This document shows, piece by piece, positions 1 through 64,000 of a DNA stretch of 64,000 nucleotides. The position numbers and the translations under genes were made by a program. Positions within the stretch are counted from its first letter, which is position 1. Each line of letters starts with the position of its first letter. The stretch lies in assembly GCA_937965695.1 (NCBI GenBank), contig CALCKW010000012.1, forward strand, positions 62,001-126,000, given 5' to 3'. The notes beneath the pieces were generated by a model that did not search any database, was not told the DNA's origin, and saw only the letters and a list, made by a program, of their open reading frames with translations. The stretch comes from an uncultured Granulosicoccaceae bacterium. Lineage in GTDB: Bacteria > Pseudomonadota > Gammaproteobacteria > CALCKW01.

Positions 1-95
1 AGTAAAACAACTTTGGCACCTGAGTTAGCCGCGGTTAGAGCAGCGCGCATTCCCGCTGGACCAGCGCCCAGGACGGCTAGATCAACTTCCCGCAT
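1..95 (-). CDS. FAD-dependent oxidoreductase, alpha subunit (HcnB/OoxA-like), 3' part outside window
   Basis: Only the first 31 codons are present. They read MREVDLAVLGAGPAGMRAAL and onward, a Rossmann FAD/NAD-binding start with the GxGxxG dinucleotide fingerprint (GAGPAG). The start overlaps the end of the upstream 2Fe-2S gene by 14 bases, so it is the third gene of the same operon. In HcnABC, opine oxidase and D-hydroxyproline dehydrogenase families the large FAD subunit accompanies exactly these two partners. The family call rests on context plus the short N-terminus; the substrate cannot be judged. Confidence 0.75.
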   Translation of the reverse strand, partial: MREVDLAVLGAGPAGMRAALTAANSGAKVVL

Positions 96-396
96 GCAAA
101 ATCTCCTTCTCGGGATCAACGCAGCTAACATGCATATCTTGTTTTACTTCCACCATACATGCCTGTTGCTCCACCCCATTAACCAACACACGGCAGGTGT
201 AACAGGCACCCATCATGCAAAAAGGCCCCCTTGGCGGATCAGACAAATCTTCGCCCTGAAAAGCCAGCACACTATTGGCTAACAAACACGCTGCCACCGT
301 TTCACCTGCGACGGCATCCAAAGGCTTGCCGTTCCAGGTTATTTGCAAGCAAGGATCATCACTGCTCAGTCGTTTAAAGTGCAAAGCGTTCTTCAC
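82..396 (-). CDS. (2Fe-2S)-binding subunit of HcnABC/opine-oxidase-type dehydrogenase
   Basis: A 104-residue ferredoxin-like subunit. Four cysteines (C60, C65, C68, C80; pattern CMMGACYTC then QQAC) fit the single 2Fe-2S cluster of HcnA and the gamma subunits of opine oxidase or D-hydroxyproline dehydrogenase. The GTG start at 396 lies 6 bases after a GGAGG ribosome site and overlaps the end of the upstream FAD gene by 23 bases, so the two are probably translationally coupled. It likely carries electrons between the FAD subunits. True cyanide synthase is possible but less likely than an amino or imino acid dehydrogenase; sequence alone does not decide. Confidence 0.85.
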   Translation of the reverse strand: MKNALHFKRLSSDDPCLQITWNGKPLDAVAGETVAACLLANSVLAFQGEDLSDPPRGPFCMMGACYTCRVLVNGVEQQACMVEVKQDMHVSCVDPEKEILHAGS

Positions 397-1471
397 TAAA
401 AGCCTCCAACCGGGGTGCGCTTTCTTCGCCCTCCAACCAACTGGGCAAAAGGCATGTATGGGCGGCTGCTAGAGTGATACCACTGTGACAAGTTGCCAAA
501 TAGGCGCCAGGATAAAGTCTCGACTCCTGGTAGATTGGCAAACCATCTGGAGACATGATGCGCAAGGCGGACCAGCTACGCACAATAGAGGCATTGGCTA
601 AAACGGGGTATACCTTGACTGCCCGCTGGGCTAATTTCGCCATCACGGACAACTGCTGGCTGTCGTCAAAACCAACTTCTTCATTAGAGTCTCCAATCTG
701 CACACCGCCCTCGTCGACCTGACGAATGATCCCAGAGGGACGACGAATAAATGGACTAAGCTTCTGCGTGACGATCACTTGTCCACGTTGAGGTCGAACT
801 GGAGCTACAAAGCCAAGTGAGGGACCTAAAATTGCGGCACCCAGCCCAGCAGCCAGCACGACTTTTTGCGCCCGCACGGGACCGTTGGCTGTGTTTATTT
901 CAAAGCCAGACGCGAGCGCCCTTACGCTTTGCACAATACAACCTGTTAGGTATTTCGAGTCGGATCGCTGGAGGGTTTGACCTAGCGCTTGCAGCAAACG
1001 AAGCGGATTTACATGGCCATCTCGAGCGCCATACAATGCCCCGACAACTTGCGGCCCGATAGCAGGTTCTTCCCGTTTTAGTTTATTGGCGTCGGTAATT
1101 TCAAAATCATCTCGTTCTCCGAGCTGATCCGCTAATCCCTGATATAGGGAAGCTCTTGCATGCAGGCTTTTTTCGCTGAAGAAAAAGTCCCAGCCTCCTT
1201 GCTGCACTAACGCCAAGTCAATGCCGGATGCCGCCTCTAGTTCATCAGCAAAACCACGCCACAAGGCTGCGGATTGGCGCGTCCACCGCGCGTACGCAGG
1301 CGCTTGAAGGCCTTTAGACTGCACCCAAATTAGGCCAAAATTACCTCTAGACGCTCTGTAGTCTGTGTCTTCGCCGTCAAAGACGGCGACACGTTTCCCA
1401 CGCGCACTAAGTCCGCGCGCAATAGACAGCCCGACCACTCCACCGCCGATAATTGCATATTCGAAATCCAC
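374..1471 (-). CDS. FAD-dependent oxidoreductase, DAO family (beta subunit, HcnC/OoxB-like)
   Basis: A 365-residue D-amino-acid-oxidase-family flavoprotein. The N-terminus MDFEYAIIGGGVVGLSIARG is an FAD Rossmann fold, and VDEGGVQIGDSNEEVGFD followed by RIMSPDGLPIY near the C-terminus is typical of glycine/D-amino acid oxidases. Such subunits oxidise a secondary amine such as an opine, sarcosine or hydroxyproline at the cell membrane. It is the first gene of a DAO, 2Fe-2S, FAD operon running off the left edge. The start is a GTG at 1471. Family is secure, substrate unknown. Confidence 0.85.
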   Translation of the reverse strand: MDFEYAIIGGGVVGLSIARGLSARGKRVAVFDGEDTDYRASRGNFGLIWVQSKGLQAPAYARWTRQSAALWRGFADELEAASGIDLALVQQGGWDFFFSEKSLHARASLYQGLADQLGERDDFEITDANKLKREEPAIGPQVVGALYGARDGHVNPLRLLQALGQTLQRSDSKYLTGCIVQSVRALASGFEINTANGPVRAQKVVLAAGLGAAILGPSLGFVAPVRPQRGQVIVTQKLSPFIRRPSGIIRQVDEGGVQIGDSNEEVGFDDSQQLSVMAKLAQRAVKVYPVLANASIVRSWSALRIMSPDGLPIYQESRLYPGAYLATCHSGITLAAAHTCLLPSWLEGEESAPRLEAFSEERFAL

Positions 1472-1580
1472 AATACACCGTTCGCAAATATACTACTTCG
1501 CGCTAGTTAAGTAGATATCAATATTAACAGAACGAAGACTTATACGAAGAGAGTTAGGCGCACAGGAGCGGAACGAGAAA

Positions 1581-1616
1581 TAAAAAAATAAGCCTGTTAG
1601 AAATAACAGGCTTATT
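1581..1616 (-). terminator. Rho-independent terminator of the 1699-2661 lipoprotein gene
   Basis: A perfect 13-bp inverted repeat (1587-1599 with 1604-1616, loop of four) is followed on the minus strand by a run of six T. It lies just after the stop of the lipoprotein gene and separates it from the dehydrogenase operon. Confidence 0.9.
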
Positions 1617-1698
1617 GCAGGAACAAGAGGAAACCCGCGTTCCTTTGCTTTCGGTGTGTTCTCCGAATAGCGTGATGCTGTAGTTTGAAAAGAGCTAC

Positions 1699-2661
1699 TT
1701 AGAAGTCAGCAATGACCGATAAGTCACTGCCTTCAATTGATGCCCAATTTACTTCTTCAGAAGTTGTGCTAGAGCCATTAAACAAAGTAAACATAACGGT
1801 TGCGGCATCTCCAGTATTAGCGTTGAGCGTTATACTGCTCCCGCCAGCGCCAACCACTTTAAAAATACCTGTTGAGGGATTGCTCTCTGCGCCTTGATAC
1901 TGCATTAGCTCTGGTGTTGAAAAGGTTAAGCGGCCATCTAACTCGTCTGACGCTAAATCGTAGGCCATTTCCAACGTCGAGGTGTCAGAACCTGAATCAC
2001 TGATCGACTCTAGATTGAGATCACTAATGACCGTGTTACCGCTGACACTGCTAACCATGTTTAAACGACTACTGCTCATGGTGTTTGTCTGCATTGTCCC
2101 GTTCTTCAACCAAGCCAACCGTAAGTCGCCATCAAGCGTTGCAGTCTCAGACGACTCAACAATACTGAGCTTGGAGAATGTCGCTTTTAAATCCATCTCA
2201 TTAAGAGAGTTTGCATAAACATCTATGCGCTGCGAACCGCTAATTGTCGAGTCATTATCAACACAATTGTTGTATGTGATTTGCAACCAATCTCCTGCAT
2301 TCGACAGATCACCTTGCACCTGCAGTTTCACTGAACCGCTTTGATCGCAGTCCACCTGCTCGCTTTGGGTTGCAGCCTTGGACTGTATAGAAGATGACCT
2401 CATGTACTCTGAGGCATATTTTTGCGCCATTAAAACCACACTAGAAGCCGACCCTGCATCTTCAGCTAGCTCAACTTCTGCGCCACCTGCACCACCCACT
2501 CCTTGAAACGAAGCGGACACGCTGTCATTAGCATTTTCGGCGTCCAACTGAACATAGTCGTAATCCGAAACGCTTGGATAAGCGGAAGAAGACGAGCCAG
2601 ACCCACCTCCGCACGCGCCGAGAATAGTGCAGGAAACAGCAATCGCAAGTATGGATTTCAT
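1699..2661 (-). CDS. Putative lipoprotein of unknown function
   Basis: The 320-residue product starts MKSILAIAVSCTILGAC, a lipoprotein signal peptide with lipobox LGAC (Cys17), followed by a Gly/Ser-rich linker, so the mature protein is probably acylated and anchored to a membrane. The rest is Ser/Thr/Asn-rich, acidic and beta-prone with only two further cysteines (in VDCDQSG and YNNCVDN), which could form a disulfide. I recognise no family. It stands alone between a terminator and the two-component operon, so it is monocistronic. Confidence 0.8.
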   Translation of the reverse strand: MKSILAIAVSCTILGACGGGSGSSSSAYPSVSDYDYVQLDAENANDSVSASFQGVGGAGGAEVELAEDAGSASSVVLMAQKYASEYMRSSSIQSKAATQSEQVDCDQSGSVKLQVQGDLSNAGDWLQITYNNCVDNDSTISGSQRIDVYANSLNEMDLKATFSKLSIVESSETATLDGDLRLAWLKNGTMQTNTMSSSRLNMVSSVSGNTVISDLNLESISDSGSDTSTLEMAYDLASDELDGRLTFSTPELMQYQGAESNPSTGIFKVVGAGGSSITLNANTGDAATVMFTLFNGSSTTSEEVNWASIEGSDLSVIADF

Positions 2662-2892
2662 CTAACAAGGTCCTTGTTTGTTTGGTGAATCAACTCTTGC
2701 AATACGAATACCAACGAAGTAATGGCGTTTATTTCAAACTTGCAATACAGACATGAACCAGCACGCCACATATGCATTTACTGCAAACACAGCAATATCA
2801 GATGATGTAGGGCAAATAATCTAGTCAGAAGGGATAATAATCGTTAAATATTTGGAGCCCACAGGACTAGTGCGATCCAAAAAAGAGAAAAG

Positions 2893-4344
2893 CTAAGCTC
2901 GGCTACTAGCCGGGCTTTCAACCGAATCGATGTTCGTAGGGAGCTGAGCGAGTACAGGTAAAGTAATAACAACACGCAATCCTGGTCGATTGTCTTCTAA
3001 TCGGATCGCGCCATGATGCATGTGTATAATTGCTCGCACCATACTGAGACCAAGGCCATTACCGGGAGAATTTCGCTCCCTCTCCAACCTCACAAATCGC
3101 TGAAAAACACGTTCACGCGCCGCATCAGGCACGCCTTCGCCTCGGTCAGTGATGATCACTTCTGCACTGCCGTGGTGATCCGCACCAACGATTACCCCGA
3201 TCTCCCCCCCAGCCGAACCGTACTTAAAAGCATTGTCTAGCAAGTTGGAAAGAGCTTGTGCCAGGAGGTGTCGATCGCCGCGCATAATGGGCTCAGCTGT
3301 ACACTGCAACTTGAGCTTTAAACCCATGTCTTCAGCCAGCGGCTCGTACAGTTCTTCGAGCTCAGTTACTATTTCGGCAAGATTGACGTCACTGAGTCGT
3401 TCTTGCTGAATACCCGCCTCCATCCGCGCGATGCTGAGCAAAGCATTGAAAGTATTGATTAAGCTATCAGCATCTTGAATGCCATCATTCAAAACTGTTC
3501 TGTATTCTTCAGGGGCTGGCTCGCTTAACAACGCGACGTCCAAGCGATTACGCAATCGAGTGAGCGGACTGCGAAGATCGTGAGCAATATTGCTGGTGAC
3601 CTCCCTCATTCCGTTCATCAGCTCTTCAATACGGTTGAGCATCAGATTTATACGCGCTGCGAGAAGATCAAATTCGTTGCCGTCTTCGGTCACTTTTAGA
3701 CGTCTAGACAGATCACCGTCGATAATATCGGCAGTGGCTCGACTTATGCCATCGACCCGACGCATGGCGAGCAAACTGACCCAAAGCCCACCCGCAAGCG
3801 CGAACAACAGTGCCACCGCAATGGCTGCAATCATCAACCAACGGGCATAGTTGGTTAATGCCCGCTCGTTAGAAATCTCGTGGGCGATATAGAGACTAAC
3901 CGTCTGATCTAGCTTTGTTGCAACAACCCGAACAGGCAGACCCGGATCTGTACCCAGTGGCGCAGAGGTGATCAATTCACCAATGGTCATCGTATAAAAC
4001 ATCTGCTCAGTAGACGCGAGTTTCGATTTTTTGTCTTCGTTGGATAGGACTGGGGCATCCAAGCGATTCGCCAAATAATAAAAACGACCAAATTCATCAA
4101 TTTCGTTGCGCTTTTGGATCGCTCTCATCAGGAGTGGCAATGAACCAGATTCATAGAGACTGGACATTAGATCGGACTCGACACGCAAACGTGTGTCAAC
4201 AAGCATTTCAATACGATCGTTGAGAGCCCGCTGGGTGTAGAGCATCGTCAATGTAATCAGCACACTGAACACCGCGATAAGAACTATCGCTAGACGAAAT
4301 GACGTCGTTTTGAAAAGACGTGATTGCAATGAAAGCCTGCTCAC
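2893..4344 (-). CDS. Sensor histidine kinase (OmpR-type partner)
   Basis: A 483-residue membrane kinase. Hydrophobic segments at about 16-38 and 166-192 flank a periplasmic sensor of some 130 residues. A HAMP-like linker (about 193-245) precedes the HisKA helix with His255 in AHDLRSPLTR. The HATPase domain has an N box (NLLDNAFKYG), DRGEGVP and GNGLGLSMV. It lies 66 bases after the response regulator in the same operon. The signal is not evident from sequence. The divergent DegP-type protease gene suggests, by inference only, an envelope-stress role. Confidence 0.9.
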   Translation of the reverse strand: MSRLSLQSRLFKTTSFRLAIVLIAVFSVLITLTMLYTQRALNDRIEMLVDTRLRVESDLMSSLYESGSLPLLMRAIQKRNEIDEFGRFYYLANRLDAPVLSNEDKKSKLASTEQMFYTMTIGELITSAPLGTDPGLPVRVVATKLDQTVSLYIAHEISNERALTNYARWLMIAAIAVALLFALAGGLWVSLLAMRRVDGISRATADIIDGDLSRRLKVTEDGNEFDLLAARINLMLNRIEELMNGMREVTSNIAHDLRSPLTRLRNRLDVALLSEPAPEEYRTVLNDGIQDADSLINTFNALLSIARMEAGIQQERLSDVNLAEIVTELEELYEPLAEDMGLKLKLQCTAEPIMRGDRHLLAQALSNLLDNAFKYGSAGGEIGVIVGADHHGSAEVIITDRGEGVPDAARERVFQRFVRLERERNSPGNGLGLSMVRAIIHMHHGAIRLEDNRPGLRVVITLPVLAQLPTNIDSVESPASSRA

Positions 4345-4410
4345 AGACAGGGTACCCGCTGGGTTGAAGGAAGAGCCACTCCACCAAAAGCAAAGCAGCT
4401 ACCCAGGATA

Positions 4411-5106
4411 TTAGCCGGGCTCTGAAAGAGCTGACGGATCATGGAGGCGATAACCGGCTCCACGCACGGTTTGCAGCATCTGGACATCAAATTCCTTATC
4501 TACCTTGCTGCGCAGGCGACTAATTTGCACGTCGATCACGTTAGTCTGTGGATCAAAGTGATAGTCCCACACGTTTTCAAGCATCATAGTTCGCGTGACC
4601 ACTTGCCCCGCGTGACGCATTAAATATTCTAGTAAGCGAAACTCGCGTGGCTGCAGGTTGATCGTGACATCCTGGCGCCAAACTTTGTGTTTGAGTAGAT
4701 CTAATTTGAGATCACCCACCTGCAGAACCATTGCTGTGTGCTCGGGGTTAGCCCTTCGCACCAAAGCAGTTAAACGCGCTGTGAGCTCGCTCAATGCATA
4801 TGGCTTTGTCAGGTAGTCATCCCCACCAGCACGCAAACCCGCTATGCGATCGTCAACGGCGTCAAGTGCAGACAAAATCAGCACGGGCGTATGAGCACCT
4901 TGCTTGCGCAACTCTTCAATCATCGACAGTCCGTCACGCTTTGGAAGCATGCGGTCGACAACTAGCACGTCATAGGCGTTATTGAGGGCCATCTTTAAAC
5001 CCTGCTCACCATCTGTTGCTAATTCTGCGGTGTGTTCGCTCTCTTGCAATCCTTTTACAAGGTAAGAGGCGGCTTCTGTATCATCTTCTACGACAAGTAT
5101 TCTCAT
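4411..5106 (-). CDS. OmpR/PhoB-family response regulator
   Basis: The 231-residue protein has a receiver domain (about 1-118) with acidic pocket VVEDD, phospho-acceptor Asp51 in VVDRMLPKRDG and the conserved lysine in LTKPYALSEL. A C-terminal winged helix follows (about 130-222; NLQPREFRLLEYL and SRLRSKVDKEF are diagnostic). It is first in a two-gene operon with the kinase. The 121 bases upstream are shared with the divergent protease gene, so it may control both directions. I saw no convincing paired operator there. Confidence 0.92.
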   Translation of the reverse strand: MRILVVEDDTEAASYLVKGLQESEHTAELATDGEQGLKMALNNAYDVLVVDRMLPKRDGLSMIEELRKQGAHTPVLILSALDAVDDRIAGLRAGGDDYLTKPYALSELTARLTALVRRANPEHTAMVLQVGDLKLDLLKHKVWRQDVTINLQPREFRLLEYLMRHAGQVVTRTMMLENVWDYHFDPQTNVIDVQISRLRSKVDKEFDVQMLQTVRGAGYRLHDPSALSEPG

Positions 5107-5227
5107 GGCGACCCACTATACCGAGAATTTCCCTTTTCTCGTTATGACTAAAATGTAAGAAAACCTTTCCTACGGCTTCTATCTCTAACAGACAGTGTAA
5201 AAACTGAATTGTTGGAGCAATGACAAT

Positions 5228-6706
5228 ATGCAACAAACTGACCAATCTTATTATTGGACTATAGGCAATAATAAACCCAAGCGACGGAAATATATAACCC
5301 AAATGGGGTTCGCCGTCATGATTCTAGCGTTGTGCATAGGATCAAAAAACGCCTTGGCACAGAATTCTATGCCTGATTATGCCACGCTGGTCGAACAGCA
5401 AGGACAAGTTGTAGTAAAGATTACAGCGCGTAAACATTCTACAGCCCGAAGCCAATCAAGCCAGTCTCCGCTGGATCAGCTACCTGATGAACTGCGACGT
5501 TACTTCGAGCAATTACCCAGCAACCCCAACACACCTCGTGCACCACAAAGCAGGCCGAGCACAGGCTTTGGTTCGGGCTTCATCATCAGTAGTGACGGAT
5601 ATATTGTCACGAACCACCACGTCATAGAAAACGCGGAAGATATTGAAGTCAGCCTTCAAAACAGAAAGTCCTATGCCGCCACGCTCGTTGGCTCCGATCC
5701 ACGTACAGATCTCGCTGTTTTAAAAGTCGATGAGGAGGGTCTTCCGGCAGCACAACTTGGCGATATTGACTCGCTTAAGGTGGGTCAATGGGTGCTCGCT
5801 ATAGGGTCACCCTTTGGCTTTGATTACACCGCGACGCAAGGAATAGTCTCAGCGCTTTCGCGCAGCTTGCCCAGCAACGATAGTAACTATGTGCCCTTCA
5901 TCCAAACAGACGTTGCGGTAAATCCAGGGAACTCAGGAGGCCCACTCTTTGATCTGGACGGTCGCGTCGTTGGTGTTAATTCGCAGATCTACACGCGTTC
6001 AGGTGGCTATATGGGGCTCTCGTTTGCTATCCCAGTTGATGTCGTCAAATACGTTGTTGAGCAACTACGCGAAACGGGCTCTGTTAGACGCGGCTGGCTT
6101 GGAGTTGCCATTCAAGAAGTTGATCGCGCATTAGCTGAAAGCTTTGGCATGGATCGACCACGTGGGGCTTTAGTTGCAGGTGTCACTGCAGACAGCCCTG
6201 CTGATGCAGGTGGACTGGAAGCCGGAGATGTCATTTTAACCTTTGATGGCAAGAGTGTTGCCAGCTCAGCAAAGCTGCCCGCGATCGTGGGCTCTACGTC
6301 GATTAATACAGCCGTCGACGTAGTTGTACTAAGAGCAGGAGAAGAAAAAACACTTAATGTGACGATCGGTGTGCTGAATGAAGTAGCGTCTAACAGCATG
6401 CTCAATGACTCAGACAAGAGTTCAATCGCGGGCTTCACGCTAATACCCCTCGATAAGGAAACACAAGAAGAATTGGGAATTGTCGGCGGTTTAATTGTGG
6501 AATCGATTGAACCGCAAACAGCCGCTGCAAAGTCTGGCGTGCAGAGCGGCGACATATTACTCTCGCTTAATCGCAAGCCTATAGAAACCGTTGAAGATTT
6601 CCGCGAGACCTACGAAACGGCAACTGAGGCAAGACCATTACCGCTGTTAGTCGCGCGAGGAACTAACAGGATCTATTTACCTTTGATGCCTGAAAACAAA
6701 GAGTAA
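5228..6706 (+). CDS. degP: Periplasmic serine protease, DegP/HtrA (Do) family
   Basis: A 492-residue HtrA protein. After a long basic N-region a signal peptide (about 26-44, ending ALA) sends it to the periplasm. The catalytic triad is His131 (TNHHV), Asp161 (RTDLAV) and Ser236 (GNSGGP). Two PDZ domains follow (about 285-385 and 395-490). It degrades or refolds damaged envelope proteins; MucD, DegP and DegQ are equally possible orthologues. It is divergent from a two-component operon and is followed by a repeat element and a terminator. An in-frame ATG at 5303 would give a more usual signal peptide. Confidence 0.92.
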   Translation: MQQTDQSYYWTIGNNKPKRRKYITQMGFAVMILALCIGSKNALAQNSMPDYATLVEQQGQVVVKITARKHSTARSQSSQSPLDQLPDELRRYFEQLPSNPNTPRAPQSRPSTGFGSGFIISSDGYIVTNHHVIENAEDIEVSLQNRKSYAATLVGSDPRTDLAVLKVDEEGLPAAQLGDIDSLKVGQWVLAIGSPFGFDYTATQGIVSALSRSLPSNDSNYVPFIQTDVAVNPGNSGGPLFDLDGRVVGVNSQIYTRSGGYMGLSFAIPVDVVKYVVEQLRETGSVRRGWLGVAIQEVDRALAESFGMDRPRGALVAGVTADSPADAGGLEAGDVILTFDGKSVASSAKLPAIVGSTSINTAVDVVVLRAGEEKTLNVTIGVLNEVASNSMLNDSDKSSIAGFTLIPLDKETQEELGIVGGLIVESIEPQTAAAKSGVQSGDILLSLNRKPIETVEDFRETYETATEARPLPLLVARGTNRIYLPLMPENKE

Positions 6707-6740
6707 ATCGGTCCTAATTCCTTGAGTGTTAGCTTGGGAG

Positions 6741-6899
6741 CCTCAGATCAAGTCATGCTCGCACCGTCGAAGCACTAAATTCGGCTCAGCCGCTTTGCAA
6801 ATCTAGCCAATAGCAGCACTATTGCCATCGATTCGCGCCTTGCGGGGGCATAATTTATTAGACGACGTCACTGACCGGACGTAAATCTGCGGCTCCCTT
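6741..6899 (+). repeat. Dispersed intergenic repeat, copy A
   Basis: This segment matches 45063-45218 over its whole length, with long identical blocks such as TTGCAAATCTAGCCAATAGC and GATTCGCGCCTT. Both copies lie downstream of unrelated genes. Read on the minus strand it can fold: CGAATC (6829-6834) pairs with GATTTG (6798-6803), and inside this CAATAG/CTATTG pairs again. A CGGCT-C-AGCCG hairpin lies beside it. I see no ORF. The orientation is arbitrary. Confidence 0.85.
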
Positions 6900-6909
6900 G
6901 TTTAAATTG

Positions 6910-6933
6910 GGCACTGATAATCAGTGCCTTTTT
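6910..6933 (+). terminator. Rho-independent terminator downstream of degP
   Basis: A perfect 8-bp stem (GGCACTGA/TCAGTGCC, loop TAA) is followed by TTTTT. It lies beyond the repeat element, so the repeat is probably transcribed as part of the degP 3' untranslated region. Confidence 0.85.
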
Positions 6934-6983
6934 AAACTTTTTTGCTGAGCATATTAGAGTGATTAGCGAGGTTTTAAACACCC

Positions 6984-7613
6984 ATGGACATACCATTGAA
7001 CCACTCAAAAAACTCCTGGCTCTATTGGGCTGAATCTGCTGAACAGAATAAATCGGTTATCGCAGAAGCCATCAAGCCGTATCTAATTAACGCAAATAGT
7101 GCGCTGGAGCTGGGCAGTGGTACAGGTCAACACGCCGTGTTTTTTGCAGAACAATATTCCATGTTGCAATGGCAACCATCAGAACACGCTGACAACGTAG
7201 AAAAACTAAGAGAAAACTTGCGGCTCCACTCAAAGCCAAATATCCGGGAAGCCATCGTGCTAGACGCCGTGGCCGATCAGTGGCCAACAATGCAATGCGA
7301 CTTATTTTATAGCGCTAACACCTTGCATATTATGTCTTGGATCTCTGTTTGCCAATTGTTCAAACACTTAGGTGCACTACTACAAACGGAACAACGGGCA
7401 CTTATTTATGGACCTTTTCGGTTTGCGGACAGGCCATTTGCTGCCAGTAATGAAGCATTTAACAATCACCTCAAACAAGGCGATCCACTGGCAGGCATTC
7501 GCCCTATTGAAGCACTAAAAAAAGTAGCATCAGAAAATGGTATTTATCTAGAGAAAGCTATGCAAATGCCTGCAAATAACCATGTGTTAGTTTGGCAACG
7601 CACCTCCAGCTGA
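6984..7613 (+). CDS. DUF938 family SAM-dependent methyltransferase
   Basis: The 209-residue product has a methyltransferase motif I (ALELGSGTGQHAVFF, about 39-53) and the DUF938 pattern around it: an N-terminal block with AESAEQNKSVI, then WQPSEHADN and YSANTLHIMSW. The substrate of this family is not established. It is cytosolic, with no signal peptide, and monocistronic. The ATG at 6984 is the first in frame and gives the usual family length of about 200. Confidence 0.88.
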   Translation: MDIPLNHSKNSWLYWAESAEQNKSVIAEAIKPYLINANSALELGSGTGQHAVFFAEQYSMLQWQPSEHADNVEKLRENLRLHSKPNIREAIVLDAVADQWPTMQCDLFYSANTLHIMSWISVCQLFKHLGALLQTEQRALIYGPFRFADRPFAASNEAFNNHLKQGDPLAGIRPIEALKKVASENGIYLEKAMQMPANNHVLVWQRTSS

Positions 7614-7794
7614 ACACGACACTCGAGTAACAATTAATTTACGCAGTGCGCGAAGCTAAACGCCAAATCAACCTGAGCAACCTAATACAACGGGACACCA
7701 GCGTGCTTTTAAAAAGCTGAACGCGTTGTATGCAGTCCAACATTGAAGGAGGACTTCTGAAATCAGATTACATTTAAAGAAGCTGCCGACATCT

Positions 7795-8232
7795 TTAATA
7801 CCCTGGTGTGTTTTTTTCCACCCAACGCGTTTGCCCGTCTTGGAGCGTCTCGCTTTTCCAGAACGGTGCACGAGATTTTAAGGCCTCCATCAAAAAGCGA
7901 TTAGCGTCAAAAGCGGCCGCTCGATGAGCTGACCAAACAGCGGTCAAAACTATCGGCTCAGCTGGATGGATATCACCTACTCGGTGATGAATCAATGTGT
8001 CAATGAGTGGCCACTTCTCTGAAGCCTCAGCTGCAATAGCCGCCAATTCCCGTTCTGTCATGCCAGGATAGTGTTCCAAGGTCATGCCTTGAACATCGTC
8101 ACCTTGGTTGAAATCGCGCATACTGCCGACAAAAACTGCAGTTGCGCCGAAACTGCCACCTAAAAGGCCTTTCTGATAAGCCTGTAAAGCGCACCAAGGA
8201 TCAAAGGGCGCTGGCTCTATAACAACCGCCAT
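7795..8232 (-). CDS. moaE: Molybdopterin synthase catalytic (large) subunit MoaE
   Basis: 145 residues, normal for MoaE. The family features are VGSMRDFNQGD, LEHYPGMTE, IHHRVGDI, HRAAAFDANRFLMEALK and the active-site lysine region APFWKSE. With MoaD it transfers two sulfurs to precursor Z to form molybdopterin. It lies 2 bases after moaD in a two-gene operon and is transcribed away from moaC. Confidence 0.95.
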   Translation of the reverse strand: MAVVIEPAPFDPWCALQAYQKGLLGGSFGATAVFVGSMRDFNQGDDVQGMTLEHYPGMTERELAAIAAEASEKWPLIDTLIHHRVGDIHPAEPIVLTAVWSAHRAAAFDANRFLMEALKSRAPFWKSETLQDGQTRWVEKNTPGY

Positions 8233-8234
8233 TC

Positions 8235-8468
8235 TCAGCCTCCCGTTACAGGTGGAAAGAATGCCACCTCGTCACCGTCCACGACAGGATGTTCCAGCGA
8301 AACAGTCTCGAAGTTGACAGCACACAAAACCGAATCGGCACTACCAAGCTCCCCCGTGCTCGCTTTTAGCACATCGCTAACGCTGCTAACACCATTGGCT
8401 TCGAGCTTCATTTCAGACTGCCCTGCCCATTCGCGCAAGCTGGCGAAAAATTTTACCTTGATGGTCAT
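8235..8468 (-). CDS. moaD: Molybdopterin synthase sulfur-carrier (small) subunit MoaD
   Basis: A 77-residue ubiquitin-like protein ending in VTGG, the Gly-Gly tail that carries the thiocarboxylate. The ATG at 8468 is chosen because AGGTG lies just upstream at ribosome-site distance; the GTG at 8477 sits inside that ribosome site and would add MIR. It is the first gene of moaD-moaE, divergent from moaC with fewer than 100 bases between, which makes a shared promoter region likely. Confidence 0.93.
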
Positions 8469-8563
8469 ACGTATCACCTAAAGCTGTAGTCTTGTTATTA
8501 TCTCGCCCTAGGAGCTCCTGTCACAAGCGAGCAAACCTCTTTTATTCACATCTCGAGGCAAAA

Positions 8564-9040
8564 ATGTCTGATTTGACCCACTTTAACGCCCAAGGTGAAG
8601 CACACATGGTTGATGTCGGCAGAAAAGACCACAGTCACAGAGTCGCCATCGCTGCCGGTGAAATCACCATGCTGGCCTCAACCCTAGAGCTGATCAGCTC
8701 GGGCTCACACAAGAAAGGCGATGTACTGGGTGTCGCTCGTCTAGCCGGCATTATGGGTGCTAAACGTACTGCCGATCTCGTTCCTCTCTGCCATCCCATT
8801 GGCTTGACAAAAGTGGCCGTGGACTTTGAAGTTGATTCTGCAAACAACCGTGTTTTGTGCAAAGCTCGCACCGAATGCAACGGTCAAACTGGTGTGGAGA
8901 TGGAGGCGCTAACTGCCGTGCAAGTATCGCTGCTTACTATTTACGATATGTGCAAAGCTGTAGACAAAGGCATGGTGATGGGCGCAATTCGCCTCACCGA
9001 AAAACGCGGAGGTAAATCAGGGCATTTTTTAGGGTCTTAG
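8564..9040 (+). CDS. moaC: Cyclic pyranopterin monophosphate synthase MoaC
   Basis: 158 residues, the normal length. Hallmarks are [29 protein letters not shown] and [20 protein letters not shown], which holds the catalytic lysine region. It converts the MoaA product to precursor Z in molybdenum cofactor synthesis. The ATG at 8564 follows GAGG and matches the usual N-terminus ([18 protein letters not shown]). Its separation from the moaDE operon and the absence of moaA and moaB here are notable. Confidence 0.95.
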
Positions 9041-9060
9041 GAGTTTCATCTCCGAGGACC
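9033..9060. other. Hairpin between convergent moaC and VF530-like genes
   Basis: GGTCTTAGGAG and CTCCGAGGACC form an 11-bp stem with one wobble and one mismatch and a 6-base loop. The moaC stop codon lies inside it. No T run follows on either strand, so it is not a classic terminator, but it may protect or attenuate both convergent messages. Confidence 0.4.
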
Positions 9061-9061
9061 A

Positions 9062-9304
9062 CTAGGACTTTCGATACGGGTTGTCAGTACTAAACGTTCG
9101 TAAGTAGAGCTCCTCGACTTCCTTTCGCGCCCAAGGTGTTCTTCGCAGAAATTTCAAACTGGACTTCACCGATGGATCGCTGATAAAACAATTAACTTTA
9201 ACTCTCGACGCCAACCCTTCCCACCCATAGTGAACCTCTAACTCTTGCACTATGTTCTCAAGTTTTATTCCGTGCAACGGATTATTAGCTTGTTTTGAAC
9301 TCAT
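9062..9304 (-). CDS. VF530 / DUF2132 family small protein
   Basis: An 80-residue cytosolic protein matching the VF530 (DUF2132) family: [20 protein letters not shown], then [11 protein letters not shown] and a C-terminal block [17 protein letters not shown]. The family has a known fold resembling a DNA-binding domain, but its function is not established. It is convergent with moaC, ending 21 bases from its stop. Confidence 0.88.
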
Positions 9305-9464
9305 CTTTGATTCTCTTCTGTGCTAACTGGGAACATTGGTACAAGCAGTATGCCCAACTACTTACTATCTGTACCTAAATTATCTGCACCTAAACATAGG
9401 GGTGCGCAAAGACTACAGACTTTTTAAAAAACGAGCGCTAGTCGGGAATCAATAAATCATAGAT

Positions 9465-9495
9465 AAGAAAATACCGCCTCTAGATCAGTAGGCGG
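9465..9495 (-). terminator. Terminator of the 9524-11122 lipoprotein gene
   Basis: CCGCCT (9474-9479) pairs with AGGCGG (9490-9495), and on the minus strand a T-rich stretch (ATTTTCTT) follows. It lies 30 bases past the stop of the lipoprotein gene. Confidence 0.7.
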
Positions 9496-9523
9496 CTTTT
9501 CAAGAACACGAGAGAGCTTCAGA

Positions 9524-11122
9524 TTAACGCTCAATTACGTGAATGTACGCCATTTCAACATCAATCACCGTAGAAGACATCTCTTCCAAACGTGTTAGAA
9601 CAAATAGCTGCTTACCGTCTTCACTGAATCCAGCGGCTACGGGGTATTCCAGACGAATGGGTTCATCGTCCGCTGCTAGAAAACTACCAAAGGCTCTACT
9701 CGTGATATGCGAATAATCGCCCTTGTTGTAAAAATTAATTGTATAGGGGCATGTCTCTAAAGTACCGCAAGCTGCTCGTTTCTTGGTAATCGTCATGATC
9801 TCTGTACTGGCATCTGAATCAGCGACATCGACAATGCTTTGCTCCGGTACTAATGAGCCCACAAAAGGTGGTTGTATGCGTCCTAAGTGGATCATATCAG
9901 CAGCTGCACTTTCAGAGCTGCTAAAGATATATCCGCAACCCGTTACCAGTTTCGTACTATCAGCATTCGCCCAAACACCGTCGCATAAATCATAGGCGCC
10001 TGCCGCTGGTGCCGTGTGACTGTAAGCGACCCCATTTGCAGTGATATTAAAATTCTGCAGTGAACCACCTGTACCCGCCTCAGCGACATAAATGCTATTG
10101 CCACTTGCGTGTGCACTCAGGGTTGAGCCGGCTGGTACTTCAACACCGGCGTAATCACCGTATTGATTGGTCGATATATCGGTTCGGCGAATCATATCGG
10201 TGCCACCACCCGCAGCTGGAATAGCGTAGACATCTGTCGAATTCACGGCAACGCTGTTGAGGTTAAAACCCGAATACAGCAAAGTGCTAATAGATGCAGC
10301 TGGTTCAAACATATTATAATCAACAACGGTTATCCAGCCATTTGCATGACCAACAACAAAGCGTGGTGTCAGACCTGTGCTATCTGCTGTTACGGAAATT
10401 GCGGGGTAGGTCAAATACGCAATCAAGCCCTCTTTATTAGTAACCGGGTCTATAAAAATCATGGTTTGCGGAGGGTTATCCAGCGCATCGGGATTACTAT
10501 TGACAGCAGCGACAAAGACACCAGCTTTTTCGACGTAAGTTGCCGCAAAGAGATCTGTCTCAATTTCAAATCGATTCTGACTTTTACTTAACAGCGGCTC
10601 ACCACCAACAGCCGTCACCAAGTTGACAGTCAAATTAGTTGAAATGGTATAAGGCGAACCTTCTAAATGAGTATCGCAGCTGCTGGTTTGGCAAAAACTT
10701 ACTTCGATACTGTCGCTGTATATTCCCGCGTCCAGATCACTAGCAGGGTGAAAATCAAGAGATAAATCGGCGTGTGTGGCATCGGTCGCCACCACAGTTG
10801 CGGTAGCTACACCGGTATAGTTTCCAGTACCCAACTCAACATGAAAACCATCTGTCGTATCAACAGTAAAATTAACAGCGGCAGAGGCACTTGTGTCGTT
10901 CAGCGCCGTTATGTTCACGACATTCGTGCTGGATGAGATCAGAGAGTTGGGGTTCTCCGGGACCGTTCCAACCGTTAATCCGCCTGATACCGTCGCTTCA
11001 TTCAGGCCAGATGCACCAAAATCATTGCTGCTATTGCTGTCGCAGGCACTGAGCGATAGAGCAATCGCCGACGCACAGAATCCCTTATATAGTTTTTTGC
11101 TAAAACGAATTTTAAAATCCAT
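9524..11122 (-). CDS. Large putative lipoprotein, beta-propeller-like, unknown function
   Basis: From the ATG at 11122 the product has 532 residues, with a lipoprotein signal and lipobox LSAC followed by DSNSS. An N-terminal region (about 30-150) is Ig/beta-sandwich-like and Thr/Ser/Asp-rich, with a cysteine pair in FCQTSSCDTH. The rest has recurring short beta blocks (FVVGHANGWITVVDYN, NSIYVAEAGTGG, GKQLFVLTRL) suggesting a propeller. I recognise no named family. Longer in-frame starts (TTG 11158, ATG 11146) exist, none with a ribosome site. It is monocistronic. Confidence 0.78.
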   Translation of the reverse strand: MDFKIRFSKKLYKGFCASAIALSLSACDSNSSNDFGASGLNEATVSGGLTVGTVPENPNSLISSSTNVVNITALNDTSASAAVNFTVDTTDGFHVELGTGNYTGVATATVVATDATHADLSLDFHPASDLDAGIYSDSIEVSFCQTSSCDTHLEGSPYTISTNLTVNLVTAVGGEPLLSKSQNRFEIETDLFAATYVEKAGVFVAAVNSNPDALDNPPQTMIFIDPVTNKEGLIAYLTYPAISVTADSTGLTPRFVVGHANGWITVVDYNMFEPAASISTLLYSGFNLNSVAVNSTDVYAIPAAGGGTDMIRRTDISTNQYGDYAGVEVPAGSTLSAHASGNSIYVAEAGTGGSLQNFNITANGVAYSHTAPAAGAYDLCDGVWANADSTKLVTGCGYIFSSSESAAADMIHLGRIQPPFVGSLVPEQSIVDVADSDASTEIMTITKKRAACGTLETCPYTINFYNKGDYSHITSRAFGSFLAADDEPIRLEYPVAAGFSEDGKQLFVLTRLEEMSSTVIDVEMAYIHVIER

Positions 11123-11601
11123 TTGGTTAATGTTATTGATTAACATTTTGCATAACAACCGTACACCAGTTTACGAAAACTGAGCAGTTAGCATGCCAAT
11201 GAATATAAACCTATGGACATATATACTTCGAATCAAAGAAATCGATACAGAAGCCATCTTTCCAAATTTATGAAGCCACAGTGCAATGGCGAATCGAAGA
11301 AGCCGATGAGCACCCACTCAACTTGGGTGCGCGATAGTGGCCGTTACTCCTAAATATCATTAGGGAGGGCCAGTACTGGCTTTTAGATTACTTAGAGATT
11401 GCAAAATAGAAAACAGGAAAAGGCAACAGATCTGGATAAGCGGGAAATTTTTTATCCAAATGCTAACTCAAACACCGGCGGCTGTTTTGCAGAAGTAAAC
11501 TGAAAAAGCCTAACAAGGCTAATTGCAAGGCCGCCCTGAAACAAACCTCGATTCGGAAGTAAAATCAATAAATTCGCTCTCAATATAGAGAAGCGTATTC
11601 A
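11123..11601. other. Gene-free stretch between lipoprotein and chemoreceptor genes
   Basis: No credible gene. It holds the chemoreceptor terminator (11503-11520), a perfect 7-bp hairpin GCACCCA/TGGGTGC at 11310-11330 without a T run, and a 12-base palindrome GCCAGTACTGGC at 11369-11380 followed by TTTT. The promoter of the lipoprotein gene must be here, but I see no clear boxes. Confidence 0.5.
11503..11520 (-). terminator. Terminator of the chemoreceptor gene
   Basis: On the minus strand AGCCT-TGTT-AGGCT is followed by TTTT. The stem is short (5 bp) but correctly placed, about 80 bases after the stop. Confidence 0.6.
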
Positions 11602-13731
11602 CTACTGACTGAAATAGTTAACCCTTTCCGCAAGATCTCGAGCCTTATTTCGCATGGACTCGCTGGTTGCAGCAGCCTCTTCGGCTAAGGCAGCATTTTT
11701 CTGTGTAGACCCGTCTATTTGACTGAGTGAATGGCTAACCCCTTGCACACCGTTAGACTGCTCTGCACTGGCAACACTGATGAGATTGACTAAATCCGAC
11801 AGCTCAGCGACAGATTCAACAATGCTAGTGAGTTCTTCTCCTGACTCACGGACCAACAATGTACCATTCGTCACCTTTGACGCACTGTCTTCAATTAGGC
11901 CTTTAATTTCTTTGGCAGCAGATGCACTTCTACTGGCCAACTGCCTCACCTCTGTGGCAACTACTGCAAATCCTCTGCCCTGCTCGCCAGCACGTGCTGC
12001 TTCTACAGCGGCATTGAGCGCCAACAAATTCGTTTGAAACGCAATCGAATCAATTACACCAATGATCTCGACAATCTGAGCGCTCGCGTTGCTGATATCA
12101 TCCATTGCATCGACAGTTTTTTCCGCTAACTCTCCGCCTTTTGTTGCCTTGGAAAGAGCAGCTTGCGCCAAACTTCGCGCAGCATCCGCGTTACTGGCAT
12201 TTTTCTTTACCGTACTTGTGATTTGCTCCATATTGGCTGCGGTGCTTTGCAAGTCGTCTGCCTGAGATTCAGTCCGAGAGCTCAATCCGTAACTACCAGT
12301 CGTGAGCTCCTCCGCACCCTGAGAAACCTCTGCTGAAATTGCGCTCACCTCACTAATAATTCCTCCCAAAGTTGATCTCATGTGAATCAAAGCTGCGTAA
12401 GCGCCTTCGCGTCCAGTTTCTCCGGAAGCAGGTTTCAAATCACCTTGCGCTATGGCTTCAGCAACAGAATATATTTCAGCAGGTTCTCCGCCTATCCGGC
12501 GAAATATCACACTGCCTACTTGCCAAGCGACTATCAAAATGATGACGAACGCCAAAGCGACAAGCATCATTGAGGATTTGAGCAGCATATAGGACCCAGC
12601 CAGCACTTCGCTTTTTTCCATCTGAACCAGCAACGTCCAATTAAATTCGGGAATCTCTAAAGGAGCGTAAGCCGTCAATAGTTGTTTCTCGCCATCTGTT
12701 TCGACGAGCACTCCTCGTTGACCTTCCCTTGCGAGTCTGACGCTTTCTAAGTCTACGCTTTCAACCAGAACAGCTGGGCTTTCCAACAGTCGAGGCTGTG
12801 CACGCAAAAAATTATCCGCTCCAACCAGTAGGGACTGGCCCGTGTCACCCATACCGATTGTGACATTGCTCAACTCCTCTATCCGTTCGGCAGGCAGCTG
12901 GATAGCTAGAACGCCAACAAGGTCACTCCCGTCAAAGACAGGGGAGGCGACAAACGAGGCGGGCGAGTCAAAAGAAGGCAGGTAACGCTGCATGTCTTGG
13001 AAAACAGTAACGGGCTCAGTGCTGGACAACACTTTGTCGACTGCTTTAGCCAGACCAGAATCTCGTAACGGTCCAGTTGCCAAACTCTGACCAAAATCGA
13101 TTTCTTTAAATACAGAATAGACAATCGTACGAGTGTCGGCGTCAATCAAGAAAATATCGTATAAATCGAAGTGCTGCTGGAAATTATGGAAAAACGGATG
13201 ATATTTTTTATGAGCCTGATTGTACGACGATTTTTTATTGGAATATTGCAACTTGTCTTTTTCACCAAGAGCATTGGGATTGTTAGTGATAAACGCCCAT
13301 TGGGCAAAAACCCCGCTTTCTGTGACAGGTAGCAATTCCCTAACACTGGATGGAAAAGCCTTCCCATTGTCTAATTGGTACTTTTTCGCGAATTGAGAAC
13401 TGTAGAAATCTAAGATTTCCGCCTCAGCAGACTCACGTGTTTGCTGAGTTTTTTCAAAATTTAATTTTTTAAAATATCGTTCAAACGTTTGTATTGATTT
13501 AACAGTTATGGAGTTTTCTGCCAGCGACTCGTTCATCTCCAGTAGACCGTGCAGGTAGTCTTCTAGATGTACTTTTCTTCCCTCTAATACTCCTTCAAGG
13601 CGATTCTGAGCTTCAACTTCGAACAATTTTGATGCCTGAAAAGCAGACAAACCGACGACTGCAAACAAAGGTAATAACCCAGTCATTAGCATGGAAACTG
13701 TTAATAGTTTTTTCATACTCCAATTTTTCAT
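11602..13731 (-). CDS. Methyl-accepting chemotaxis protein
   Basis: A 709-residue transmembrane receptor. TM1 is at about 9-30 and TM2 at about 385-408; between them is a large periplasmic sensor, probably of the double-Cache kind ([20 protein letters not shown]). The cytoplasmic signalling domain holds the CheA/CheW hairpin tip [20 protein letters not shown] and [15 protein letters not shown]. The ligand is unknown. No che genes are near, so it is an orphan receptor. No CheR-docking pentapeptide is seen at the C-terminus (RVNYFSQ). Confidence 0.93.
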
Positions 13732-14242
13732 AAATATTTTTCCAGAAACGTCTATCGTGTCTAGAAAACCATCGACTAATCGAGATTTTATCTTGAATGA
13801 AAAATGGATGTACGCCTTGAATAAATAGAATTCTTATTCGTACCAGTCCTTAAAAACTGGCTGTCCGTTTTTATGCAGAATGCTATCGTTCTTTTAGTCT
13901 CCCCTACATTCTAACGAAAATACACGGGGCCAAAAAAATACAAGTGGTCTAAAAATGTAGCACTTAAATTTCGTCTTTGCATTTTATCAACTTGCTATAA
14001 AGAAAGGAACAGTTTGCTATTCAGCCCTTAATAGTTATTGGATAATTTATTCCTAAGGGAAGATCACCCACAACGCCAGACACCTTTAACTATCCTGTTT
14101 TAACCCCAATTATCCACTCCGGAGAAGCGGACATTTCCTTTTTAATAGAACTCAATCTGTAAGCCCACGATGAGTCAAATTTATTTAGTTGTTAAAAACA
14201 AAAGCACTCTTTACACAATGGCACCATTCAGCCAAAAACGCT
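13732..14242. other. Gene-free stretch upstream of the chemoreceptor
   Basis: An AT-rich 511-bp interval with no convincing ORF; a 44-codon ORF from 14170 that overlaps the next gene's end looks accidental. CCAGT/ACTGG repeats (about 13841-13860) could form a weak hairpin. I did not see a clear sigma-28 motif for the receptor. Confidence 0.45.
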
Positions 14243-15550
14243 TTAACTACGCTGGAGGCTATCCACATATTCTTGTAATTCGAACCAGCGAATGCTCGCG
14301 TTGACACCCAGAGCATGAAAGCGGTGCAGCATAAATCGACTGGGTTCACAGATCGGAAATGCAATGTCGCTATTTTCCATGCCTAAAGCATGCTGTGCTG
14401 CCGCCTGCCCCATCAATGTTCCCATGCCAACACCTCGCCCGTTGTACCCCATACAACTAATAACCCCGGGCAGCGGTTCTCCGATAAAAGGCAGTGCATT
14501 TTTTGTTATTGCAATGCGCCCTCCCCAATGCCGTTCCCAAATACAATCTTTCAGTTGAGGAAAAATAGCAGTGACTTTTTCTTTTAAAAGGACATAATCC
14601 TGAAGCCGAAAACTATCGCGCATAGGCCCGTGATACCCAGCACACAAGCGTCCGTCGCGGTCATAGCGAAAGTAGAGAATCAAGCGCCGTTTATCGACAA
14701 AAGACACTTGTTTAGGCAATACAGATTGGCGCAATTCTGTGGACAACGGTGCGGTTGCCATAAGGATAGAACGAACAGGTACAACGGTCTCTGCCAAGCC
14801 TTTTTGCAAGTTATCGGTATAACCGTTGCCGCAAAGCAATACCTTGTTACATCTCACGGTGCCATTAGCCGTTTTGAGCAACCAACGATCACGGTCTTTC
14901 ACTAATTGTTCAACCAGTGAGTAAGTGAAAATTTTTGCGCCATTCTCTTGCGCTACTCTTGCCAACTCTCGGGTGTACGACAAGGGTTGCAAAAAGCCCG
15001 CACTTGGCGACAGAAGTCCGCTGCTATAGAGATTTGTCCCTGTGCGGTGCCGCATGGAAGCTTTATCTAACAGCTCAAGTTCACAGCCATGTTGCGCATA
15101 TTCAGCAGCCAGTGACTTTTGTTCAGCAGACACTCGCTTATTTATCGCCCCTTGAATCCACCCCGCTTGAACAGCATCACACCGCAGTTCGTGCTTGTTA
15201 ATAAGTGTAAATACACGATCGGGCGTATTAACGACGGCGTCGATCATGCGCTCACCTTGATCTAAGCCAAATTTTTCTATCAATGCTGCAGGCCCGAGGT
15301 TAAGCCCAAGGTTGACCTGTCCGCCACTGCGGCCCGAAGCACCAAACCCAATTGACTTAGCATCGAGAACACAAACAGACTTTCCAGCCTTAGCTAAAAG
15401 CAACGCCGCATTCAGCCCGGTCAAACCAGCGCCGACTATGGCTACTTCGCAATCTTCTGCCGTGGATAAAGTCTCAGTTTTTGGCGCAGCTACTGCTGTT
15501 TGCATCCACAGGGCATCACGAGAGCCGTCTATAGGGAAAGTTTCACTCAT
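14243..15550 (-). CDS. FAD-dependent amine oxidase, gamma-glutamylputrescine oxidase (PuuB/OrdL) family
   Basis: A 435-residue DAO-fold flavoprotein. AIVGAGLTGLNAALLLAKAG (about 38-57) is the FAD-binding start, GFGASGRSGGQVN is diagnostic of the PuuB/OrdL group, and INKNALPFIGEPL-type sequence followed by GYNGRGVGMGTLMG marks the C-terminal FAD contact. Family members oxidise polyamine-derived or other secondary amines to aldehydes. The ATG at 15550 follows AGGGTTGA. It is divergent from a TauA-like binding protein, so uptake and oxidation of one amine is plausible, but other puu genes are absent. Confidence 0.85.
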   Translation of the reverse strand: MSETFPIDGSRDALWMQTAVAAPKTETLSTAEDCEVAIVGAGLTGLNAALLLAKAGKSVCVLDAKSIGFGASGRSGGQVNLGLNLGPAALIEKFGLDQGERMIDAVVNTPDRVFTLINKHELRCDAVQAGWIQGAINKRVSAEQKSLAAEYAQHGCELELLDKASMRHRTGTNLYSSGLLSPSAGFLQPLSYTRELARVAQENGAKIFTYSLVEQLVKDRDRWLLKTANGTVRCNKVLLCGNGYTDNLQKGLAETVVPVRSILMATAPLSTELRQSVLPKQVSFVDKRRLILYFRYDRDGRLCAGYHGPMRDSFRLQDYVLLKEKVTAIFPQLKDCIWERHWGGRIAITKNALPFIGEPLPGVISCMGYNGRGVGMGTLMGQAAAQHALGMENSDIAFPICEPSRFMLHRFHALGVNASIRWFELQEYVDSLQRS

Positions 15551-15778
15551 TCAACCCTGCTCACTTGCTATTTAACAGATCGGAGATAGTATACAATTTG
15601 ATGCGCCACCATTGGCGATACGCGCAATATAGCTGCATTATATGTCGCTTTTGTTTGTAAACGAGTCCGCGAATTGACATACTCTGTTACCTCGTACCTT
15701 TGCGTAAACAAGGGTGCAGATCCTTTGACGTCCTTGCACACCAGTTTGGGGCGCAATACTAGAATCCAGGAATCTATC

Positions 15779-16741
15779 ATGAAGAAAATTCTTACCGCTC
15801 TGTCAGCAGCAACACTGCTTGCAACTACTCCAGTATCAGCAGCCGACGAAATCAACGTAGCCTTCTTTCTAGAGTGGGCAACACCAAACATGATCGCAAA
15901 AGCTGAAAAAGCTTACGACGATGCGATGGGTGTAAAGGTTAATTGGATTAACTTTGACGCAGGTACAGCGATGACTGAAGCCATGCTTGCTGGAGATATC
16001 GATATCTCTTACAGCCAAGGTTTGGCACCGTTCATCACTGCTGTCAACGCTAACGCGCCAATCAAAACCGTTGGTATCGCTGTTGAGTATTTCGCCAACC
16101 CATGTGTTGTAGCCAGCGGCTCAGGTATCACTAAAGACAACGCTTCAGAACTTGAAGGAAAGACTGTTGCTGTTCCACTAGCAACTATGGCCGACTACAG
16201 CTTCCGTATGCAGATGATCGAGCTTGACGTAGATATCGATAGCATCACAGTCGTTGATCAGGTACCTGCAGACGCTGCGGTTTCACTGGCTGATGGCAGT
16301 GTTGCAATGGCATGTTTGTTTGGTGGCGTATCCATCAAAAAGGCACTTGAGTCTGGCGATGCACTGATGACTGACGATGAGATGGCTGCTGCCGGCATCA
16401 TCAGCTTTGACGTAATCTCTGTTACTGAGAAATTCGCTCAAGAAAACCCAGATATGCTGCGCACTTTCCTCGAAGTAACAGATGCTGCCAACGCCGCTTT
16501 TGCTGCAGATCAATCTAAGCTAGACATCATCTCTAAAGAGTCTGGAATGGATAAAGAAACCACCATGAACCAAATGACTGGTATGACTTTCCCTTCTGCA
16601 GCCGACCAGCTAACAACCTACTTCGCTGAAGGCGGATTAGCAGGTAAAGCAGTTGAGATTGTTGGTGGTGCATTTGCTACTGAAGAAAACCCAGCGCGTG
16701 AAGATTACAGCGCTGTTATCGATTCGTCTTTCCTCGAGTGA
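15779..16741 (+). CDS. TauA/SsuA-like ABC transporter substrate-binding protein (orphan)
   Basis: A 320-residue periplasmic binding protein with a clean signal peptide (MKKILTALSAATLLATTPVS, cut near AADE). The TauA-like pattern is VNWINFDAGTAMTEAMLAGD, later GKTVAVPLATMADYS and PEMLRTFL-type sequence. The ligand may be taurine or another small amine or sulfonate. The ATG at 15779 has AGGA upstream. No permease or ATPase gene follows; a strong terminator comes at once, so it is monocistronic and must rely on subunits encoded elsewhere. Confidence 0.88.
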   Translation: MKKILTALSAATLLATTPVSAADEINVAFFLEWATPNMIAKAEKAYDDAMGVKVNWINFDAGTAMTEAMLAGDIDISYSQGLAPFITAVNANAPIKTVGIAVEYFANPCVVASGSGITKDNASELEGKTVAVPLATMADYSFRMQMIELDVDIDSITVVDQVPADAAVSLADGSVAMACLFGGVSIKKALESGDALMTDDEMAAAGIISFDVISVTEKFAQENPDMLRTFLEVTDAANAAFAADQSKLDIISKESGMDKETTMNQMTGMTFPSAADQLTTYFAEGGLAGKAVEIVGGAFATEENPAREDYSAVIDSSFLE

Positions 16742-16766
16742 TAGGGAAAGATTGATTCGGCTTAAG

Positions 16767-16797
16767 AAAGCCTGGGCTTATGCCCAGGCTTTTTTTT
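16767..16797 (+). terminator. Strong Rho-independent terminator after the TauA-like gene
   Basis: A perfect 11-bp stem AAAGCCTGGGC/GCCCAGGCTTT, loop TTAT, followed by T residues to 16797. In reverse it is followed by TTTCTT after the GC-rich stem, so it may also end the convergent DUF3179 message. Confidence 0.95.
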
Positions 16798-16847
16798 ACT
16801 TCGAATTTCTAGCGAACTGATCTGCTAGCATCTTGTGTAACTCTGAA

Positions 16848-18287
16848 TCACATGACTAATCTAGTGTCATTGTGAGATGCATACCAGCCAAACCAAAAGG
16901 CGCGATGCGCTGGCAAACGAAGGGCTACTTCTCCCTCTGGACTTTGTAGCCCAGCCTCGGTCATTCTCCAGTTAACACCATTATTGTCTGTCACATTTAT
17001 ATCGCCATCATATTGCTCAAAGGTTAAATCACCGTCAGCGGCAAACACTCTATTCGCTCCGCTTGGGTCAGTTAGAACAACGAATTTTTGGCTTCCTAGG
17101 CTATCGTGATAGATCGGATTTTTGCTTAAGAAATCTGCACTAACGGCCAACACTTCTTTACTCTTGCTCGGGAAAGTCAGCGCGAGCACTTCATCTTTAT
17201 TGGCTAGACGATCATCTAACTTCGGCACACTAAACATCAAAGAATCGGTTGAAAAATAGTTCTTGTATGCAGCCCCTTCATCGTAATTTCGCTGATACCC
17301 GGTGTTGAGAGAAAGCACTTGAGTGTCCGGGTGACGACGCTTCCACTCTCCCCAGGTAGAAGTTACTAAGTAGCTTCGCTGCAAACGCACATTATCAGAA
17401 GTCAATGGGCCTATAACCGGTTCACCGTAAGTAGTGTTCCACAAAGATTGCGTCGCTTGGTCAAACATAAGTTTATTAGAACGATATAAAAATCCACTGG
17501 TCCCCAACTCATATCTTTTACCATCAAGCACTGTTTTATACATGATCACCGCTCCACACAAAGTGCAATAGACACCCGCGTATTCTGTACCGCCGATAGT
17601 GTCGATAAACATCTCATGCCAAGCCAGTATTCTCTTGGGATAAGCGCGAGCATCACCTTCGAACTCGACGCCAAACACCACGTCACTGTCAGCCAGGTAA
17701 GTGGCACTGTCGGCTTCGATCATATTTGGACCGCGCAAAGGAGGTATACCGTCTTGCGCGACCCCACCCCATCGAACCTCATCCAACCGAATTGTTGTGT
17801 TACGTTCAACATCAAAATAGCCTTCGAATTTCGGGTCAAGGTTGCGGTATAAAAGTGATTTGAATTCTGCATAGTTTGGGTGCCGTTGCTCTGGCAGTGA
17901 CCACCACCAGCGGAACCAAGCATCTGTATCGGCCCCAAATCCCTGCCCTGTGTTCTTACTCAATATAGCTAACATTTTTAGGCGGTGTTCAGGGCTCGCA
18001 GCAAAACCGTATGACTCAAGCAACATCGGCAACATGCTAGCTTTCCAGTTTTCATCTACCCAATCTAAAATCGCTTCTGGCTCCTCACCTTCTCCCTTCA
18101 GCAAATCAACAAGCATGTGGGCAACATTTTTTTCTAATGTGCTAGTCGGTGCATCACTTTCTTTAGCGCTCACTAGTGGGCTTGAGCCCAGCATTAAAGC
18201 GACCAAAGCTATTAGAATGAAAGGTAAACCCACTAAGGGGATAACAGGGGTATTGAAAAACCGATGCTGAATTTTTTTCGAATTCAT
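16848..18287 (-). CDS. DUF3179 domain-containing exported protein
   Basis: 479 residues from the ATG at 18287, which has AGGA 8 bases upstream; a start at 18404 would hide the signal. A hydrophobic segment (about 14-36) acts as signal or anchor. The DUF3179 core includes DVVFGVEFEGDARAYPKR, LAWHEMFIDTIGG, a CxxC pair in YCTLCGAV and TSGFLYRSNKLMFD. The family is widespread but has no established function; the CxxC and paired histidine suggest metal or redox chemistry (inference). It ends convergent with the TauA-like gene. Confidence 0.88.
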   Translation of the reverse strand: MNSKKIQHRFFNTPVIPLVGLPFILIALVALMLGSSPLVSAKESDAPTSTLEKNVAHMLVDLLKGEGEEPEAILDWVDENWKASMLPMLLESYGFAASPEHRLKMLAILSKNTGQGFGADTDAWFRWWWSLPEQRHPNYAEFKSLLYRNLDPKFEGYFDVERNTTIRLDEVRWGGVAQDGIPPLRGPNMIEADSATYLADSDVVFGVEFEGDARAYPKRILAWHEMFIDTIGGTEYAGVYCTLCGAVIMYKTVLDGKRYELGTSGFLYRSNKLMFDQATQSLWNTTYGEPVIGPLTSDNVRLQRSYLVTSTWGEWKRRHPDTQVLSLNTGYQRNYDEGAAYKNYFSTDSLMFSVPKLDDRLANKDEVLALTFPSKSKEVLAVSADFLSKNPIYHDSLGSQKFVVLTDPSGANRVFAADGDLTFEQYDGDINVTDNNGVNWRMTEAGLQSPEGEVALRLPAHRAFWFGWYASHNDTRLVM

Positions 18288-18672
18288 GCGAATTTTTCCT
18301 CGATATGCTGTACGTATTTTCCGCATAATAAATTTTGAGCGGAAAAGAGAGGTGTCGTTAAATGAATCTAGCTTTCCGACAGCATGTCTCTTAAAAGAGT
18401 TCAACCAAAAGAGATTGAGCGCTGCAACGACTAAACTTGTAATAAAATCACAACCATGGACTCATTGAATGCAATTCAATTTTTCAAGTTCACGGTATAT
18501 CTGATCTGGAAAACACAATTCTATAAGTACAAACCCCAACAAGGCCTTGCCGATTTTAAAAAACAGCAGATTTTTCCTAACGAGTTAGCTAGAGCGTTGG
18601 TTTGAAAATTGGAGTGAAGCGAAGTGCAGTATTTTATCTGGTAGACGACCTATCAATACCGCTGGAACACCA
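18288..18672. other. Intergenic stretch upstream of the DUF3179 gene
   Basis: No gene is supported. It must hold the DUF3179 promoter. The clearest structure is the ATTGAAT-GCA-ATTCAAT palindrome at 18464-18480. Confidence 0.45.
18464..18480. promoter_or_regulatory. 17-bp palindrome, possible operator
   Basis: Perfect 7-base arms with a 3-base centre, followed by TTTT. It lies about 180 bp upstream of the DUF3179 start. It may be an operator or a weak AT-rich hairpin; I do not recognise a regulator for it. Confidence 0.3.
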
Positions 18673-19095
18673 TCATTTCTGGGGGCTTCCAACCCAGAGC
18701 AATTCTGGTGCGTCACCACCCTGTCCAACGACTACTGCATTTTGCTCAAATTGTTCAGCAAGACTCAACAACGTAGGCATTGCACCATCGAAGATTACAA
18801 AGCCCGGCTCGCGCGGCCAGGAGTCATCGTCGGGGATGGCGATCGCAGGCGCGTACTTTTGACCCATCAAAGACTGGAACAGCTGAGCGTTTAGTCGAGC
18901 ATTTTCTGGTGATGTGAGAATTTTCGATCGCGGGTTCCAGGCAGTGATGAAAGCCCAACGCTGCGCACCGAGCTGTGCAAGAAGCACGGCAAGCTCAGAT
19001 GCAGACGATCCCACGCGAACGGGCACTTGCTGCCCGTTCACCGTGAGCTGGTAGGTCGTTGCCCGATAAGCGGTGTCTAACTCAGAATCGAGCAC
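18673..19095 (-). CDS. DUF3293 domain-containing protein
   Basis: 140 residues, cytosolic. The DUF3293 pattern is visible: LDTAYRATTYQL, AFITAWNPRSK, NARLNAQLFQ, PREPGFVIF and LAEQFEQNAVVVG near the end. Function is unknown in the family. It lies 15 bases downstream of the Kbp-like gene and probably shares its message. Confidence 0.85.
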   Translation of the reverse strand: MLDSELDTAYRATTYQLTVNGQQVPVRVGSSASELAVLLAQLGAQRWAFITAWNPRSKILTSPENARLNAQLFQSLMGQKYAPAIAIPDDDSWPREPGFVIFDGAMPTLLSLAEQFEQNAVVVGQGGDAPELLWVGSPQK

Positions 19096-19110
19096 ACTTT
19101 TACCTATGAG

Positions 19111-19557
19111 TTACGGAATCAGGATTTTCTGACCTGGGAAAATCAAGTCAGCGTTCTTAATGACTTCCTTGTTGGCCGCCACGATGTCGTGATATTTGTT
19201 GCCATCGCCATAGTGCTCGCTGGCGATTGCCCAAAGCGTATCGCCCTTAGCGATGACATAAGTCTTCGGCTCGCCACCTCCACCTTCGGCACCACCTGCA
19301 GCGTCAAGACCCGTCAAACCAGAAACGTCTACACGCTCCACACCCTCAACATTGCCAGCCATCAGCACAGCTTTTTGAGCTGCTGCTGGATCTGATGCAT
19401 CACCAGTCAGCTTTGCTACGCCGCCTTCGAACTCTACCTTAAGATCTGATACGCCAGGATTATCTTCGTCGAGATGCTCCTGAATTTTAGCGGCCGGGTC
19501 ATCGTCATCGCCAAAAAGCTTACGACCCATGTCGCTTGCAAAATCCATCCAGCCCAT
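19111..19557 (-). CDS. kbp: Potassium-binding protein Kbp-like (BON + LysM)
   Basis: 148 residues from the ATG at 19557, which has AGAGGA upstream; E. coli Kbp (YgaU) is 149. Order: a short amphipathic start (MGWMDFASDMGRKLF), a BON domain (about 22-78, with DLKVEFEGGVAKLTGDA), an Ala/Gly linker, and a C-terminal LysM domain (YVIAKGDTLWAIASEHYGD to FPGQKILIP). There is no signal peptide, as in YgaU, where the protein senses cytoplasmic K+. First gene of a pair with DUF3293. Confidence 0.88.
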   Translation of the reverse strand: MGWMDFASDMGRKLFGDDDDPAAKIQEHLDEDNPGVSDLKVEFEGGVAKLTGDASDPAAAQKAVLMAGNVEGVERVDVSGLTGLDAAGGAEGGGGEPKTYVIAKGDTLWAIASEHYGDGNKYHDIVAANKEVIKNADLIFPGQKILIP

Positions 19558-19906
19558 AGTGAAATCCTCTTCATTGAAGTTAGTGTTAATGATGCATATA
19601 AGTCTGACTCGACCATTAAAACACAACTTCTCAGTGATATTAATAGTTACCTCTCTGAGATCTAAATAACTCATGTTATGGCTTATCTAGATATCAATAT
19701 TTTGGCTCTGCTTCACCTATGAATATGATTTTTGGTAGATTTTCACTTTGAGCCACTGATATCAGGGTATTAGCCATAGGGCTCTGATGGCCAAAAGCTC
19801 CTATACATAGCGACAGAGTGTAAGCGATTAACGCAATCTTCAGGTTAAGCAACAGCGCCCATCAGTTACAATAAGGCATTCACTCAATAGCTAGGATTTG
19901 TTCTCT
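19558..19906. other. Divergent intergenic region kbp / asmA
   Basis: 349 bp without a credible gene. It must carry the promoters for kbp and for asmA. A TACAAT box at 19867-19872 could be the asmA -10, but no good -35 stands at the right distance. Confidence 0.4.
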
Positions 19907-21934
19907 ATGAAAGCGCTGAAGTGGCTTCTTATTTTAATTATCGCCGTGCCCCTGCTGCTGTTCGCAGCACTTGCCGTGTTCTTATCGTTTGCTGATCTAA
20001 GTCAATATAAAAGCACAATAGAAGAACAAGCTGAGGCAGCAACGGGCCGCAAACTGACCATTGAAGGCGACATAGCCGTCTCTTTATTCCCTTGGGTAAA
20101 GCTAGAGACAGGAGCAGTTCAGCTGGCCAATGCCGAGGGCTTCGGTGATCAACCCATGGTTTCGCTCCTATCGGCGAGTGCTGGCGTAAAGGTATTACCA
20201 TTGCTATCTGGCAACATTGAATTAGATGTCGTCACCGTTGAAGGGTTGACCGCCGATTTGCAGGTAAACGCTCAAGGTGTCAGCAATCTCGATGACTTGA
20301 GCGGCGAGCCAAGCACAGAGACAGCTAGCAGCGAAAGCAGTGGAGAGACATCAATACCCGCTCTCAAACTGGGTGGACTTGCACTACATGACGCAAATCT
20401 GCGCTACCGCGATGCAGTTTCAGGCACCGACATCACGGCATCCGACGTCAACCTAGATATCGGTGTTTTGGACGGCAAGAGCGATACTCCGATCAAAGGC
20501 AGCCTGAACGTCGTGTTGCTTCCCGACAACATCACAGCCGCAATAACATTAGACACCAACTTACAAGCCAACCTACAGGATATGCGCTTTAACGCGCTGG
20601 GCCTCGAACTCAAAGCTGCGCTCGCTGGAGAAGCCATCCCAACAGGTGCAATAGACCTAGGGGTTGGCGGAGATCTAGAAGCTGATTTAGTTGCTCAAAC
20701 ACTCGATATCCCTAAGCTTAACTTCCTGTTGAACGAAACGACTTTCGACGGCAAAGCACGGCTGATAGGTTTGGACCAACCGATGCCAAGCGTTACTTTT
20801 GATCTTGCTGGTGACACTCTCGACGTTGATAAACTTTTGGGTGTTGAACCTACCGCCAGTGCAGAGGCTGCACCTGAAGCCGAGCCTAGCGGAGAAGCAA
20901 GTGACGCCATCGAGTTGCCAATGGATACATTGCGAATGCTCGATGTAGAAGGCCAAATGACACTGCAAAAGCTAATTGTTGCGAATGTAGAAATGACTGA
21001 CATTACGCTGCAACTTCAAGCCAAAGATGGTCAACTTGGCATTCCTAAACTTGCCGCTTCGTTGTACGACGGCGCGATAGACAGCAACGTAAGCCTCGAT
21101 GCCCGCAAAGACACGCCGCTTTACAGTGCAGATGCAAGCATCACAGGAGTGCAGGCTCAACCACTATTGGCAGCGGCAGCCGATTTCGAGCAACTGCTGG
21201 GAGCGGGCGATATACAGCTCAACGTCAACACGACCGGCAACAGCGTGAGCGGGCTCACCGAAGCGCTCAATGGTAATTTCAGCTTTAATTTTACCGACGG
21301 CGCCATCGACGGAATCAATCTCGCTGCGCAGGGCAGAAAAGTGATGCGCTTACTCGGCAAAGATGTCGGTGAAGAGCCAACGGGAGAGGCAGCCAAAACG
21401 GACTTTAGCGCGCTAGGCGCCAGCGCCAAGATCACTAACGGGGTAATCGAAAGTACTGACTTAGATATGCGCTCGCCCTTGTTGCGTGTCGGCGGTGACG
21501 GCTCAGTCGCCTTGCCGGCAGAGATGGTCGATTACACCGTCAATCTGCTACTGACGAAAACGCTTGAAGGGCAAGGTGGGAAAAGCATCGATGAAGCTGG
21601 CGGCTTGCGAATTCCGATCAAAATTAAAGGCAGCTTTACAGAACTCTCAGAAGACTTTGTCGGCACAATCAGCAAAGGCATACAAGACGGGATAAAGGAC
21701 GACCTCAAAGCACAGGCTAACGAAAAGCTTGAAGCTGAAAAGGCTAAGTTAAAAGCCAAAGCTGATGAGGAAAAAGAAAAACTCAAAGCCAAGGCCGATG
21801 AAGAGAAAGCCAAGCTCGAGGCCAAAGTTGCAGAAGAGCGTGAAGCCAAAGAAGCTGAACTGAAAAAGAAACTCGAAAAAGAGAAAGACCGCTTAAAAGA
21901 CAAAGCTGCCGACGCTTTGAAAAAGTTGTTCTGA
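19907..21934 (+). CDS. AsmA family protein with long charged C-terminal tail
   Basis: 675 residues from the ATG at 19907, 10 bases after AGGA; an in-frame TTG nine bases earlier lacks room for a ribosome site. An N-terminal membrane anchor (about 4-28) precedes the AsmA N-terminal domain (ATGRKLTIEGDIAVSLFPWV), a repetitive beta region and the C-terminal AsmA block (FNFTDGAIDGINLA). AsmA-like proteins act at the envelope in lipid or outer-membrane homeostasis. The last 75 or so residues are a Lys/Glu/Ala coiled coil with an 11-residue repeat (KAKADEEKEKL), unusual for the family. Its stop overlaps the mutY start. Confidence 0.9.
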   Translation: MKALKWLLILIIAVPLLLFAALAVFLSFADLSQYKSTIEEQAEAATGRKLTIEGDIAVSLFPWVKLETGAVQLANAEGFGDQPMVSLLSASAGVKVLPLLSGNIELDVVTVEGLTADLQVNAQGVSNLDDLSGEPSTETASSESSGETSIPALKLGGLALHDANLRYRDAVSGTDITASDVNLDIGVLDGKSDTPIKGSLNVVLLPDNITAAITLDTNLQANLQDMRFNALGLELKAALAGEAIPTGAIDLGVGGDLEADLVAQTLDIPKLNFLLNETTFDGKARLIGLDQPMPSVTFDLAGDTLDVDKLLGVEPTASAEAAPEAEPSGEASDAIELPMDTLRMLDVEGQMTLQKLIVANVEMTDITLQLQAKDGQLGIPKLAASLYDGAIDSNVSLDARKDTPLYSADASITGVQAQPLLAAAADFEQLLGAGDIQLNVNTTGNSVSGLTEALNGNFSFNFTDGAIDGINLAAQGRKVMRLLGKDVGEEPTGEAAKTDFSALGASAKITNGVIESTDLDMRSPLLRVGGDGSVALPAEMVDYTVNLLLTKTLEGQGGKSIDEAGGLRIPIKIKGSFTELSEDFVGTISKGIQDGIKDDLKAQANEKLEAEKAKLKAKADEEKEKLKAKADEEKAKLEAKVAEEREAKEAELKKKLEKEKDRLKDKAADALKKLF

Positions 21935-22998
21935 TGAGCAAAAACCGCAAGGCATCGCTAGCGCATGCCGTGCTCGACTGGTGGGACGTTCACGGACGTA
22001 AAGACCTACCTTGGCAGCACAACCCCACACCCTACCGGGTGTGGGTTTCAGAAATCATGCTGCAACAAACACAAGTCTCTAGTGTCATCCGCTACTTCGA
22101 CGAGTTCATCAAAAGTTTTCCGGACGTACAAGCCCTAGCTGCGGCAGATCAGGATGCGGTGTTGGCGCAGTGGACTGGCTTGGGCTATTACAGCCGAGCA
22201 CGCAATCTACACAAAGCAGCCCGCGAGATATGCGGTCGATTTCAAGGTGAATTCCCGAGTGATTTAATACACCTGCAAACACTGCCGGGTATTGGCCGTT
22301 CAACAGCGGGCGCTGTAGCGAGTTTAGCCTTTAACCACCGTGCAGCGATCCTGGACGGTAACGTGAAACGCGTTTTGGCACGCGTGCATGCCGTAGAGGG
22401 CGAGCCAGCAAAATCAGCTACGCTCAAAGCTCTGTGGACGTTGGCCGAACAGCACACACCAGAAAACCGATTCGGCCATTACACCCAAGCCATGATGGAT
22501 CTCGGAGCTACGCTGTGCACACGAAGTAGCCCCCAATGCTTGATCTGCCCATTGGCCGATCGCTGTGTAGCGAGTCAGCAAGGCCAACCCACCGCCTACC
22601 CGCAAAAAGCACCACGTAAAAACATCCCGACAAAACAAATTCACATGCTCATCGCACAAGCATCGGATGGCACAATTTTACTGGAAAAAAGACCACCCGT
22701 TGGCGTCTGGGCCAGTTTGTGGAGCCTGCCCGAATTTGAAGATCGAGCAACCCTTTGTAATTGGTTGGCACAGAACCATATAGGCTTACGCGCAGACCTT
22801 GAAGAGCAGAACACCTTTCGCCACACCTTTAGTCACTATCACCTAGACATAACGCCCGTGCTAGCCAAACTGGATTCTACAGGCCGAGTGATGGATGGAG
22901 AACGTCAGGTCTGGTATAAAGGCGGGCCACCACCTGGAGGTTTCGCCGCACCGGTGAAACGCCTATTGAACACAACTTTTGAGGAGTCCACCCCATGA
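21934..22998 (+). CDS. mutY: A/G-specific adenine glycosylase MutY
   Basis: 354 residues. The glycosylase domain has the catalytic Glu in [13 protein letters not shown], the helix-hairpin-helix [14 protein letters not shown], and the Asp in [10 protein letters not shown]. Four cysteines in C-x6-C-x2-C-x5-C ([17 protein letters not shown]) bind the 4Fe-4S cluster. A C-terminal NUDIX-like domain recognises 8-oxoG. It removes A opposite 8-oxoG in DNA. The start overlaps the asmA stop (TGATG) and its end overlaps yggX (ATGA). Confidence 0.97.
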
Positions 22999-23267
22999 CC
23001 CGCATGGTCAATTGCATTAAATTAGGCCGCGAAGCCGAAGGCTTAAAAAAAGCGCCCTACCCAGGAGACCTAGGGCAACGTATCTATGACTCTGTTTCAC
23101 AAGAGGGCTGGAAGGCTTGGATTGGCCACCAAACGATGCTTATCAATGAGTACCGTTTGACCCCTATTGACCCAAAGTCACGAAAATTCCTAGAAGAAGA
23201 AATGGAAAAATTCTTTTTTGGCGAAGGTTCCTCCGTGCCGGAACAGTTTGTCCCCACCGGCGACTAA
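22995..23267 (+). CDS. yggX: Probable Fe(2+)-trafficking protein YggX
   Basis: 90 residues, full length. The family signature is nearly unbroken: the start [20 protein letters not shown], then [32 protein letters not shown] and [14 protein letters not shown]. It protects Fe-S enzymes from oxidants. It is coupled to mutY by a 4-base overlap, a common gammaproteobacterial pairing of oxidative-damage genes. Confidence 0.97.
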
Positions 23268-23284
23268 TTTCTTAACTAGAACTA

Positions 23285-23313
23285 TTGACACCGCCTTTGT
23301 GTAAGTGTCTAAT
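23285..23313 (+). promoter_or_regulatory. Sigma-70 promoter of tRNA-Phe
   Basis: TTGACA (23285-23290), a 17-bp spacer, then TCTAAT (23308-23313): a consensus -35 and a five-of-six -10. The tRNA begins 33 bases after the -10, fitting a short 5' leader. Confidence 0.85.
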
Positions 23314-23346
23314 TGTCGGCTTCGGGTTGATCGCTTCAACCCACTT

Positions 23347-23422
<76 letters not shown>

Positions 23423-23561
23423 TTCTCCCCCTTTTTTCGTCGCATAGCGCTGTGGTTTCTCAAAGTCTGTTTCCGCTTTTTTCAGCTTAAATTACTTGGT
23501 ATTTTTTTCAATTCTCGATGCTTGCTGCAAAAGACAGCTAGAACACATCAACGACTGTAAC

Positions 23562-23590
23562 TTGACTTAAATACTGAATAGTCATTCAAT
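23562..23590 (+). promoter_or_regulatory. Possible sigma-70 promoter of the coiled-coil gene
   Basis: TTGACT, 17-bp spacer, TTCAAT. The start codon of the coiled-coil ORF lies 46 bases further on. Moderate match only. Confidence 0.4.
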
Positions 23591-23636
23591 CTGACAGATA
23601 GGATTAAGTTCCCGTAACGAATAGTGCTAACCCACA

Positions 23637-24035
23637 ATGATAAGCGATCAAATCACGGAAGAGATTTGCGCTGACGAATCAGAGAAAACAAGGGCGAAAA
23701 AAAGACCAATAGCTGTGCATCTGGACATCGACGGCAAATTGGAAGCAACTCAAAGCCCATTAAACAGTCAGCAAAACTTTGCGAAAGCGCGCTCTCAAAA
23801 AACAAATGCCGCTCTCAGTTCTCGAGAGGCAAATTTACGTCGCATCGTTTATTTGCAGCGGCAATTACTTGCCCAACAAAGTGATCGGGTTCAGCGCCAA
23901 CAGGCATTAATTATCAGCCTAAACAAAGACCTGACAAGAATACAAAGCCGTCTAGCATTGGAATCAAATCCAGACAAAAAACGATTCTACAACTGGCTAG
24001 GTTCATTAATTCCTTTTAAAAACCCGAGCAAGTGA
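23637..24035 (+). CDS. Hypothetical coiled-coil protein
   Basis: 132 residues, not recognised. The first half is charged and low-complexity; about 62-117 is a Gln/Arg/Leu-rich helix with coiled-coil spacing (REANLRRIVYLQRQLLAQQS). The C-terminus FYNWLGSLIPFKNPSK is aromatic and could touch a membrane. There is a plausible promoter upstream but no good ribosome site. Its last 49 bases overlap, in antisense, the end of the hydrolase gene. Probably real because of promoter and composition, but uncertain. Confidence 0.5.
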   Translation: MISDQITEEICADESEKTRAKKRPIAVHLDIDGKLEATQSPLNSQQNFAKARSQKTNAALSSREANLRRIVYLQRQLLAQQSDRVQRQQALIISLNKDLTRIQSRLALESNPDKKRFYNWLGSLIPFKNPSK

Positions 24036-25006
24036 TTCAACGCAGGAATCCGGTACTCATCGGCTTCCAACAACAATTCGTGCTCCGCGTCCTCCACAAA
24101 TAAACTATCAACTTCATTTTTGCCTGTATTCCGCAAAGATTCCAAAAAATCGTTTTGGCCACCTTGCCGCACAATTCGGTCAGAGCCCGAAGCCACTAAG
24201 GAAACGGGCACTTTGATCTTTTCAACGTCATTTAAGATAGTTTCCATGGCGGCGAAGGCCTGCAACAACCACTGCCTCGTCGGTGAACCCAACTGAATTT
24301 GAGGGCATTCTGCATACTGTTTATTCAGGTAAGCCAGCCGCACTTCAGAGTGCGTCAAATTATTAAGACGACCATACTTTTTGTAAGCGGTCTCCGAGTA
24401 GCCATCGCCCCCAGGAATATAACCAGGCTCATTCGCGTAAGGTGACAACAGTGCTTCAATTCTTTCGACCAATGGCCACACCAAAGCTTGCGGTGCACCC
24501 GTATTAATTTCCAACATTGGCGAGAGCAGTGCCCCTGCAACTGCTACCCCCGGGTAGCATTGTAGGTGTCGAGCAGCTACCGCCCCTCCCATTGAATGCC
24601 CCATCAGCACAGGGGAACGGGTTTCCCGCAGCTGCACTACTTCCGTAATAAAGCGCTGCAGATCTTCAACGTAAAAATCAAAGGAGTCGACATGCCCCTT
24701 GTGTTGATCTCTAAGTAACCGCTCCGACAACCCTTGCCCACGATGGTCCATCACGTAGACCGAATATCCTTGCCGACACAGGTCAAAGACAGTTTCTGTG
24801 TATTTGTGGATGAACTCGGTACGCCCTGGCACCAACACAATAGACTGACCATTGTATGAATGTGGCACCACGTAGGCGAACGCAATAGATATCCCAGCAA
24901 CCCCGGCAAGGCGCCCCTCGGTCCGAGTAGCCCATAGCGCATCTATAGATGACCTTGTCTGCGAAAGCTTGGATTCGGTTGAGAACCCATGAGGATTATC
25001 TAGCAT
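23987..25006 (-). CDS. Alpha/beta hydrolase, lysophospholipase / monoacylglycerol lipase type
   Basis: A 339-residue Hydrolase_4-type enzyme. The oxyanion and nucleophile regions are YVMDHRGQGLSERLL (motif DHRGxGxS of the PldB group) and GHSMGGAVA (nucleophilic Ser). The acid and histidine fall in SLVASGSDRIV and DAEHELLLEAD. No signal peptide is obvious, so it probably acts in the cytosol or at the inner membrane on lysophospholipids or monoglycerides. It is convergent with the coiled-coil ORF. Confidence 0.9.
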   Translation of the reverse strand: MLDNPHGFSTESKLSQTRSSIDALWATRTEGRLAGVAGISIAFAYVVPHSYNGQSIVLVPGRTEFIHKYTETVFDLCRQGYSVYVMDHRGQGLSERLLRDQHKGHVDSFDFYVEDLQRFITEVVQLRETRSPVLMGHSMGGAVAARHLQCYPGVAVAGALLSPMLEINTGAPQALVWPLVERIEALLSPYANEPGYIPGGDGYSETAYKKYGRLNNLTHSEVRLAYLNKQYAECPQIQLGSPTRQWLLQAFAAMETILNDVEKIKVPVSLVASGSDRIVRQGGQNDFLESLRNTGKNEVDSLFVEDAEHELLLEADEYRIPALNHLLGFLKGINEPSQL

Positions 25007-25329
25007 GCTTTTAGGTAGCCTTTACGCGAATTCTTAAGAATTGGGTACAGAGACGATATTTTATACAAATTTGCTACACATTTATAACGCTTCCTTGACG
25101 CATAGTTTTTCAAAAGCATTAATCGACTTAACTCCGTTTTTTCAGCAGATGAGACGAGGACCTGTCCAGCTAGACCAGTGACTTGTCACCGACAGTGGAC
25201 TCAACCAAACAGGGTGGATTGCTTGACAAATATTCGATATTTGCGCGAGATTGCCTCGTCTATTGGTAATTGAGCGGCCGGTAAGCGACAATCGCGACGG
25301 ATCGACTGAATTGATTTATTGGAGAAGCA
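25007..25329. other. Divergent intergenic region hydrolase / panB
   Basis: 323 bp, no gene. It contains a nested dyad at 25162-25195 (CTGTC...GACAG enclosing GTGAC-TT-GTCAC) and TTGACA at 25223-25228, a consensus -35 without a good -10 at 16-18 bp. GGAG precedes the panB ATG. Confidence 0.5.
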
Positions 25330-26145
25330 ATGAGCGCTCAAGGTGAACAACGTCCTGTCACTGTCGCTACTTTAAAAGCGATGAAAGCTAATGGAGAGAG
25401 ATTTTCTAGCCTAACCGCCTACGACGCATCGTTTGCCAGTGTTTTGGAACGAGCGGGTATTGATGTTGTGCTAGTGGGAGACTCCCTTGGCATGGTTGTA
25501 CAAGGCGTTGAGACAACAATCCCTGTCACTATGGACGAGATGATCTATCACAGCCAACTGGTAGGGCGGGGTATGAACCGCCCACTGCTGATGGTCGACA
25601 TGCCTTTTATGAGTTATGCCACTCCAGAGGCCTGCCTTAGCAACGCCGCTCGCCTTATGAAAGAAGGCGGAGCTCAAGTGGTGAAGCTGGAATGGGGAGA
25701 ACTGCAGTTAGATATGGTTCGACGACTGAGCGAATGTGGGATTCCCGTTTGCGCTCACTTGGGCCTAACCCCTCAGGCTGTTCACAAAATTGGCGGCTAC
25801 CGAGTGCAAGGCCGTGACGATGAAACAGCCGCAAAATTGCGCGAAGATGCGATTGCCTTAGAAAAAGCGGGAGCAGATATTCTGCTTTTAGAATGCGTCC
25901 CCATGGAACTGGCCAAAGAGATAACCGCTGCAGCTGAAGCGCCTGTCATTGGCATTGGTGCAGGCCCAGACACCGACGGTCAGATTTTGGTGCTCTACGA
26001 TATCCTCGATATAGCACCTGGAAAACGCACCCGCTTTTCTAGAAACTTTATGGTAGACAATGATTCCATCGAAGATGCAGTGCGAGATTTTGACAGAAGT
26101 GTAAAAGAAGGCAGCTTTCCCACGGCCGAATACGCATTTAAATAA
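25330..26145 (+). CDS. panB: 3-methyl-2-oxobutanoate hydroxymethyltransferase PanB
   Basis: 271 residues, standard length. Motifs include LTAYDASFASVLERAGIDVV, VGDSLGMVVQG (metal-binding Asp), VDMPFMSY, GAQVVKLEWG, HLGLTPQAVHKIGGYRVQG and VIGIGAGPDTDGQ. It adds a hydroxymethyl group from methylene-tetrahydrofolate to ketoisovalerate, the first committed step to pantothenate. The start is supported by GGAG at 9 bases. panC follows after 152 bases. Confidence 0.97.
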   Translation: MSAQGEQRPVTVATLKAMKANGERFSSLTAYDASFASVLERAGIDVVLVGDSLGMVVQGVETTIPVTMDEMIYHSQLVGRGMNRPLLMVDMPFMSYATPEACLSNAARLMKEGGAQVVKLEWGELQLDMVRRLSECGIPVCAHLGLTPQAVHKIGGYRVQGRDDETAAKLREDAIALEKAGADILLLECVPMELAKEITAAAEAPVIGIGAGPDTDGQILVLYDILDIAPGKRTRFSRNFMVDNDSIEDAVRDFDRSVKEGSFPTAEYAFK

Positions 26146-26297
26146 ACTTAGAACGGCTGAGTGCAACGACAACGTTGCGCTATCGCCTCTCGATTAAGGA
26201 ACATCAAATCAGTGCAAAAATCATTAACTTGGTGGCCTCTTCTCAACAAACCAGAAATTTCTCCTAGCTGCCAGCGCCTCCCAGTTGGAGCAGCAGT

Positions 26298-27158
26298 GTG
26301 ATTCGCGTTGACAGCATAGAGGCTCTTCGCGAGGTGCGCCACCAATGGCGCATGGAAGATCAGAAGGTCGGTTTTGTGCCGACAATGGGTAATCTGCACA
26401 ACGGCCACTTGTCTTTATTGGATAAGGCGCGCGAGCGAGCGAACAAAACTATCTGCAGCATCTACGTCAATCCACTGCAGTTCGATCGACCAGATGATCT
26501 CGCGAACTACCCACGAACACTGGAAAAAGATCTGGCAAAGCTCGAAGAGATTGGTGCCGACATGGTTTTTTGCCCCACTGACGAACATATCTACCCGCGC
26601 GGAATGGAGCATGCCACGACAGTTGATGTGCCAGGTATCACCAATGTGTTGGACGGCGCACATCGCCCAGGACATTTTATTGGAGTCGCCACAGTCGTCT
26701 GTAAGTTGTTCAATATGGTGCAGCCAGAACTAGCCGTTTTCGGAGAAAAAGATTTTCAACAATTGCTGGTGGTAAAACGCATGACAGCGGATTTAAACCT
26801 GCCCGTGGAAATCGTGGGTGCACCGACAGCCAGAGAATCACATGGACTCGCCATGAGCTCGCGCAACAACAACCTGAGCACAGAGGAACGTGCTCACGGC
26901 GCATGGATTTTTAAAACACTTCAGGCAGGGGCCAAGCAACTTCTCAAGGGCGAACGTGATTTCCAATCCATTGAAAAAACACAAATCGACACATTAAAGG
27001 CTCAAGGATTTGATCCTGACTACTACAGCATCCGCCGGAATTTTGACCTCGAGGTCGCGCGTGAAGATGACGAAACTGAAGACCTCATCATTCTTGTTGC
27101 TGCCCAATGCGGAAAGGCGCGATTAATCGACAACTTACACCTGGCGAGTTACAGCTGA
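26298..27158 (+). CDS. panC: Pantothenate synthetase PanC
   Basis: 286 residues. Motifs: VPTMGNLHNGHLSLL (nucleotide-binding HxGH), YVNPLQFDRPDDLANYPR, RPGHFIGVATVV, FGEKDFQQLLVVKRM and the MSSRNNNLS loop (KMSKS-equivalent). It condenses pantoate with beta-alanine using ATP. The usual PTMGALHxGH reads PTMGNLHNGH here, a conservative change. The start is a GTG at 26298. No panD is seen in the window. Confidence 0.96.
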   Translation: MIRVDSIEALREVRHQWRMEDQKVGFVPTMGNLHNGHLSLLDKARERANKTICSIYVNPLQFDRPDDLANYPRTLEKDLAKLEEIGADMVFCPTDEHIYPRGMEHATTVDVPGITNVLDGAHRPGHFIGVATVVCKLFNMVQPELAVFGEKDFQQLLVVKRMTADLNLPVEIVGAPTARESHGLAMSSRNNNLSTEERAHGAWIFKTLQAGAKQLLKGERDFQSIEKTQIDTLKAQGFDPDYYSIRRNFDLEVAREDDETEDLIILVAAQCGKARLIDNLHLASYS

Positions 27159-27237
27159 AAGGAACCGGTGTTGAGTTATGCTGGCAATGATGTAGTGACG
27201 TATCCGCTCACAATTAGAAATCAATCGGAATAAAACC

Positions 27238-27627
27238 ATGTCTAAAAAAATTATTAGTACAGATCGAGCACCCAGTGCAATTGGCGCTTACTCTCAAGCT
27301 GTTAGAGCAGGCGACACAGTCTATATAAGCGGTCAAATTCCGCTAGATCCGGTCACGATGGAAGTTGTCGATGGCGACTTTAGTGCGCAAGCTCGTCGTG
27401 TTTTTGAAAATTTCAAAGCTATTTGCGAAGCCGCTGGTGGCGATCTTTCACAAGTGGTCAAGATGAGTATTTTTCTAACCGACCTGAGCAACTTTCCACA
27501 AGTCAACGAAGTTATGGCTGAATATGTGCCTGAGCCATTTCCCGCTCGCGCGGCAGTTGAAGTCTCAGCGTTACCTAAAGGTGTTGATGTAGAAGTAGAA
27601 GGCATTTTGGTTTTAGCGGACCAGTGA
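27238..27627 (+). CDS. ridA: RidA family reactive intermediate deaminase
   Basis: 129 residues with the RidA signature: [46 protein letters not shown] and [14 protein letters not shown] with the key Arg. It hydrolyses 2-aminoacrylate-type enamines in the cytosol. It sits 51 bases upstream of recG; ridA before recG is a common gammaproteobacterial arrangement, usually preceded by spoT, which is absent here. Confidence 0.95.
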
Positions 27628-27678
27628 GACACCTGATGGCAAGGCACCTATGCGTTATGAATACACCAGCCAAATTTT

Positions 27679-29796
27679 TTGCGCTTTGACGATTTAACTG
27701 TGCCGATAGCCCCGCCAAAACCGCTAAATCAAACCTCAGTCACCACACTAAAAGGTGTCGGACCCGCGCTGGCCAAGAAACTGGCTGCAATCGATATTCG
27801 CACCGTGCAAGACATGCTTTTTCATCTGCCTTCTCGATATCAAGATCGCACCCAAATCTTGAGTATTGCTGAATTAGTTGCTGGCCAACAAGCGCTGATA
27901 GAAGGAGATATCAGAGGAGCCAGGGTTGCCTTTGGTAAGCGCCGCTCACTCGTCGTAACGATAGACGATGGCTCGGCAAGACCCATCACGCTCAGGTTTT
28001 TCCATTTCAATGCCGCTCAGAAAAACACCTTGCAAGTAGGCGAACGCTTGCGTTGTTATGCAGAGGTTCGGCGCGGCCAGCAAGGCTTTGAAATGGTGCA
28101 CCCAGAATATACTGTTTTGAAAGATGCTTTTGACGAACCCGAGGATTCGCTAACCCCTATTTACCCTACCACCGAAGGTCTGCATCAGCTCAGTCTGCGA
28201 AAGCTGACAGATCAATCACTGGCGTTACTTTCAAAGGGTGCAGCAGTACACGACTACCTACCAGAGGGTCTTCTCCACAATGAGAATTTACCAACTCTGG
28301 CACAAGCTTTACTCACGCTGCACCGCCCTGCAAACACAGAGGCTATAGAAGCACTAACCAGCGGTGAACACCCCGCTTGTGCACGACTAGCTTTTGAAGA
28401 ATTACTAGCACATCGTCTCGGCATGTTACAACTGCGCGACCTGCACAGAAAACTGCAAGCAAAGCCACTCAGAAGCAAAGGAGATTTGCGGCATAAGTTT
28501 TTATCGCAACTACCCTTTCAACTAACGGGGGCGCAACAACGTGTGGTCACTGAGGTCATCGAAGACATAGACAATGAACGCCCAATGTTGCGCTTGGTGC
28601 AAGGCGATGTAGGCAGTGGAAAAACAGTGGTCGCTGCTGCTGCTGCATGCGAGGCAGTGGCCTCAGGGGTACAAGTTGCATTGATGGCACCTACCGAAAT
28701 CCTCGCCGAACAACACTACAAGGGATTCTGCCAGTGGTTCGAGCCACTCGGTGTCAGAGTGGGTTGGTTATCCGGCCGACTCAACGCCAAAGAACGCCGT
28801 GATTCGCAACAGCTGATAGCCTCTGGTGAAGTAAGAATCGCAATAGGCACTCATGCTCTTTTTCAAGTTGATGCAAAATTCGCCGAGCTCGGCCTCGTAA
28901 TCATTGATGAGCAGCATCGATTTGGCGTAGACCAACGCAAAGCGTTACGAGACAAAGGCATGCAAGGTCTGATGCCACACCAACTCGTGATGACCGCGAC
29001 CCCCATTCCTCGAACACTTGCGATGACGAGTTGCGCCGATTTGGACTACTCTGCTATCGATGAATTGCCTCCTGGCCGCAAGCCAATTACTACGGTGGCT
29101 ATCAGCGAAAAACGCCGACCAGAAGTGGTACAGCGTGTCGCGGCAGCTATCGCCGAAGGCAGGCAAGTCTATTGGGTATGCACCTTAATCGACGAATCAG
29201 AAACGCTGACAGCACAGGCCGCCAGCGATACCGCTGAATTACTGGCAGAGGGGTTACCAGACGCTTCGGTTGCTCTTGTACACGGTCGATTGAAGCCCGA
29301 ACAAAAAGACCTAGTGATGAGCCATTTTAAATCTGGGGCAGTGGATTTATTAGTGGCCACTACGGTTATTGAGGTAGGTGTCGATGTGCCGAATGCGTCT
29401 TTGATGATTATCGAAAACCCGGAGCGTTTAGGCCTATCACAACTGCACCAGTTGCGCGGGCGCGTAGGCCGTGGAGAAATCGCTAGCACTTGCGTGTTGC
29501 TTTACCATTCACCACTGGGACACGACGCTCGCGAGCGCCTTGCAGCAATGCGCGAGACGCAAGATGGCTTTGTTTTAGCTGAACGAGATTTGGCACTTCG
29601 AGGCGGCGGTGAGGTGTTCGGCACCCGACAAACTGGACTTGTCGGAATGCGAATAGCTGATCTCGTGCGCGACCGAGCAATGATGCCCTCGGTTGTCACA
29701 GCAGCAACACGGATGCGTGAGAGCTACCCAGAGCATGTCAAAGCACTAGTGGTGCGCTGGCTTGGAACACGGGCACAGGGATATGGCTCCGTCTGA
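27679..29796 (+). CDS. recG: ATP-dependent DNA helicase RecG
   Basis: 705 residues (E. coli 693). Order: N-terminal wedge/OB region with TTLKGVGPALAKKLA and HLPSRYQDRT, then helicase domain 1 with Walker A QGDVGSGKTVVAA, MAPTEILAEQHY, DEQHRFGV and TATPIPRTLAM, and domain 2 with VVATTVIEVGVDVPNA and QLRGRVGRG. It rescues stalled forks by branch migration. The start is uncertain: TTG at 27679 or GTG at 27700; neither has a strong ribosome site. Confidence 0.97.
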   Translation: MRFDDLTVPIAPPKPLNQTSVTTLKGVGPALAKKLAAIDIRTVQDMLFHLPSRYQDRTQILSIAELVAGQQALIEGDIRGARVAFGKRRSLVVTIDDGSARPITLRFFHFNAAQKNTLQVGERLRCYAEVRRGQQGFEMVHPEYTVLKDAFDEPEDSLTPIYPTTEGLHQLSLRKLTDQSLALLSKGAAVHDYLPEGLLHNENLPTLAQALLTLHRPANTEAIEALTSGEHPACARLAFEELLAHRLGMLQLRDLHRKLQAKPLRSKGDLRHKFLSQLPFQLTGAQQRVVTEVIEDIDNERPMLRLVQGDVGSGKTVVAAAAACEAVASGVQVALMAPTEILAEQHYKGFCQWFEPLGVRVGWLSGRLNAKERRDSQQLIASGEVRIAIGTHALFQVDAKFAELGLVIIDEQHRFGVDQRKALRDKGMQGLMPHQLVMTATPIPRTLAMTSCADLDYSAIDELPPGRKPITTVAISEKRRPEVVQRVAAAIAEGRQVYWVCTLIDESETLTAQAASDTAELLAEGLPDASVALVHGRLKPEQKDLVMSHFKSGAVDLLVATTVIEVGVDVPNASLMIIENPERLGLSQLHQLRGRVGRGEIASTCVLLYHSPLGHDARERLAAMRETQDGFVLAERDLALRGGGEVFGTRQTGLVGMRIADLVRDRAMMPSVVTAATRMRESYPEHVKALVVRWLGTRAQGYGSV

Positions 29797-29809
29797 GTAC
29801 GGCCACAGA

Positions 29810-30274
29810 CTAGGTACTTTTACCCACCCCTCCACGAGGCCTAAAGGTAATGAGCGAGTTCGCCGTGAAATTGAAGACAAACACTACCAAAATTGCCATG
29901 GCAGCAGCAATTAAATATTGCAGGTGGAAATCATGGATACCGTGCGAATAGACGAATCGATTAATACCTAAGCCAAGCAAAGCAAAACCGATGAACATAG
30001 GCATTTGCTCCGCGTGTTTGCGCGCATGCTGCTTGAAAGTAATTCGCCGTTGAAAAACGTAATTGATGCACACACCAAAAGCAAAGCCAAGCGAATTTGC
30101 GTTTTCCTTGTCCATACCACCAAGCTCTACAGCTATAGCCACGACAGTCAGGTGCACGCTGGCTGCAATACAGCCACCTATAACGTAGCGAACAAAAGAG
30201 CTGCTCAACAGTTTGGCAATCGGCCGAGGCAATTTAGCTATCAAAAGCTCCAGCTCATGCAAAGTCATTTTCAC
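29810..30274 (-). CDS. GtrA family membrane protein
   Basis: 154 residues with four predicted membrane segments (about 27-46, 56-74, 91-109, 121-142). The GtrA pattern is FVRYVIGGCIAASVHL, NSLGFAFGVCINYVFQRRITF and the final FTANSLITFR. Family members flip or move lipid-linked sugars, or contribute to cell-surface polysaccharide synthesis. It is convergent with recG (13-base gap) and lies downstream of the rhombosortase gene, with a 143-base gap. Confidence 0.88.
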   Translation of the reverse strand: MKMTLHELELLIAKLPRPIAKLLSSSFVRYVIGGCIAASVHLTVVAIAVELGGMDKENANSLGFAFGVCINYVFQRRITFKQHARKHAEQMPMFIGFALLGLGINRFVYSHGIHDFHLQYLIAAAMAILVVFVFNFTANSLITFRPRGGVGKST

Positions 30275-30417
30275 GTAAAACCAATATATTAATGTGCAAT
30301 GTCTTTGTTTTTAAACAAAGCCAAAAAAGTGTTAACAAGAGCAACCAAACTGGCCCGGATACAGGCTTTGCTATCGATTGGGTGCGACATAGTGACACGA
30401 TCATAAACTGCAGATAA

Positions 30418-31020
30418 CTACGGATCAGACGAATACTCTGCATCGGCACCAATTTTAGCCCGAAAGCCAAGCCACCAACCCATCAGCAGACCCGCTGCCC
30501 CACCGTAGAGATGAGACTCTACCACCACATGACCCCCAGCTGCCCACTCAGAACCGGGCATGGACCCATAGAACTGTTCATACAGCAATTTTGCGACCAC
30601 AAGTAGTAAGAGAGGCCAACCGGTATGCGGGTAACGCTGAACTTCTACACAGGCTCCGGCCAGCAAAAGGCCATGCAGTATTCCACTTAGACCCACGTAC
30701 CACCGCAGCTCTGGCGTTAAGAGGTATAGACCGCCGCAAACCGCTAGAGAGCTCACCAGTAGAATCAACAACCACTCCTTCGTGGTGTAATAACGCCACA
30801 CTAAAGCTGCCACGAGTAGAAAACCAGCGGCATTTAGCAATAGATGGTTCAGGCTCAAATGGACAAAATTGCCGCTCAGCAGTCTCCAATACTCTCCGCT
30901 TTCAATGGCAACTCGATCGTACTGCCACAACTCAGTAAAGCCCAACAGCTCCAACATCGTTGAGGTGGCGATGATCAGGGCGGGCAATAAATAATGCTTC
31001 AGCACCAAAACTAAACTCAA
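30418..31020 (-). CDS. rrtA: Rhombosortase (rhomboid-family protease for GlyGly-CTERM proteins)
   Basis: A 200-residue, multi-pass rhomboid-like protease of the short rhombosortase type. Catalytic Ser112 is in VGLSGILHGLL and His170 in VESHLYGGAAGLLMGWW; an early GEYWRLLSGNFVHLSLNHLLLNA matches the rhomboid core. Rhombosortases cut the C-terminal GlyGly-CTERM anchor of proteins exported by type II secretion (established for the family). It lies directly upstream of, and divergent from, gspG-N, which strengthens the call. The first codon is TTG at 31020; a GTG at 31005 is an alternative. No GlyGly-CTERM substrate is seen in the window. Confidence 0.88.
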   Translation of the reverse strand: MSLVLVLKHYLLPALIIATSTMLELLGFTELWQYDRVAIESGEYWRLLSGNFVHLSLNHLLLNAAGFLLVAALVWRYYTTKEWLLILLVSSLAVCGGLYLLTPELRWYVGLSGILHGLLLAGACVEVQRYPHTGWPLLLLVVAKLLYEQFYGSMPGSEWAAGGHVVVESHLYGGAAGLLMGWWLGFRAKIGADAEYSSDP

Positions 31021-31347
31021 TTTGTGTGATCCAAGCGATTCGGCTTAGTACGCCCTAAGGCCAAAATTAAGGCGGCCTCGAGGACTGAACTGGCACTCAC
31101 TACTCAACTCACGAAAGATGGAATGTGTCCAAAAAAACACATCGTAATTCAAATGGGCAACTACATTTGCCTATCTGCGTTCGAACTATGATTCGAAACT
31201 GCTAGCCACAAGTAGTACAGACACGTTGCACCTAGCCGACAACCAATCAGCGCGGTGAACAGCGCGCTCGGCGGCAGGGCCCGCGATGAAGGTTACCGCT
31301 CAACTGCTAAGATTAGCCAATTACTGTAATAAATGTTCGGAGAACCC
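31021..31347. other. Divergent intergenic region rrtA / gspG
   Basis: 327 bp without a gene. It holds ATGTGT/ACACAT arms at about 31124-31143 and two TTCGAA hexamers near 31180 separated by 6 bases. GGAG stands 6-9 bases before the gspG ATG. No clear promoter boxes. Confidence 0.45.
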
Positions 31348-31788
31348 ATGAACAAAGCAATTAAACGCTCGGGACAACAAAAGGGCTTTACCCTGATAGA
31401 AATCATGGTGGTCATTGTGATCCTTGGAATTCTTGGCACTATTGTGGCGCCGATGATTCTTAAAAGACCGGACCAAGCGCGTATCACTAAGGCAAAACAA
31501 GATTTACAAGTGATCAGTGCAGCACTAGACATGTACAAGCTCGATAACTTTAACTACCCAGACACAGACCAAGGACTCGAGGCTCTGGTCAACCGTCCGA
31601 CCAGTGGTGAAGACGTCCCAAATTGGTCAGAAGGTGGTTACATCAAGAAGTTGCCCAAGGATCCGTGGGGACGCGAATACCTGTACATGAGCCCCGGTGA
31701 AAACGACGATGTCGATGTCTATTCGCTGGGTTCAGACGGTGCGCCCGGTGGCGATGGTGCAGCTAGCGACATTGGTAGCTGGGAATAA
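31348..31788 (+). CDS. gspG: Type II secretion major pseudopilin GspG
   Basis: 146 residues from the ATG at 31348 with GGAG upstream. A 13-residue basic leader ends QQKG, cleaved before FTLIEIMVVIVILG with the conserved Glu at +5. The C-terminus has the Ca-binding-type loop PWGREYLYMSPGENDDVDVYS and a GGDG segment, diagnostic of GspG. It polymerises into the pseudopilus. First gene of the eight-gene gspG-N operon. Confidence 0.97.
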   Translation: MNKAIKRSGQQKGFTLIEIMVVIVILGILGTIVAPMILKRPDQARITKAKQDLQVISAALDMYKLDNFNYPDTDQGLEALVNRPTSGEDVPNWSEGGYIKKLPKDPWGREYLYMSPGENDDVDVYSLGSDGAPGGDGAASDIGSWE

Positions 31789-31811
31789 ACCAAAACACTT
31801 TGAACAGTAGA

Positions 31812-32348
31812 ATGCGATCCCACGGTTTCACTCTGATCGAGATCATGGTCGTGGTGGTGATCTTGGGCGTACTCAGCACAGGCGCAATGCTGTCGCTGAA
31901 TACTGATTCCTCCAGCAAGCGACTAAAAAAAGAAGCGCAACGGCTCAACTTGCTGTTGCGTCTAGCGGCCGACGAGGCCTTACTCAATTTAGATATAATT
32001 GGCGTGCACGCTCTCGCTGACGGCTACGCCTTCTACCGACGGGAAACCGATGAAGAAGGCGAGGTCACTTGGGAACCTTTTGATGCCGACGGGCGGCTGC
32101 GTCAACGCACGATGCCCGAAGGCATGTCCTTCGAATTGGAACTTGAAGCCCAAGCAATCGTTCTAAATACGGCCGATGAACAGAACGATGAAGATGACGA
32201 ACCTTTGGTCCCTCACCTGTGGATTCTGCCCGATGGTGAGATGATGCCACAGTACAAATTCAGGATTCAGCAAGATGGCGGTGAACGAGCTTGGGAAGTC
32301 CAAAGTGACGATGATGGGCAAGTCGGCGTCACCAGTGTTCAGTTTTAA
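31812..32348 (+). CDS. gspH: Type II secretion minor pseudopilin GspH
   Basis: 178 residues. The leader MRSHG is cut before FTLIEIMVVVVILGVLSTGA. The C-terminal half is beta-rich and acidic with ILPDGEMMPQYKFRI, typical of GspH. It is second in the operon, about 20 bases after gspG. The ATG at 31812 gives a leader like that of other GspH; an in-frame TTG at 31800 would add four residues. Neither has a clear ribosome site. Confidence 0.92.
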   Translation: MRSHGFTLIEIMVVVVILGVLSTGAMLSLNTDSSSKRLKKEAQRLNLLLRLAADEALLNLDIIGVHALADGYAFYRRETDEEGEVTWEPFDADGRLRQRTMPEGMSFELELEAQAIVLNTADEQNDEDDEPLVPHLWILPDGEMMPQYKFRIQQDGGERAWEVQSDDDGQVGVTSVQF

Positions 32349-32357
32349 CACCGCACC

Positions 32358-32780
32358 ATGACTCAAACCACACCGCGCTTGACGCGCCAGCTGCAAACAC
32401 TAACAAGGCTAGAGCGAGGCTTTACGTTGTTGGAGGTTATGGTTGCGCTTACGATTGTCGCCGTCGCGCTTAGCGCAATGATTTCAGCTTCAGGTAATTT
32501 CACCTCTGGCACTACCCATTTGCGCGACCGCACATTCGCCCGCTGGGTGGCCGCCAATCGATTAGCCGAAATGCGAGCTATGCGCGAGTGGCCCGACTTA
32601 GGGAAGAGCGAAGGTGAAGCGACACTAGCCAGCCAGACTTGGTTTTGGCGCGTCACTACACAAGAAGTTCAGGACGAGGCGCTACGCCAAATTGAGATTC
32701 AAGTACGTCTAAAAGAAGATGCCAAAAGCGCCTTATTCACTCTGACCAGCTTTGTCGGCAACCCGGAGTTCCAGTTGTGA
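32358..32780 (+). CDS. gspI: Type II secretion minor pseudopilin GspI
   Basis: 140 residues. A long leader (about 22 residues, LTRLERG) ends before FTLLEVMVALTIVAVALSAM. Then come the GspI features ARWVAANRLAEMRAM and WRVTTQEV. It forms the pseudopilus tip with J and K. Its stop overlaps the GTG start of gspJ by 4 bases (GTGA). Confidence 0.94.
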   Translation: MTQTTPRLTRQLQTLTRLERGFTLLEVMVALTIVAVALSAMISASGNFTSGTTHLRDRTFARWVAANRLAEMRAMREWPDLGKSEGEATLASQTWFWRVTTQEVQDEALRQIEIQVRLKEDAKSALFTLTSFVGNPEFQL

Positions 32781-33406
32781 GCCGACCCAGTTTCAACTCT
32801 CGCTCAAGTGGTTTCACACTGATAGAAGTGCTGATTGCTTCAAGCATTTTTAGCATAATATCTATTGCAGCTTTCGCTGGATTTCGTGTAATTGAACGTT
32901 CTAAAAACGCTCAGGAATACACGCAGAATCAACTGACAGAACTGGAACGTACTTTTTTAATCCTGGGTCAGGATTTAACGCAAATGGTTCCACGAGCCAT
33001 AAGCGACGAACTTGGCGGTGAGCGCCGCCCCATTGAGTTGAGCAATTACAACGGAACTGCATTGGAGTTCAGCCGATTAGGATGGATCAACCCTGCTCCC
33101 GAAACCCTGCCTGCTCGCAGTGAAATTCAACGCGTGGCCTATACCGCTAACGACGGAAAACTGCAAAGGGTGAGTTGGTATCAGCTCGACCGGATGGTAG
33201 AAGGGGGTGAAATCACGCGCACCCTGCTCAAAGATGTGGACGCTTTGCGCTGGCGATTTCTGGACGGTGAGCGAGAATGGCAAGAAACGTGGCCTCCCAG
33301 CACAGCTGATCCTTCAGCACCTTTTCCTATGCCAGTTGCCGTGCAAGCAATAGTCGAACACAAAACGCTGGGGGATCTCAGCCGCTTGTATGTGGTTACT
33401 GACTGA
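32777..33406 (+). CDS. gspJ: Type II secretion minor pseudopilin GspJ
   Basis: 209 residues with a 12-residue leader (NSRSSG) before FTLIEVLIASSIFSIISIAA. GspJ features are ERTFLILGQDLTQMVPRAI, RVAYTANDGKLQRVSWYQLD and the late VDALRWRFLDG. The start is GTG at 32777, overlapping gspI; the stop overlaps the gspK ATG (TGATG). Tip pseudopilin that binds GspI and GspK. Confidence 0.94.
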   Translation: MSRPSFNSRSSGFTLIEVLIASSIFSIISIAAFAGFRVIERSKNAQEYTQNQLTELERTFLILGQDLTQMVPRAISDELGGERRPIELSNYNGTALEFSRLGWINPAPETLPARSEIQRVAYTANDGKLQRVSWYQLDRMVEGGEITRTLLKDVDALRWRFLDGEREWQETWPPSTADPSAPFPMPVAVQAIVEHKTLGDLSRLYVVTD

Positions 33407-34476
33407 TGGCCAAGAAACCGCAAGGCGGTATTGCGATTATAACTGTCATGCTGATAGTGACACTCGCCGCTGTTGTTACCACCACCATGATGAGTAACCA
33501 GCACTTGTTTATGCGCCGTGCTTCGAGCTATCAATCCTTGGAGCAGGCACAAGCATTGGCAGTAGCCGGCGAGAGATTCGCTGCGGCAATTCTCAAGCGT
33601 GACTTTGACAGCGATAACCAAGATGGCGCAGCCGTGGACTCTCGTGAAGATCAGTGGGCAGTCTCAATTCCGCCCTTGCCAATTGCCGGTGGCACAATTA
33701 CGGGTTGCATCCACGATTTAAACGGCCAATTTAACGTCAATAATTTGGTGGACGATGAAGGTATTGTCGACGATAACCAGCTCGCTATCCTGAACGCGTT
33801 GATCAACGAGCTTGCGCTGCCCCCCGAGACTTCTGCTGCTATTGCAGACTGGATTGACAGCAACGATCAGCCACTGGACAACGGTGCAGAGTTTGAATAC
33901 TACTCAAATTTGGAAAGCCCCTACAGAGCCGCAAATCGCCCCCTTCAGTCTACAACCGAGTTACGCCTCGTGCGTGGGCTTAACGGCTCGGATGCAGACA
34001 GTCTCGATGCCTATCATTCGTTGTTGCCCTATGTGTCTGCACTGCCTAGAGGCAGTAAGATCAATATAAACACTGCAGCACCCGCGCTGCTAGAGGCGCT
34101 ATGGGATCAATTTGATGGGCTCGGTGAAGAATTGCACCGCTGGCCCGTCGAAGAAGGCTGGAAAACCTTTCCGCAGTGTGCAGACGCTGATCTGGCGGAC
34201 AGTGATCTAAACTTGGCTGTAGGCGAAGATGAAATTGACCGATCGGCTTACGAGTCGGTCGAAGATTTTATCCAAGCAAACAAGATAAAGAGCGATGACG
34301 GGGAAGATACTTCACTGCCTGAAAGCGCGAGTGATAGCCTAAGTGTGCACAGTGATTATTTTCTAGTACGCGCAGAAATACAATTTAGCGATACAATTGT
34401 GAAACAGTACAGTGTGCTCAACCGCAGTAGCGACGGCCGAACAGCCGTGGCTGCACGCTGGCGTAGTTTTGATTGA
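33406..34476 (+). CDS. gspK: Type II secretion minor pseudopilin GspK
   Basis: 356 residues, the large tip pseudopilin. Leader MAKKPQGG precedes IAIITVMLIVTLAAVV; as in other GspK the +5 Glu is missing. The long globular domain has QFNVNNLVDDEG, ADWIDSNDQPLDNGAE, YRAANRPLQSTTELRLV and INTAAPALLEAL, the helical K-specific insert. Caps the pseudopilus. Confidence 0.95.
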   Translation: MAKKPQGGIAIITVMLIVTLAAVVTTTMMSNQHLFMRRASSYQSLEQAQALAVAGERFAAAILKRDFDSDNQDGAAVDSREDQWAVSIPPLPIAGGTITGCIHDLNGQFNVNNLVDDEGIVDDNQLAILNALINELALPPETSAAIADWIDSNDQPLDNGAEFEYYSNLESPYRAANRPLQSTTELRLVRGLNGSDADSLDAYHSLLPYVSALPRGSKININTAAPALLEALWDQFDGLGEELHRWPVEEGWKTFPQCADADLADSDLNLAVGEDEIDRSAYESVEDFIQANKIKSDDGEDTSLPESASDSLSVHSDYFLVRAEIQFSDTIVKQYSVLNRSSDGRTAVAARWRSFD

Positions 34477-34493
34477 CGCAATAGGAAACTAGC

Positions 34494-35696
34494 TTGGCAA
34501 AAACATTCCTCATCCACATCCCTGACCTCAATAGCGACTACGCGACTTGGGGGGCCGTGGACAGTGACAATCCTGCACACTCAGCAAACTTTGCCGATGG
34601 AACATTGAGTGCCGCCGCGCAGTCTGCACAAGGCATGCGAGTGACACTCGCCATTGGCAGCAATGCGGTTACATTGACTCAAGTGCGAGTACCGGGAGGG
34701 GGCAAACGCGCTCGTTCGGCTATCCCCTTTGCACTCGAAGAACAATTGGCCGACGATGTAGAAGACCTACATTTTGCACTAGGCCCGATCGGTAGCGACG
34801 GTACTTACCCTGTCGCCGTGATTGCGCGCGAGACCTTGCAGGGCTTAATGCAAAAGCTCGCTGCACTAAATCTGCACCCTCAAGTCATTGTGCCAGATGT
34901 TCTGATGCTGCCGCAGGGGGACTCGGATGAATGGCAAGTCCTGCAAACAGCCGAAGATCTGCTTATTCGCCAAGGCACGTTTACCGGTATGTGGTGCCCT
35001 GCTTCAAGCGCAGAACTGATGCTCAATAGGTTATTGCGCGAGGTCGGTGTTGATGGCCCGACGCAAATAGCCTTCTATCTTTCGCCGGGGGAACACACAC
35101 CTGAGGTCAACACGCTTGTCGAACAAGTGCCCGTTCAAAACTCTGCCGACGCTTTGGCAAGAGGCATAAACGCACACCACATAAACCTGCTGCAAGGTGA
35201 CTTTAACCAAAGAAAGGCGATGGGAAAGGTTTGGCGCCCTTGGCGCTTGCCTGCAGCCTTAGCAGGCTGTCTACTGCTGCTGAGCGTAGGTGCGAGTGTT
35301 CTCGAAAGCAACCGTTTAGCCTCTCAGGAAACATCACAACGCGCCCAAATGGAGAGCCTGCTTAAGCAAACCTTTCCTAACATTCAACGTGTACGCGATC
35401 CGATCGCCCGCATGCGCTCGGAACTTCGCAAATTAAAAACAGGTGGTGCGGAGGGCGAATTAATGCCTCTGGTTGCTGCCCTATCTGAGGCGATCAAGGG
35501 CATCCCCAACACCACCATGAACAGTGTTAACTTTCGCAACGGACGCTGTGACGTAGACATGCAGACCGATACGCTGCAAGCATTGGACAAAATCAAGCAA
35601 AGCCTCGACGCAACAAAAGGCATAAAGGCCAGTATTCAATCTGCCAACCAACAAGGCGGCGCGGTGCGCGGTCGACTGCGCATCGAGGCAGGCTAA
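34494..35696 (+). CDS. gspL: Type II secretion inner-membrane platform protein GspL
   Basis: 400 residues. The cytoplasmic actin-like domain (about 1-240) includes RARSAIPFALEEQLADDVED and ARGINAHHINLLQGDF, followed by a single membrane helix (about 250-269) and a periplasmic ferredoxin-like domain. It links the GspE ATPase to GspM. The start is TTG at 34494, 8 bases after AGGAA; there is no competing ATG, so this rare start is well supported. Confidence 0.94.
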   Translation: MAKTFLIHIPDLNSDYATWGAVDSDNPAHSANFADGTLSAAAQSAQGMRVTLAIGSNAVTLTQVRVPGGGKRARSAIPFALEEQLADDVEDLHFALGPIGSDGTYPVAVIARETLQGLMQKLAALNLHPQVIVPDVLMLPQGDSDEWQVLQTAEDLLIRQGTFTGMWCPASSAELMLNRLLREVGVDGPTQIAFYLSPGEHTPEVNTLVEQVPVQNSADALARGINAHHINLLQGDFNQRKAMGKVWRPWRLPAALAGCLLLLSVGASVLESNRLASQETSQRAQMESLLKQTFPNIQRVRDPIARMRSELRKLKTGGAEGELMPLVAALSEAIKGIPNTTMNSVNFRNGRCDVDMQTDTLQALDKIKQSLDATKGIKASIQSANQQGGAVRGRLRIEAG

Positions 35697-35699
35697 ATT

Positions 35700-36176
35700 A
35701 TGAAAAATTGGTACGCGAGCCATAGTCCAAGAGAGCAGATCATGCTGATAGCTGCCGGTGTAGCAATAGTTATCGGACTCTTGTATTTCGCCTTGTTAAA
35801 GCCTCTCTACGACAACCTTGAAGAACGTCGCTCGCGCGTAGAAGGCAACGTCAATGCAATCGCATGGATGCAAACTGCTGCCGGAGAGGCAAAGAGCTTA
35901 CAAGGCGGTGCCGCCGATCCTAGTACAGTGGACACATCACAAGCCCCGTTGACAGCCGTAGAACGTGTATTCCGTGAAGCGGGGCTGAAAGCACCTGACC
36001 GGGTTGATCCAGTGGGCAGTAAAGGCGCACGGGTCCAGCTGTCGGAGATTGCTTTTGACAAGTTAATCCCTGTTCTAGACAACCTGCAACGCCAAACAGG
36101 TCTGCAAGTGACGTCACTCAATGTGAACACCCAGCGCCCGGGTGTTGTCAGCGCACGCATTTCTCTGGAACGCTAA
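35700..36176 (+). CDS. gspM: Type II secretion platform protein GspM
   Basis: 158 residues: a short cytoplasmic N-terminus, one membrane helix (about 15-34) and a periplasmic domain with LTAVERVFREAGLKAPDRVDP and FDKLIPVLDNLQRQTGLQV, the GspM pattern. Pairs with GspL. Starts 3 bases after gspL and ends directly before the gspN ATG. Confidence 0.93.
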   Translation: MKNWYASHSPREQIMLIAAGVAIVIGLLYFALLKPLYDNLEERRSRVEGNVNAIAWMQTAAGEAKSLQGGAADPSTVDTSQAPLTAVERVFREAGLKAPDRVDPVGSKGARVQLSEIAFDKLIPVLDNLQRQTGLQVTSLNVNTQRPGVVSARISLER

Positions 36177-36929
36177 ATGAGAGTTTTAAAAATAACTGCG
36201 GCTATCTTGCTGTTCTTTGGCGTCATGGTAACGACTCTCGCTGTCCGCACCCCGCTATCATCTCTGCAATCGCGCATGCCTGTTTTGCTGCAAGACACGG
36301 AGAGTTTCGACGGCAGCCTGATAGAAGGTTCGGTTAAGGAGTTGGGTACGGTTAACGGACCAGTAGACCTAAAATGGAAGCTTCGACTCACGCAATTGCT
36401 CACAGGAAAAATGGGTGGTGACGTGGAATTTGATTGGCTGCAAGCCAGTGGTAACGGTCAGATGGCGGTTTCTGCGAGTAAAAAGGTCTACATCAAAGAC
36501 ACTATTGTTAGCTCTCCTGCAGCGCTCATTGAAACATTCTTGCCCTTTGTACGGTTTGGTGGAAAGTTGCGTCTGGATTTAGTAGACGGCACAGCCAGTG
36601 AAAAAACCTACGGCCCATTTGTCGGTGAACTCACATGGACACAGGCCAGTATCTCTATCAGCGAGCAAGCCAAGCTCGGTGACTTGGCGCTCTCTATGCG
36701 AGAAAAAGAAGGAGGCACGCACGCAATACTCTCTTCCGAAGGCGGTGACATAACAATCAAAGGCACTATCGACCTACAACCCGAGGGCAGCTATGTCTTA
36801 GACCTCAGTGCCAGAGCCGAATCTACAGCGTCAAATATGGTGAGAAATACCTTGGCACAAGTCGCCAAAGAGCAAGGTGACGGCAGCTTTAGGATTCAAC
36901 AATCAGGGCAGTTAAGCGAGCTTTTGTGA
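36177..36929 (+). CDS. gspN: Type II secretion protein GspN
   Basis: 250 residues with an N-terminal membrane segment (about 6-24) and a periplasmic beta-rich domain: ESFDGSLIEGSVKELGTVNG, PVDLKWKLRLTQLLTGKMGG. This matches GspN, a non-universal component of unclear role. Its ATG directly follows the gspM stop. Last gene of the operon; no terminator is obvious in the next 120 bases. Confidence 0.9.
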   Translation: MRVLKITAAILLFFGVMVTTLAVRTPLSSLQSRMPVLLQDTESFDGSLIEGSVKELGTVNGPVDLKWKLRLTQLLTGKMGGDVEFDWLQASGNGQMAVSASKKVYIKDTIVSSPAALIETFLPFVRFGGKLRLDLVDGTASEKTYGPFVGELTWTQASISISEQAKLGDLALSMREKEGGTHAILSSEGGDITIKGTIDLQPEGSYVLDLSARAESTASNMVRNTLAQVAKEQGDGSFRIQQSGQLSELL

Positions 36930-37049
36930 CAGCTCAACTCCCATAATTTGCAAAAAAATCAATTACTGATCGGAAATCAACCAAACTTTCCGCTCAGACC
37001 ACCGACAAACGTTTTATTAGCTACGCTTTTTATCATAATCTAGAGAACG

Positions 37050-37961
37050 TTGAACGTGTCGCCCTCATGCCAAGCCCATGCTAGAAGCACAGACCAAAAT
37101 GCGCCTGCTTCACCCATTGACGACACTGCCGTGAGCAATGTCTCTGCAGACTACCTGCGTACTTTAGCGCCGGAGATCAACGCTATAGCTCGAAGCGCTG
37201 GAGATATCATTCTGCGCTTCTATTCAGCCGGCTATGATATTCAAACCAAAGCAGACCAGTCGCCTGTGACCAGCGCCGACTTAGCGGCTGATCATCACAT
37301 ACAAACAGCACTGCAGCGGCTCACACCGGATATCCCCGTACTTTCTGAAGAATCCGCCGAAGTGCCTTATGTGGAAAGACATAAATGGCAGACCTATTGG
37401 TTAGTAGATCCGCTTGATGGAACAAGAGAATTTATAAAGGGCAATGGAGAATTCAGTGTCAATATAGCGCTCATTCACCAAGAGGAACCCGTATTGGGTG
37501 CTGTCTACGCACCAGTCATGGATGATCTCTACTATGCCTACCGAGACGGCGGTGCTTGGAAACAAAACGATGCCACAGATTCCGCACAGAAAATCCAAGT
37601 GCGCAACACCCCCTCCGCAGGACCCACAATAGCCCGCAGTCGTTCAAGGCAAACGGGTCCTAAACTGCGGGCCTTCCTAGAAAATCTCGGCCAACATGAA
37701 GAAGTGAATATGGGCAGCGCTTTGAAGTCCTGCCTAGTCGCTGAAGGGAGCGCCGACCTTTATCCACGGCTAGGCCCCACCAGCGAATGGGACACTGGAG
37801 CAGCGCAGTGCATAGTTACGGAAGCAGGCGGTCAATTCACCGACACGCTTATGCAACCACTTCGCTACAACACCAAGGATTCGCTTATCAACCCTCCATT
37901 TTTTGTCAGTGGTGGCAGCGGTAAGAATTGGTCCAAATATTTGGACACCAAGCCCACCTGA
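37050..37961 (+). CDS. cysQ: 3'(2'),5'-bisphosphate nucleotidase CysQ
   Basis: An inositol-monophosphatase-fold enzyme. Metal and substrate motifs: VLSEESAEVPY, WLVDPLDGTREFIKGNGEFS and SEWDTGAAQCIV. It turns PAP into AMP during sulfate assimilation. As drawn it has 303 residues, about 40 more N-terminal residues than E. coli CysQ; the first start is TTG at 37050, with GTG at 37056 and GTG at 37131 as alternatives. The family match starts near LRTLAPEINAIARSAGD, favouring 37131, but no ribosome site decides. Confidence 0.93.
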   Translation: MNVSPSCQAHARSTDQNAPASPIDDTAVSNVSADYLRTLAPEINAIARSAGDIILRFYSAGYDIQTKADQSPVTSADLAADHHIQTALQRLTPDIPVLSEESAEVPYVERHKWQTYWLVDPLDGTREFIKGNGEFSVNIALIHQEEPVLGAVYAPVMDDLYYAYRDGGAWKQNDATDSAQKIQVRNTPSAGPTIARSRSRQTGPKLRAFLENLGQHEEVNMGSALKSCLVAEGSADLYPRLGPTSEWDTGAAQCIVTEAGGQFTDTLMQPLRYNTKDSLINPPFFVSGGSGKNWSKYLDTKPT

Positions 37962-38061
37962 ATAAAATAGGGATGGGATAGCGTGTAGTTTATCTGTTGG
38001 GGCATTCTGGTGGTATAGTGGCGAGTTACCTATCGCCGCAAATATGTGATCTGGAGCTTTT

Positions 38062-38514
38062 GTGCCGCGCTTTAATTCCCCCTCTGATGTGCAAGCGCAT
38101 TTCTATCGCGCCATAGAAGTTGGTGACGCCAAGGCGATGATGCAAGTCTGGTCAGTCGACGAGCCAGTCGTGTGTATTCATCCTGGCGCACCACGGCTAG
38201 ACGACATACAGCTCATTGCAGAAAGCTGGGAGCAAATCCTCGCTGAAGGTGCAAAGTTGCGATTTAAACTCAGCGACGAGCATTGCATGGAAAACCCCAT
38301 GCTGGCCGTTTGCACAGCACGTGTAGATATCTCACTCGACGATGAGTGGATAGATACCCTGCTCACCACCAATGTTTATCACAACACGGTCAATGGCTGG
38401 CATATGGTCGTACACCATGCCTCTCCCGATCCCAGCTTCGATGAAACAGAAAATTTAGATGAACTCCTTGAGATCGAAGAAGACCAAGACGACGACCAGG
38501 TAGTTCTGCATTAG
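38062..38514 (+). CDS. SnoaL-like / NTF2-fold small protein
   Basis: 150 residues of the SnoaL-like (nuclear transport factor 2) superfamily: FYRAIEVGDAKAMMQVWS, VVCIHPGAPRLDD, the internal ESWEQIL and a final WHMVVHHASP. Such proteins are ketosteroid-isomerase folds of varied or unknown function. The acidic tail (EEDQDDDQ) is unusual. The GTG start at 38062 has GGAG 8 bases upstream. Monocistronic. Confidence 0.85.
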   Translation: MPRFNSPSDVQAHFYRAIEVGDAKAMMQVWSVDEPVVCIHPGAPRLDDIQLIAESWEQILAEGAKLRFKLSDEHCMENPMLAVCTARVDISLDDEWIDTLLTTNVYHNTVNGWHMVVHHASPDPSFDETENLDELLEIEEDQDDDQVVLH

Positions 38515-38578
38515 AGGAAATACCAGCAAAAAATTACGAAGCTCCAAAAATCAGCACTTCGAAGACGTCGGGTAATCT

Positions 38579-38680
38579 ATGGACCAACAAACCGTGATTT
38601 TAGTGCGCCTGTATCGATGGTCACTCCGTTGGTTAGCCCGTGACTCAGTCATCATTTTCTCGTGGAAAAATAACGGATGA
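38579..38680 (+). CDS. Possible 33-codon ORF coupled to xdhC
   Basis: An ATG at 38579 opens a 33-codon frame (MDQQTVILVRLYRWSLRWLA...) whose stop overlaps the XdhC start codon (ATGA at 38677-38680). It is basic and aromatic with amphipathic character. The ribosome site is weak. It may be a translated leader peptide or chance. Confidence 0.25.
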   Translation: MDQQTVILVRLYRWSLRWLARDSVIIFSWKNNG

Positions 38681-39591
38681 CCTGGTTAGGTTTTTGTCTA
38701 CAAATTCTCGCAAGGCAACAACGTGTTGTTCTTGCAAGTGTCATCCACTGCCCGCCACCTCTACAACTTCCCATTGGCCCCATCTGGGCTTGCGATCACA
38801 ATCGAGAAGCCGGCTACTTATTACCAGGTCGACCGGAGACCCATCTTCGACAAGCTGCACGCCAGTTGCTCACCGATTCTGAGCGGTCAAAAGAATTATC
38901 TATCCCGCTTAACCCTTGGGCTGGCGGTAACACGCAAAAACATAATCTACGCGTACATCTGCGCAGGCTGGAGGGCGAAGATCTATCCCAGATAATGTTA
39001 TTGGACGGAAAACTGCGTCTTGGTCAAGGCTGCAAGCTAAATCTAGAAAGCCTTGTAATAAGCGACGGCAAGCGACAAACTGCCCCACTTACCGCGCAAG
39101 CCCAAAAGGTGAAGGACCACGCAGTCATCTTTGAGCCCCCACACGCACACATTGCTATCTTTGGGGCGGGTGCATTGGCGCATCAAGTCGTCAAAATGCT
39201 ATCGGATGCACCTTTTACCGTGTACTGGGAAGGCAATGCAGCCGAGTGTGTACTCAGCGTGCAGGCAGCTAACATAGTCACCAGCGAACCTAACACCGTC
39301 AATCTACCCGACAACAGCCATTGCCTGGTCATGACACATGATCACGCCTTGGATTTTGAGCTCTGCACCAGACTGGCCCAGCATAAGGCGGTAAGCAGTG
39401 TTGGGGTAGTAGGTTCGCAACGCAAATGCAGAGCTTTATGGCAATACCTTGCTGAAAAGTCTGTCGAACAACACCATTTGGATAAAATTCGCTGCCCGCT
39501 CGGGGGTCGCAACACAACCAACCTTAACGCTGCTGCATTGGATATCGTGCAAGAGGCTTACTCTCTCGCCTCGTTGATTAAGCCCCACTAA
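38677..39591 (+). CDS. xdhC: XdhC/CoxI family protein
   Basis: 304 residues. The N-terminal XdhC part (about 1-30, QRVVLASVI) is weakly conserved. The C-terminal Rossmann part is clear: HIAIFGAGALAHQVVKML, then LVMTHDHALDFELCTRL, VGVVGSQRKCRALWQYL and IRCPLGGRN. XdhC inserts or sulfurates the molybdenum cofactor of xanthine-dehydrogenase-type enzymes. No such enzyme is encoded here, so it is an orphan copy. First in-frame ATG at 38677; an in-frame stop lies just upstream. Confidence 0.85.
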   Translation: MTWLGFCLQILARQQRVVLASVIHCPPPLQLPIGPIWACDHNREAGYLLPGRPETHLRQAARQLLTDSERSKELSIPLNPWAGGNTQKHNLRVHLRRLEGEDLSQIMLLDGKLRLGQGCKLNLESLVISDGKRQTAPLTAQAQKVKDHAVIFEPPHAHIAIFGAGALAHQVVKMLSDAPFTVYWEGNAAECVLSVQAANIVTSEPNTVNLPDNSHCLVMTHDHALDFELCTRLAQHKAVSSVGVVGSQRKCRALWQYLAEKSVEQHHLDKIRCPLGGRNTTNLNAAALDIVQEAYSLASLIKPH

Positions 39592-39618
39592 ACAACATCC
39601 TCAGCTAAGGCCGAACAA

Positions 39619-39648
39619 TTGACAGACAATCTGTAGTTTTGCTACATA
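39619..39648 (+). promoter_or_regulatory. Putative gap promoter
   Basis: TTGACA (39619-39624), an 18-bp spacer, then TACATA (39643-39648). The -35 is consensus, the -10 poor. The upstream HexR-like box covers the spacer and the -10. Confidence 0.45.
39632..39646. promoter_or_regulatory. HexR-like operator 1 upstream of gap
   Basis: TGTAGTTTTGCTACA differs at one position from the HexR consensus TGTARTWWWAYTACA known for gammaproteobacterial central-carbon genes. It overlaps the putative promoter, so a bound regulator would block it. Confidence 0.6.
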
Positions 39649-39717
39649 TTTTTCACCCGCTGACTGCTAAATACCCGTTGAACAGTTGATTAATCCTCAA
39701 TTTTACGGCAATATCAA

Positions 39718-39732
39718 TGTAGTTTAACTACA
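39718..39732. promoter_or_regulatory. HexR-like operator 2 upstream of gap
   Basis: TGTAGTTTAACTACA, a perfect 7-base-arm palindrome, matches the HexR consensus TGTARTWWWAYTACA at every position. It ends 16 bases before the gap start, just upstream of the ribosome site, and is nearly identical to box 1, centred 86 bp away. Confidence 0.75.
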
Positions 39733-39748
39733 GATATGGAGCGATCAC

Positions 39749-40789
39749 GTGACTATCCGTCTGGCGATCAATGGATTCGGCCGTATTGGTCGGAATGTTT
39801 TACGTGCTATCCACGAGGCGGATCGCTGTGATGCCTTTAAGGTTGTGGCCATCAATGATTTGGCCGATGCGCCGACTAACGCTCACCTGCTCAAGCACGA
39901 TTCAGTGCATGGCAGCTTCAATACGCCTGTGAAGGTGGAAGATGACTATCTTATTGTTGGCGATCAACGCATCGCGATTCTGCATGAGAGAGACCCTAGT
40001 AAATTACCTTGGACCGACTTAGAAGTTGACCTAGTCATGGAATGTACGGGCCTATTTGTTGACCGAGATTCAGCAGCTGCTCATCTAGGTGCTGGTGCGA
40101 AACGCGTCTTGGTTTCTGCTCCATGCAAAAACGCTGATGCAACCATTGTCTATGGCGTGAACGATCAAACGCTCAGTGACGAAGACACGGTTGTCTCAAA
40201 CGCTTCTTGCACCACCAACTGCTTGGCGCCAGCAGCTCAAGTGTTGGATGATGCAATAGGTATAGAGTCTGGTCTAATGACAACAATCCACGCATTCACT
40301 GGCGATCAAAATCTCTGTGACGGATACCACAAAGATTTGTACCGGGCTCGTGCTGCGGGCACATCGATGATCCCAAGCAAAACAGGAGCAGCTGTAGCCG
40401 TAGGCCTAGTTTTGCCTCAGTTAGCGGGAAAGTTGGACGGTATGTCAGTCCGCATCCCCACACCTAATGTTTCGCTGGTAGATCTACATATCATCACCAA
40501 GCGTGAAACCACTGTCGATGAGATAAATCAGATCATGGACAAGGCTGCCAAAAAATCCAACGTATTGGATGTCAACAACGAGCCTTTGGTCTCCATAGAC
40601 TTTAACCACAACGCCGCCTCCTCCGTTTATGACGCTACGCAAACACGCGTAAACGGTCGCATGGTGAAAGTTATGATGTGGTACGACAACGAATGGGGCT
40701 TTTCAAACCGAATGCTCGATACTGCGGCGGCAATGATGAAGGCGAAAAAAAAGAAAAAAACATCTACGCCTGAGTTGCTTGAAGCGTAA
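39749..40789 (+). CDS. gap: Type I glyceraldehyde-3-phosphate dehydrogenase
   Basis: 346 residues. INGFGRIGRNVLRA is the NAD-binding start, catalytic Cys154 lies in SNASCTTNCLAP, the active-site histidine in TTIHAFTGDQNL, and PNVSLVDLH and WYDNEWGFSNRML complete the type. Asp37 in INDL fits NAD use. Interconverts G3P and 1,3-bisphosphoglycerate. The C-terminus has a Lys tract (KAKKKKKTSTP) that is unusual for the family. The GTG start at 39749 has GGAG upstream. Two HexR-like operators and a strong terminator frame it. Confidence 0.96.
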   Translation: MTIRLAINGFGRIGRNVLRAIHEADRCDAFKVVAINDLADAPTNAHLLKHDSVHGSFNTPVKVEDDYLIVGDQRIAILHERDPSKLPWTDLEVDLVMECTGLFVDRDSAAAHLGAGAKRVLVSAPCKNADATIVYGVNDQTLSDEDTVVSNASCTTNCLAPAAQVLDDAIGIESGLMTTIHAFTGDQNLCDGYHKDLYRARAAGTSMIPSKTGAAVAVGLVLPQLAGKLDGMSVRIPTPNVSLVDLHIITKRETTVDEINQIMDKAAKKSNVLDVNNEPLVSIDFNHNAASSVYDATQTRVNGRMVKVMMWYDNEWGFSNRMLDTAAAMMKAKKKKKTSTPELLEA

Positions 40790-40861
40790 GTGACGCAGGT
40801 TATCGGCGTGCTCAACTGCATACAAGTTCAGCACTAAAAAATGATCGACTGATGCAAATAC

Positions 40862-40896
40862 AACAACGGCCTCCATAGCGAGGCCGTTGTTTTTTC
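40862..40896 (+). terminator. Rho-independent terminator of gap
   Basis: A perfect 12-bp stem AACAACGGCCTC/GAGGCCGTTGTT with a 6-base loop and T residues to 40896. Confidence 0.95.
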
Positions 40897-41003
40897 CACG
40901 CACCGATCTACCAGCTTCCCAACTTAAATTTATCCCTGGGGAGCAGCTTCAGCCATCCGGAAAAGTTAAAGCTCTACACACAGAAAACCTTCCCCCTCAA
41001 CGA

Positions 41004-42542
41004 CTAAGCCTTAGTGTTTTTAAATTGAGATATATTCCCGACCAAATAAACCAATAACAGCACTGGTAGGCCAAGTAATGCAGTACCAGTGAAGAACGTC
41101 CCATACCCCACCTGCTCTACCATTGAACCTGAATATCCTGCCATCAATTTAGGCATTAATGTCATCAAAGAACTGAACAACGCATACTGCATGGCCGTAA
41201 ACGAGACATTAACCAGACTACTTAGGTAGGCTATGAAAGCCGCACTGGCCAAACCGGCACTGAGGTTGTCGGCGCTTATAACCAAAGCCAACATGCTCAT
41301 GCTTGGCTCACCATTAGCCAACAGCATGAACAGTAAATTGGTAACAGCACTAAGCACGGCACCAAGCATTAGGATACGCATAACACCGAATCGCAAGCAC
41401 CAAAGCCCACCAATAAAGCCGCCTATGATGGTGCACCACAGTCCGTACACTTTCGAGACACTAGCGATAGCAACCTTGTCATAACCCATGTCTTGGTAAA
41501 AGACATTGGCCACGGCTCCCATGACGATATCTGACACTCGGTAGAAACCAACCAAAAATAAAATGAGCCAAGCAACGCGGCCATAACGACTGAAAAAATC
41601 CATGACTGGTTGCACATAACTCTGTTGCACCATTTCCGTTGGCACGGTTCCAGTGCTCACTAATCCCTTAGCCACAATTCCTGCACAAGCAAACGCCGCA
41701 AATAAGCGCAGAGTTTCTACGCCTGTGCGCACGACAGCATCACCTCCCTTGTTGCCTGGCATCCATGCCTCTTTAAGTGACGCGACTATGTCGGCGCTAA
41801 GTATAAAAAATGCAATAAAAGCCAAAACCATCAAGAGAAATAACAGCACGAACCGCAGCTGATCTTGCAACGAGCGAGGCGCTAAGGCCACGCTGCGAAC
41901 CGGCTCAGCCACAAACAGCGTGGTCAACACCCCAATTAGCATGACGGCGGCCATACAAAGATAACTGTCTCGCCAAGCCTCGTAGACATAATTTTCGGTT
42001 GTGGTACCCAACCAAGCAGCAATGAATAGAGCTCCAGCACCCGCGACCAACATGCCAATACGGTAGCCAGCAATGTAAGTAGCAGACAACAAGGCCTGCA
42101 CCTTGTCCTCTCCAACTTCGATGCGGAATGCATCAATCACTATATCTTGTGTAGCGCTTGAAAAGCCCAGTGCTACAGCAGCCAAGGCCATGTAGGTGAG
42201 CCCATCAGCCTCTAATGGGTCAATCATCGCCATTGCAAGAATAGATAAAATAACCATGAATTGAGAAAGCAACAACCAAGCACGTCGACGACCCAGGAGA
42301 TCTGTCAGCAATGGCAGCCGAAGTTGATCCACCAATGGCGCCCAAACAAATTTGAAGCTATAGCCTAAAGCCGCCCAACTGAAATAGGTCACCGCTGATT
42401 TGGAGACTCCAGCTTCTCTGAGCCAAAGCGATAAAGACGAGAAGATGAGTAGGATCGGCACACCAGCAGAAAAACCCAATAACAACATAATAAAAGCGGG
42501 CTTTTTTTGCTCTTGCAGTAACTTCAAGGTATTTGGCATCAC
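41004..42542 (-). CDS. ampG: AmpG-like muropeptide permease (MFS)
   Basis: 512 residues, 12-14 predicted membrane segments. The N-terminal MLLLGFSAGVPILLIFSSLS, WAALGYSFKFVWAPLVDQL, GRRRAWLL and SSATQDIVIDAFRIE match AmpG-family transporters, which import anhydro-muropeptides for cell-wall recycling. The last bases of the exonuclease III-like gene overlap its start by 4 bases, so the two are translated together. No ampD, nagZ or beta-lactamase is seen nearby. Confidence 0.9.
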   Translation of the reverse strand: MMPNTLKLLQEQKKPAFIMLLLGFSAGVPILLIFSSLSLWLREAGVSKSAVTYFSWAALGYSFKFVWAPLVDQLRLPLLTDLLGRRRAWLLLSQFMVILSILAMAMIDPLEADGLTYMALAAVALGFSSATQDIVIDAFRIEVGEDKVQALLSATYIAGYRIGMLVAGAGALFIAAWLGTTTENYVYEAWRDSYLCMAAVMLIGVLTTLFVAEPVRSVALAPRSLQDQLRFVLLFLLMVLAFIAFFILSADIVASLKEAWMPGNKGGDAVVRTGVETLRLFAAFACAGIVAKGLVSTGTVPTEMVQQSYVQPVMDFFSRYGRVAWLILFLVGFYRVSDIVMGAVANVFYQDMGYDKVAIASVSKVYGLWCTIIGGFIGGLWCLRFGVMRILMLGAVLSAVTNLLFMLLANGEPSMSMLALVISADNLSAGLASAAFIAYLSSLVNVSFTAMQYALFSSLMTLMPKLMAGYSGSMVEQVGYGTFFTGTALLGLPVLLLVYLVGNISQFKNTKA

Positions 42543-43318
42543 AGTGCCTCCAAATCGTAATCGACAATATACGGCGCATGATCAGAAAAGCGCTGCTCTT
42601 TATATATTTCAGTGCGCAGCACCTTGCCGCGCAAACGAGAATTGCTCACCTGATAATCCAATCGCCACCCCACGTTATTTGCCCAAGCTTGCCCACGATT
42701 CGACCACCAAGTGTAGCTGTGCTCTTCTTGTGGCAGTTCTCTAAAAGTATCCACGAAGCCTTGGCCATCAAAAAGGGTATCGAGCCAAGCACGCTCTTCA
42801 GGTAGAAAGCCCGAGTTTTTCTTGTTACCACGCCAATTTCTGATGTCTGCATTAGTATGTGCGATATTCCAATCACCACATATCACCGTATTATGGCGTC
42901 GGCGTTTTATCCTTCTGAACTCTCGCTCAATGTGGCTAAGACAGTCCATTTTCACTTCTTGTCGAACATCTCCCGAAGAGCCGCTCGGGAAATAAGCTGA
43001 GACCACAATCAAATCACCAAACCTTGCTTCTAGCCATCGCGCTTCATTGTCGATGGTTTCGTGTTTTAACTTAGTGATGACTTTATCGGGTACACACTTG
43101 CTGTAAATCGCAACGCCGCTATAGCCCTTGCGTTCAGCACAATGGTAATGGCAGTGGTAACCTTTGGGATAAAAAATAGGGTCAGTGATTTGATCGAGCT
43201 GCGCGCGCACCTCTTGCAAACAAACAACGTCTGCTGCCTGCTGCTCCAGCCATTCGAAAAAACCCTTGCGGGCGGCGGAGCGAATCCCGTTGACATTGAC
43301 GGTGATAATTCGCAGCAC
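42539..43318 (-). CDS. xth: Exodeoxyribonuclease III family protein at the crc locus
   Basis: 259 residues, the same length as Pseudomonas Crc, and like crc it is divergent from pyrE. Unlike Crc it keeps the ExoIII catalytic set: Asn in VNVNGIRSA, Glu in CLQEVRAQ, Asp/Asn in CGDWNIAHT and the SDHAPYIVDY Asp-His end, with WRLDYQ. It should therefore be a working AP endonuclease/3'-exonuclease. A dual or Crc-like RNA role cannot be excluded. Overlaps ampG by 4 bases. Confidence 0.93.
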   Translation of the reverse strand: MLRIITVNVNGIRSAARKGFFEWLEQQAADVVCLQEVRAQLDQITDPIFYPKGYHCHYHCAERKGYSGVAIYSKCVPDKVITKLKHETIDNEARWLEARFGDLIVVSAYFPSGSSGDVRQEVKMDCLSHIEREFRRIKRRRHNTVICGDWNIAHTNADIRNWRGNKKNSGFLPEERAWLDTLFDGQGFVDTFRELPQEEHSYTWWSNRGQAWANNVGWRLDYQVSNSRLRGKVLRTEIYKEQRFSDHAPYIVDYDLEAL

Positions 43319-43437
43319 AGTCGCTCCTCAATAAAATGTAGTCAGCTACTTTATAAGGAAAGGAATCGCCTTCACAATTTGTAGCAGGTAAGCACCGCTA
43401 ACGATAACATGCAACTAACCCATTCAGAGAGATTTCT

Positions 43438-44079
43438 ATGAGCAACCCCCAATCAGATTTCTTCAAACTTGCGCTTAGCTGTGGCGTACTTAAGTTTGGC
43501 GAATTCACGCTTAAATCTGGCCGTGTTAGCCCGTATTTTTTCAATGCAGGCCTGTTTAACACAGGTGGATCCTTGGCTCAGCTGGGAGAACAATACGCCC
43601 AAGCGATAAGCTCAGCTGGGCTGTCGTTCGATATGCTTTTCGGCCCTGCGTACAAAGGCATCCCTTTGGCGACCGCAACGGCAACGGCGCTGGCAAGTAA
43701 CCATCAACAAGACTTACCTTGGTGCTTCAACCGCAAGGAAGCCAAAGCACACGGTGAAGGAGGATCTTTGGTTGGCGCACCACTACAAGGTAAAGTTCTG
43801 ATTGTTGATGATGTGATCACTGCTGGAACAGCGATACGCGAGTCAAAAGCTATCATCGATGAGCATCAGGCAGAGTTGGCAGGAGTCGTTTTAGCGCTAG
43901 ATCGCCAGGAGCGAGGTCAAAGTGCTCAATCCGCAATTCAAGAAGTGCAAGATCGTTGGGATATCCCAGTTGTCACAATTGCAACTTTGGGTGATTTGAT
44001 TAATTTTTTGCAATCCTCGGACGAATACGCCGACGTTTTACCGGCCGTTCAAAAATACCGAGATCAGTACGGAATATGA
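43438..44079 (+). CDS. pyrE: Orotate phosphoribosyltransferase
   Basis: 213 residues. Motifs: [46 protein letters not shown] and the PRPP loop [17 protein letters not shown]. Makes OMP in pyrimidine synthesis. The start follows a GAGAG ribosome site. Divergent from the exonuclease III-like gene, a Pseudomonas-like arrangement; the DUF4124 gene follows in the same direction. Confidence 0.97.
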
Positions 44080-44352
44080 CTCAAATTAACCATTTTGCCC
44101 CCATTCAGCTTAGGGTTAGGCACCCAACCTCTACTAAATAAACCATTCAAATTGGCTTTAATGGGAACACAGACGCAGCCATATGCAACAGCAAGTCGCC
44201 GGCAAGTCGGTAAAAAATACTTATGTAATACTTGCGCGCACCCGTATGGCTATGCTTAACCATAAAGCTGTGGAAACAGGGGCCGCTAGCAAGGGGGCAA
44301 GGAGAAAATTGTGTCCATCAACATTATGAACTTAAACTAGCGTTTTGCCCCT

Positions 44353-45000
44353 ATGACCCAAAAATCATTACAGCACATGCTAAATATAGCGATGCTGAGC
44401 GCTTTTTTGCTCGGAGCATTGGCTGTATCGCCTAGTTATGCCGGTCTGTATAAGTGGACTGACGAAAACGGTGAAGTTCACTTTGGGGACACCCCCCCTC
44501 CTGCGAGCACCAAACACGGCCACGAAGTATTGGGAAATTCGGGTGTCAAGCTACGCACAGTAGAAAGAGAGCTCACTAAGCAAGAGCGTATTGAAGCTAG
44601 CCGCGTCACCGACGAAATGAAACGCGAAAGACAAGAGGCGCGCGAGCGAGCACGTATTGATCGCCTTTTGGAACTGTCATTCCCGACAGTACAAACACTC
44701 GATGCCGCTCGCGACGACCGCCTTTCTACCTACGATGACTCCATTGCGTACTTGGAATCACGCAGAGACTCACTCGTTGAAAAAGAAGATGAAAACAGTT
44801 CTCGCATATCGCACTTTCGTCGCAAAAAATTGGCGGTGCCGGACCAGCTAACCGAAGAAGCAGCCACAATCAATCATGCGCTTACGCAACTAGATGCTCA
44901 AATTTCGGACATTCAAAAAGATCGCTATGACACGATCCTAGAATTTAAAAAATACAATGATCGGCTTCGAGAGCTTCGTAGACAAAACGAATACCAGTGA
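44353..45000 (+). CDS. DUF4124 domain-containing exported protein
   Basis: 215 residues with a signal peptide (about 1-30, ending SYAG). DUF4124 follows at once: LYKWTDENGEVHFGDTPPP, then a long charged helical region (about 75-215) likely to form a coiled coil (VERELTKQERIEASRVTDEM). Function of the family is unknown; the periplasm is expected. A terminator follows at 45025 and then repeat copy B. Confidence 0.88.
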   Translation: MTQKSLQHMLNIAMLSAFLLGALAVSPSYAGLYKWTDENGEVHFGDTPPPASTKHGHEVLGNSGVKLRTVERELTKQERIEASRVTDEMKRERQEARERARIDRLLELSFPTVQTLDAARDDRLSTYDDSIAYLESRRDSLVEKEDENSSRISHFRRKKLAVPDQLTEEAATINHALTQLDAQISDIQKDRYDTILEFKKYNDRLRELRRQNEYQ

Positions 45001-45024
45001 GTACTTTACTAAAATCAACTGTCC

Positions 45025-45044
45025 ACCACCATCGGTGGTTTTTT
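45025..45044 (+). terminator. Terminator of the DUF4124 gene
   Basis: ACCACC-ATC-GGTGGT (a 6-bp stem) followed by TTTTT, 25 bases after the stop codon. Confidence 0.85.
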
Positions 45045-45062
45045 GCGCCTGCAGACTAGTAA

Positions 45063-45218
45063 CCTCAGTTCAACCATGCTCGCATTGTCGACGCGCAAAA
45101 TTCGGCCCAGCCGCGTTGCAAATCTAGCCAATAGCACTTGCGCCGTCGATTCGCGCCTTACTGGGTCCAAATTTTTCACCCCGATGTTACTGACTAGACT
45201 TATTCTGAGACTCCCTAG
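45063..45218 (+). repeat. Dispersed intergenic repeat, copy B
   Basis: Homologous to 6741-6899 over its length. Shared blocks include CCTCAG, CATGCTCGCA, TTGCAAATCTAGCCAATAGC, GATTCGCGCCTT and TACTGACTAG-type ends, with a 4-base length difference inside. It lies between the DUF4124 terminator and the end of the NfeD gene. The outer stem (CGAATC/GATTTG read on the minus strand) is kept while the inner loop has diverged. Confidence 0.85.
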
Positions 45219-45673
45219 GCATCTGGAAGACGGACATTTAACCTAATACCTTCTAAAGACTCGATAACTGCAGAATCTCCATCAGACAATTCGTGGCTGG
45301 CACTAGCAACAAGCTGCGCTTCCCAATCCCGCCCTGACCAAAAAACCTTGCCTCTGCCTCCTGGCGCAATCGTGCCGAGCACTTCCACTCGTTGGCCAAC
45401 GGCGTCGTTACCTGACATGCCACCGCTGCTGTTCTGAAATCTTCGTAGCAAGGGGAATAACACCACCACCACAGCCAGTGTCGAGACTGCAAAATAGCCG
45501 ATTGCAGCGGTCCAACCTGTATTGGGAAAAAACCAACAAATACCGGCTGTCACAGAGGCGCCGAGTGCAGCGAAAAGGAACCAAAACACACTGAGCTGAA
45601 AAATAGCTAGCTCAAGAGCGAATAACACCACTGCCGCACCCAAGAAGAAGTAAAAAGGAGATAGCTCTGCCAT
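45215..45673 (-). CDS. NfeD family membrane protein
   Basis: 152 residues: three or four hydrophobic segments (about 5-75) and a soluble C-terminal OB-like domain (GNDAVGQRVEVLGTIAPGG, VFWSGRDWEAQLV). NfeD partners slipin/SPFH proteins in membrane quality control. Starts 1 base after the SPFH stop, so they form an operon. Its last bases touch repeat copy B. Confidence 0.92.
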   Translation of the reverse strand: MAELSPFYFFLGAAVVLFALELAIFQLSVFWFLFAALGASVTAGICWFFPNTGWTAAIGYFAVSTLAVVVVLFPLLRRFQNSSGGMSGNDAVGQRVEVLGTIAPGGRGKVFWSGRDWEAQLVASASHELSDGDSAVIESLEGIRLNVRLPDA

Positions 45674-45674
45674 G

Positions 45675-46607
45675 TTACTGACCTACAGTTGGGGTCTTGG
45701 TTATATCGACTTGTTTCTTCAGCGTATCGAAGGCGGTAAAGGCTTTCCCCACCATACTGGACACATCTGTTGCATCGCCCGGAAGTAAGGCTACAGTGCC
45801 CGTACGCGCTAACTGACCGAAGGCCGCAACGTATTGTTCAGCAAGCTGCTGCGCAACCGCAGTTGTGCCACCTTCGGCATTAATGGAGCTGGATATCTCT
45901 CGAATAGCATCAGCTCGAGCTTTCGCTTCCACCACCATTGACTCTGCACGCCCTTGCGCACGAAGTATCTGCGCTTGCTTGTCGCCTTCAGCCTTATTAA
46001 TTTGAGCTTGGCGATAGCCTTCAGAGGTAGTTACTGCAACACGACGTTCGCGTTCGGCACCCATCTGTTTCTCCATCTCCTCGAGGATACTAGCAGGCGG
46101 GGTGATATCTTTGACTTCGTAGCGAAGCACCTTGGTGCCCCAACTAGCAGATGCTTCATCGATAGCATGCGTCACTTGAGCATTGATGATCTCGCGACTC
46201 TCAAAGGTATCATCCAAGGTCAATTTACCGATTTCTGCTCGCATCGATGTTTGCGCCAATTGTGTGATCGCAAACAGCAGATTCTCTACACCGTAAGAGG
46301 CCATACGGGGATCCATAATGCGCAGGTACAAAACACCATCGATACCCAGTGCAACGTTGTCCCGTGTAATAGCCTGTTGTTGATCGACGTCGAGTGCATA
46401 CTCTTTTAGAGAGTGCCGATAGGCAATATGATCAATAAAGGGGACCAAGAAATGAATGCCCGCTTCCCATGTTTTGCTGTATTTACCTAGCCGCTCTATT
46501 ACCCACGCACTGTTTTGCGGAACAATTTTTACAACACTCTTGAGTATGACGACCAGTATCACCGCCAGCGCTATAACCAGCGCCAGATCCATGTTTTCAA
46601 ATAACAT
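45675..46607 (-). CDS. SPFH/band 7 protein (QmcA/slipin)
   Basis: 310 residues from the ATG at 46607, which has AAGGA upstream. A single N-terminal membrane helix (about 8-26) precedes the band 7 domain: VPQNSAWVIERLGKYSKTWE, GIHFLVPFIDHIAYRHSLKE, KEYALDVDQQQAITRDNV, and a helical tail QINKAEGDKQAQILRAQGRA. Forms oligomeric membrane scaffolds with NfeD. Resembles E. coli QmcA. Confidence 0.94.
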   Translation of the reverse strand: MLFENMDLALVIALAVILVVILKSVVKIVPQNSAWVIERLGKYSKTWEAGIHFLVPFIDHIAYRHSLKEYALDVDQQQAITRDNVALGIDGVLYLRIMDPRMASYGVENLLFAITQLAQTSMRAEIGKLTLDDTFESREIINAQVTHAIDEASASWGTKVLRYEVKDITPPASILEEMEKQMGAERERRVAVTTSEGYRQAQINKAEGDKQAQILRAQGRAESMVVEAKARADAIREISSSINAEGGTTAVAQQLAEQYVAAFGQLARTGTVALLPGDATDVSSMVGKAFTAFDTLKKQVDITKTPTVGQ

Positions 46608-47149
46608 ATAGGTATCCTTAGAATTGTGTAGTGACTGTTTGTGTGTAAGTTTAGTGCATCCGGCCACAACAGCCCAGCGTACGTCTATCGCATGCGCTAA
46701 AGAGCATCGCTACTAGGCATAGAATTAAGCGTCGGTTCCGAAAAATTCAGCATCTATATGCAATTCAATCGCAAAGCTACGCTAAAGAGGCGAGCGAGAT
46801 GACAAAGCGCATGACTGACTGTACCTTCGGGACTCATCGCTTTCTATTTAGCTTAAAATCGGCTTTTGCTTAATATGCCAACCTAGACCCCACTCAAGGT
46901 CAATTGGTCGATCAAAAATTAGCGAAGAGAACTAAGAACTTTCCACGTAATAATTGGGTGATAAACAATAAGGCTTCAAAAAAGGGAATCAACTTGCACG
47001 GTGTGCAACTAACGAACATACTAAAAGAGCCCGCGCAATTGACAAGAAGTCTAAGACCAAAGCCTCACTCTTGCTGAGTAAGGCTTTAACAAAAGACAGA
47101 ATCACAAGTTTCGCCAAGCTGATAACGGCGTTAAATTCCTGTGCGGAGA
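46608..47149. other. Gene-free stretch between SPFH and argB
   Basis: About 540 bp, the longest gap. A 10-base direct repeat CGCTAAAGAG occurs at 46695 and 46780. A 24-codon frame from ATG 46799 after GAGCGAG is too short to judge. A hairpin lies at 47059-47087. I see no ORF of note and no clear promoter. Confidence 0.5.
47059..47087. terminator. Hairpin downstream of argB, possible terminator
   Basis: AAAGCCT-C-ACTC / GAGT-A-AGGCTTT, loop TTGCT: an 11-pair stem with one mismatch. The T run is weak on both strands, so its terminator role is uncertain. It lies about 60 bases past the argB stop on the minus strand. Confidence 0.45.
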
Positions 47150-48506
<1,357 letters not shown>

Positions 48507-48573
48507 GTCTTCTATTTTCCTGAAAGTCTTTTCTGCGAGCGTATAAACACATAGCTCTCGCTGATCATGGTGG

Positions 48574-49764
48574 TTAACTAAAATAATGCTGAGCAATAAG
48601 GCTCACGACACTGGAGGCCAAAGAGCCCTTGTCCGCACGTGGTAAAGATTGCGAATTGCCATCTCGGAAAAAAACCTCTAGAGCATTATCGTCACTGCCA
48701 AAAGCACTGTTTTCACCCAACACCAAATTTGCGCAAATCATATCGAGATTCTTACGTTCGAGCTTACCCTGCGCATATTCCGCTAACCGCTGGGTCTCCG
48801 CTGCAAACCCAACGCATATGGGGCCATCGCTGATGGCTGCCACCTGCGCAAGAATATCTGGATTTCTCTCAAGTGCTAACGACATTTCATCGTTGTTCTT
48901 TTTTATTTTATGCGCTGCTTGTTCAGCCACACGATAATCAGCAACAGCAGCTGTGGCGACAAACAATTTAGCGGTTTCTACGTTCGCCATCACTGCATCG
49001 AGCATTTCTCGCGCGCTATCAACACGCACATAATTCGCACCGTGGGGAGGGAGCAAGTTGGTAGGCCCACTGACAAGCGTCACCTCCGCACCAGCAGCCA
49101 ATAGCGCACGACAAAGGGAATGCCCCATCTTACCCGAACTGTGGTTGCTTAAATAACGCACTGGGTCAACCGCTTCTTGGGTCGGACCTGCAGTAATTAA
49201 AGCATGTACACCCGACAAGCTCGGTCCTGTGTAAGGTGCCATTAGACAGGCCACTAGTTCGGCTGGCTCTAACATGCGCCCCGCACCCACATCACCACAA
49301 GCTTGTTCGCCCTCCGCAGGTCCCAAAACGAGCACACCGCGCCCACGCAACGTTTCCATATTGTTTTGGGTGGCGGGATTGGCCCACATTTGCTGGTTCA
49401 TCGCAGGCGCAATGACCACGGGAGCAGCCGTCGCTAAAAAAGTAGTGGTGAGCAGCTGGTCAGCCCGACCGGCAACCATTTCAGCAATTGTATTGGCGGT
49501 GGCAGGTGCGACCAACATCACATCGGCCCAACGGGCTAACTCTATGTGACCCATTCCCGCTTCGGCAACAGGATCTAGAAGTGTTGTGTGCACTGGATTG
49601 CCACTCAGTGCTTGGAACGTAAGCGGTGAGATAAACTGCTGTGCCGCTTCTGTCATGACAACGCGCACCTCGGCGCCCGCTTTGACAAGTAGACGAACAA
49701 GCTCAGCACTTTTATAAGCAGCTATGCCACCGGTGATACCCAGCAACACACGTTTGTTTTTCAT
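48574..49764 (-). CDS. coaBC: Bifunctional CoaBC (PPC synthetase / decarboxylase)
   Basis: 396 residues from ATG 49764 (ATG 49773 is an alternative). The N-terminal CoaC flavin decarboxylase has [33 protein letters not shown] and the Cys loop [10 protein letters not shown]; the C-terminal CoaB synthetase has [22 protein letters not shown] and KIKK. Converts phosphopantothenate to phosphopantetheine, downstream of PanB/PanC. Head of coaBC-dut-argB, divergent from radC. Confidence 0.96.
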
Positions 49765-49880
49765 TTGTATCATCCCGCCATTATTCGACAAGCCCGAAAG
49801 GCGTCCATCTTAACAGAGCAGCACAAAGCTCGCCGAGACCCGCTATGGTGAAAAACCAATGATTTCAACGGAAGAGATCC

Positions 49881-50555
49881 ATGGCCATCCCTGACTGGCC
49901 CGCCGACGAGCGTCCTCGAGAAAAACTGCTGTTACGCGGCGCTAAGACACTCAGCGATGCCGAGTTGCTGGCGATCTTTCTGCGCACCGGAGTCAAAGGC
50001 TTATCAGCAGTTGACCTTGCTCGCCAACTCTTACACGAGTTCGGTAGTTTGGGTGCGCTGCTCAATGCCGACAAAAATAGCTTTTGCTCTGGACACGGTC
50101 TCGGTGAAGCCAAGTTCGCGCAGCTACGCGCTGTATTAGAAATGGGTCAACGCCATCTTCGACAACAAGTTCATCGCAGTGATGCATTGCAATCTCCGGA
50201 GCACACACGCCAATATCTGCAAAGTTTATTGGGGCACCTTCCTCACGAGGAGTTCGGTTGTTTATGGCTAGACAATCGCAACCGGGTGATCAATTGGGAA
50301 GCTCTATTTCGCGGCACCATCGATAGCGCTTCCGTGTATCCACGCGAAGTCGTCAAAGGTGCCCTATCTGCAAACGCCGCTGCAGTAATTCTGGCCCACA
50401 ACCACCCGTCTGGAGCTGTGGAAGCGAGCAACGCTGACCGCCAAATAACTGATCGACTCAAACAAGCGCTAGAACTCATCGGTGTGCGTGTACTCGATCA
50501 CATTATTATCGGCGACGGCCGATATTGCTCATTTGCCGAACAGGGCTGGCTTTGA
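49881..50555 (+). CDS. radC: RadC family JAB-domain protein
   Basis: 224 residues: N-terminal helix-hairpin-helix ([34 protein letters not shown]) and a JAMM metalloprotease-like domain with [20 protein letters not shown]. Its molecular role remains unsettled. The radC/coaBC divergent arrangement is common in gammaproteobacteria. Confidence 0.95.
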
Positions 50556-50591
50556 TGGCAGCTAAAACTCAAACGGCTAAACGCGAGACAC

Positions 50592-50616
50592 AAAAAAGGC
50601 GGCCCAAAGACCGCCT
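50592..50616 (-). terminator. Terminator of the OmpA-type lipoprotein gene
   Basis: AGGCGG (50597-50602) pairs with CCGCCT (50611-50616); on the minus strand TTTTTT follows. 50 bases after the stop. Confidence 0.88.
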
Positions 50617-50665
50617 CATTTGTCAGCAGGACACACCGACTTGGTGTGTATGCTATCGCACTAAA

Positions 50666-51385
50666 TTAATTCGTCAATTTACGAATCATTGCAGCCATTT
50701 TATCCACGACTGGCGTAGAAGCAGAGGCAGCGGCCTCTTTTTCCATCGCTTCCATGGAACCATCGACGATAACTTCGACGCGGCGGTTCTTAGCACGGCC
50801 TTGCTCAGTAGCGTTGTCTGCAATTGGCTCAGATTCACCGCGACCTTCAGCAGTAATTTCAAGCTCAGCCATCTGGGCGATCATGTAATCTCGAACCGAA
50901 CCAGCACGACGCTCAGAAAGCATTTGGTTGTAGGACATCGAACCGATGCTATCGGTATGCCCAATAACCATGATCTGATCAATCACAGCCATCGCGTTAA
51001 TATCATTTATCAGCAGATCAAGTTCTACTTTGCCACTGTCGGTCAACAGCGCGCTGTCGAAATCAAACAGCATGCGAGCATCAAGACGGACTCTGCCATC
51101 GGCTGCTACCCCTTCCATACCTGTACCAGCGGATACTTCTTCGCTGGCCTCGGTACCGACCATAACTTTACTTTCACAGTCAAAGGCAGCCCCGTGTTCT
51201 GGCTTCCAATAACCTGTTTTTACCATAGATCCCACATCACTCATCAGGATCTTTCCAGCTGCCTCTACATAGCCTGCAGCGGCGGCTTGACCTGGTTCGC
51301 AGCTAGGAGCCGAGTGCTTGGGGGCCGAACTACAACCCGCCATCACTGCAGCAGCCAGCACAGGCAACAGAAACGTCTTTTGCAT
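50666..51385 (-). CDS. OmpA family outer-membrane lipoprotein
   Basis: 239 residues. The signal peptide MQKTFLLPVLAAAVMAGC has lipobox MAGC (Cys18). A linker region (about 25-90) has two more cysteines. The OmpA C-terminal peptidoglycan-binding domain is clear: FDSALLTDSGK, VIGHTDSIGSMSYN, LSERRAGSVRDYM, RGESEPIADNATEQGRAKNR. Probably anchors the outer membrane to the wall. Monocistronic with its own terminator. Confidence 0.92.
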   Translation of the reverse strand: MQKTFLLPVLAAAVMAGCSSAPKHSAPSCEPGQAAAAGYVEAAGKILMSDVGSMVKTGYWKPEHGAAFDCESKVMVGTEASEEVSAGTGMEGVAADGRVRLDARMLFDFDSALLTDSGKVELDLLINDINAMAVIDQIMVIGHTDSIGSMSYNQMLSERRAGSVRDYMIAQMAELEITAEGRGESEPIADNATEQGRAKNRRVEVIVDGSMEAMEKEAAASASTPVVDKMAAMIRKLTN

Positions 51386-51537
51386 TTTAAAAACTCCAAT
51401 TTAAGCCTGTATCGTGAAAATCAAAAAAACATCGATACCTGCTACCAGTTCCGATTTGGCTTTCCAGCGGTAGTGCCGAAATCCAAGCCATTTCACCGAG
51501 CACCAGCGCTAATAAAAACCTCGGTGCGAAACTCGGC

Positions 51538-52293
51538 ATGATTCAGTTAATTTGCCGAAAGCTCCGGCTCCTAACCATCCCTTATCGACGAGCGTGCGCT
51601 TTTCTTCATAAGCTGCCACAGCGGCGTTGCACACTGTGCGACGCTCACGGCCTGAACAATCAGAATCTGTGCCATCCATGTGCAACGGAGTTACCAAGGA
51701 ACATTAATGGCTGTACAGGTTGCGGTGATTTATTCGTTCTCAAACGAACAGGACTTTGCGAAAAATGCCGCAAATCATCACCACTATGGAAGCTCTGCAT
51801 AATCGCCAGTAATTACGAAATACCTGCAAATTACCTTGTTAAACGGTTCAAGTACGCAGGAGATAAGGCCTCAGGGCTTGCTATGGCGGAGTACATGTGG
51901 CAACGCGCCGAAGGTCCCAGAGATGACTTTGAAGGTGCTATTTTTTTAGCCGTGCCTTTACATCGAAAAAGACTCATTGAACGAGGTTTCAATCAATCAG
52001 AGTTCCTGGCAGCGGAGTTGGCAAAGCGCTGTAAAGGGGTTTTGATGACAAAAGTGCTAGTTAGGACTCGCCCAACCTGCCCACAGGCAGGATTGACCCA
52101 GCGGGCCCGCAAGGCAAACATAAAGAATGCCTTTACAATTAGAGACTTACCAGACAAATGCCGAGTCGTTTTGGTTGACGATGTTTTGACTACAGGCAGC
52201 ACGGCGAGTGAATGTTGCAGAGTATTAAGGCGCAGCGGTGTCGACGATTTGACACTGTGGTGTTTTGCTCGGGCAAATGCCCCAATAAATTAA
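51538..52293 (+). CDS. comF: ComF family protein (zinc ribbon + phosphoribosyltransferase fold)
   Basis: 251 residues. N-terminal zinc-binding cysteines (CTLCDAHGLNNQNLCHPC, then CTGCGDLF and CEKC) precede a PRTase fold ending VVLVDDVLTTGSTASECC. ComF-type proteins support DNA uptake for natural transformation; the homologous GntX is linked to gluconate. Here CACCGAG/CTCGGTG arms lie upstream at about 51490-51520. Convergent with the GTPase operon. Confidence 0.9.
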   Translation: MIQLICRKLRLLTIPYRRACAFLHKLPQRRCTLCDAHGLNNQNLCHPCATELPRNINGCTGCGDLFVLKRTGLCEKCRKSSPLWKLCIIASNYEIPANYLVKRFKYAGDKASGLAMAEYMWQRAEGPRDDFEGAIFLAVPLHRKRLIERGFNQSEFLAAELAKRCKGVLMTKVLVRTRPTCPQAGLTQRARKANIKNAFTIRDLPDKCRVVLVDDVLTTGSTASECCRVLRRSGVDDLTLWCFARANAPIN

Positions 52294-52342
52294 GTGCGCC
52301 TAGGTTTTTGCTACGTAGGCAGTTGAACGGCAGACGGTGAAG

Positions 52343-53983
52343 CTAATCGGCAGCATTCCCTTGAGGTCTCAATGCAGCCAATTCTTTGTAGAGTGCTTTT
52401 GAGGTCACTGGAAGTTTAGCAACAATGGTACGGGCAGCTTCTCGCACGCTTTCACGCTGTTCGTTAAACGCTAATGTGCAACTTTTTGCCTCAGCGGCTA
52501 CTTCAGCCAGCGCACTACCCAGTCCTTGCCGCAAAGCACGTGCAACTGCGGCACTGAGCGATGGCCTGACTTTTTCTCGTAACAGAGCGGGCAATAGCCA
52601 AGCAACACCTAATAACAACACACTATTAATGGCAAAGTTGCCACCTAGGTATTCTCCCGACGCTTCATTGCCCGCGTGAAAACTAATCACTACTCGATAA
52701 GCAATCCAAACTAGGGCTGCAATCGGTGCAACCGCAGCAATAAAAGCGACAGCATTAAACAACCAACGATGCAGGCGGGTGCCCGGACGTGCAAACGCTT
52801 CATTTAACGAATGACGCTGATGTTTGCTGACAATTTCCGAAACACGCTCTGCAAGAGGCCGTAATATTTGCCGCATTGGGCCCAGTGACATGTGCTCCTG
52901 ACCTGCAGAAACAACCAGCCCTGACAGCGCGTCTTGTACCTGCTGCTCTGCGCGGGCATCCCAAACCAGTGAACTTGTATCAGCCGCTGCCAAGGAAGTT
53001 ACGCTTTGTTTGGCACTGAACAATTGACGCCAACCACCCTGTTCGTTCTGGTATTGTCGCGCCAAGGCATTTATCTGCCAAGACAAATCCTCAATGATTT
53101 TTTCACTCTTTTGCTCAAAGCCTTCTGCAAAATCACTATTTACTTTTGACAACGCCAACTCATCACCAAGTGAATCAATACAACCTTCAACACTTGCACG
53201 CAATCGCTCGGTTTGTGCTGCCTCAGCTTGAGCTACCAATAATTGAACATTGTTTTTTTCACCCAACTGTTCGACAGCAGCGCGCAATTGTTCAAAATCA
53301 TCGTCCTCAGCGCCCTCAGCGCCCTCTTTACAAATAGTGCAAAAAACTTGTGGATCTCCAAAACCAGCAGTAATGAGTACTTTTTTAAAATCTGCTAATT
53401 GCTCTGGTTGGCCGCGATCCCACTGGTTTAAAGCAAACATCCATGCGTGCTGATCACCCGCTTCGCGTAACATCTGCCAACCAGCATCGTCTCTGTATCG
53501 CTCAGGGCTGACGACATAAACCACTAAATCTACATAAGGCAACCAACTGAGCACTTGGTCTCGATGCTCAGTGGCCACACTGTCGACATCTGGAGTATCA
53601 ATCCAAACAATATGACTAGAGGCCGCATCGCTGTGCGTGCTCAACCGCACTTTATCTGCGGGAATCTGCTCTGGGAGTTGCGACAGAGAAAGCGATTCAT
53701 GGGCATGAATAGTCACCTCACGTGACGTAGGACGAACGACCCCCGTACGTGCTACCTCTGCGCCCGCCAAACGATTGAGTAGCGAGCTTTTGCCGACACC
53801 GGTTCCACCAAAAAAAGCCACGATCAAAGGCCGTTGGGTAACGCCAGAAAAAAGATGGGCAGGATCTCCGGCTAATTGAGAGTCCAGCTCAACGCCTACG
53901 CCCTTAGTGAGCCAACCATTTTCAATCGCGGAATCGCGCCACTGTTGTAAATCACTCTGCACCTGCTCGATGGAGTTGCTCAC
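52343..53983 (-). CDS. Dynamin-like membrane GTPase (second of pair)
   Basis: 546 residues. GTPase motifs: P-loop GGTGVGKSSLLN (59-70), switch II DTPDVDS (129-135) and NQWD (186-189) in place of NKxD. A long helical middle region follows, and two membrane segments near the C-terminus (about 408-432 and 448-465). This resembles bacterial dynamin-like or YfjP/HflX-unlike membrane GTPases, but not a named family I am sure of. Its start overlaps the end of the other GTPase by 4 bases. Confidence 0.82.
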   Translation of the reverse strand: MSNSIEQVQSDLQQWRDSAIENGWLTKGVGVELDSQLAGDPAHLFSGVTQRPLIVAFFGGTGVGKSSLLNRLAGAEVARTGVVRPTSREVTIHAHESLSLSQLPEQIPADKVRLSTHSDAASSHIVWIDTPDVDSVATEHRDQVLSWLPYVDLVVYVVSPERYRDDAGWQMLREAGDQHAWMFALNQWDRGQPEQLADFKKVLITAGFGDPQVFCTICKEGAEGAEDDDFEQLRAAVEQLGEKNNVQLLVAQAEAAQTERLRASVEGCIDSLGDELALSKVNSDFAEGFEQKSEKIIEDLSWQINALARQYQNEQGGWRQLFSAKQSVTSLAAADTSSLVWDARAEQQVQDALSGLVVSAGQEHMSLGPMRQILRPLAERVSEIVSKHQRHSLNEAFARPGTRLHRWLFNAVAFIAAVAPIAALVWIAYRVVISFHAGNEASGEYLGGNFAINSVLLLGVAWLLPALLREKVRPSLSAAVARALRQGLGSALAEVAAEAKSCTLAFNEQRESVREAARTIVAKLPVTSKALYKELAALRPQGNAAD

Positions 53984-55746
53984 ACCAGCCCTCTCTCTGT
54001 CGTTGCTTGGCCAAGCGCTTCGGCCAAGGAATTGTATTGGATGTTATCTAGTCCGTAGAAGCCGGGTTGATCTGCCAAGCCTCTGGGCAAATTGCCAAGC
54101 TGAACAGCTAGCCCACCTTCTACCAGTAATTTCTCAACACGCTGCAGTTGCAGCTGACGTAGCTCCAACATCACACCGTCAATGTATTTGCCCATCGCAC
54201 CTTCAGTAAGCAAAGAGGTAACGGAAAGCATCGCTGGAGCCAGCGCTAGATCAATCAAGCCCAAACCGCCAGACTTAACGGCTAACGCTACACCGGCGGC
54301 ATCTGCACCAAACCGCGCTACACGCAGGCTATTGAGTACTATCGGTTGCTCCTGTAAACCTTCGTATAGCTTTTGCGCAGCGGCTTCTATTTCCGGTTCA
54401 AAGTCAATTTGATAATCACGAATTTGGTGATCAAAATCAAAACTTAGCCCCTCTCGCTGTTGCCGCAAAACGCCAGCCATGCCTCGCCACCACGCGCTAG
54501 CACCGCCTGCTTCCGCCGCACGGTCCAACGCCGTTTCGCTCAGGCGCGTTAGCGACTGTTGGAACAGGTCCAACAGCAAACGCCGCTCGAGACTATCATC
54601 GGGATCAGTATGCCGATCTTCACCGAGGCCCGTCATGCCCAGTAACTGCCGAGCTGGCCATGTAATTAGCTGTCGAGTTTTGCCAAGCACCCCAGCCACT
54701 GCTGGTATTTCCAGCAATTGTAAGAGCTCGACGAGGCTCCGCTGGAATGTTTCGTCTTGTTGTGGATGTTCTAAGTAGTCACGCTTGTATTGTTTTAAAA
54801 CAGAGTCACAACAATCCTCGACCAACGCTTGCCATTGCGTGGCTGCATTCACTTCAGCCAATAACGGAACACGCCACTGTGGCCAGCCATGGTCAAGCAA
54901 TGACTGCAACTGAGCACGGTGCTCATCTCGAGTGGCTTGCCGCATGATATCGCTGACACTCTTTCTCAGCGCCGTGACGTCGAGCGGCACCTCCGCATTT
55001 TCGCCCAAGCCAGGCTGCCAAGGCAAAACCACTACTTGGGGTTTACTGTCGCTACCCCAGTATTCATCCAAACGACTCAACAAAGAATTCACAACGACAT
55101 CCCGATCGCCATCAGCTACTTTGTTGATACAAATCAATAAGGGGCGGCCCAGCGCTCGAACTAAGTCGAGCACCTCCCAAACCGCTTGATCTGCGTATTT
55201 ATCTTTGCTGACAACCAGTAATGCGGCATCTGCCAATCCAAGCGCGCGCACCACGGATTCGCGATAATCACCGGCGCGCAGCGAATCAAAGTCTGGACTG
55301 TCCCATACTGTTGCTGGTGCAGGTTGCAGTGGGCTGACAACCTCTTCGGCGCTATAACAATCCGCGTCGTCACGCGGCAATTCGGCGACGGCTACTTTTT
55401 TATAGTCAGGGAAGAAACTAGACAACCAGTCACCGCCACCATGCCCCACGTGAAAGCCCTGTGCGTGCATGGTGTATCCTGCCAGCGCGCTAACACCAGC
55501 AGCATTGGCCTCGAGCAACAGATTAACAACCGTACTTTTGCCGGACTGTGTTGGACCAAACACCACCAGTTGTAAAGGGTGGTCTTGGTTTTCCTGATTG
55601 AGTTGACACTTTGCTACAGCAGACTCCGCCAGCTGCAAACCAAATACAGCATCTTCTCGGCTGGGATCAACGCCCACACTTAGTGCGTGCTCGCTACGCG
55701 CTCTCAACCAGCGCAAGGTTTCTGAAATATTTGACGTATCAGTCAT
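53980..55746 (-). CDS. Dynamin-like GTPase (first of pair)
   Basis: 588 residues. The P-loop is GPTQSGKSTVVN (64-75), switch II DSPDFDS (149-155). The expected NKxD appears as NKVAD (208-212), one residue out of register. Helical middle region; a hydrophobic, glycine-rich stretch (about 484-520) may insert into a membrane. It is coupled by 4-base overlaps to ubiA before and the second GTPase after. Sequence is only distantly like the neighbour apart from G motifs, so they look like an ancient pair with different roles. Confidence 0.8.
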   Translation of the reverse strand: MTDTSNISETLRWLRARSEHALSVGVDPSREDAVFGLQLAESAVAKCQLNQENQDHPLQLVVFGPTQSGKSTVVNLLLEANAAGVSALAGYTMHAQGFHVGHGGGDWLSSFFPDYKKVAVAELPRDDADCYSAEEVVSPLQPAPATVWDSPDFDSLRAGDYRESVVRALGLADAALLVVSKDKYADQAVWEVLDLVRALGRPLLICINKVADGDRDVVVNSLLSRLDEYWGSDSKPQVVVLPWQPGLGENAEVPLDVTALRKSVSDIMRQATRDEHRAQLQSLLDHGWPQWRVPLLAEVNAATQWQALVEDCCDSVLKQYKRDYLEHPQQDETFQRSLVELLQLLEIPAVAGVLGKTRQLITWPARQLLGMTGLGEDRHTDPDDSLERRLLLDLFQQSLTRLSETALDRAAEAGGASAWWRGMAGVLRQQREGLSFDFDHQIRDYQIDFEPEIEAAAQKLYEGLQEQPIVLNSLRVARFGADAAGVALAVKSGGLGLIDLALAPAMLSVTSLLTEGAMGKYIDGVMLELRQLQLQRVEKLLVEGGLAVQLGNLPRGLADQPGFYGLDNIQYNSLAEALGQATTERGLV

Positions 55747-56639
55747 GAAAAGAAAGCATAGTGCGCCACCAAGCCAATGAACACAGCCATTCCGGTGTAA
55801 TGATTATTCAGAAATGCCACCAAACACGGCTCCCGCTCTCTGTTTTTAATCAAGCTATATTGATAGAAAACAGTCGACGCCGCGACAGCTAACCCTAAGT
55901 AGAAAACCAAACTTAACTCGAGTGCCAACCCCACACCCATTAATCCAACAAGCACGACAACTTGGCACAACATCACAATGAGCACATCGTAGCGGCCAAA
56001 CAAGATAGCTGTAGACTTCAGGCCCAACTCTAAATCGTCATCGCGGTCCACCATCGCGTACATGGTGTCGTAGGCGACCGACCAAATGATGGACAATATA
56101 AATAAGGACCAAGCAATCGCGGGCACCGTGTTTGTCACGGCTGCAAACGCCATAGGAATGCTCATGCCAAAAGCTGCACCCAGAACAACCTGTGGCCAGT
56201 AGGTAACTCGCTTACAGAAGGGGTAAATGATTGCCAGTAATACGGCGACAAATGACAGCTGAACGGTCAAAGTATTTGTCATCAAAACTAACCCGAAGGC
56301 GAGCAACATTAACAACGCCGTCAAAACCAGCGCTTCTTTGGCGGTGACTCGCCCAGTGGTCAAGGGCCTTGCATGCGTGCGTTTCACCTTGCCGTCAAAT
56401 TCTCGGTCGGCATAATCGTTGATGCAGCAGCCTGCGGCTCGTGTTAACACGGTGCCTAAGCAGAAGATAATGAACAGCTTCCAACCCGGCCAGCCCTCAG
56501 CTGCAATCCAAAGGCCCCAAAGCATGGACCAGCCAAGCAACAAAATACCGATCGGACTGCCCATACGAGTGAGCTGTATGAAATCGTCACGGCGTGCCCA
56601 GTAAGACGGGCGGCTTAGAGCATTGCTGCTAATGTTCAT
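55743..56639 (-). CDS. ubiA: 4-hydroxybenzoate polyprenyltransferase UbiA
   Basis: 298 residues with about eight membrane segments. Both Asp-rich prenyl-diphosphate motifs are present: CCINDYADREFDGKVKRT (Asn74, Asp75, Asp78, Asp82) and YDTMYAMVDRDDDLELG. PIGILLLGWSMLWGLW is typical. It attaches the prenyl tail in ubiquinone synthesis. Heads an operon with two dynamin-like GTPases; ubiC is not seen. Confidence 0.96.
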   Translation of the reverse strand: MNISSNALSRPSYWARRDDFIQLTRMGSPIGILLLGWSMLWGLWIAAEGWPGWKLFIIFCLGTVLTRAAGCCINDYADREFDGKVKRTHARPLTTGRVTAKEALVLTALLMLLAFGLVLMTNTLTVQLSFVAVLLAIIYPFCKRVTYWPQVVLGAAFGMSIPMAFAAVTNTVPAIAWSLFILSIIWSVAYDTMYAMVDRDDDLELGLKSTAILFGRYDVLIVMLCQVVVLVGLMGVGLALELSLVFYLGLAVAASTVFYQYSLIKNREREPCLVAFLNNHYTGMAVFIGLVAHYAFFS

Positions 56640-56784
56640 CTGATCTCCCTTGTGGCCCTCTCAAGCAGTGCAGTTCTGTTGAGGCTGACGCATAATATAT
56701 AGTGTGTGGCTCGTATGAACTAAGTTCAACAGCCTTTACTCATACATAAATTTAAAATGATCCATTTCCAATACTAGGTGCCTC

Positions 56785-58158
56785 ATGACAGACTTTCATT
56801 ATGACTTAATTGCCATTGGCGGTGGCAGCGGCGGACTCTCAGTCGCGCAGCGCGCAGCTAGCTATGGCGCCAAGACCCTTGTTATTGAGCGCGACAATCG
56901 CCTCGGTGGCACCTGTGTCAATCGCGGATGTGTCCCTAAGAAAATCATGTGGTACGGCGCGCAGACTCTGGAGAATATTCACAAGGCAAAGGGCTACAGC
57001 GTCGATGTAGAGCTTAAGGGAGCCGACTGGGGCGCACTAGTCGGCAAGCGCGAAGCAAATATCAGCGGTATCAACAACTGGTATAACGGTTACCTCTCCA
57101 ACGCGAATGTAGATGTTGTTCACGGCGACAGCTATTTCGACGGCCCAAACCGCATCAAAGTGGGTGACCAATTGTACACAGCCGATCATATTGTTATTGC
57201 ACCAGGTGGCGCTCCAACAGTGCCTGATCTTCCTGGCGCTGACCTAGGCATGACCTCTGACGGTTTTTTCGAGTTGGTCAGTATGCCAAAGCGAGTGGCC
57301 GTCGTCGGCGCTGGTTACATTGCTGTTGAGTTAGCTGGAGTTTTACGCGGCTTTGGGGCTGAGACAGACCTAATGATTCGCAAAGATTTTGCGCTGCGAA
57401 GTTTCGACCCGATAATTCAGACTACCGCAATGGCGACCATGCAAGCGCAGGGAATCAAAGTTCACACACAGTGCACGCCGACCGCGCTCAACCGGACAGC
57501 CGACGGTATCATCGTCGAAACACAAAATGGTAGCTTAGGCGCTTACGATGCAGTGATCTGGGCGATTGGCCGTCACCCGCTAACCGGCTCATTGGCGCTA
57601 GACACTGCAGGTGTTGAAGTTAATGCGCAAGGATATATACCTACCGACAAGTACCAAAAGACCAACGTTGATGGTATTTACGCCATAGGCGACGTTACAG
57701 GACAAGCACAGTTAACACCTGTGGCCATTGCAGCTGGACGTCGACTCGGAGATCGCCTCTTCGGCGGAAAAACTGAAGCGCACTTAGACTATGAAAACAT
57801 TCCCACGGTGGTGTTTACTCACCCTCCAATAGGTATTGTTGGTATGACCGAGCCAGAGGCGCGCAAAGCATTTGGTGAAGATAAAGTGACCGCTTACCAG
57901 ACTCAATTTGGGCCGATGGTCGATACCTTTGAAGACAACCCGCACCCGACTGTGATGAAGCTAGTCACCGTTGGAGAAGAAGAGAAAGTCGTCGGTATTC
58001 ATATGATGGGTACGGGCGTTGATGAGATGCTGCAAGGATTTGCGGTGGCTCTGAAAATGGGTGCGACAAAAGCCGATTTTGACAATACAGTGGCCATACA
58101 CCCTACAAGCAGTGAAGAGCTTGTCACTCTAAAGCCAGACCATATCGTTAAAAACTAA
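56785..58158 (+). CDS. gor: Glutathione-disulfide reductase
   Basis: 457 residues. FAD start [20 protein letters not shown], redox-active Cys44/Cys49 in [18 protein letters not shown] site [15 protein letters not shown] with MIRKD after it, and dimer-interface HPTSSEEL with the catalytic His. Reduces GSSG with NADPH in the cytosol. Monocistronic; a long hairpin follows. Confidence 0.96.
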
Positions 58159-58169
58159 GCCGACATACA

Positions 58170-58209
58170 AGGCGTGCTCTACTCACATTAAATTTAGTAC
58201 AGCACGCCT
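58170..58209 (+). other. Long hairpin downstream of gor
   Basis: AGGCGTGCT-C-TACT pairs with AGTA-C-AGCACGCCT: 9 and 4 base pairs around a C/C mismatch, loop of 12. No T run follows, so this is a 3' stabilising or processing hairpin, or a Rho-dependent end, rather than a classic terminator. Confidence 0.6.
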
Positions 58210-58333
58210 CGTTCAATAAAAGCCGCTGACTTTTCGAGGCTGCATCGGGTTCAAGGCATTCACTGGGAAAATTTTCGAAGGGTTTTCGCTCAAATCACTA
58301 AGCCCCATCGAACGATATGCTAGGGTTTAAGCA

Positions 58334-58909
58334 ATGAACGACTACCACCCCCCTCCATCGTCTGACCACCCAGAAGCCAAGGGCACTCGCCGAGCAGCCG
58401 TATTGGCGCCTTTACAGCTGATAGACAAAGAGTGGCACCTATTACTGATTCGGCGCTCGCAAAGAGACAGCGATAGGCACAGCGGTCAAGTAGCTTTTCC
58501 CGGCGGACGTGTAGAGCCTGAAGACGACTCTTTAACAGCCGCTGCTCTTCGAGAAGCAGAGGAAGAGATCGGCCTATCGCCCACCAATGTGCAGGTGCTC
58601 ACTCAGCTATCCGACTACACCACGGTCACCGAATACCTCGTCACACCGGTGGTGGGAATTGTCAAACAGCCATTTACACCGGTATTGCAAGCCCAAGAAG
58701 TCTCTCGATTGTTTAGCATTCCTTTGACGTGGTTAGCCAACACAAACAATCACGAGCGTCGACTGTGGAACCCCACTCGTCCGAAGATCGTTTATTTTAA
58801 TGAGTGGGATGGTGAGGTCCTCTGGGGCGCAACTGCGGCCATGACTTTGCACTTGCTAGACGCCTTGCGAAATGGCGATTTCCAATTGCCCAACTCCGGC
58901 TCAAATTAG
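58334..58909 (+). CDS. CoA pyrophosphatase-type NUDIX hydrolase
   Basis: 191 residues. HLLLIRRSQRDSDRHSGQVA and FPGGRVEPEDDS precede the NUDIX box end REAEEEIGL; the order RxxxxxxHxGQVxFPGG is the NudL/CoA-pyrophosphatase (UPF0035) mark. Such enzymes cleave CoA derivatives. Monocistronic with a small terminator after it. Confidence 0.9.
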   Translation: MNDYHPPPSSDHPEAKGTRRAAVLAPLQLIDKEWHLLLIRRSQRDSDRHSGQVAFPGGRVEPEDDSLTAAALREAEEEIGLSPTNVQVLTQLSDYTTVTEYLVTPVVGIVKQPFTPVLQAQEVSRLFSIPLTWLANTNNHERRLWNPTRPKIVYFNEWDGEVLWGATAAMTLHLLDALRNGDFQLPNSGSN

Positions 58910-58928
58910 CTGGTGCAAACCAGTTTTT
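58910..58928 (+). terminator. Short terminator after the NUDIX gene
   Basis: CTGGT-GCAA-ACCAG with TTTTT after it, directly after the stop codon. The stem is only 5 bp. Confidence 0.6.
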
Positions 58929-59166
58929 GCCGATCTGGCAAAAACCGGCAGAACGCCCAATTCCCGTATACACGCCTAACTGAATAGCAACAAATTCTCC
59001 CCCTGTCGATTTGGCCCTATACAAACGCTGACATCCTGCTCCGTGTAGGTGCTAGCGACATGCACACCATTAAGGATTTGGCCCCAAAGTCGCTACAAAG
59101 CCAAAGGGATTGTTCCAACACACGATAGGTGTGAGCGAACCACAGATGAACTTCACAGGAAAAAGC

Positions 59167-59760
59167 ATGAAACTCAACGCAGTTATAGCGCTAGCGTTAG
59201 CGTCAGTTGCAGCCACGCCTACTTTAGCGTCAGGCGATAGCTTCAACTCAAAGCTTCGGTGGGCCGCTGATGTAGGTACCCATATCTACAACGTTCCCAA
59301 CATGGAATCGTTTAAACCTTCATTGGAACTCGGTCTCAGTGCCGCGCTACCCATTAAACAGTTCGAAGTCGGCACATTAGCAGTTGAGGGTGGATTAGCA
59401 CAAACAGCTATTTATGGCAGCAGCGAGTTAACCATACCTGGATCCCTCCAAGGTTATTCACTTGAAACCTCTCAAGTCGATTTCCGTCGAATTTTTGTTG
59501 CGTTGAGCTTTGAAACAAACGGTAAGTGGTTTTTCAAACCGCAGATTGGTGTTGAGAACTTAGTGACAAAACTTCGCCTGTTTGATCCCGCTGCAGGTGT
59601 AGGCTTCAGCAATCGCGAAACAGACAACACCTTCTTCGGCTCCCTAGGTGTTGGCTACCGCTTCCCGGGTGGTCAAAAGGGAATTTTGTCTCTTGCCACT
59701 CTTGGCGACGAGAGTGATAACAAAGATTACCGAATCACCTATACGGCGACTTTCAAGTAG
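59167..59760 (+). CDS. Small exported beta-barrel-like protein
   Basis: 197 residues from ATG 59167, with AGGA upstream. The signal peptide MKLNAVIALALASVAATPTL ends near ASG. The rest alternates hydrophobic and polar residues in short strands (SFKPSLELGLSAALPI, RRIFVALSFETN, FGSLGVGYRFPGG, YRITYTATFK), with a C-terminal aromatic residue and Lys. This is like small outer-membrane barrels, but I recognise no family. No cysteines. Confidence 0.75.
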   Translation: MKLNAVIALALASVAATPTLASGDSFNSKLRWAADVGTHIYNVPNMESFKPSLELGLSAALPIKQFEVGTLAVEGGLAQTAIYGSSELTIPGSLQGYSLETSQVDFRRIFVALSFETNGKWFFKPQIGVENLVTKLRLFDPAAGVGFSNRETDNTFFGSLGVGYRFPGGQKGILSLATLGDESDNKDYRITYTATFK

Positions 59761-59843
59761 TCCGACAAGGTACTAAAAAATATTTTAGCTCAGCGGCTGC
59801 GAACACAACAGCGCTTAGAACACAGCTTTTTGGAGAATATAAA

Positions 59844-60815
59844 ATGGGACAAGCTTTGCTTAAAAATCAAGATTCGTCATTGGATTTCAGTGGCAAATTT
59901 CGTCTGGTAACACGCAGTGATTTTGATGGCCTAATTTGCGCCGTTTTACTGAAGCACTTGGACATGTTGGAAGACATCAAGTTTGTCCACCCAAAAGACA
60001 TGCAAGACGGCATTATCGAAGTCAGTGAGCGCGATATCACGACCAACCTCCCTTACGTGTCCGGTTGTTACGCCTCTTTCGATCACCACCTTAGCGAAAC
60101 ACTACGCAACCAAGATGCTGGCGAGCGCCATATCATCGACGCTGACGCGCCTTCGGCTGCACGAGTTGTCTACGACTATTTTGGTGGCCACGACAGCTTT
60201 CCCGCCGAGTGGGATGAAATGATGACGGCAGTCGATCAGGCTGATTCCGCCCAATACAGTAAAGAAGACGTCTTAAATCCAGAAAAATGGGCGCTGCTCA
60301 ACTACCTGATGGACGCTCGCACGGGCCTTGGTCGATTTCGCGAATTCCGCATTTCTAACTATGAGCTGATGATGCACTTGATCGATGCCTGCATCAAAAT
60401 GAGCATCGACGAGATTCTAGAGCTACCAGACGTTGCAGAGCGCGTAGAACTGTATAGAGATCACGAACAAAAAGCGAAAGAGCAGATTCAACGTTGCAGT
60501 ACAGTACACGGCAAGCTAGTTGTCCTTGACTTACTCGACGAAGAGACAATTTACTGCACCAATCGATTCACTATTTACGCCCTATTTCCTGAATGCAGTA
60601 TTTCGCTGCACAAAATGTGGGGCTTGAAGAAGCAGAACGTCGTGTTTGCCATTGGTAAATCAATTTTGGATCGTAGCTGCAAAACAGTTGTGGGCGAGCT
60701 TTGCCTCCGTTACAACGGCGGCGGTCACAACGCAGCGGGAACTTGTCAAGTACCGACTGACCAAGCAGACCAGATGCTGCAAGAAGTTGTGGATTCGATT
60801 ACAGCCACTGCGTAA
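59844..60815 (+). CDS. DHH/DHHA1 family phosphoesterase, exopolyphosphatase-like
   Basis: 323 residues. The metal site is visible: SDFDGL (Asp26, Asp28), DHH 80-82 in SFDHHLSE, and later Asp131. The C-terminal DHHA1 motif is YNGGGHNAAGTC (290-301). Such proteins cleave polyphosphate, cyclic dinucleotides or short oligonucleotides; the substrate is not settled here. A good ribosome site (GGAG) and a strong terminator frame it. Monocistronic. Confidence 0.88.
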   Translation: MGQALLKNQDSSLDFSGKFRLVTRSDFDGLICAVLLKHLDMLEDIKFVHPKDMQDGIIEVSERDITTNLPYVSGCYASFDHHLSETLRNQDAGERHIIDADAPSAARVVYDYFGGHDSFPAEWDEMMTAVDQADSAQYSKEDVLNPEKWALLNYLMDARTGLGRFREFRISNYELMMHLIDACIKMSIDEILELPDVAERVELYRDHEQKAKEQIQRCSTVHGKLVVLDLLDEETIYCTNRFTIYALFPECSISLHKMWGLKKQNVVFAIGKSILDRSCKTVVGELCLRYNGGGHNAAGTCQVPTDQADQMLQEVVDSITATA

Positions 60816-60840
60816 TCAAAAACCGCTAGCTTCCCAGCTA

Positions 60841-60876
60841 AAGCCGCTGCACCCATCGGGTCAGCGGTTTTTTTTT
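60841..60876 (+). terminator. Terminator of the DHH phosphoesterase gene
   Basis: AAGCCGCTG-C-ACCC / GGGT-CAGCGGTTT with loop ATC: 13 pairs with one bulge and a G-T wobble, T residues running to 60876. Confidence 0.9.
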
Positions 60877-60994
60877 GAGTTAAACGGGTAAGGTGAAAAA
60901 CAAAGAGCTCCAAAAACTCTCTGCACACTGGCTGTCAAAAAAGCTAAAATAGTTTGATCCGACAAAAAAGTAATAAATCTTCAAAGGAAACACA

Positions 60995-61558
60995 ATGCCT
61001 AAGTACGTCAAGGGAAAACTCCATATCGATACAGTTCAAATACCGGGTGTGCCCGGTGTTATCGGTATGTGTTCATGCCCGGGCAGCGGTTATTTGTGGG
61101 GCAGCCACAACGATGAAGAACGAGGTGTGGAAGCGGATCTAGACACACTGCGGGAATGGGGTGCCAGTGGCATTGTCTCGTTTATTCAGTCCATGGAGTT
61201 CCACATGGTGCACGCACCTGACATGGGCCAACTAATCCAAGACCGAGATATGTGGTGGAAACACATGCCCATTCGGGACATGTCCACTCCCAATAAGCGT
61301 TTCGAGGAACTCTGGCAAGAACAATCACCGGACTTGCATAAAAGTTTACTCAATGGTGAAAAAATCGCATTGCATTGCTTAGCAGGCTTAGGTCGTGCCG
61401 GTATGATGAGCGCCCGTCTGATGGTTGAGTTTGGCGTCAAGCCGAAAGATGCCATCACGGCCGTGCGCGAAGCCCGTCGCGGAACTATCCAGACTTGGCG
61501 CCAAAAGTTCTATGTCTCCCGACGCAAGGCTATACCTTCTTTGGTAAACCGAGGTTAG
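60995..61558 (+). CDS. Cysteine-based dual-specificity phosphatase family protein
   Basis: 187 residues. The phosphatase loop HCLAGLGRAG (127-136) fits HCxxGxxRxG/T, with nucleophile Cys128 and Arg134. The general acid is probably Asp95 (PIRDMSTP). It resembles CDKN3/PTEN-type protein or lipid phosphatases. No signal peptide. GGAAA precedes the ATG. It lies 180 bases after the DHH gene, with a terminator between, and is convergent with the pseudopilin operon. Confidence 0.88.
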   Translation: MPKYVKGKLHIDTVQIPGVPGVIGMCSCPGSGYLWGSHNDEERGVEADLDTLREWGASGIVSFIQSMEFHMVHAPDMGQLIQDRDMWWKHMPIRDMSTPNKRFEELWQEQSPDLHKSLLNGEKIALHCLAGLGRAGMMSARLMVEFGVKPKDAITAVREARRGTIQTWRQKFYVSRRKAIPSLVNRG

Positions 61559-61570
61559 TAGAGAACTACT

Positions 61571-62275
61571 TCAAGGTAATTGCTGTGCTCTGAGCATCTG
61601 TGTAAACAAGGCACTGTCAGACAACCACTGCACATGATCGTCGTAGCCACAGTCTGTTGACTGGCTGTAAGCACCTGTGGCGTAGCTTCCGCTGTTAGAC
61701 CGATTAAGTTGCTCTGCATTGCTCGCATTGGTATTTTTTCCGTCAGAATATATAACTGCTACTACATGTGAAGCTCTCAATTGCAGGTCAGAGCAATCCT
61801 TGCCCAGCCAGTGGAATACTTTTAAGTCTCCTTGCAACCGGCTCAAACCCGCCTCTCGCATACCACCACTAGTTGGAAAATCAGCCATCCCGTTTGAATC
61901 ACTATCACTGCTACTGACGCTGTAATCGATCCGTTTAGACCACGGATCAAGTAGCAGAATTTGCGCATCTAAAGGGCCAGCTAAACCTAGGGAAACAACT
62001 GGCAGAAATCCCTGATAGATATCACAGCCAATTTCGTTGAGCGTCTCCGTGCCAGCGCTATCGGCAGAAGCAGGACAAGGCAAACGTCCGTTGCGGGCGG
62101 CAAATCCCAGCAGAGCATTGCGGGCATTCGTTAATTGCAAATCAGCACGACTTTGCATTAACTGCTCGCGGCTATTGAGCAAAGGTCGCATTAAGCCTCC
62201 AATCAAAAGACCCAGAATCACCAAGACAAAGGTTACTTCCAACAGCGTAAAGCCGGAACAGGTATATCTTTTCAT
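61571..62275 (-). CDS. Pseudopilin-type protein with LPCP module
   Basis: 234 residues from ATG 62275, whose ATGA overlaps the upstream stop. An 8-residue prepilin leader ends CSG and is cut before FTLLEVTFVLVILG (+5 Glu13). The globular part (about 51-234) has ARNALLGFAARNGRLPCP, a second Cys84, and VVAVIYSDGKN. It is not GspG-K; the three-gene locus resembles minor pilin clusters of type IV or MSHA-type systems. Cys67 and Cys84 may form a disulfide. Confidence 0.85.
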   Translation of the reverse strand: MKRYTCSGFTLLEVTFVLVILGLLIGGLMRPLLNSREQLMQSRADLQLTNARNALLGFAARNGRLPCPASADSAGTETLNEIGCDIYQGFLPVVSLGLAGPLDAQILLLDPWSKRIDYSVSSSDSDSNGMADFPTSGGMREAGLSRLQGDLKVFHWLGKDCSDLQLRASHVVAVIYSDGKNTNASNAEQLNRSNSGSYATGAYSQSTDCGYDDHVQWLSDSALFTQMLRAQQLP

Positions 62276-63480
62276 GGCACCACACCCCACTGATCATTGC
62301 TAGACTCTGAAAGGCGTGTAGACACAAATAGGTGATCACCGTCCACCGATTGACTGTTATCCAGATAATGAGGAAGGGTTCCTTGGGCTGTACGACTCTG
62401 CTCAAATAGCCCATGCTCTGGAAACTCCAATGCAGCCCCCACACTAACTATTACTGCGTCAACTATTTCGCCATCAAAAACCGGATTTTCGCTAGGTCCA
62501 CATGCGTTATCCCGGTCACTACTGGCGACTCGCAGCCAAATATACCGGTGCCAAAAATTACTCACAAACCAAGAAGGCAAAATGACAGGGTTCTGTTGGA
62601 TACTTGATGTGTCGTCGAAACAACTTTGCTGACCGATTGGGGGCCAAGGATTTTTTCTGAAAAACCGCTCCGAAGCAAACCATCCTCGCCACTGACAGGG
62701 AGAACAAACACTTTCACTGTCTTGTAGGGAAAGCGCAGTGGGTGCCAGCCAGGGCATATGACCATTCGCGGACCTGTAAACCATTAAACTGTCTTTAGCA
62801 GTAGACAACACTCGGCGCTCCACCAAAGGCATTAGATCCCGCCAACGCAAAGCTAAGATCGAGTCATTACCTTGATTAGTCGAAAACACGGCATCCCCGT
62901 CTGCATTTTCTCCTTCAAGATAATTCTCTATAGCATAATTGTCCTTTCTGTTTTGGCCCGGCAACATCGGCCCTGGTGATATGATCAAAGCAATCAGACT
63001 TTCCTCGTCATTCAGCTGTAATTCACCTTCCGTATCGCTATTGACAACAGTGGCACTTTCGATTGCACCAGATGGCGCTGGGTTATAACGAAAAGCGCTA
63101 GAAATAACATACCAGAGCGGTTCATTTGATAATGTTTGTCCAGTGAAGAAGCTTATGTTCTTTTTACCTCCGGCTTCAAAGTCTATCGGCAACAAGCCGA
63201 TAGGTAGCTTTCCACACACAGTCGCCGGACTACCGTTACCATTAGTATCTGGGCACGGCAGATGCCCTGGCCCAGCACCCCGGTCCGAGTAATGACTGGG
63301 ATAATTTACCGAATATTCAATGAGCGCATCACGGGCGACCGCAAGCGCATCTACTTTTTGTTGCTCAGTTTGCTGCAGACTTTCAGACGCTGAAATAGAA
63401 TACATCTGCAGCAAAACTGCCAAAAGAAGCAATACGAATATGGTCATCAACACCGCTGCACCGCTTTGCCGGTATTTCAT
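62272..63480 (-). CDS. Exported pilin-like protein with duplicated LPCP-type module
   Basis: 402 residues. Hydrophobic segment (about 8-28, AAVLMTIFVLLLLAVLLQMY) without a +5 Glu. Two related modules follow. Module 1 (49-217): ARDALIEYSVN, GHLPCPDTNGNG, ALIISPG, NYLEGENADGDAVFST. Module 2 (228-402): AKDSLMVYRSANGHMPW, AVIVSVG, HYLDNSQSVDGDHLFVST. Both match the neighbour pseudopilin. Six or more cysteines. Coupled by 4-base overlaps on both sides. Function unknown, likely a tip or anchor of a pilus or pseudopilus. Confidence 0.85.
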   Translation of the reverse strand: MKYRQSGAAVLMTIFVLLLLAVLLQMYSISASESLQQTEQQKVDALAVARDALIEYSVNYPSHYSDRGAGPGHLPCPDTNGNGSPATVCGKLPIGLLPIDFEAGGKKNISFFTGQTLSNEPLWYVISSAFRYNPAPSGAIESATVVNSDTEGELQLNDEESLIALIISPGPMLPGQNRKDNYAIENYLEGENADGDAVFSTNQGNDSILALRWRDLMPLVERRVLSTAKDSLMVYRSANGHMPWLAPTALSLQDSESVCSPCQWRGWFASERFFRKNPWPPIGQQSCFDDTSSIQQNPVILPSWFVSNFWHRYIWLRVASSDRDNACGPSENPVFDGEIVDAVIVSVGAALEFPEHGLFEQSRTAQGTLPHYLDNSQSVDGDHLFVSTRLSESSNDQWGVVP

Positions 63481-64000
63481 AAACGAGCTTCCCTAATAGC
63501 GACTTTTCCTAAGCGGCACTGCAATCGAAAATCTGTGTGATCAGCGTGATTTATTCTTTCTTGCAATCGGCAATACTGCACAGAAACATGACTTCCTAAA
63601 GACTCACCTAATAAAGTGATTGCGTTCACTGCTTGAGAAGCTTCGAGAACCGTCAATTCCAGATCAATAGGCGTTACGAATAACTCATTATTTTCATGTT
63701 TTCCCAGTAACTCAGTCTTGTCGACCAAAAAACGAGCACTAAAGCTCTTCAGCGAGTCGTTTCTAGAGACCTCTTGTCGTAGCTCTGACAACCAATATTC
63801 TGGCGAGTATTTTTCAGCTAAAGGTAGGTGACGAGTGCTCGTAAGTAGCCGCAACCGCTGTTTAAGCCGCTGATCCAACAAATGGGTGTCAGCTAAAGAG
63901 ACATCCACCTGCTCCGCCACACCTCGTATATCTAGCCTATTTTCTTTCAGATTTTGCCAATGTAAATAACAATAGCCCGACAATATAAATACAAGCAGAA
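63477..64000 (-). CDS. PilO/GspM-like bitopic protein, N-terminus beyond window
   Basis: At least 174 codons; the frame stays open to the right edge. Codons just inside the edge read LLVFILSGYCYLHW, a membrane helix, so the start lies outside. After it comes a charged helical region (about 70 residues) and a ferredoxin-like end (PIDLELTVLEASQAVNAITL, VSVQYCRL). This layout is like PilO, MshJ or GspM, the platform partner of pilus systems. Last bases overlap the next gene (ATGA). Confidence 0.7.
   Translation of the reverse strand, partial: LLVFILSGYCYLHWQNLKENRLDIRGVAEQVDVSLADTHLLDQRLKQRLRLLTSTRHLPLAEKYSPEYWLSELRQEVSRNDSLKSFSARFLVDKTELLGKHENNELFVTPIDLELTVLEASQAVNAITLLGESLGSHVSVQYCRLQERINHADHTDFRLQCRLGKVAIREARL

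Follow-up and report, generated by a model that had tools for sequence, protein, structure and literature searches.

What do two adjacent GTPase genes that follow ubiA in an uncultured Granulosicoccaceae bacterium encode, and does their position beside ubiA matter? The genes lie in a 64,000-nucleotide stretch of DNA, referred to here as the window. All features described below are on the reverse strand. The first gene, ubiA (positions 55743–56639), encodes 4-hydroxybenzoate octaprenyltransferase. Its product scores 314.7 bits with the TIGR01474 equivalog model, where the cut-off is 275.45. There are two matches to this model in the genome and only the one in the window exceeds the cut-off. The second gene (53980–55746) encodes GTPase 1, a dynamin-like partner of 588 amino acids without a clear transmembrane pair, assigned from its open reading frame, AF2 model and Foldseek matches. 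The third (52343–53983) encodes GTPase 2, a membrane-anchored mitofusin-like dynamin-like protein of 546 amino acids. Here, the Pfam Dynamin_N model and VIA-align also contributed to the assignment. As noted in a preliminary description of this DNA, each gene shares 4 bases with the next. The ubiA stop and GTPase 1 start share ATGA (55743–55746), and the GTPase 1 stop and GTPase 2 start share GTGA (53980–53983). By eye, no ribosome-binding site was seen 5' of the GTPase 1 start in the window, and the sequence GAGAGGG was found upstream of the GTPase 2 start. In Granulosicoccaceae, the pair is probably transcribed downstream of ubiA.

Related G domains with non-canonical motifs

The two GTPases were initially described as alike only in their P-loop and switch II sequences. 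In fact, the G domain aligns. Using BLASTP, the proteins match across 143 columns (29%, E 2e-7) and, when profiles are compared, 160 G-domain columns align (E 5.3e-18). Furthermore, a third motif, VVS[KP][DE][KR]Y[AR]D...W, is common to both.

Conservation was assessed using alignments from which near-copies and partial rows were removed by hand. For GTPase 1, alignment A3 comprises the window and 53 loci (54 rows, from 63 loci scoring at least 300 bits). For GTPase 2, alignment A4 comprises the window and 64 loci (65 rows, from 80 loci scoring at least 300 bits). The GTPase 1 P-loop, GPTQ[AS]GKS (55534–55557), does not vary at G, P, T, Q, G, K and S in any of the 54 rows. The G3/switch II sequence, D[TS]PDFDS (55282–55302), is equally invariant except for the T/S position. 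In GTPase 2, the P-loop GGTGVGKS (53786–53809) is unchanged in all 65 rows, save for one T to S substitution, and D, P, D, D and S of the G3/switch II sequence D[MTA]PD[IFVM]DS (53579–53599) are invariant (65/65). The P-loop, switch I threonine, G3 aspartate and G4 asparagine are kept in every row of both alignments.

Canonical dynamins have a G3 motif of DxPG and a G4 motif of (T/N)KxD. Neither member of the pair conforms. In all rows, for both proteins, G3 is DxPD, with aspartate at the glycine position. At G4, GTPase 2 has N-x-x-D throughout its 65 rows, with lysine in only one, and GTPase 1 keeps the G4 aspartate in just 17 of 54. Since both have the G3 aspartate, and the G4 aspartate of GTPase 1 is so often missing, it is not certain that GTPase 1 hydrolyses GTP in the normal way. 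Note that a third dynamin-like protein of the same genome has DxPG at G3.

With Dynamin_N, GTPase 2 scores 35.8 (cut-off 27). GTPase 1 scores 16.4, below the cut-off, and passes the general MMR_HSR1 model only. At an E value of 0.01, Dynamin_N matches every one of the 65 rows for GTPase 2 and, for GTPase 1, 47 of 54, including that of the window.

Predicted fold and membrane-facing parts

The AF2 models have a mean pLDDT of 87.7 for each protein and a pTM of 0.85 (GTPase 1) or 0.79 (GTPase 2). Besides the G domain, long helices are predicted at residues 273–325, 417–465 and 517–551 of GTPase 1, and at residues 243–271, 367–398, 403–440 and 476–522 of GTPase 2. In both models, helices on either side of the G domain would build a helical neck and trunk. 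Foldseek ranks BDLP first for both proteins. The first ten matches, in each case, also include the Campylobacter dynamin-like pair and IniA; OPA1, DRP1 and mitofusins are matched as well, and OPA1 and DRP1 are among the top hits for GTPase 1. LeoA is ranked 27 for GTPase 1, and is not among the 50 matches listed by VIA-align for either GTPase.

In VIA-align, residues 1–534 of the GTPase 2 model align with Fzo1 (9kfe; Z 17.6, rmsd 3.5, 293 residues), and the match to MFN1 (5yew) is similar (Z 17.0, rmsd 3.8, 289 residues). The model overlays Fzo1 and mitofusin-1 from first helix to last. For GTPase 1, residues 1–581 align with Fzo1 (9kfd; Z 18.8, rmsd 5.7, 316 residues), and the match to IniA spans the G domain only. 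Among the matches listed, those reaching both ends of a model are Fzo1, MFN1/2 and EHD, together with IniA for GTPase 2 (10 Å rmsd). These align 252–316 residues, compared to about 150–190 for Rab, septin and translation proteins. Note that query-normalised TM-scores are low (0.21–0.39 among the matches listed) and that many unrelated G-domain proteins reach Z 15–17 from the G domain alone. The preliminary description took both proteins to be dynamin-like and considered that a missing stalk would speak against this. The predicted fold bears out the first point, and the second does not arise, since dynamin-type helices flank the G domain in both models. We conclude that the pair is dynamin-like by fold, not canonical in motif, and of a known kind: a bacterial dynamin-like pair.

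Two C-terminal membrane helices had been proposed for GTPase 2. These are predicted at residues 411–429 (52697–52753; hydropathy 2.28) and 450–468 (52580–52636; hydropathy 2.13). By hydropathy, two such helices are called in 45 of 65 rows, one in 17 and none in 3. Positive-inside charges suit a hairpin in all 65 rows, and the prediction is of a mitofusin-like hairpin, at the trunk tip, with both protein ends in the cytoplasm. At the matching place in GTPase 1, the trunk tip (residues 468–515; 54202–54345) is conserved and weakly hydrophobic, consistent with a putative paddle. AF2 predicts tip helices at residues 468–492 and 497–515, with a pLDDT of 56–76 across residues 481–520. The hydrophobic patch noticed earlier corresponds to a single stretch, residues 495–513, where mean hydropathy over the 54 rows peaks at 1.49. 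For GTPase 1, a simple hydropathy rule calls one or more transmembrane segments in 31 of 54 rows (one in 22, two in 7 and three in 2). Hence, absence of an anchor in GTPase 1 is not certain.

The two genes are largely inherited together

Within a class sample of 369 genomes, profile searches found GTPase 2 (profile A2) in 29 and GTPase 1 (profile A3) in 27. Both are encoded by 26 genomes and one alone by 4. The genes are adjacent in 24 of the 26 and are separated by 2.5 and 10 kb in the other two. For closer inspection of loci, we used the best 80 of 232 relatives from a profile scan of genome contigs; a single-sequence scan of such contigs confirmed 0 of 31 stretches. Both genes are present in 67 of these best 80 loci. 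With starts taken from the longest open reading frames, the genes overlap or are no more than 30 bases apart in 60 of the 67. They are 0.6–4.5 kb apart in 6 of the 67, all ubiA-linked. These six loci, and the two genomes above, indicate that tight co-translation is not essential. No full GTPase 1 is seen in 13 of the best 80. Among these, GTPase 2 is at a contig edge in four (L078, L097, L102 and L129), only the comF side is visible in four from Granulosicoccaceae (L113, L131, L137 and L139), and the rest are L070, L075, L076, L077 and L140. GTPase 1 is split across two frames in L095. Judged by length and place, the contigs of L092 and L093 are those of G002 and G003. Overall, two different dynamin-like proteins are encoded side by side and are largely inherited together.

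Many relatives are from Methylococcaceae, and the pair is present in Methylococcus capsulatus (L115). It is also found in Planctomycetota and in organisms not named as methanotrophs. A link to methanotroph intracytoplasmic membranes was considered and rejected, given these latter organisms and no support found in open-licence literature. A phylum-wide draw gave 1 of 299 genomes, the window's own. The 21 genomes listed from this draw are all the window's own or of the same class, so that little can be learned from it on other classes. Searching plasmids with tblastn gave no match for GTPase 1. For GTPase 2, matches were to Nonomuraea and, weakly, to a Bacillus velezensis dynamin-family protein (E 1e-2).

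A candidate membrane-remodelling pair

We favour, with a probability of roughly three in four, a heterotypic bacterial dynamin-like pair, with GTPase 2 anchored and GTPase 1 peripheral, that jointly tethers or remodels the inner membrane. GTPase 2 would sit permanently in the inner membrane, anchored through a hairpin of two helices at the end of its trunk, in the manner of mitofusin/Fzo1, and its G domain would face the cytoplasm. GTPase 1 would be a peripheral partner of the same build, where a paddle-like hydrophobic tip replaces the hairpin. Contacts between the two, aided by nucleotide, may cluster, tether or curve the inner membrane. Possible uses are division, repair or the shaping of internal membranes. 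The motifs, the gene layout and the pairing across genomes are observed and the fold and membrane anchor are predicted, from which we infer partner contact, GTP hydrolysis and membrane remodelling by the pair.

A far wider version of this reading seems improbable to us. It posits a broad family of asymmetric, mitofusin-like pairs with DxPD at G3, found in Gammaproteobacteria and Planctomycetota and with kin in Actinomycetota. In each pair, a permanently anchored GTPase would recruit a soluble one, less strict in its choice of nucleotide, so as to join inner or intracytoplasmic membranes or give them shape. The dose of the pair in Granulosicoccaceae would be translationally tied to quinone-making capacity, so shaping the respiratory membrane.

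Alternative explanations

A role in cell division, with the pair stabilising the septal ring like Streptomyces DynA/DynB, is unlikely. Passages of one published account describe DynB as having two transmembrane segments and stabilising Z-rings (PMC8748795). In our comparisons, a Nonomuraea pair stands in for Streptomyces and, by eye, has the same layout, as is also reported for DynA/DynB: a protein with no C-terminal hydrophobic pair, a 4-base overlap, then a second protein that carries two hydrophobic segments near its C-terminus. All four proteins of the window and Nonomuraea pairs have the DxPDxDS and [KR]Y[AR]D motifs. However, the profile match is restricted to the G domain (164–205 columns), for both GTPase 2 (E 1.4e-16 and 7.8e-18) and GTPase 1 (E 3.6e-15 and 5.9e-12). 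By eye, no division gene was recognised among recurring clusters of neighbours, which are annotated in part. Furthermore, the portions of PMC6104087 concerning knock-out of the Campylobacter pair report no obvious division defect. Finally, with 26 of 369 class genomes encoding both proteins, the pair is too patchy for a core role.

We also doubt strongly that the pair works with ubiA, marking or shaping membrane domains of ubiquinone synthesis or use, with translational coupling setting its dose to that of UbiA. Among the best 80 of 232 relatives, the ubiA link occurs in 13 named loci, including genus relatives G002 and G003, and it is also present in the window and G001. Hence, confinement to this genome, raised earlier as grounds for dismissal, does not apply. 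In 13 of 13 named clade loci with GTPase 1, ubiA is directly 5' on the same strand. The spacing ranges from a 4-base overlap to about 48 bases, except that three longest-ORF starts extend further back. Where the GTPase genes part, GTPase 1 remains beside ubiA and, as noted, its start in the window has no ribosome-binding site recognisable by eye. A ubiA-cluster gene is also found five genes downstream in L087, from Methylococcaceae.

Set against this, ubiA is a direct neighbour in the Granulosicoccaceae clade only, and is absent from that position in the other named loci of the best 80, so that linkage to ubi genes does not extend across pair-bearing lineages. On the GTPase 1 tree, the link has one origin, with a single change in 96% of 200 bootstrap trees (ubiA-linked L128 was left out in pruning near-copies and partial rows). 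In addition, two genes read from the other strand, gor and comF, occupy the same places in 13 of 13 ubiA-linked loci; no gor was recognised beside ubiA in G001 (L027). Across 84 sequences (the 80 loci, L027, L029, L030 and the window), no neighbour cluster occurs in more than 10, other than the GTPases and the clusters of ubiA, gor, comF and an OmpA-like gene. Since gor and comF are kept equally around ubiA, and the link arose once, the adjacency says little about ubiquinone. The functional reading of ubiA, including the suggested tie to ubiquinone synthesis, was thus rejected, being without support beyond one clade. The position of the pair seems to reflect the inheritance of a gene order, not a common job.

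Lastly, we give almost no credence to septin-, Era/Der- or immunity-like GTPases with unrelated helical parts: general GTPases (Der/Era) are the best matches to the GTPase 1 sequence alone, its own Dynamin_N score is below the cut-off, and Rab and septin G domains reach Z 15–16 with GTPase 2, but the longer end-to-end matches and the Dynamin_N hits across both alignments favour dynamins, and an Era/Der identity for GTPase 1 was dropped because its fold is dynamin-like.

Comparison with known systems

Studies of bacterial dynamin-like pairs are few. The present pair was not found described in open-licence literature on Methylococcus, Granulosicoccus, Planctomycetes with Gammaproteobacteria, or ubiA. 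A dynamin-like protein has been published for another gammaproteobacterium, Pseudomonas pseudoalcaligenes (in part of PMC6344628). According to sections of PMC6104087, bacterial dynamin-like proteins are mostly side-by-side pairs, and that of Campylobacter forms a 2:2 tetramer that binds membranes with no nucleotide effect detectable in the experiments described there. Cj-DLP1 and Cj-DLP2 of Campylobacter jejuni (PDB 5owv and 5oxf) are likewise encoded by adjacent genes. They are ranked 2 and 3 by Foldseek for GTPase 1, and 3 and 6 for GTPase 2, and are not among the matches listed in PDB sequence searches with the GTPases. Unlike the Campylobacter proteins, GTPase 2 has a predicted membrane-spanning hairpin. 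In this respect, it resembles one partner in Streptomyces DynA/DynB, as far as the passages cited above describe them, and the second protein of the Nonomuraea pair (L144). The first Nonomuraea protein differs from GTPase 1 in having a long low-complexity N-terminus.

Mitofusin and Fzo1 (5yew, 9kfd, 9kfe and 9kff) align with GTPase 2 over 289–303 residues at 3.5–3.8 Å. Each has an N-terminal helix, G domain, trunk and a last long helix returning to the neck. The predicted hairpin is also at the equivalent trunk tip; note that the solved Fzo1 and mitofusin chains are truncated and lack this part. Differences are the low identity (14–15%), the bacterial origin and, if our reading is right, a partner that is not anchored. 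Methylococcus capsulatus, a named strain, could serve to test remodelling by an anchored and a soluble dynamin together. Nostoc BDLP (2j69) and mycobacterial IniA (6j72) are ranked 1 and 2 by Foldseek for GTPase 2, and 1 and 9 for GTPase 1. They differ in identity (13–14%), in the tip, and at G3, where dynamins have glycine and the proteins described here have aspartate. This substitution, which the two partners share with the Nonomuraea proteins, poses a concrete question for GTPase enzymology.

Two overlapping GTPase genes follow ubiA

Three minus-strand genes of the window are arranged head to tail: ubiA (55743-56639), GTPase 1 (53980-55746, 588 aa) and GTPase 2 (52343-53983, 546 aa). As the preliminary description had it, both joints are 4-base overlaps, seen in the sequence as ATGA and then GTGA. 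UbiA is an ordinary 4-hydroxybenzoate octaprenyltransferase, and no other match in the genome exceeds that family's cut-off. On the plus strand, the three genes are flanked by a convergent gene (comF; 51538-52293), ComF/GntX-like and scoring under the curated cut-offs, and by a divergent gene for glutathione reductase (gor; 56785-58158), above its family cut-off. Because a ribosome-binding-like sequence, GAGAGGG, was seen by eye ahead of GTPase 2, and none upstream of GTPase 1 in the window, translation of GTPase 1 in this genome probably relies on ribosomes re-initiating after ubiA. Three relatives of the genus have, instead of an overlap, 4 to 7 bases between the end of ubiA and GTPase 1 (starts chosen by eye).

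The GTPases are a widespread pair

In a class sample of 369 genomes, GTPase 2 was matched in 29 (profile A2, 5 sequences) and GTPase 1 in 27 (profile A3, 54 sequences), with both in 26. Four genomes have a single match: G196 is 58% complete, the match in G306 is a fragment at the end of a contig, that in G343 is weak, and G366 is an assembly of 670 contigs. The matches adjoin in 24 of the 26 genomes; in G259 and G354 they are 2.5 and 10 kb apart.

Scanning named genomes with a profile yielded 232 relatives, and the best 80 of them were analysed. These are mainly from Methylococcaceae, Granulosicoccaceae, tubeworm symbionts, other Gammaproteobacteria and Planctomycetota. Both genes occur in 67 of the best 80 loci. 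They overlap, or are at most 30 bases apart, in 60 (exactly 4 in 19), some overlaps being too large because they were measured from longest-ORF starts. Spacing is 92 bases in one locus and 0.6-4.5 kb in six, and all six split loci are ubiA-linked. We conclude that GTPase 1 and GTPase 2 are a real, widespread pair of an already known kind. No description of this pair was found in the open-licence literature searched.

Some loci have further features. In part of the Granulosicoccaceae (L105, L122, L127, L128, L133 and L141), one to four opposite-strand genes lie between the GTPases; the inserts include a gene judged by eye to be peroxiredoxin-like and one for a 600-aa protein of no recognised kind. 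Planctomycetota loci L082, L097, L102, L114, L123, L135 and L142 share a recurring gene set downstream of the pair (clusters 16, 17, 18, 26 and 36), including, by eye, an exosortase-type membrane protein look-alike. L086, a contig that bears the label of the betaproteobacterium Methyloversatilis, carries a pair with nearly the score of that in Methylocaldum L072; perhaps this contig is mis-binned. In a Methylococcus-like contig (L095:8389-9995), the GTPase 1 sequence is divided between two frames; GTPase 2 next to it is intact, and the close relative L098 has a whole GTPase 1.

The ubiA neighbourhood appears to be an inherited block

The preliminary description coupled the pair to ubiA. This link is real and not confined to this genome: ubiA is directly ahead of GTPase 1 in 13 named loci, as well as in the window and in the genome G001. 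Twelve of the 13 are Granulosicoccaceae by name and one, L090, is named only Gammaproteobacteria; two are the genus relatives G002 and G003. However, the loci belong to one clade. In a GTPase 1 tree, made without the ubiA-linked near-copy L128, a single branch separates the window and 12 of the 13 from the rest (13 of 54 sequences; support 95/79), and ubiA adjacency takes a single change in 96% of 200 bootstrap trees. Furthermore, gor and comF, on the other strand, keep the same places in 13 of 13 loci, though no gor was recognised at the ubiA locus of G001.

A functional tie to ubiA could be read from the loci with inserts, which leave GTPase 1 next to ubiA and GTPase 2 next to comF, and from a Methylococcaceae locus (L087) with a gene of the ubiA cluster five genes downstream. 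Given adjacency in a single clade, we regard such a tie as very improbable. Since gor and comF are equally kept, a position next to ubiA points to no function in particular. Hence, the neighbourhood has an ordinary explanation, namely a small gene block inherited together.

The two G domains are diverged relatives

Neither alignment (54 sequences for GTPase 1, 65 for GTPase 2) shows any variation at the P-loop Lys/Ser or at a switch I Thr. The G3 motif is DxPD in both. Dynamins have Gly where this pair has Asp (DxPG), and the genome's third dynamin-like GTPase, which has no partner gene (L031:5934-7361, contig C24, 475 aa), has DSPG. In GTPase 2, G4 is N-x-x-D in 65 of 65 sequences, and 58 of them carry Gln or His in the Lys position. 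GTPase 1 keeps Asn-Lys throughout; the Asp two residues further along occurs in 17 of 54 sequences and is missing from the window's protein. Of the two, GTPase 1 may bind nucleotide in the less canonical way.

The pair had been thought alike only in the P-loop and switch II. This understates the likeness. Judging by a third common motif, VVS[KP][DE][KR]Y[AR]D...W, a profile alignment over 160 G-domain columns (E 5.3e-18) and BLASTP (E 2e-7), the two sequences are diverged relatives over the G domain.

Both models have a dynamin-type fold

GTPase 2 passes Pfam Dynamin_N; GTPase 1, scored singly, does not. At E 0.01, the model matches 47 of 54 GTPase 1 and 65 of 65 GTPase 2 sequences, window proteins included. 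The L031 protein, whose C-terminal half contains hydrophobic stretches as judged by eye, is the strongest of the genome's four Dynamin_N matches; the two remaining are Der- and Era-like (by eye). None of the NCBIfam models listed (25 of 33 for GTPase 2, 16 of 16 for GTPase 1) matched at its cut-off.

AlphaFold2 models, from the same alignments, have a mean pLDDT of 87.7 each. A Foldseek search against PDB bears out the dynamin-like assignment. BDLP ranks first for both proteins, and the first ten include the Campylobacter pair and IniA. OPA1, DRP1 and mitofusins rank near these, and LeoA is at rank 27 for GTPase 1. A dynamin-type helical stalk is present in both models. In VIA-align, GTPase 2 superposes on yeast Fzo1 (Z 17.6, 3.5 A, 293 residues) and mitofusin 1 (Z 17.0, 3.8 A, 289 residues) across model residues 1 to 534, and GTPase 1 on Fzo1 (Z 18.8, 5.7 A, 316 residues) across 1 to 581. 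Note that Rab, septin and translation GTPases also reach Z 15-17. Such plain G-domain likeness is set apart by shorter alignments (about 150-190 residues, mainly G domain); in the predicted structures, long superpositions taking in helices of both ends identify a dynamin neck. Query-normalised TM-scores are low (0.21-0.39 among matches listed), which we put down to modelled domains hinged at differing angles.

In GTPase 2, short N-terminal helices precede the G domain (about aa 47-240) and trunk helices follow. The two C-terminal membrane helices described previously are predicted from hydropathy at aa 411-429 and 450-468; the simple rule finds two in 45 of 65 sequences, one in 17 and none in 3. 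A return helix of 47 residues follows the second in the model. Lys/Arg means are 3.7 in the 20 residues before helix 1, 4.7 in the 20 after helix 2 and 0.5 in the loop. Because Lys/Arg flank the hairpin, with the same charge sign in 65 of 65 sequences, both ends should be cytoplasmic.

GTPase 1 has its parts in the same order. The hydrophobic patch noted earlier is a conserved stretch (about aa 465-529; P504-A505 and a Gly invariant) that replaces the hairpin. Its peak mean hydropathy, 1.49, is borderline for spanning, and the simple rule finds no transmembrane segment in 23 of 54 sequences, one in 22, two in 7 and three in 2. Further peaks lie at aa 162-180 (G domain) and 337-355. We read aa 468-515 as a paddle like that of BDLP1. 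Confidence is pLDDT 56-76 over aa 481-520 and even lower at 361-380, which may also be part of the tip.

Comparison with known pairs

The fold, membrane anchor and pairing rest on computation; we infer contact, hydrolysis and remodelling. Most likely, anchored GTPase 2 would recruit and orient GTPase 1 at the cytoplasmic side of the inner membrane, where nucleotide-modulated contacts between the two would tether or bend the membrane.

A tblastn search of a plasmid collection with GTPase 2 found a match in a record of the actinobacterium Nonomuraea (L144), called a plasmid although 11.85 Mb. Two frames without a PLSDB gene-table feature (4771-7464 and 7461-9083) overlap there by 4 bases and encode a dynamin-like pair. 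Both proteins have DxPDxDS motifs, and profile matches to GTPase 1 and GTPase 2 cover the G domain only. By eye, two C-terminal hydrophobic segments are seen in the second protein, and no such pair at the end of the first. Matched by description, this layout looks like that of Streptomyces DynA/DynB; DynB, the partner of DynA, has two transmembrane segments (PMC8748795). IniC is described as possibly regulating IniA or joining it in hetero-oligomers (PMC6715688). The Campylobacter pair is described as a 2:2 tetramer that binds and tethers membrane, nucleotide having no obvious effect, and offers a structural precedent for heterotypic action (PMC6104087).

Follow-up and report, generated by a model that had tools for sequence, protein, structure and literature searches.

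The pilin operon and its 402-residue protein

The window, a stretch of 64,000 nucleotides, carries the 3' end of an operon that runs on upstream in the wider locus (L009) of the same contig. In transcriptional order the operon encodes an MshL-type secretin, a TPR protein, an MshEN/T2SSE ATPase, a GspF-type platform protein, proteins of 418 and 211 amino acids, a double protein (P0001) and a pilin. The same gene order was present in nearly all complete loci of relatives. The secretin scored 247.2 bits against the MshL model TIGR02519 (cut-off 250.2), which was still its best match. The ATPase was recognised as MshE by PF05157 (MshEN; 50.4 bits versus a cut-off of 23.1) and also matched PF00437 with 375 bits. 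Judged by their positions, the 418- and 211-residue proteins would be the MshI/PilMN- and PilO-like components. The gene for the latter lies directly upstream of P0001 and is cut by the end of the window (63477..64000, minus strand), and it is complete as an ORF at 3477-4112 of L009. Its own copy is too divergent for a profile match, so that the putative assignment as PilO/MshJ-like rests on position.

The window's own locus has no MshM gene, and elsewhere in the genome MshM yielded a weak match only (5.2e-5). Two loci of the same genus, L022 and L024, encode an AAA-type protein at the place of MshM, next to the secretin. In the window's genome, the place where same-genus genomes carry the MshM-like gene is held, outside the window on contig 12 (L009:10710-12974, plus strand), by the gene for a 754-residue repeat protein with an F5/8 type C domain, divergent from the secretin gene. 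The genome contains one prepilin peptidase match (PF06750) on contig 54 and none in the locus; MSH loci without a prepilin peptidase gene have been reported (PMC6668835). A pilin of another family is encoded on contig 51. Convergent with the pilin operon lies a gene for a dual-specificity/tyrosine phosphatase-like protein (60995-61558, plus strand; PF05706 above cut-off).

The gene of P0001 (62272..63480, minus strand) is an ORF with an ATG start that codes for 402 amino acids; it belongs to a family conserved across hundreds of genomes. In the protein, a single membrane helix at the N-terminus precedes two modules that are homologous to each other. The leader and the hydrophobic N-terminal half of helix alpha-1 comprise residues 1-42 (63355..63480, minus strand). 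Module 1, of the LPCPDTNGNG type, comprises residues 43-215 (62836..63354, minus strand), and module 2, in which HMPW replaces LPCP, comprises residues 216-402 (62275..62835, minus strand) and has no membrane segment of its own. The leader is class III-like, with Gly7 in RQSG^A followed by the hydrophobic helix. Neither N_methyl model (PF07963, TIGR02532) matched P0001, and a class III signal peptide was thus not recognised by these models. A glutamate at position +5 was absent from all parsed family members. The ORF overlaps its neighbours on both sides, the preceding gene and the pilin gene after it, by ATGA-type start/stop overlaps, suggesting translational coupling.

The neighbouring pilin, named LPCP pilin after its motif, is a canonical prepilin recognised by PF07963 with 24.7 bits, above cut-off (61571..62290, minus strand; 239 amino acids from a GTG codon). 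The ATG at 62275, which forms an ATGA overlap with the preceding stop codon and gives 234 amino acids, is the likelier start.

Homology of the two modules

The landmarks that the earlier note had listed in the same order for both halves were all found in P0001: A49RDALIEY and A228KDSLMVY, GHLPCP (72-77) and GHMPW (240-244), a hydrophobic strand LIALIISPG ending at residue 170 and VDAVIVSVG ending at 348, and finally YLEGENADGDAVFST at 187-201 and YLDNSQSVDGDHLFVST at 372-388, the spacing being slightly longer in module 2. Conserved positions correspond between modules 1 and 2 at L53/L232, P75/P243, G95/G266, G170/G348, Q176-x-R178/Q361-x-R363, Y187-L188/Y372-L373 and N205-D206/N395-D396. The conserved cysteine pairs differ, with C76 and C89 in module 1 versus C287 and C327 in module 2. 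The loss of the LPCP cysteine from module 2, also noticed earlier, turned out to be a trait of the whole family: a cysteine was never seen at this position, although the search pattern permitted it, and tryptophan is the residue most commonly found after the conserved proline. G266, C287, W304 and W310 of module 2 are invariant in 24 of 24 sequences. In module 1 a conserved D-x-N/D-x-D/N-G loop follows LPCP; it resembles calcium-binding loops and may bind calcium.

Profile comparison with HHalign, based on 24 homologous sequences, aligned module 1 (43-215) with module 2 (216-402) colinearly over 143 columns (Prob 98.9, E 1.5e-17, score 109.6). With five close sequences alone the match was retained (Prob 95.1, E 3.5e-8). 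Among 100 column shuffles the top score was 17.5 and the best E-value 0.055, and a reversed profile scored 11.2. The head of the neighbouring pilin (46-239) matched module 1 with Prob 99.6 and E 1.9e-24 and module 2 with Prob 95.1 and E 3.3e-8. P0001 is thus linked to a canonical pilin through this N_methyl protein, and its added module and the pilin head are members of one family. Further matches among the relatives do not depend on self-comparison. In L057 (3.1e-10) and L062 (4e-6) the C-terminal module was recognised by an HMM of single-module proteins from another class, and in L045, L056 and L058 the C-terminal end was matched by the module-1 positions of the family HMM (E 7e-8 to 6e-10).

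Another pilin family from the same loci (16 sequences) did not match the modules (Prob at most 0.5; 0.3 in one comparison), which shows that the likeness is specific to the family of P0001 and its neighbour and rules out a generic pilin resemblance as source of the score. At the DNA level no direct repeat was found, indicating that the duplication is old. Together with the recurrence of the same architecture in independent genomes, this also ruled out a recent DNA repeat or an assembly artefact.

The AlphaFold2 model of P0001 (24 sequences; pLDDT 84.9, pTM 0.84) contains a helix at 5-58 and a second, soluble helix at 213-239 that opens module 2. Compared by the order of their elements only, the two halves resemble each other in how strands and short helices follow one another, and unrelated folds are not indicated. 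The proposal that three modules are homologous and that two of these share one anchor was in this way borne out by the profile comparisons and the model. Foldseek with the two-module model against the PDB returned meaningless matches only, and a single-sequence PDB search with P0001 returned nothing. For the model of the neighbouring pilin (pLDDT 84.3), the first seven Foldseek matches were type IV pilins or GspG, all weak (best E 0.06). A pilin-type fold of the modules is hence supported by homology to the canonical pilin and weakly by the fold search.

Distribution and variants of the family

Within the class, taken as the Gammaproteobacteria of GTDB with the Betaproteobacteria included, the family profile matched 81 of 370 genomes; in a phylum-wide draw it matched 23 of 199. 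Both counts include some single-module forms or matches to the neighbouring pilin only. A pattern scan of named genomes revealed at least 499 relatives. Gallionella, Sideroxydans, Methylotenera, Methylophilus, Burkholderiales and unclassified Gammaproteobacteria are among the matches listed. A search of the genome collection with the P0001 sequence alone returned nothing, the wider family appearing with profiles only. The duplication is ancient and widespread and is not restricted to the genome of the window.

Module 2 was present (E 1e-3 or better) in 76 of 80 inspected loci. The remaining four (L123, L152, L153, L155) code for proteins of about 320 amino acids in which it is truncated or (nearly) unrecognisable. 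Most copies are about 380 to 610 amino acids long and nine reach 867 to 1159, a few ORFs being cut by contig ends. In these long forms module 2 is interrupted by a large insertion that follows its first third, with the helix and PW motif, and precedes its last part; the inserts hold repeats of the type GDxVxNxTDGSxGxV. Tandem repeats of approximately DFxxxGVxxGDxVxNxTDGSxGxVxxVxxxxLTVxxLxGGxxNxF were observed in the inserts of L099, L103, L108, L110, L126, L132, L138, L149 and L158. A Pfam scan of four long forms (L103, L110, L126, L132) gave no match in the insert and recognised no adhesion domain. The gene for the double protein is broken in L028 (10185-11442, genome G004), where overlapping ORFs of 290 and 149 amino acids lie in different frames as the result of a frameshift either in the genome or in its assembly.

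At this place in the operon, some Gammaproteobacteria (L161-L164) and members of another class of the same phylum (L166-L173) have orthologues with one module, so that both one- and two-module forms, for which the earlier note had suggested a search, exist. The single-module Gammaproteobacteria L161, L163 and L164 may be ancestral or may represent secondary losses. A GspE+GspF tree, with low relevant supports and the window's genus on a long branch, fits either. The pilins beside the single-module orthologue in L166-L172 bear long Thr/Ser-rich stalks (TTTTSVPTTTT), mostly followed by a C-terminal Cys-containing domain; examples are L167:8089-9753, L169:3805-5595, L170:5630-7414 and L171:9937-11565. 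Proteins of this build are stalked modular pilins. Pfam recognised the N-terminal pilin part alone in those of L167 and L171. An ABC-2 type permease, a protein of about 245 amino acids and mostly a GVLKGQ-type pilin recur downstream of the pilins in L081, L095, L101, L110, L132, L156, L168, L169 and L172.

Origin, proposed role and comparison with known systems

The earlier note had envisaged one gene duplicated into three modules. The homology of all three stands, and the course of events can be refined. Module 2 scored 109.6 with module 1, 90.9 with the single-module orthologues and 55.2 with the neighbouring pilin. Being nearer to the former two, it most likely arose when the globular domain of an ancestor with one module was duplicated within the gene. 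A fusion with the neighbouring pilin gene, which would alter this explanation in the origin of module 2 only, has a plausible setting, as nearly all loci have an LPCP pilin gene immediately downstream, and L168 has several in tandem. Given the lower score with the neighbour family, it appears rather improbable. The neighbour had also been credited with the first two landmarks once. This holds for the window's copy and fails for its family, which bears the third landmark as well (DExENxDxDxxFVS...FDD), degraded solely in the window's copy.

In type IV filaments, the tip complex carries as its cap a subunit that lacks Glu5 (PMC10191384). Since P0001 has no glutamate at +5, it is most likely such a capping, assembly-priming subunit. 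We propose, with a probability of roughly 60%, that P0001 is the tip-capping minor pilin of an MSHA-like system and displays module 2 at the tip, where it would probably serve adhesion or ligand binding. The leader would be cut after RQSG (Gly7) by the prepilin peptidase encoded on contig 54. P0001 could then act as the first and topmost subunit, which primes assembly together with a partner pilin and caps the tip. Module 1 would pack on the filament, and module 2, whose share of the pilin helix is limited to the soluble half, would stand out from the tip and serve for display; in long homologues a large domain is inserted in it. Its likely role would be the binding of a surface or ligand. The lack of a match to any Pfam/NCBIfam pilin model, the lack of a PDB fold match, the weakness of the neighbour's pilin matches, the failure to recognise an adhesion domain in the inserts and the missing MshM in the window's own locus speak against this reading.

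A more specific and tentative version regards the double protein as a pre-fused tip-initiation dimer. Module 2 would be a covalent stand-in for a separate minor pilin, and the dimer would replace part of the usual four-subunit complex and bear the binding site, some species having large domains inserted. Such a dimer, if real, would let the filament system run with one other pilin gene in the operon. The presence of only two pilin genes in the window's own operon speaks for a rival reading, in which P0001 would be a pseudopilin of a T2SS-like secretion piston, a short periplasmic filament with the double module as its GspK-like tip that recognises a substrate protein. GspK is likewise large and devoid of Glu5, the neighbouring pilin resembles GspG (TIGR01710, E 1.1e-8, below cut-off), and GspG is among its structural neighbours. 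A piston is nevertheless doubtful in view of the MSH-type secretin and ATPase, the lack of a T2SSK (GspK) Pfam/NCBIfam match in all 24 members and the further pilin that often adjoins the operon in relatives. Least probable is a vestigial or neutral module 2 without distinct function, with priming by module 1 alone. The same operon is run by single-module orthologues (L161-L164, L166-L172), and module 2 is truncated or nearly unrecognisable in the four short forms, but its invariant residues, its own motif set kept across distant species, its presence in 76 of 80 loci and its use as site of large domain insertions speak against neutrality.

Minor pilins set where a type IV filament begins and what its tip binds. 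A family in which a pilin domain was duplicated and then became an insertion site is a natural experiment, with one- and two-module orthologues in the same operon place. The role of a second tip pilin module is thus testable in the MSHA-like systems of Gallionella, Sideroxydans, Methylotenera and others.

We regard P0001 as a probable minor pilin whose pilin module has been duplicated. It would belong to an MSHA-like system, a machine of a known kind in which this architecture is new. No described protein with tandem pilin modules was found in the literature searched, which is weak evidence and does not prove absence, and none of the 24 family members matched any Pfam or NCBIfam model. The locus resembles MSHA (MSH) systems, pili of the surface-attachment kind, in the MshL-N-E-G-like content and order of its machinery and in lacking a prepilin peptidase gene (PMC3770913, PMC6668835). 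It differs by a two-module protein that fits no named pilin model and, in the window's own locus, by the missing MshM. Rearranged MSH clusters of unknown function were described in Sideroxydans ES-1 and Gallionella ES-2 (PMC3770913), and loci of both genera are among the P0001-family matches.

The neighbour family shares with GspG a D-x-W-G segment, an Asp/Asn-rich C-terminal loop and weak sequence and fold matches, whereas its score is far under the cut-off (35.2 versus 88.85) and its LPCP motif and size differ. P0001 itself resembles the capping minor pilins of the GspK/PilX type in its hydrophobic N-terminus after glycine without Glu5, its larger size and its position next to a canonical pilin. 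GspK is a single pilin fold with a helical insertion. P0001, in contrast, has two tandem pilin-family modules, and the T2SSK models gave no match. The closest parallel in design are the modular type IV pilins PilB and PilC of S. sanguinis, minor pilins with an extra C-terminal module that are thought to be located at the tip and to present this module (PMC8179133). Like them, P0001 would be a minor pilin with an added C-terminal module. The graft in PilB and PilC is a non-pilin domain (vWA, lectin); the P0001 family, in which no known adhesion domain was recognised, has instead added a copy of its own pilin-family module.
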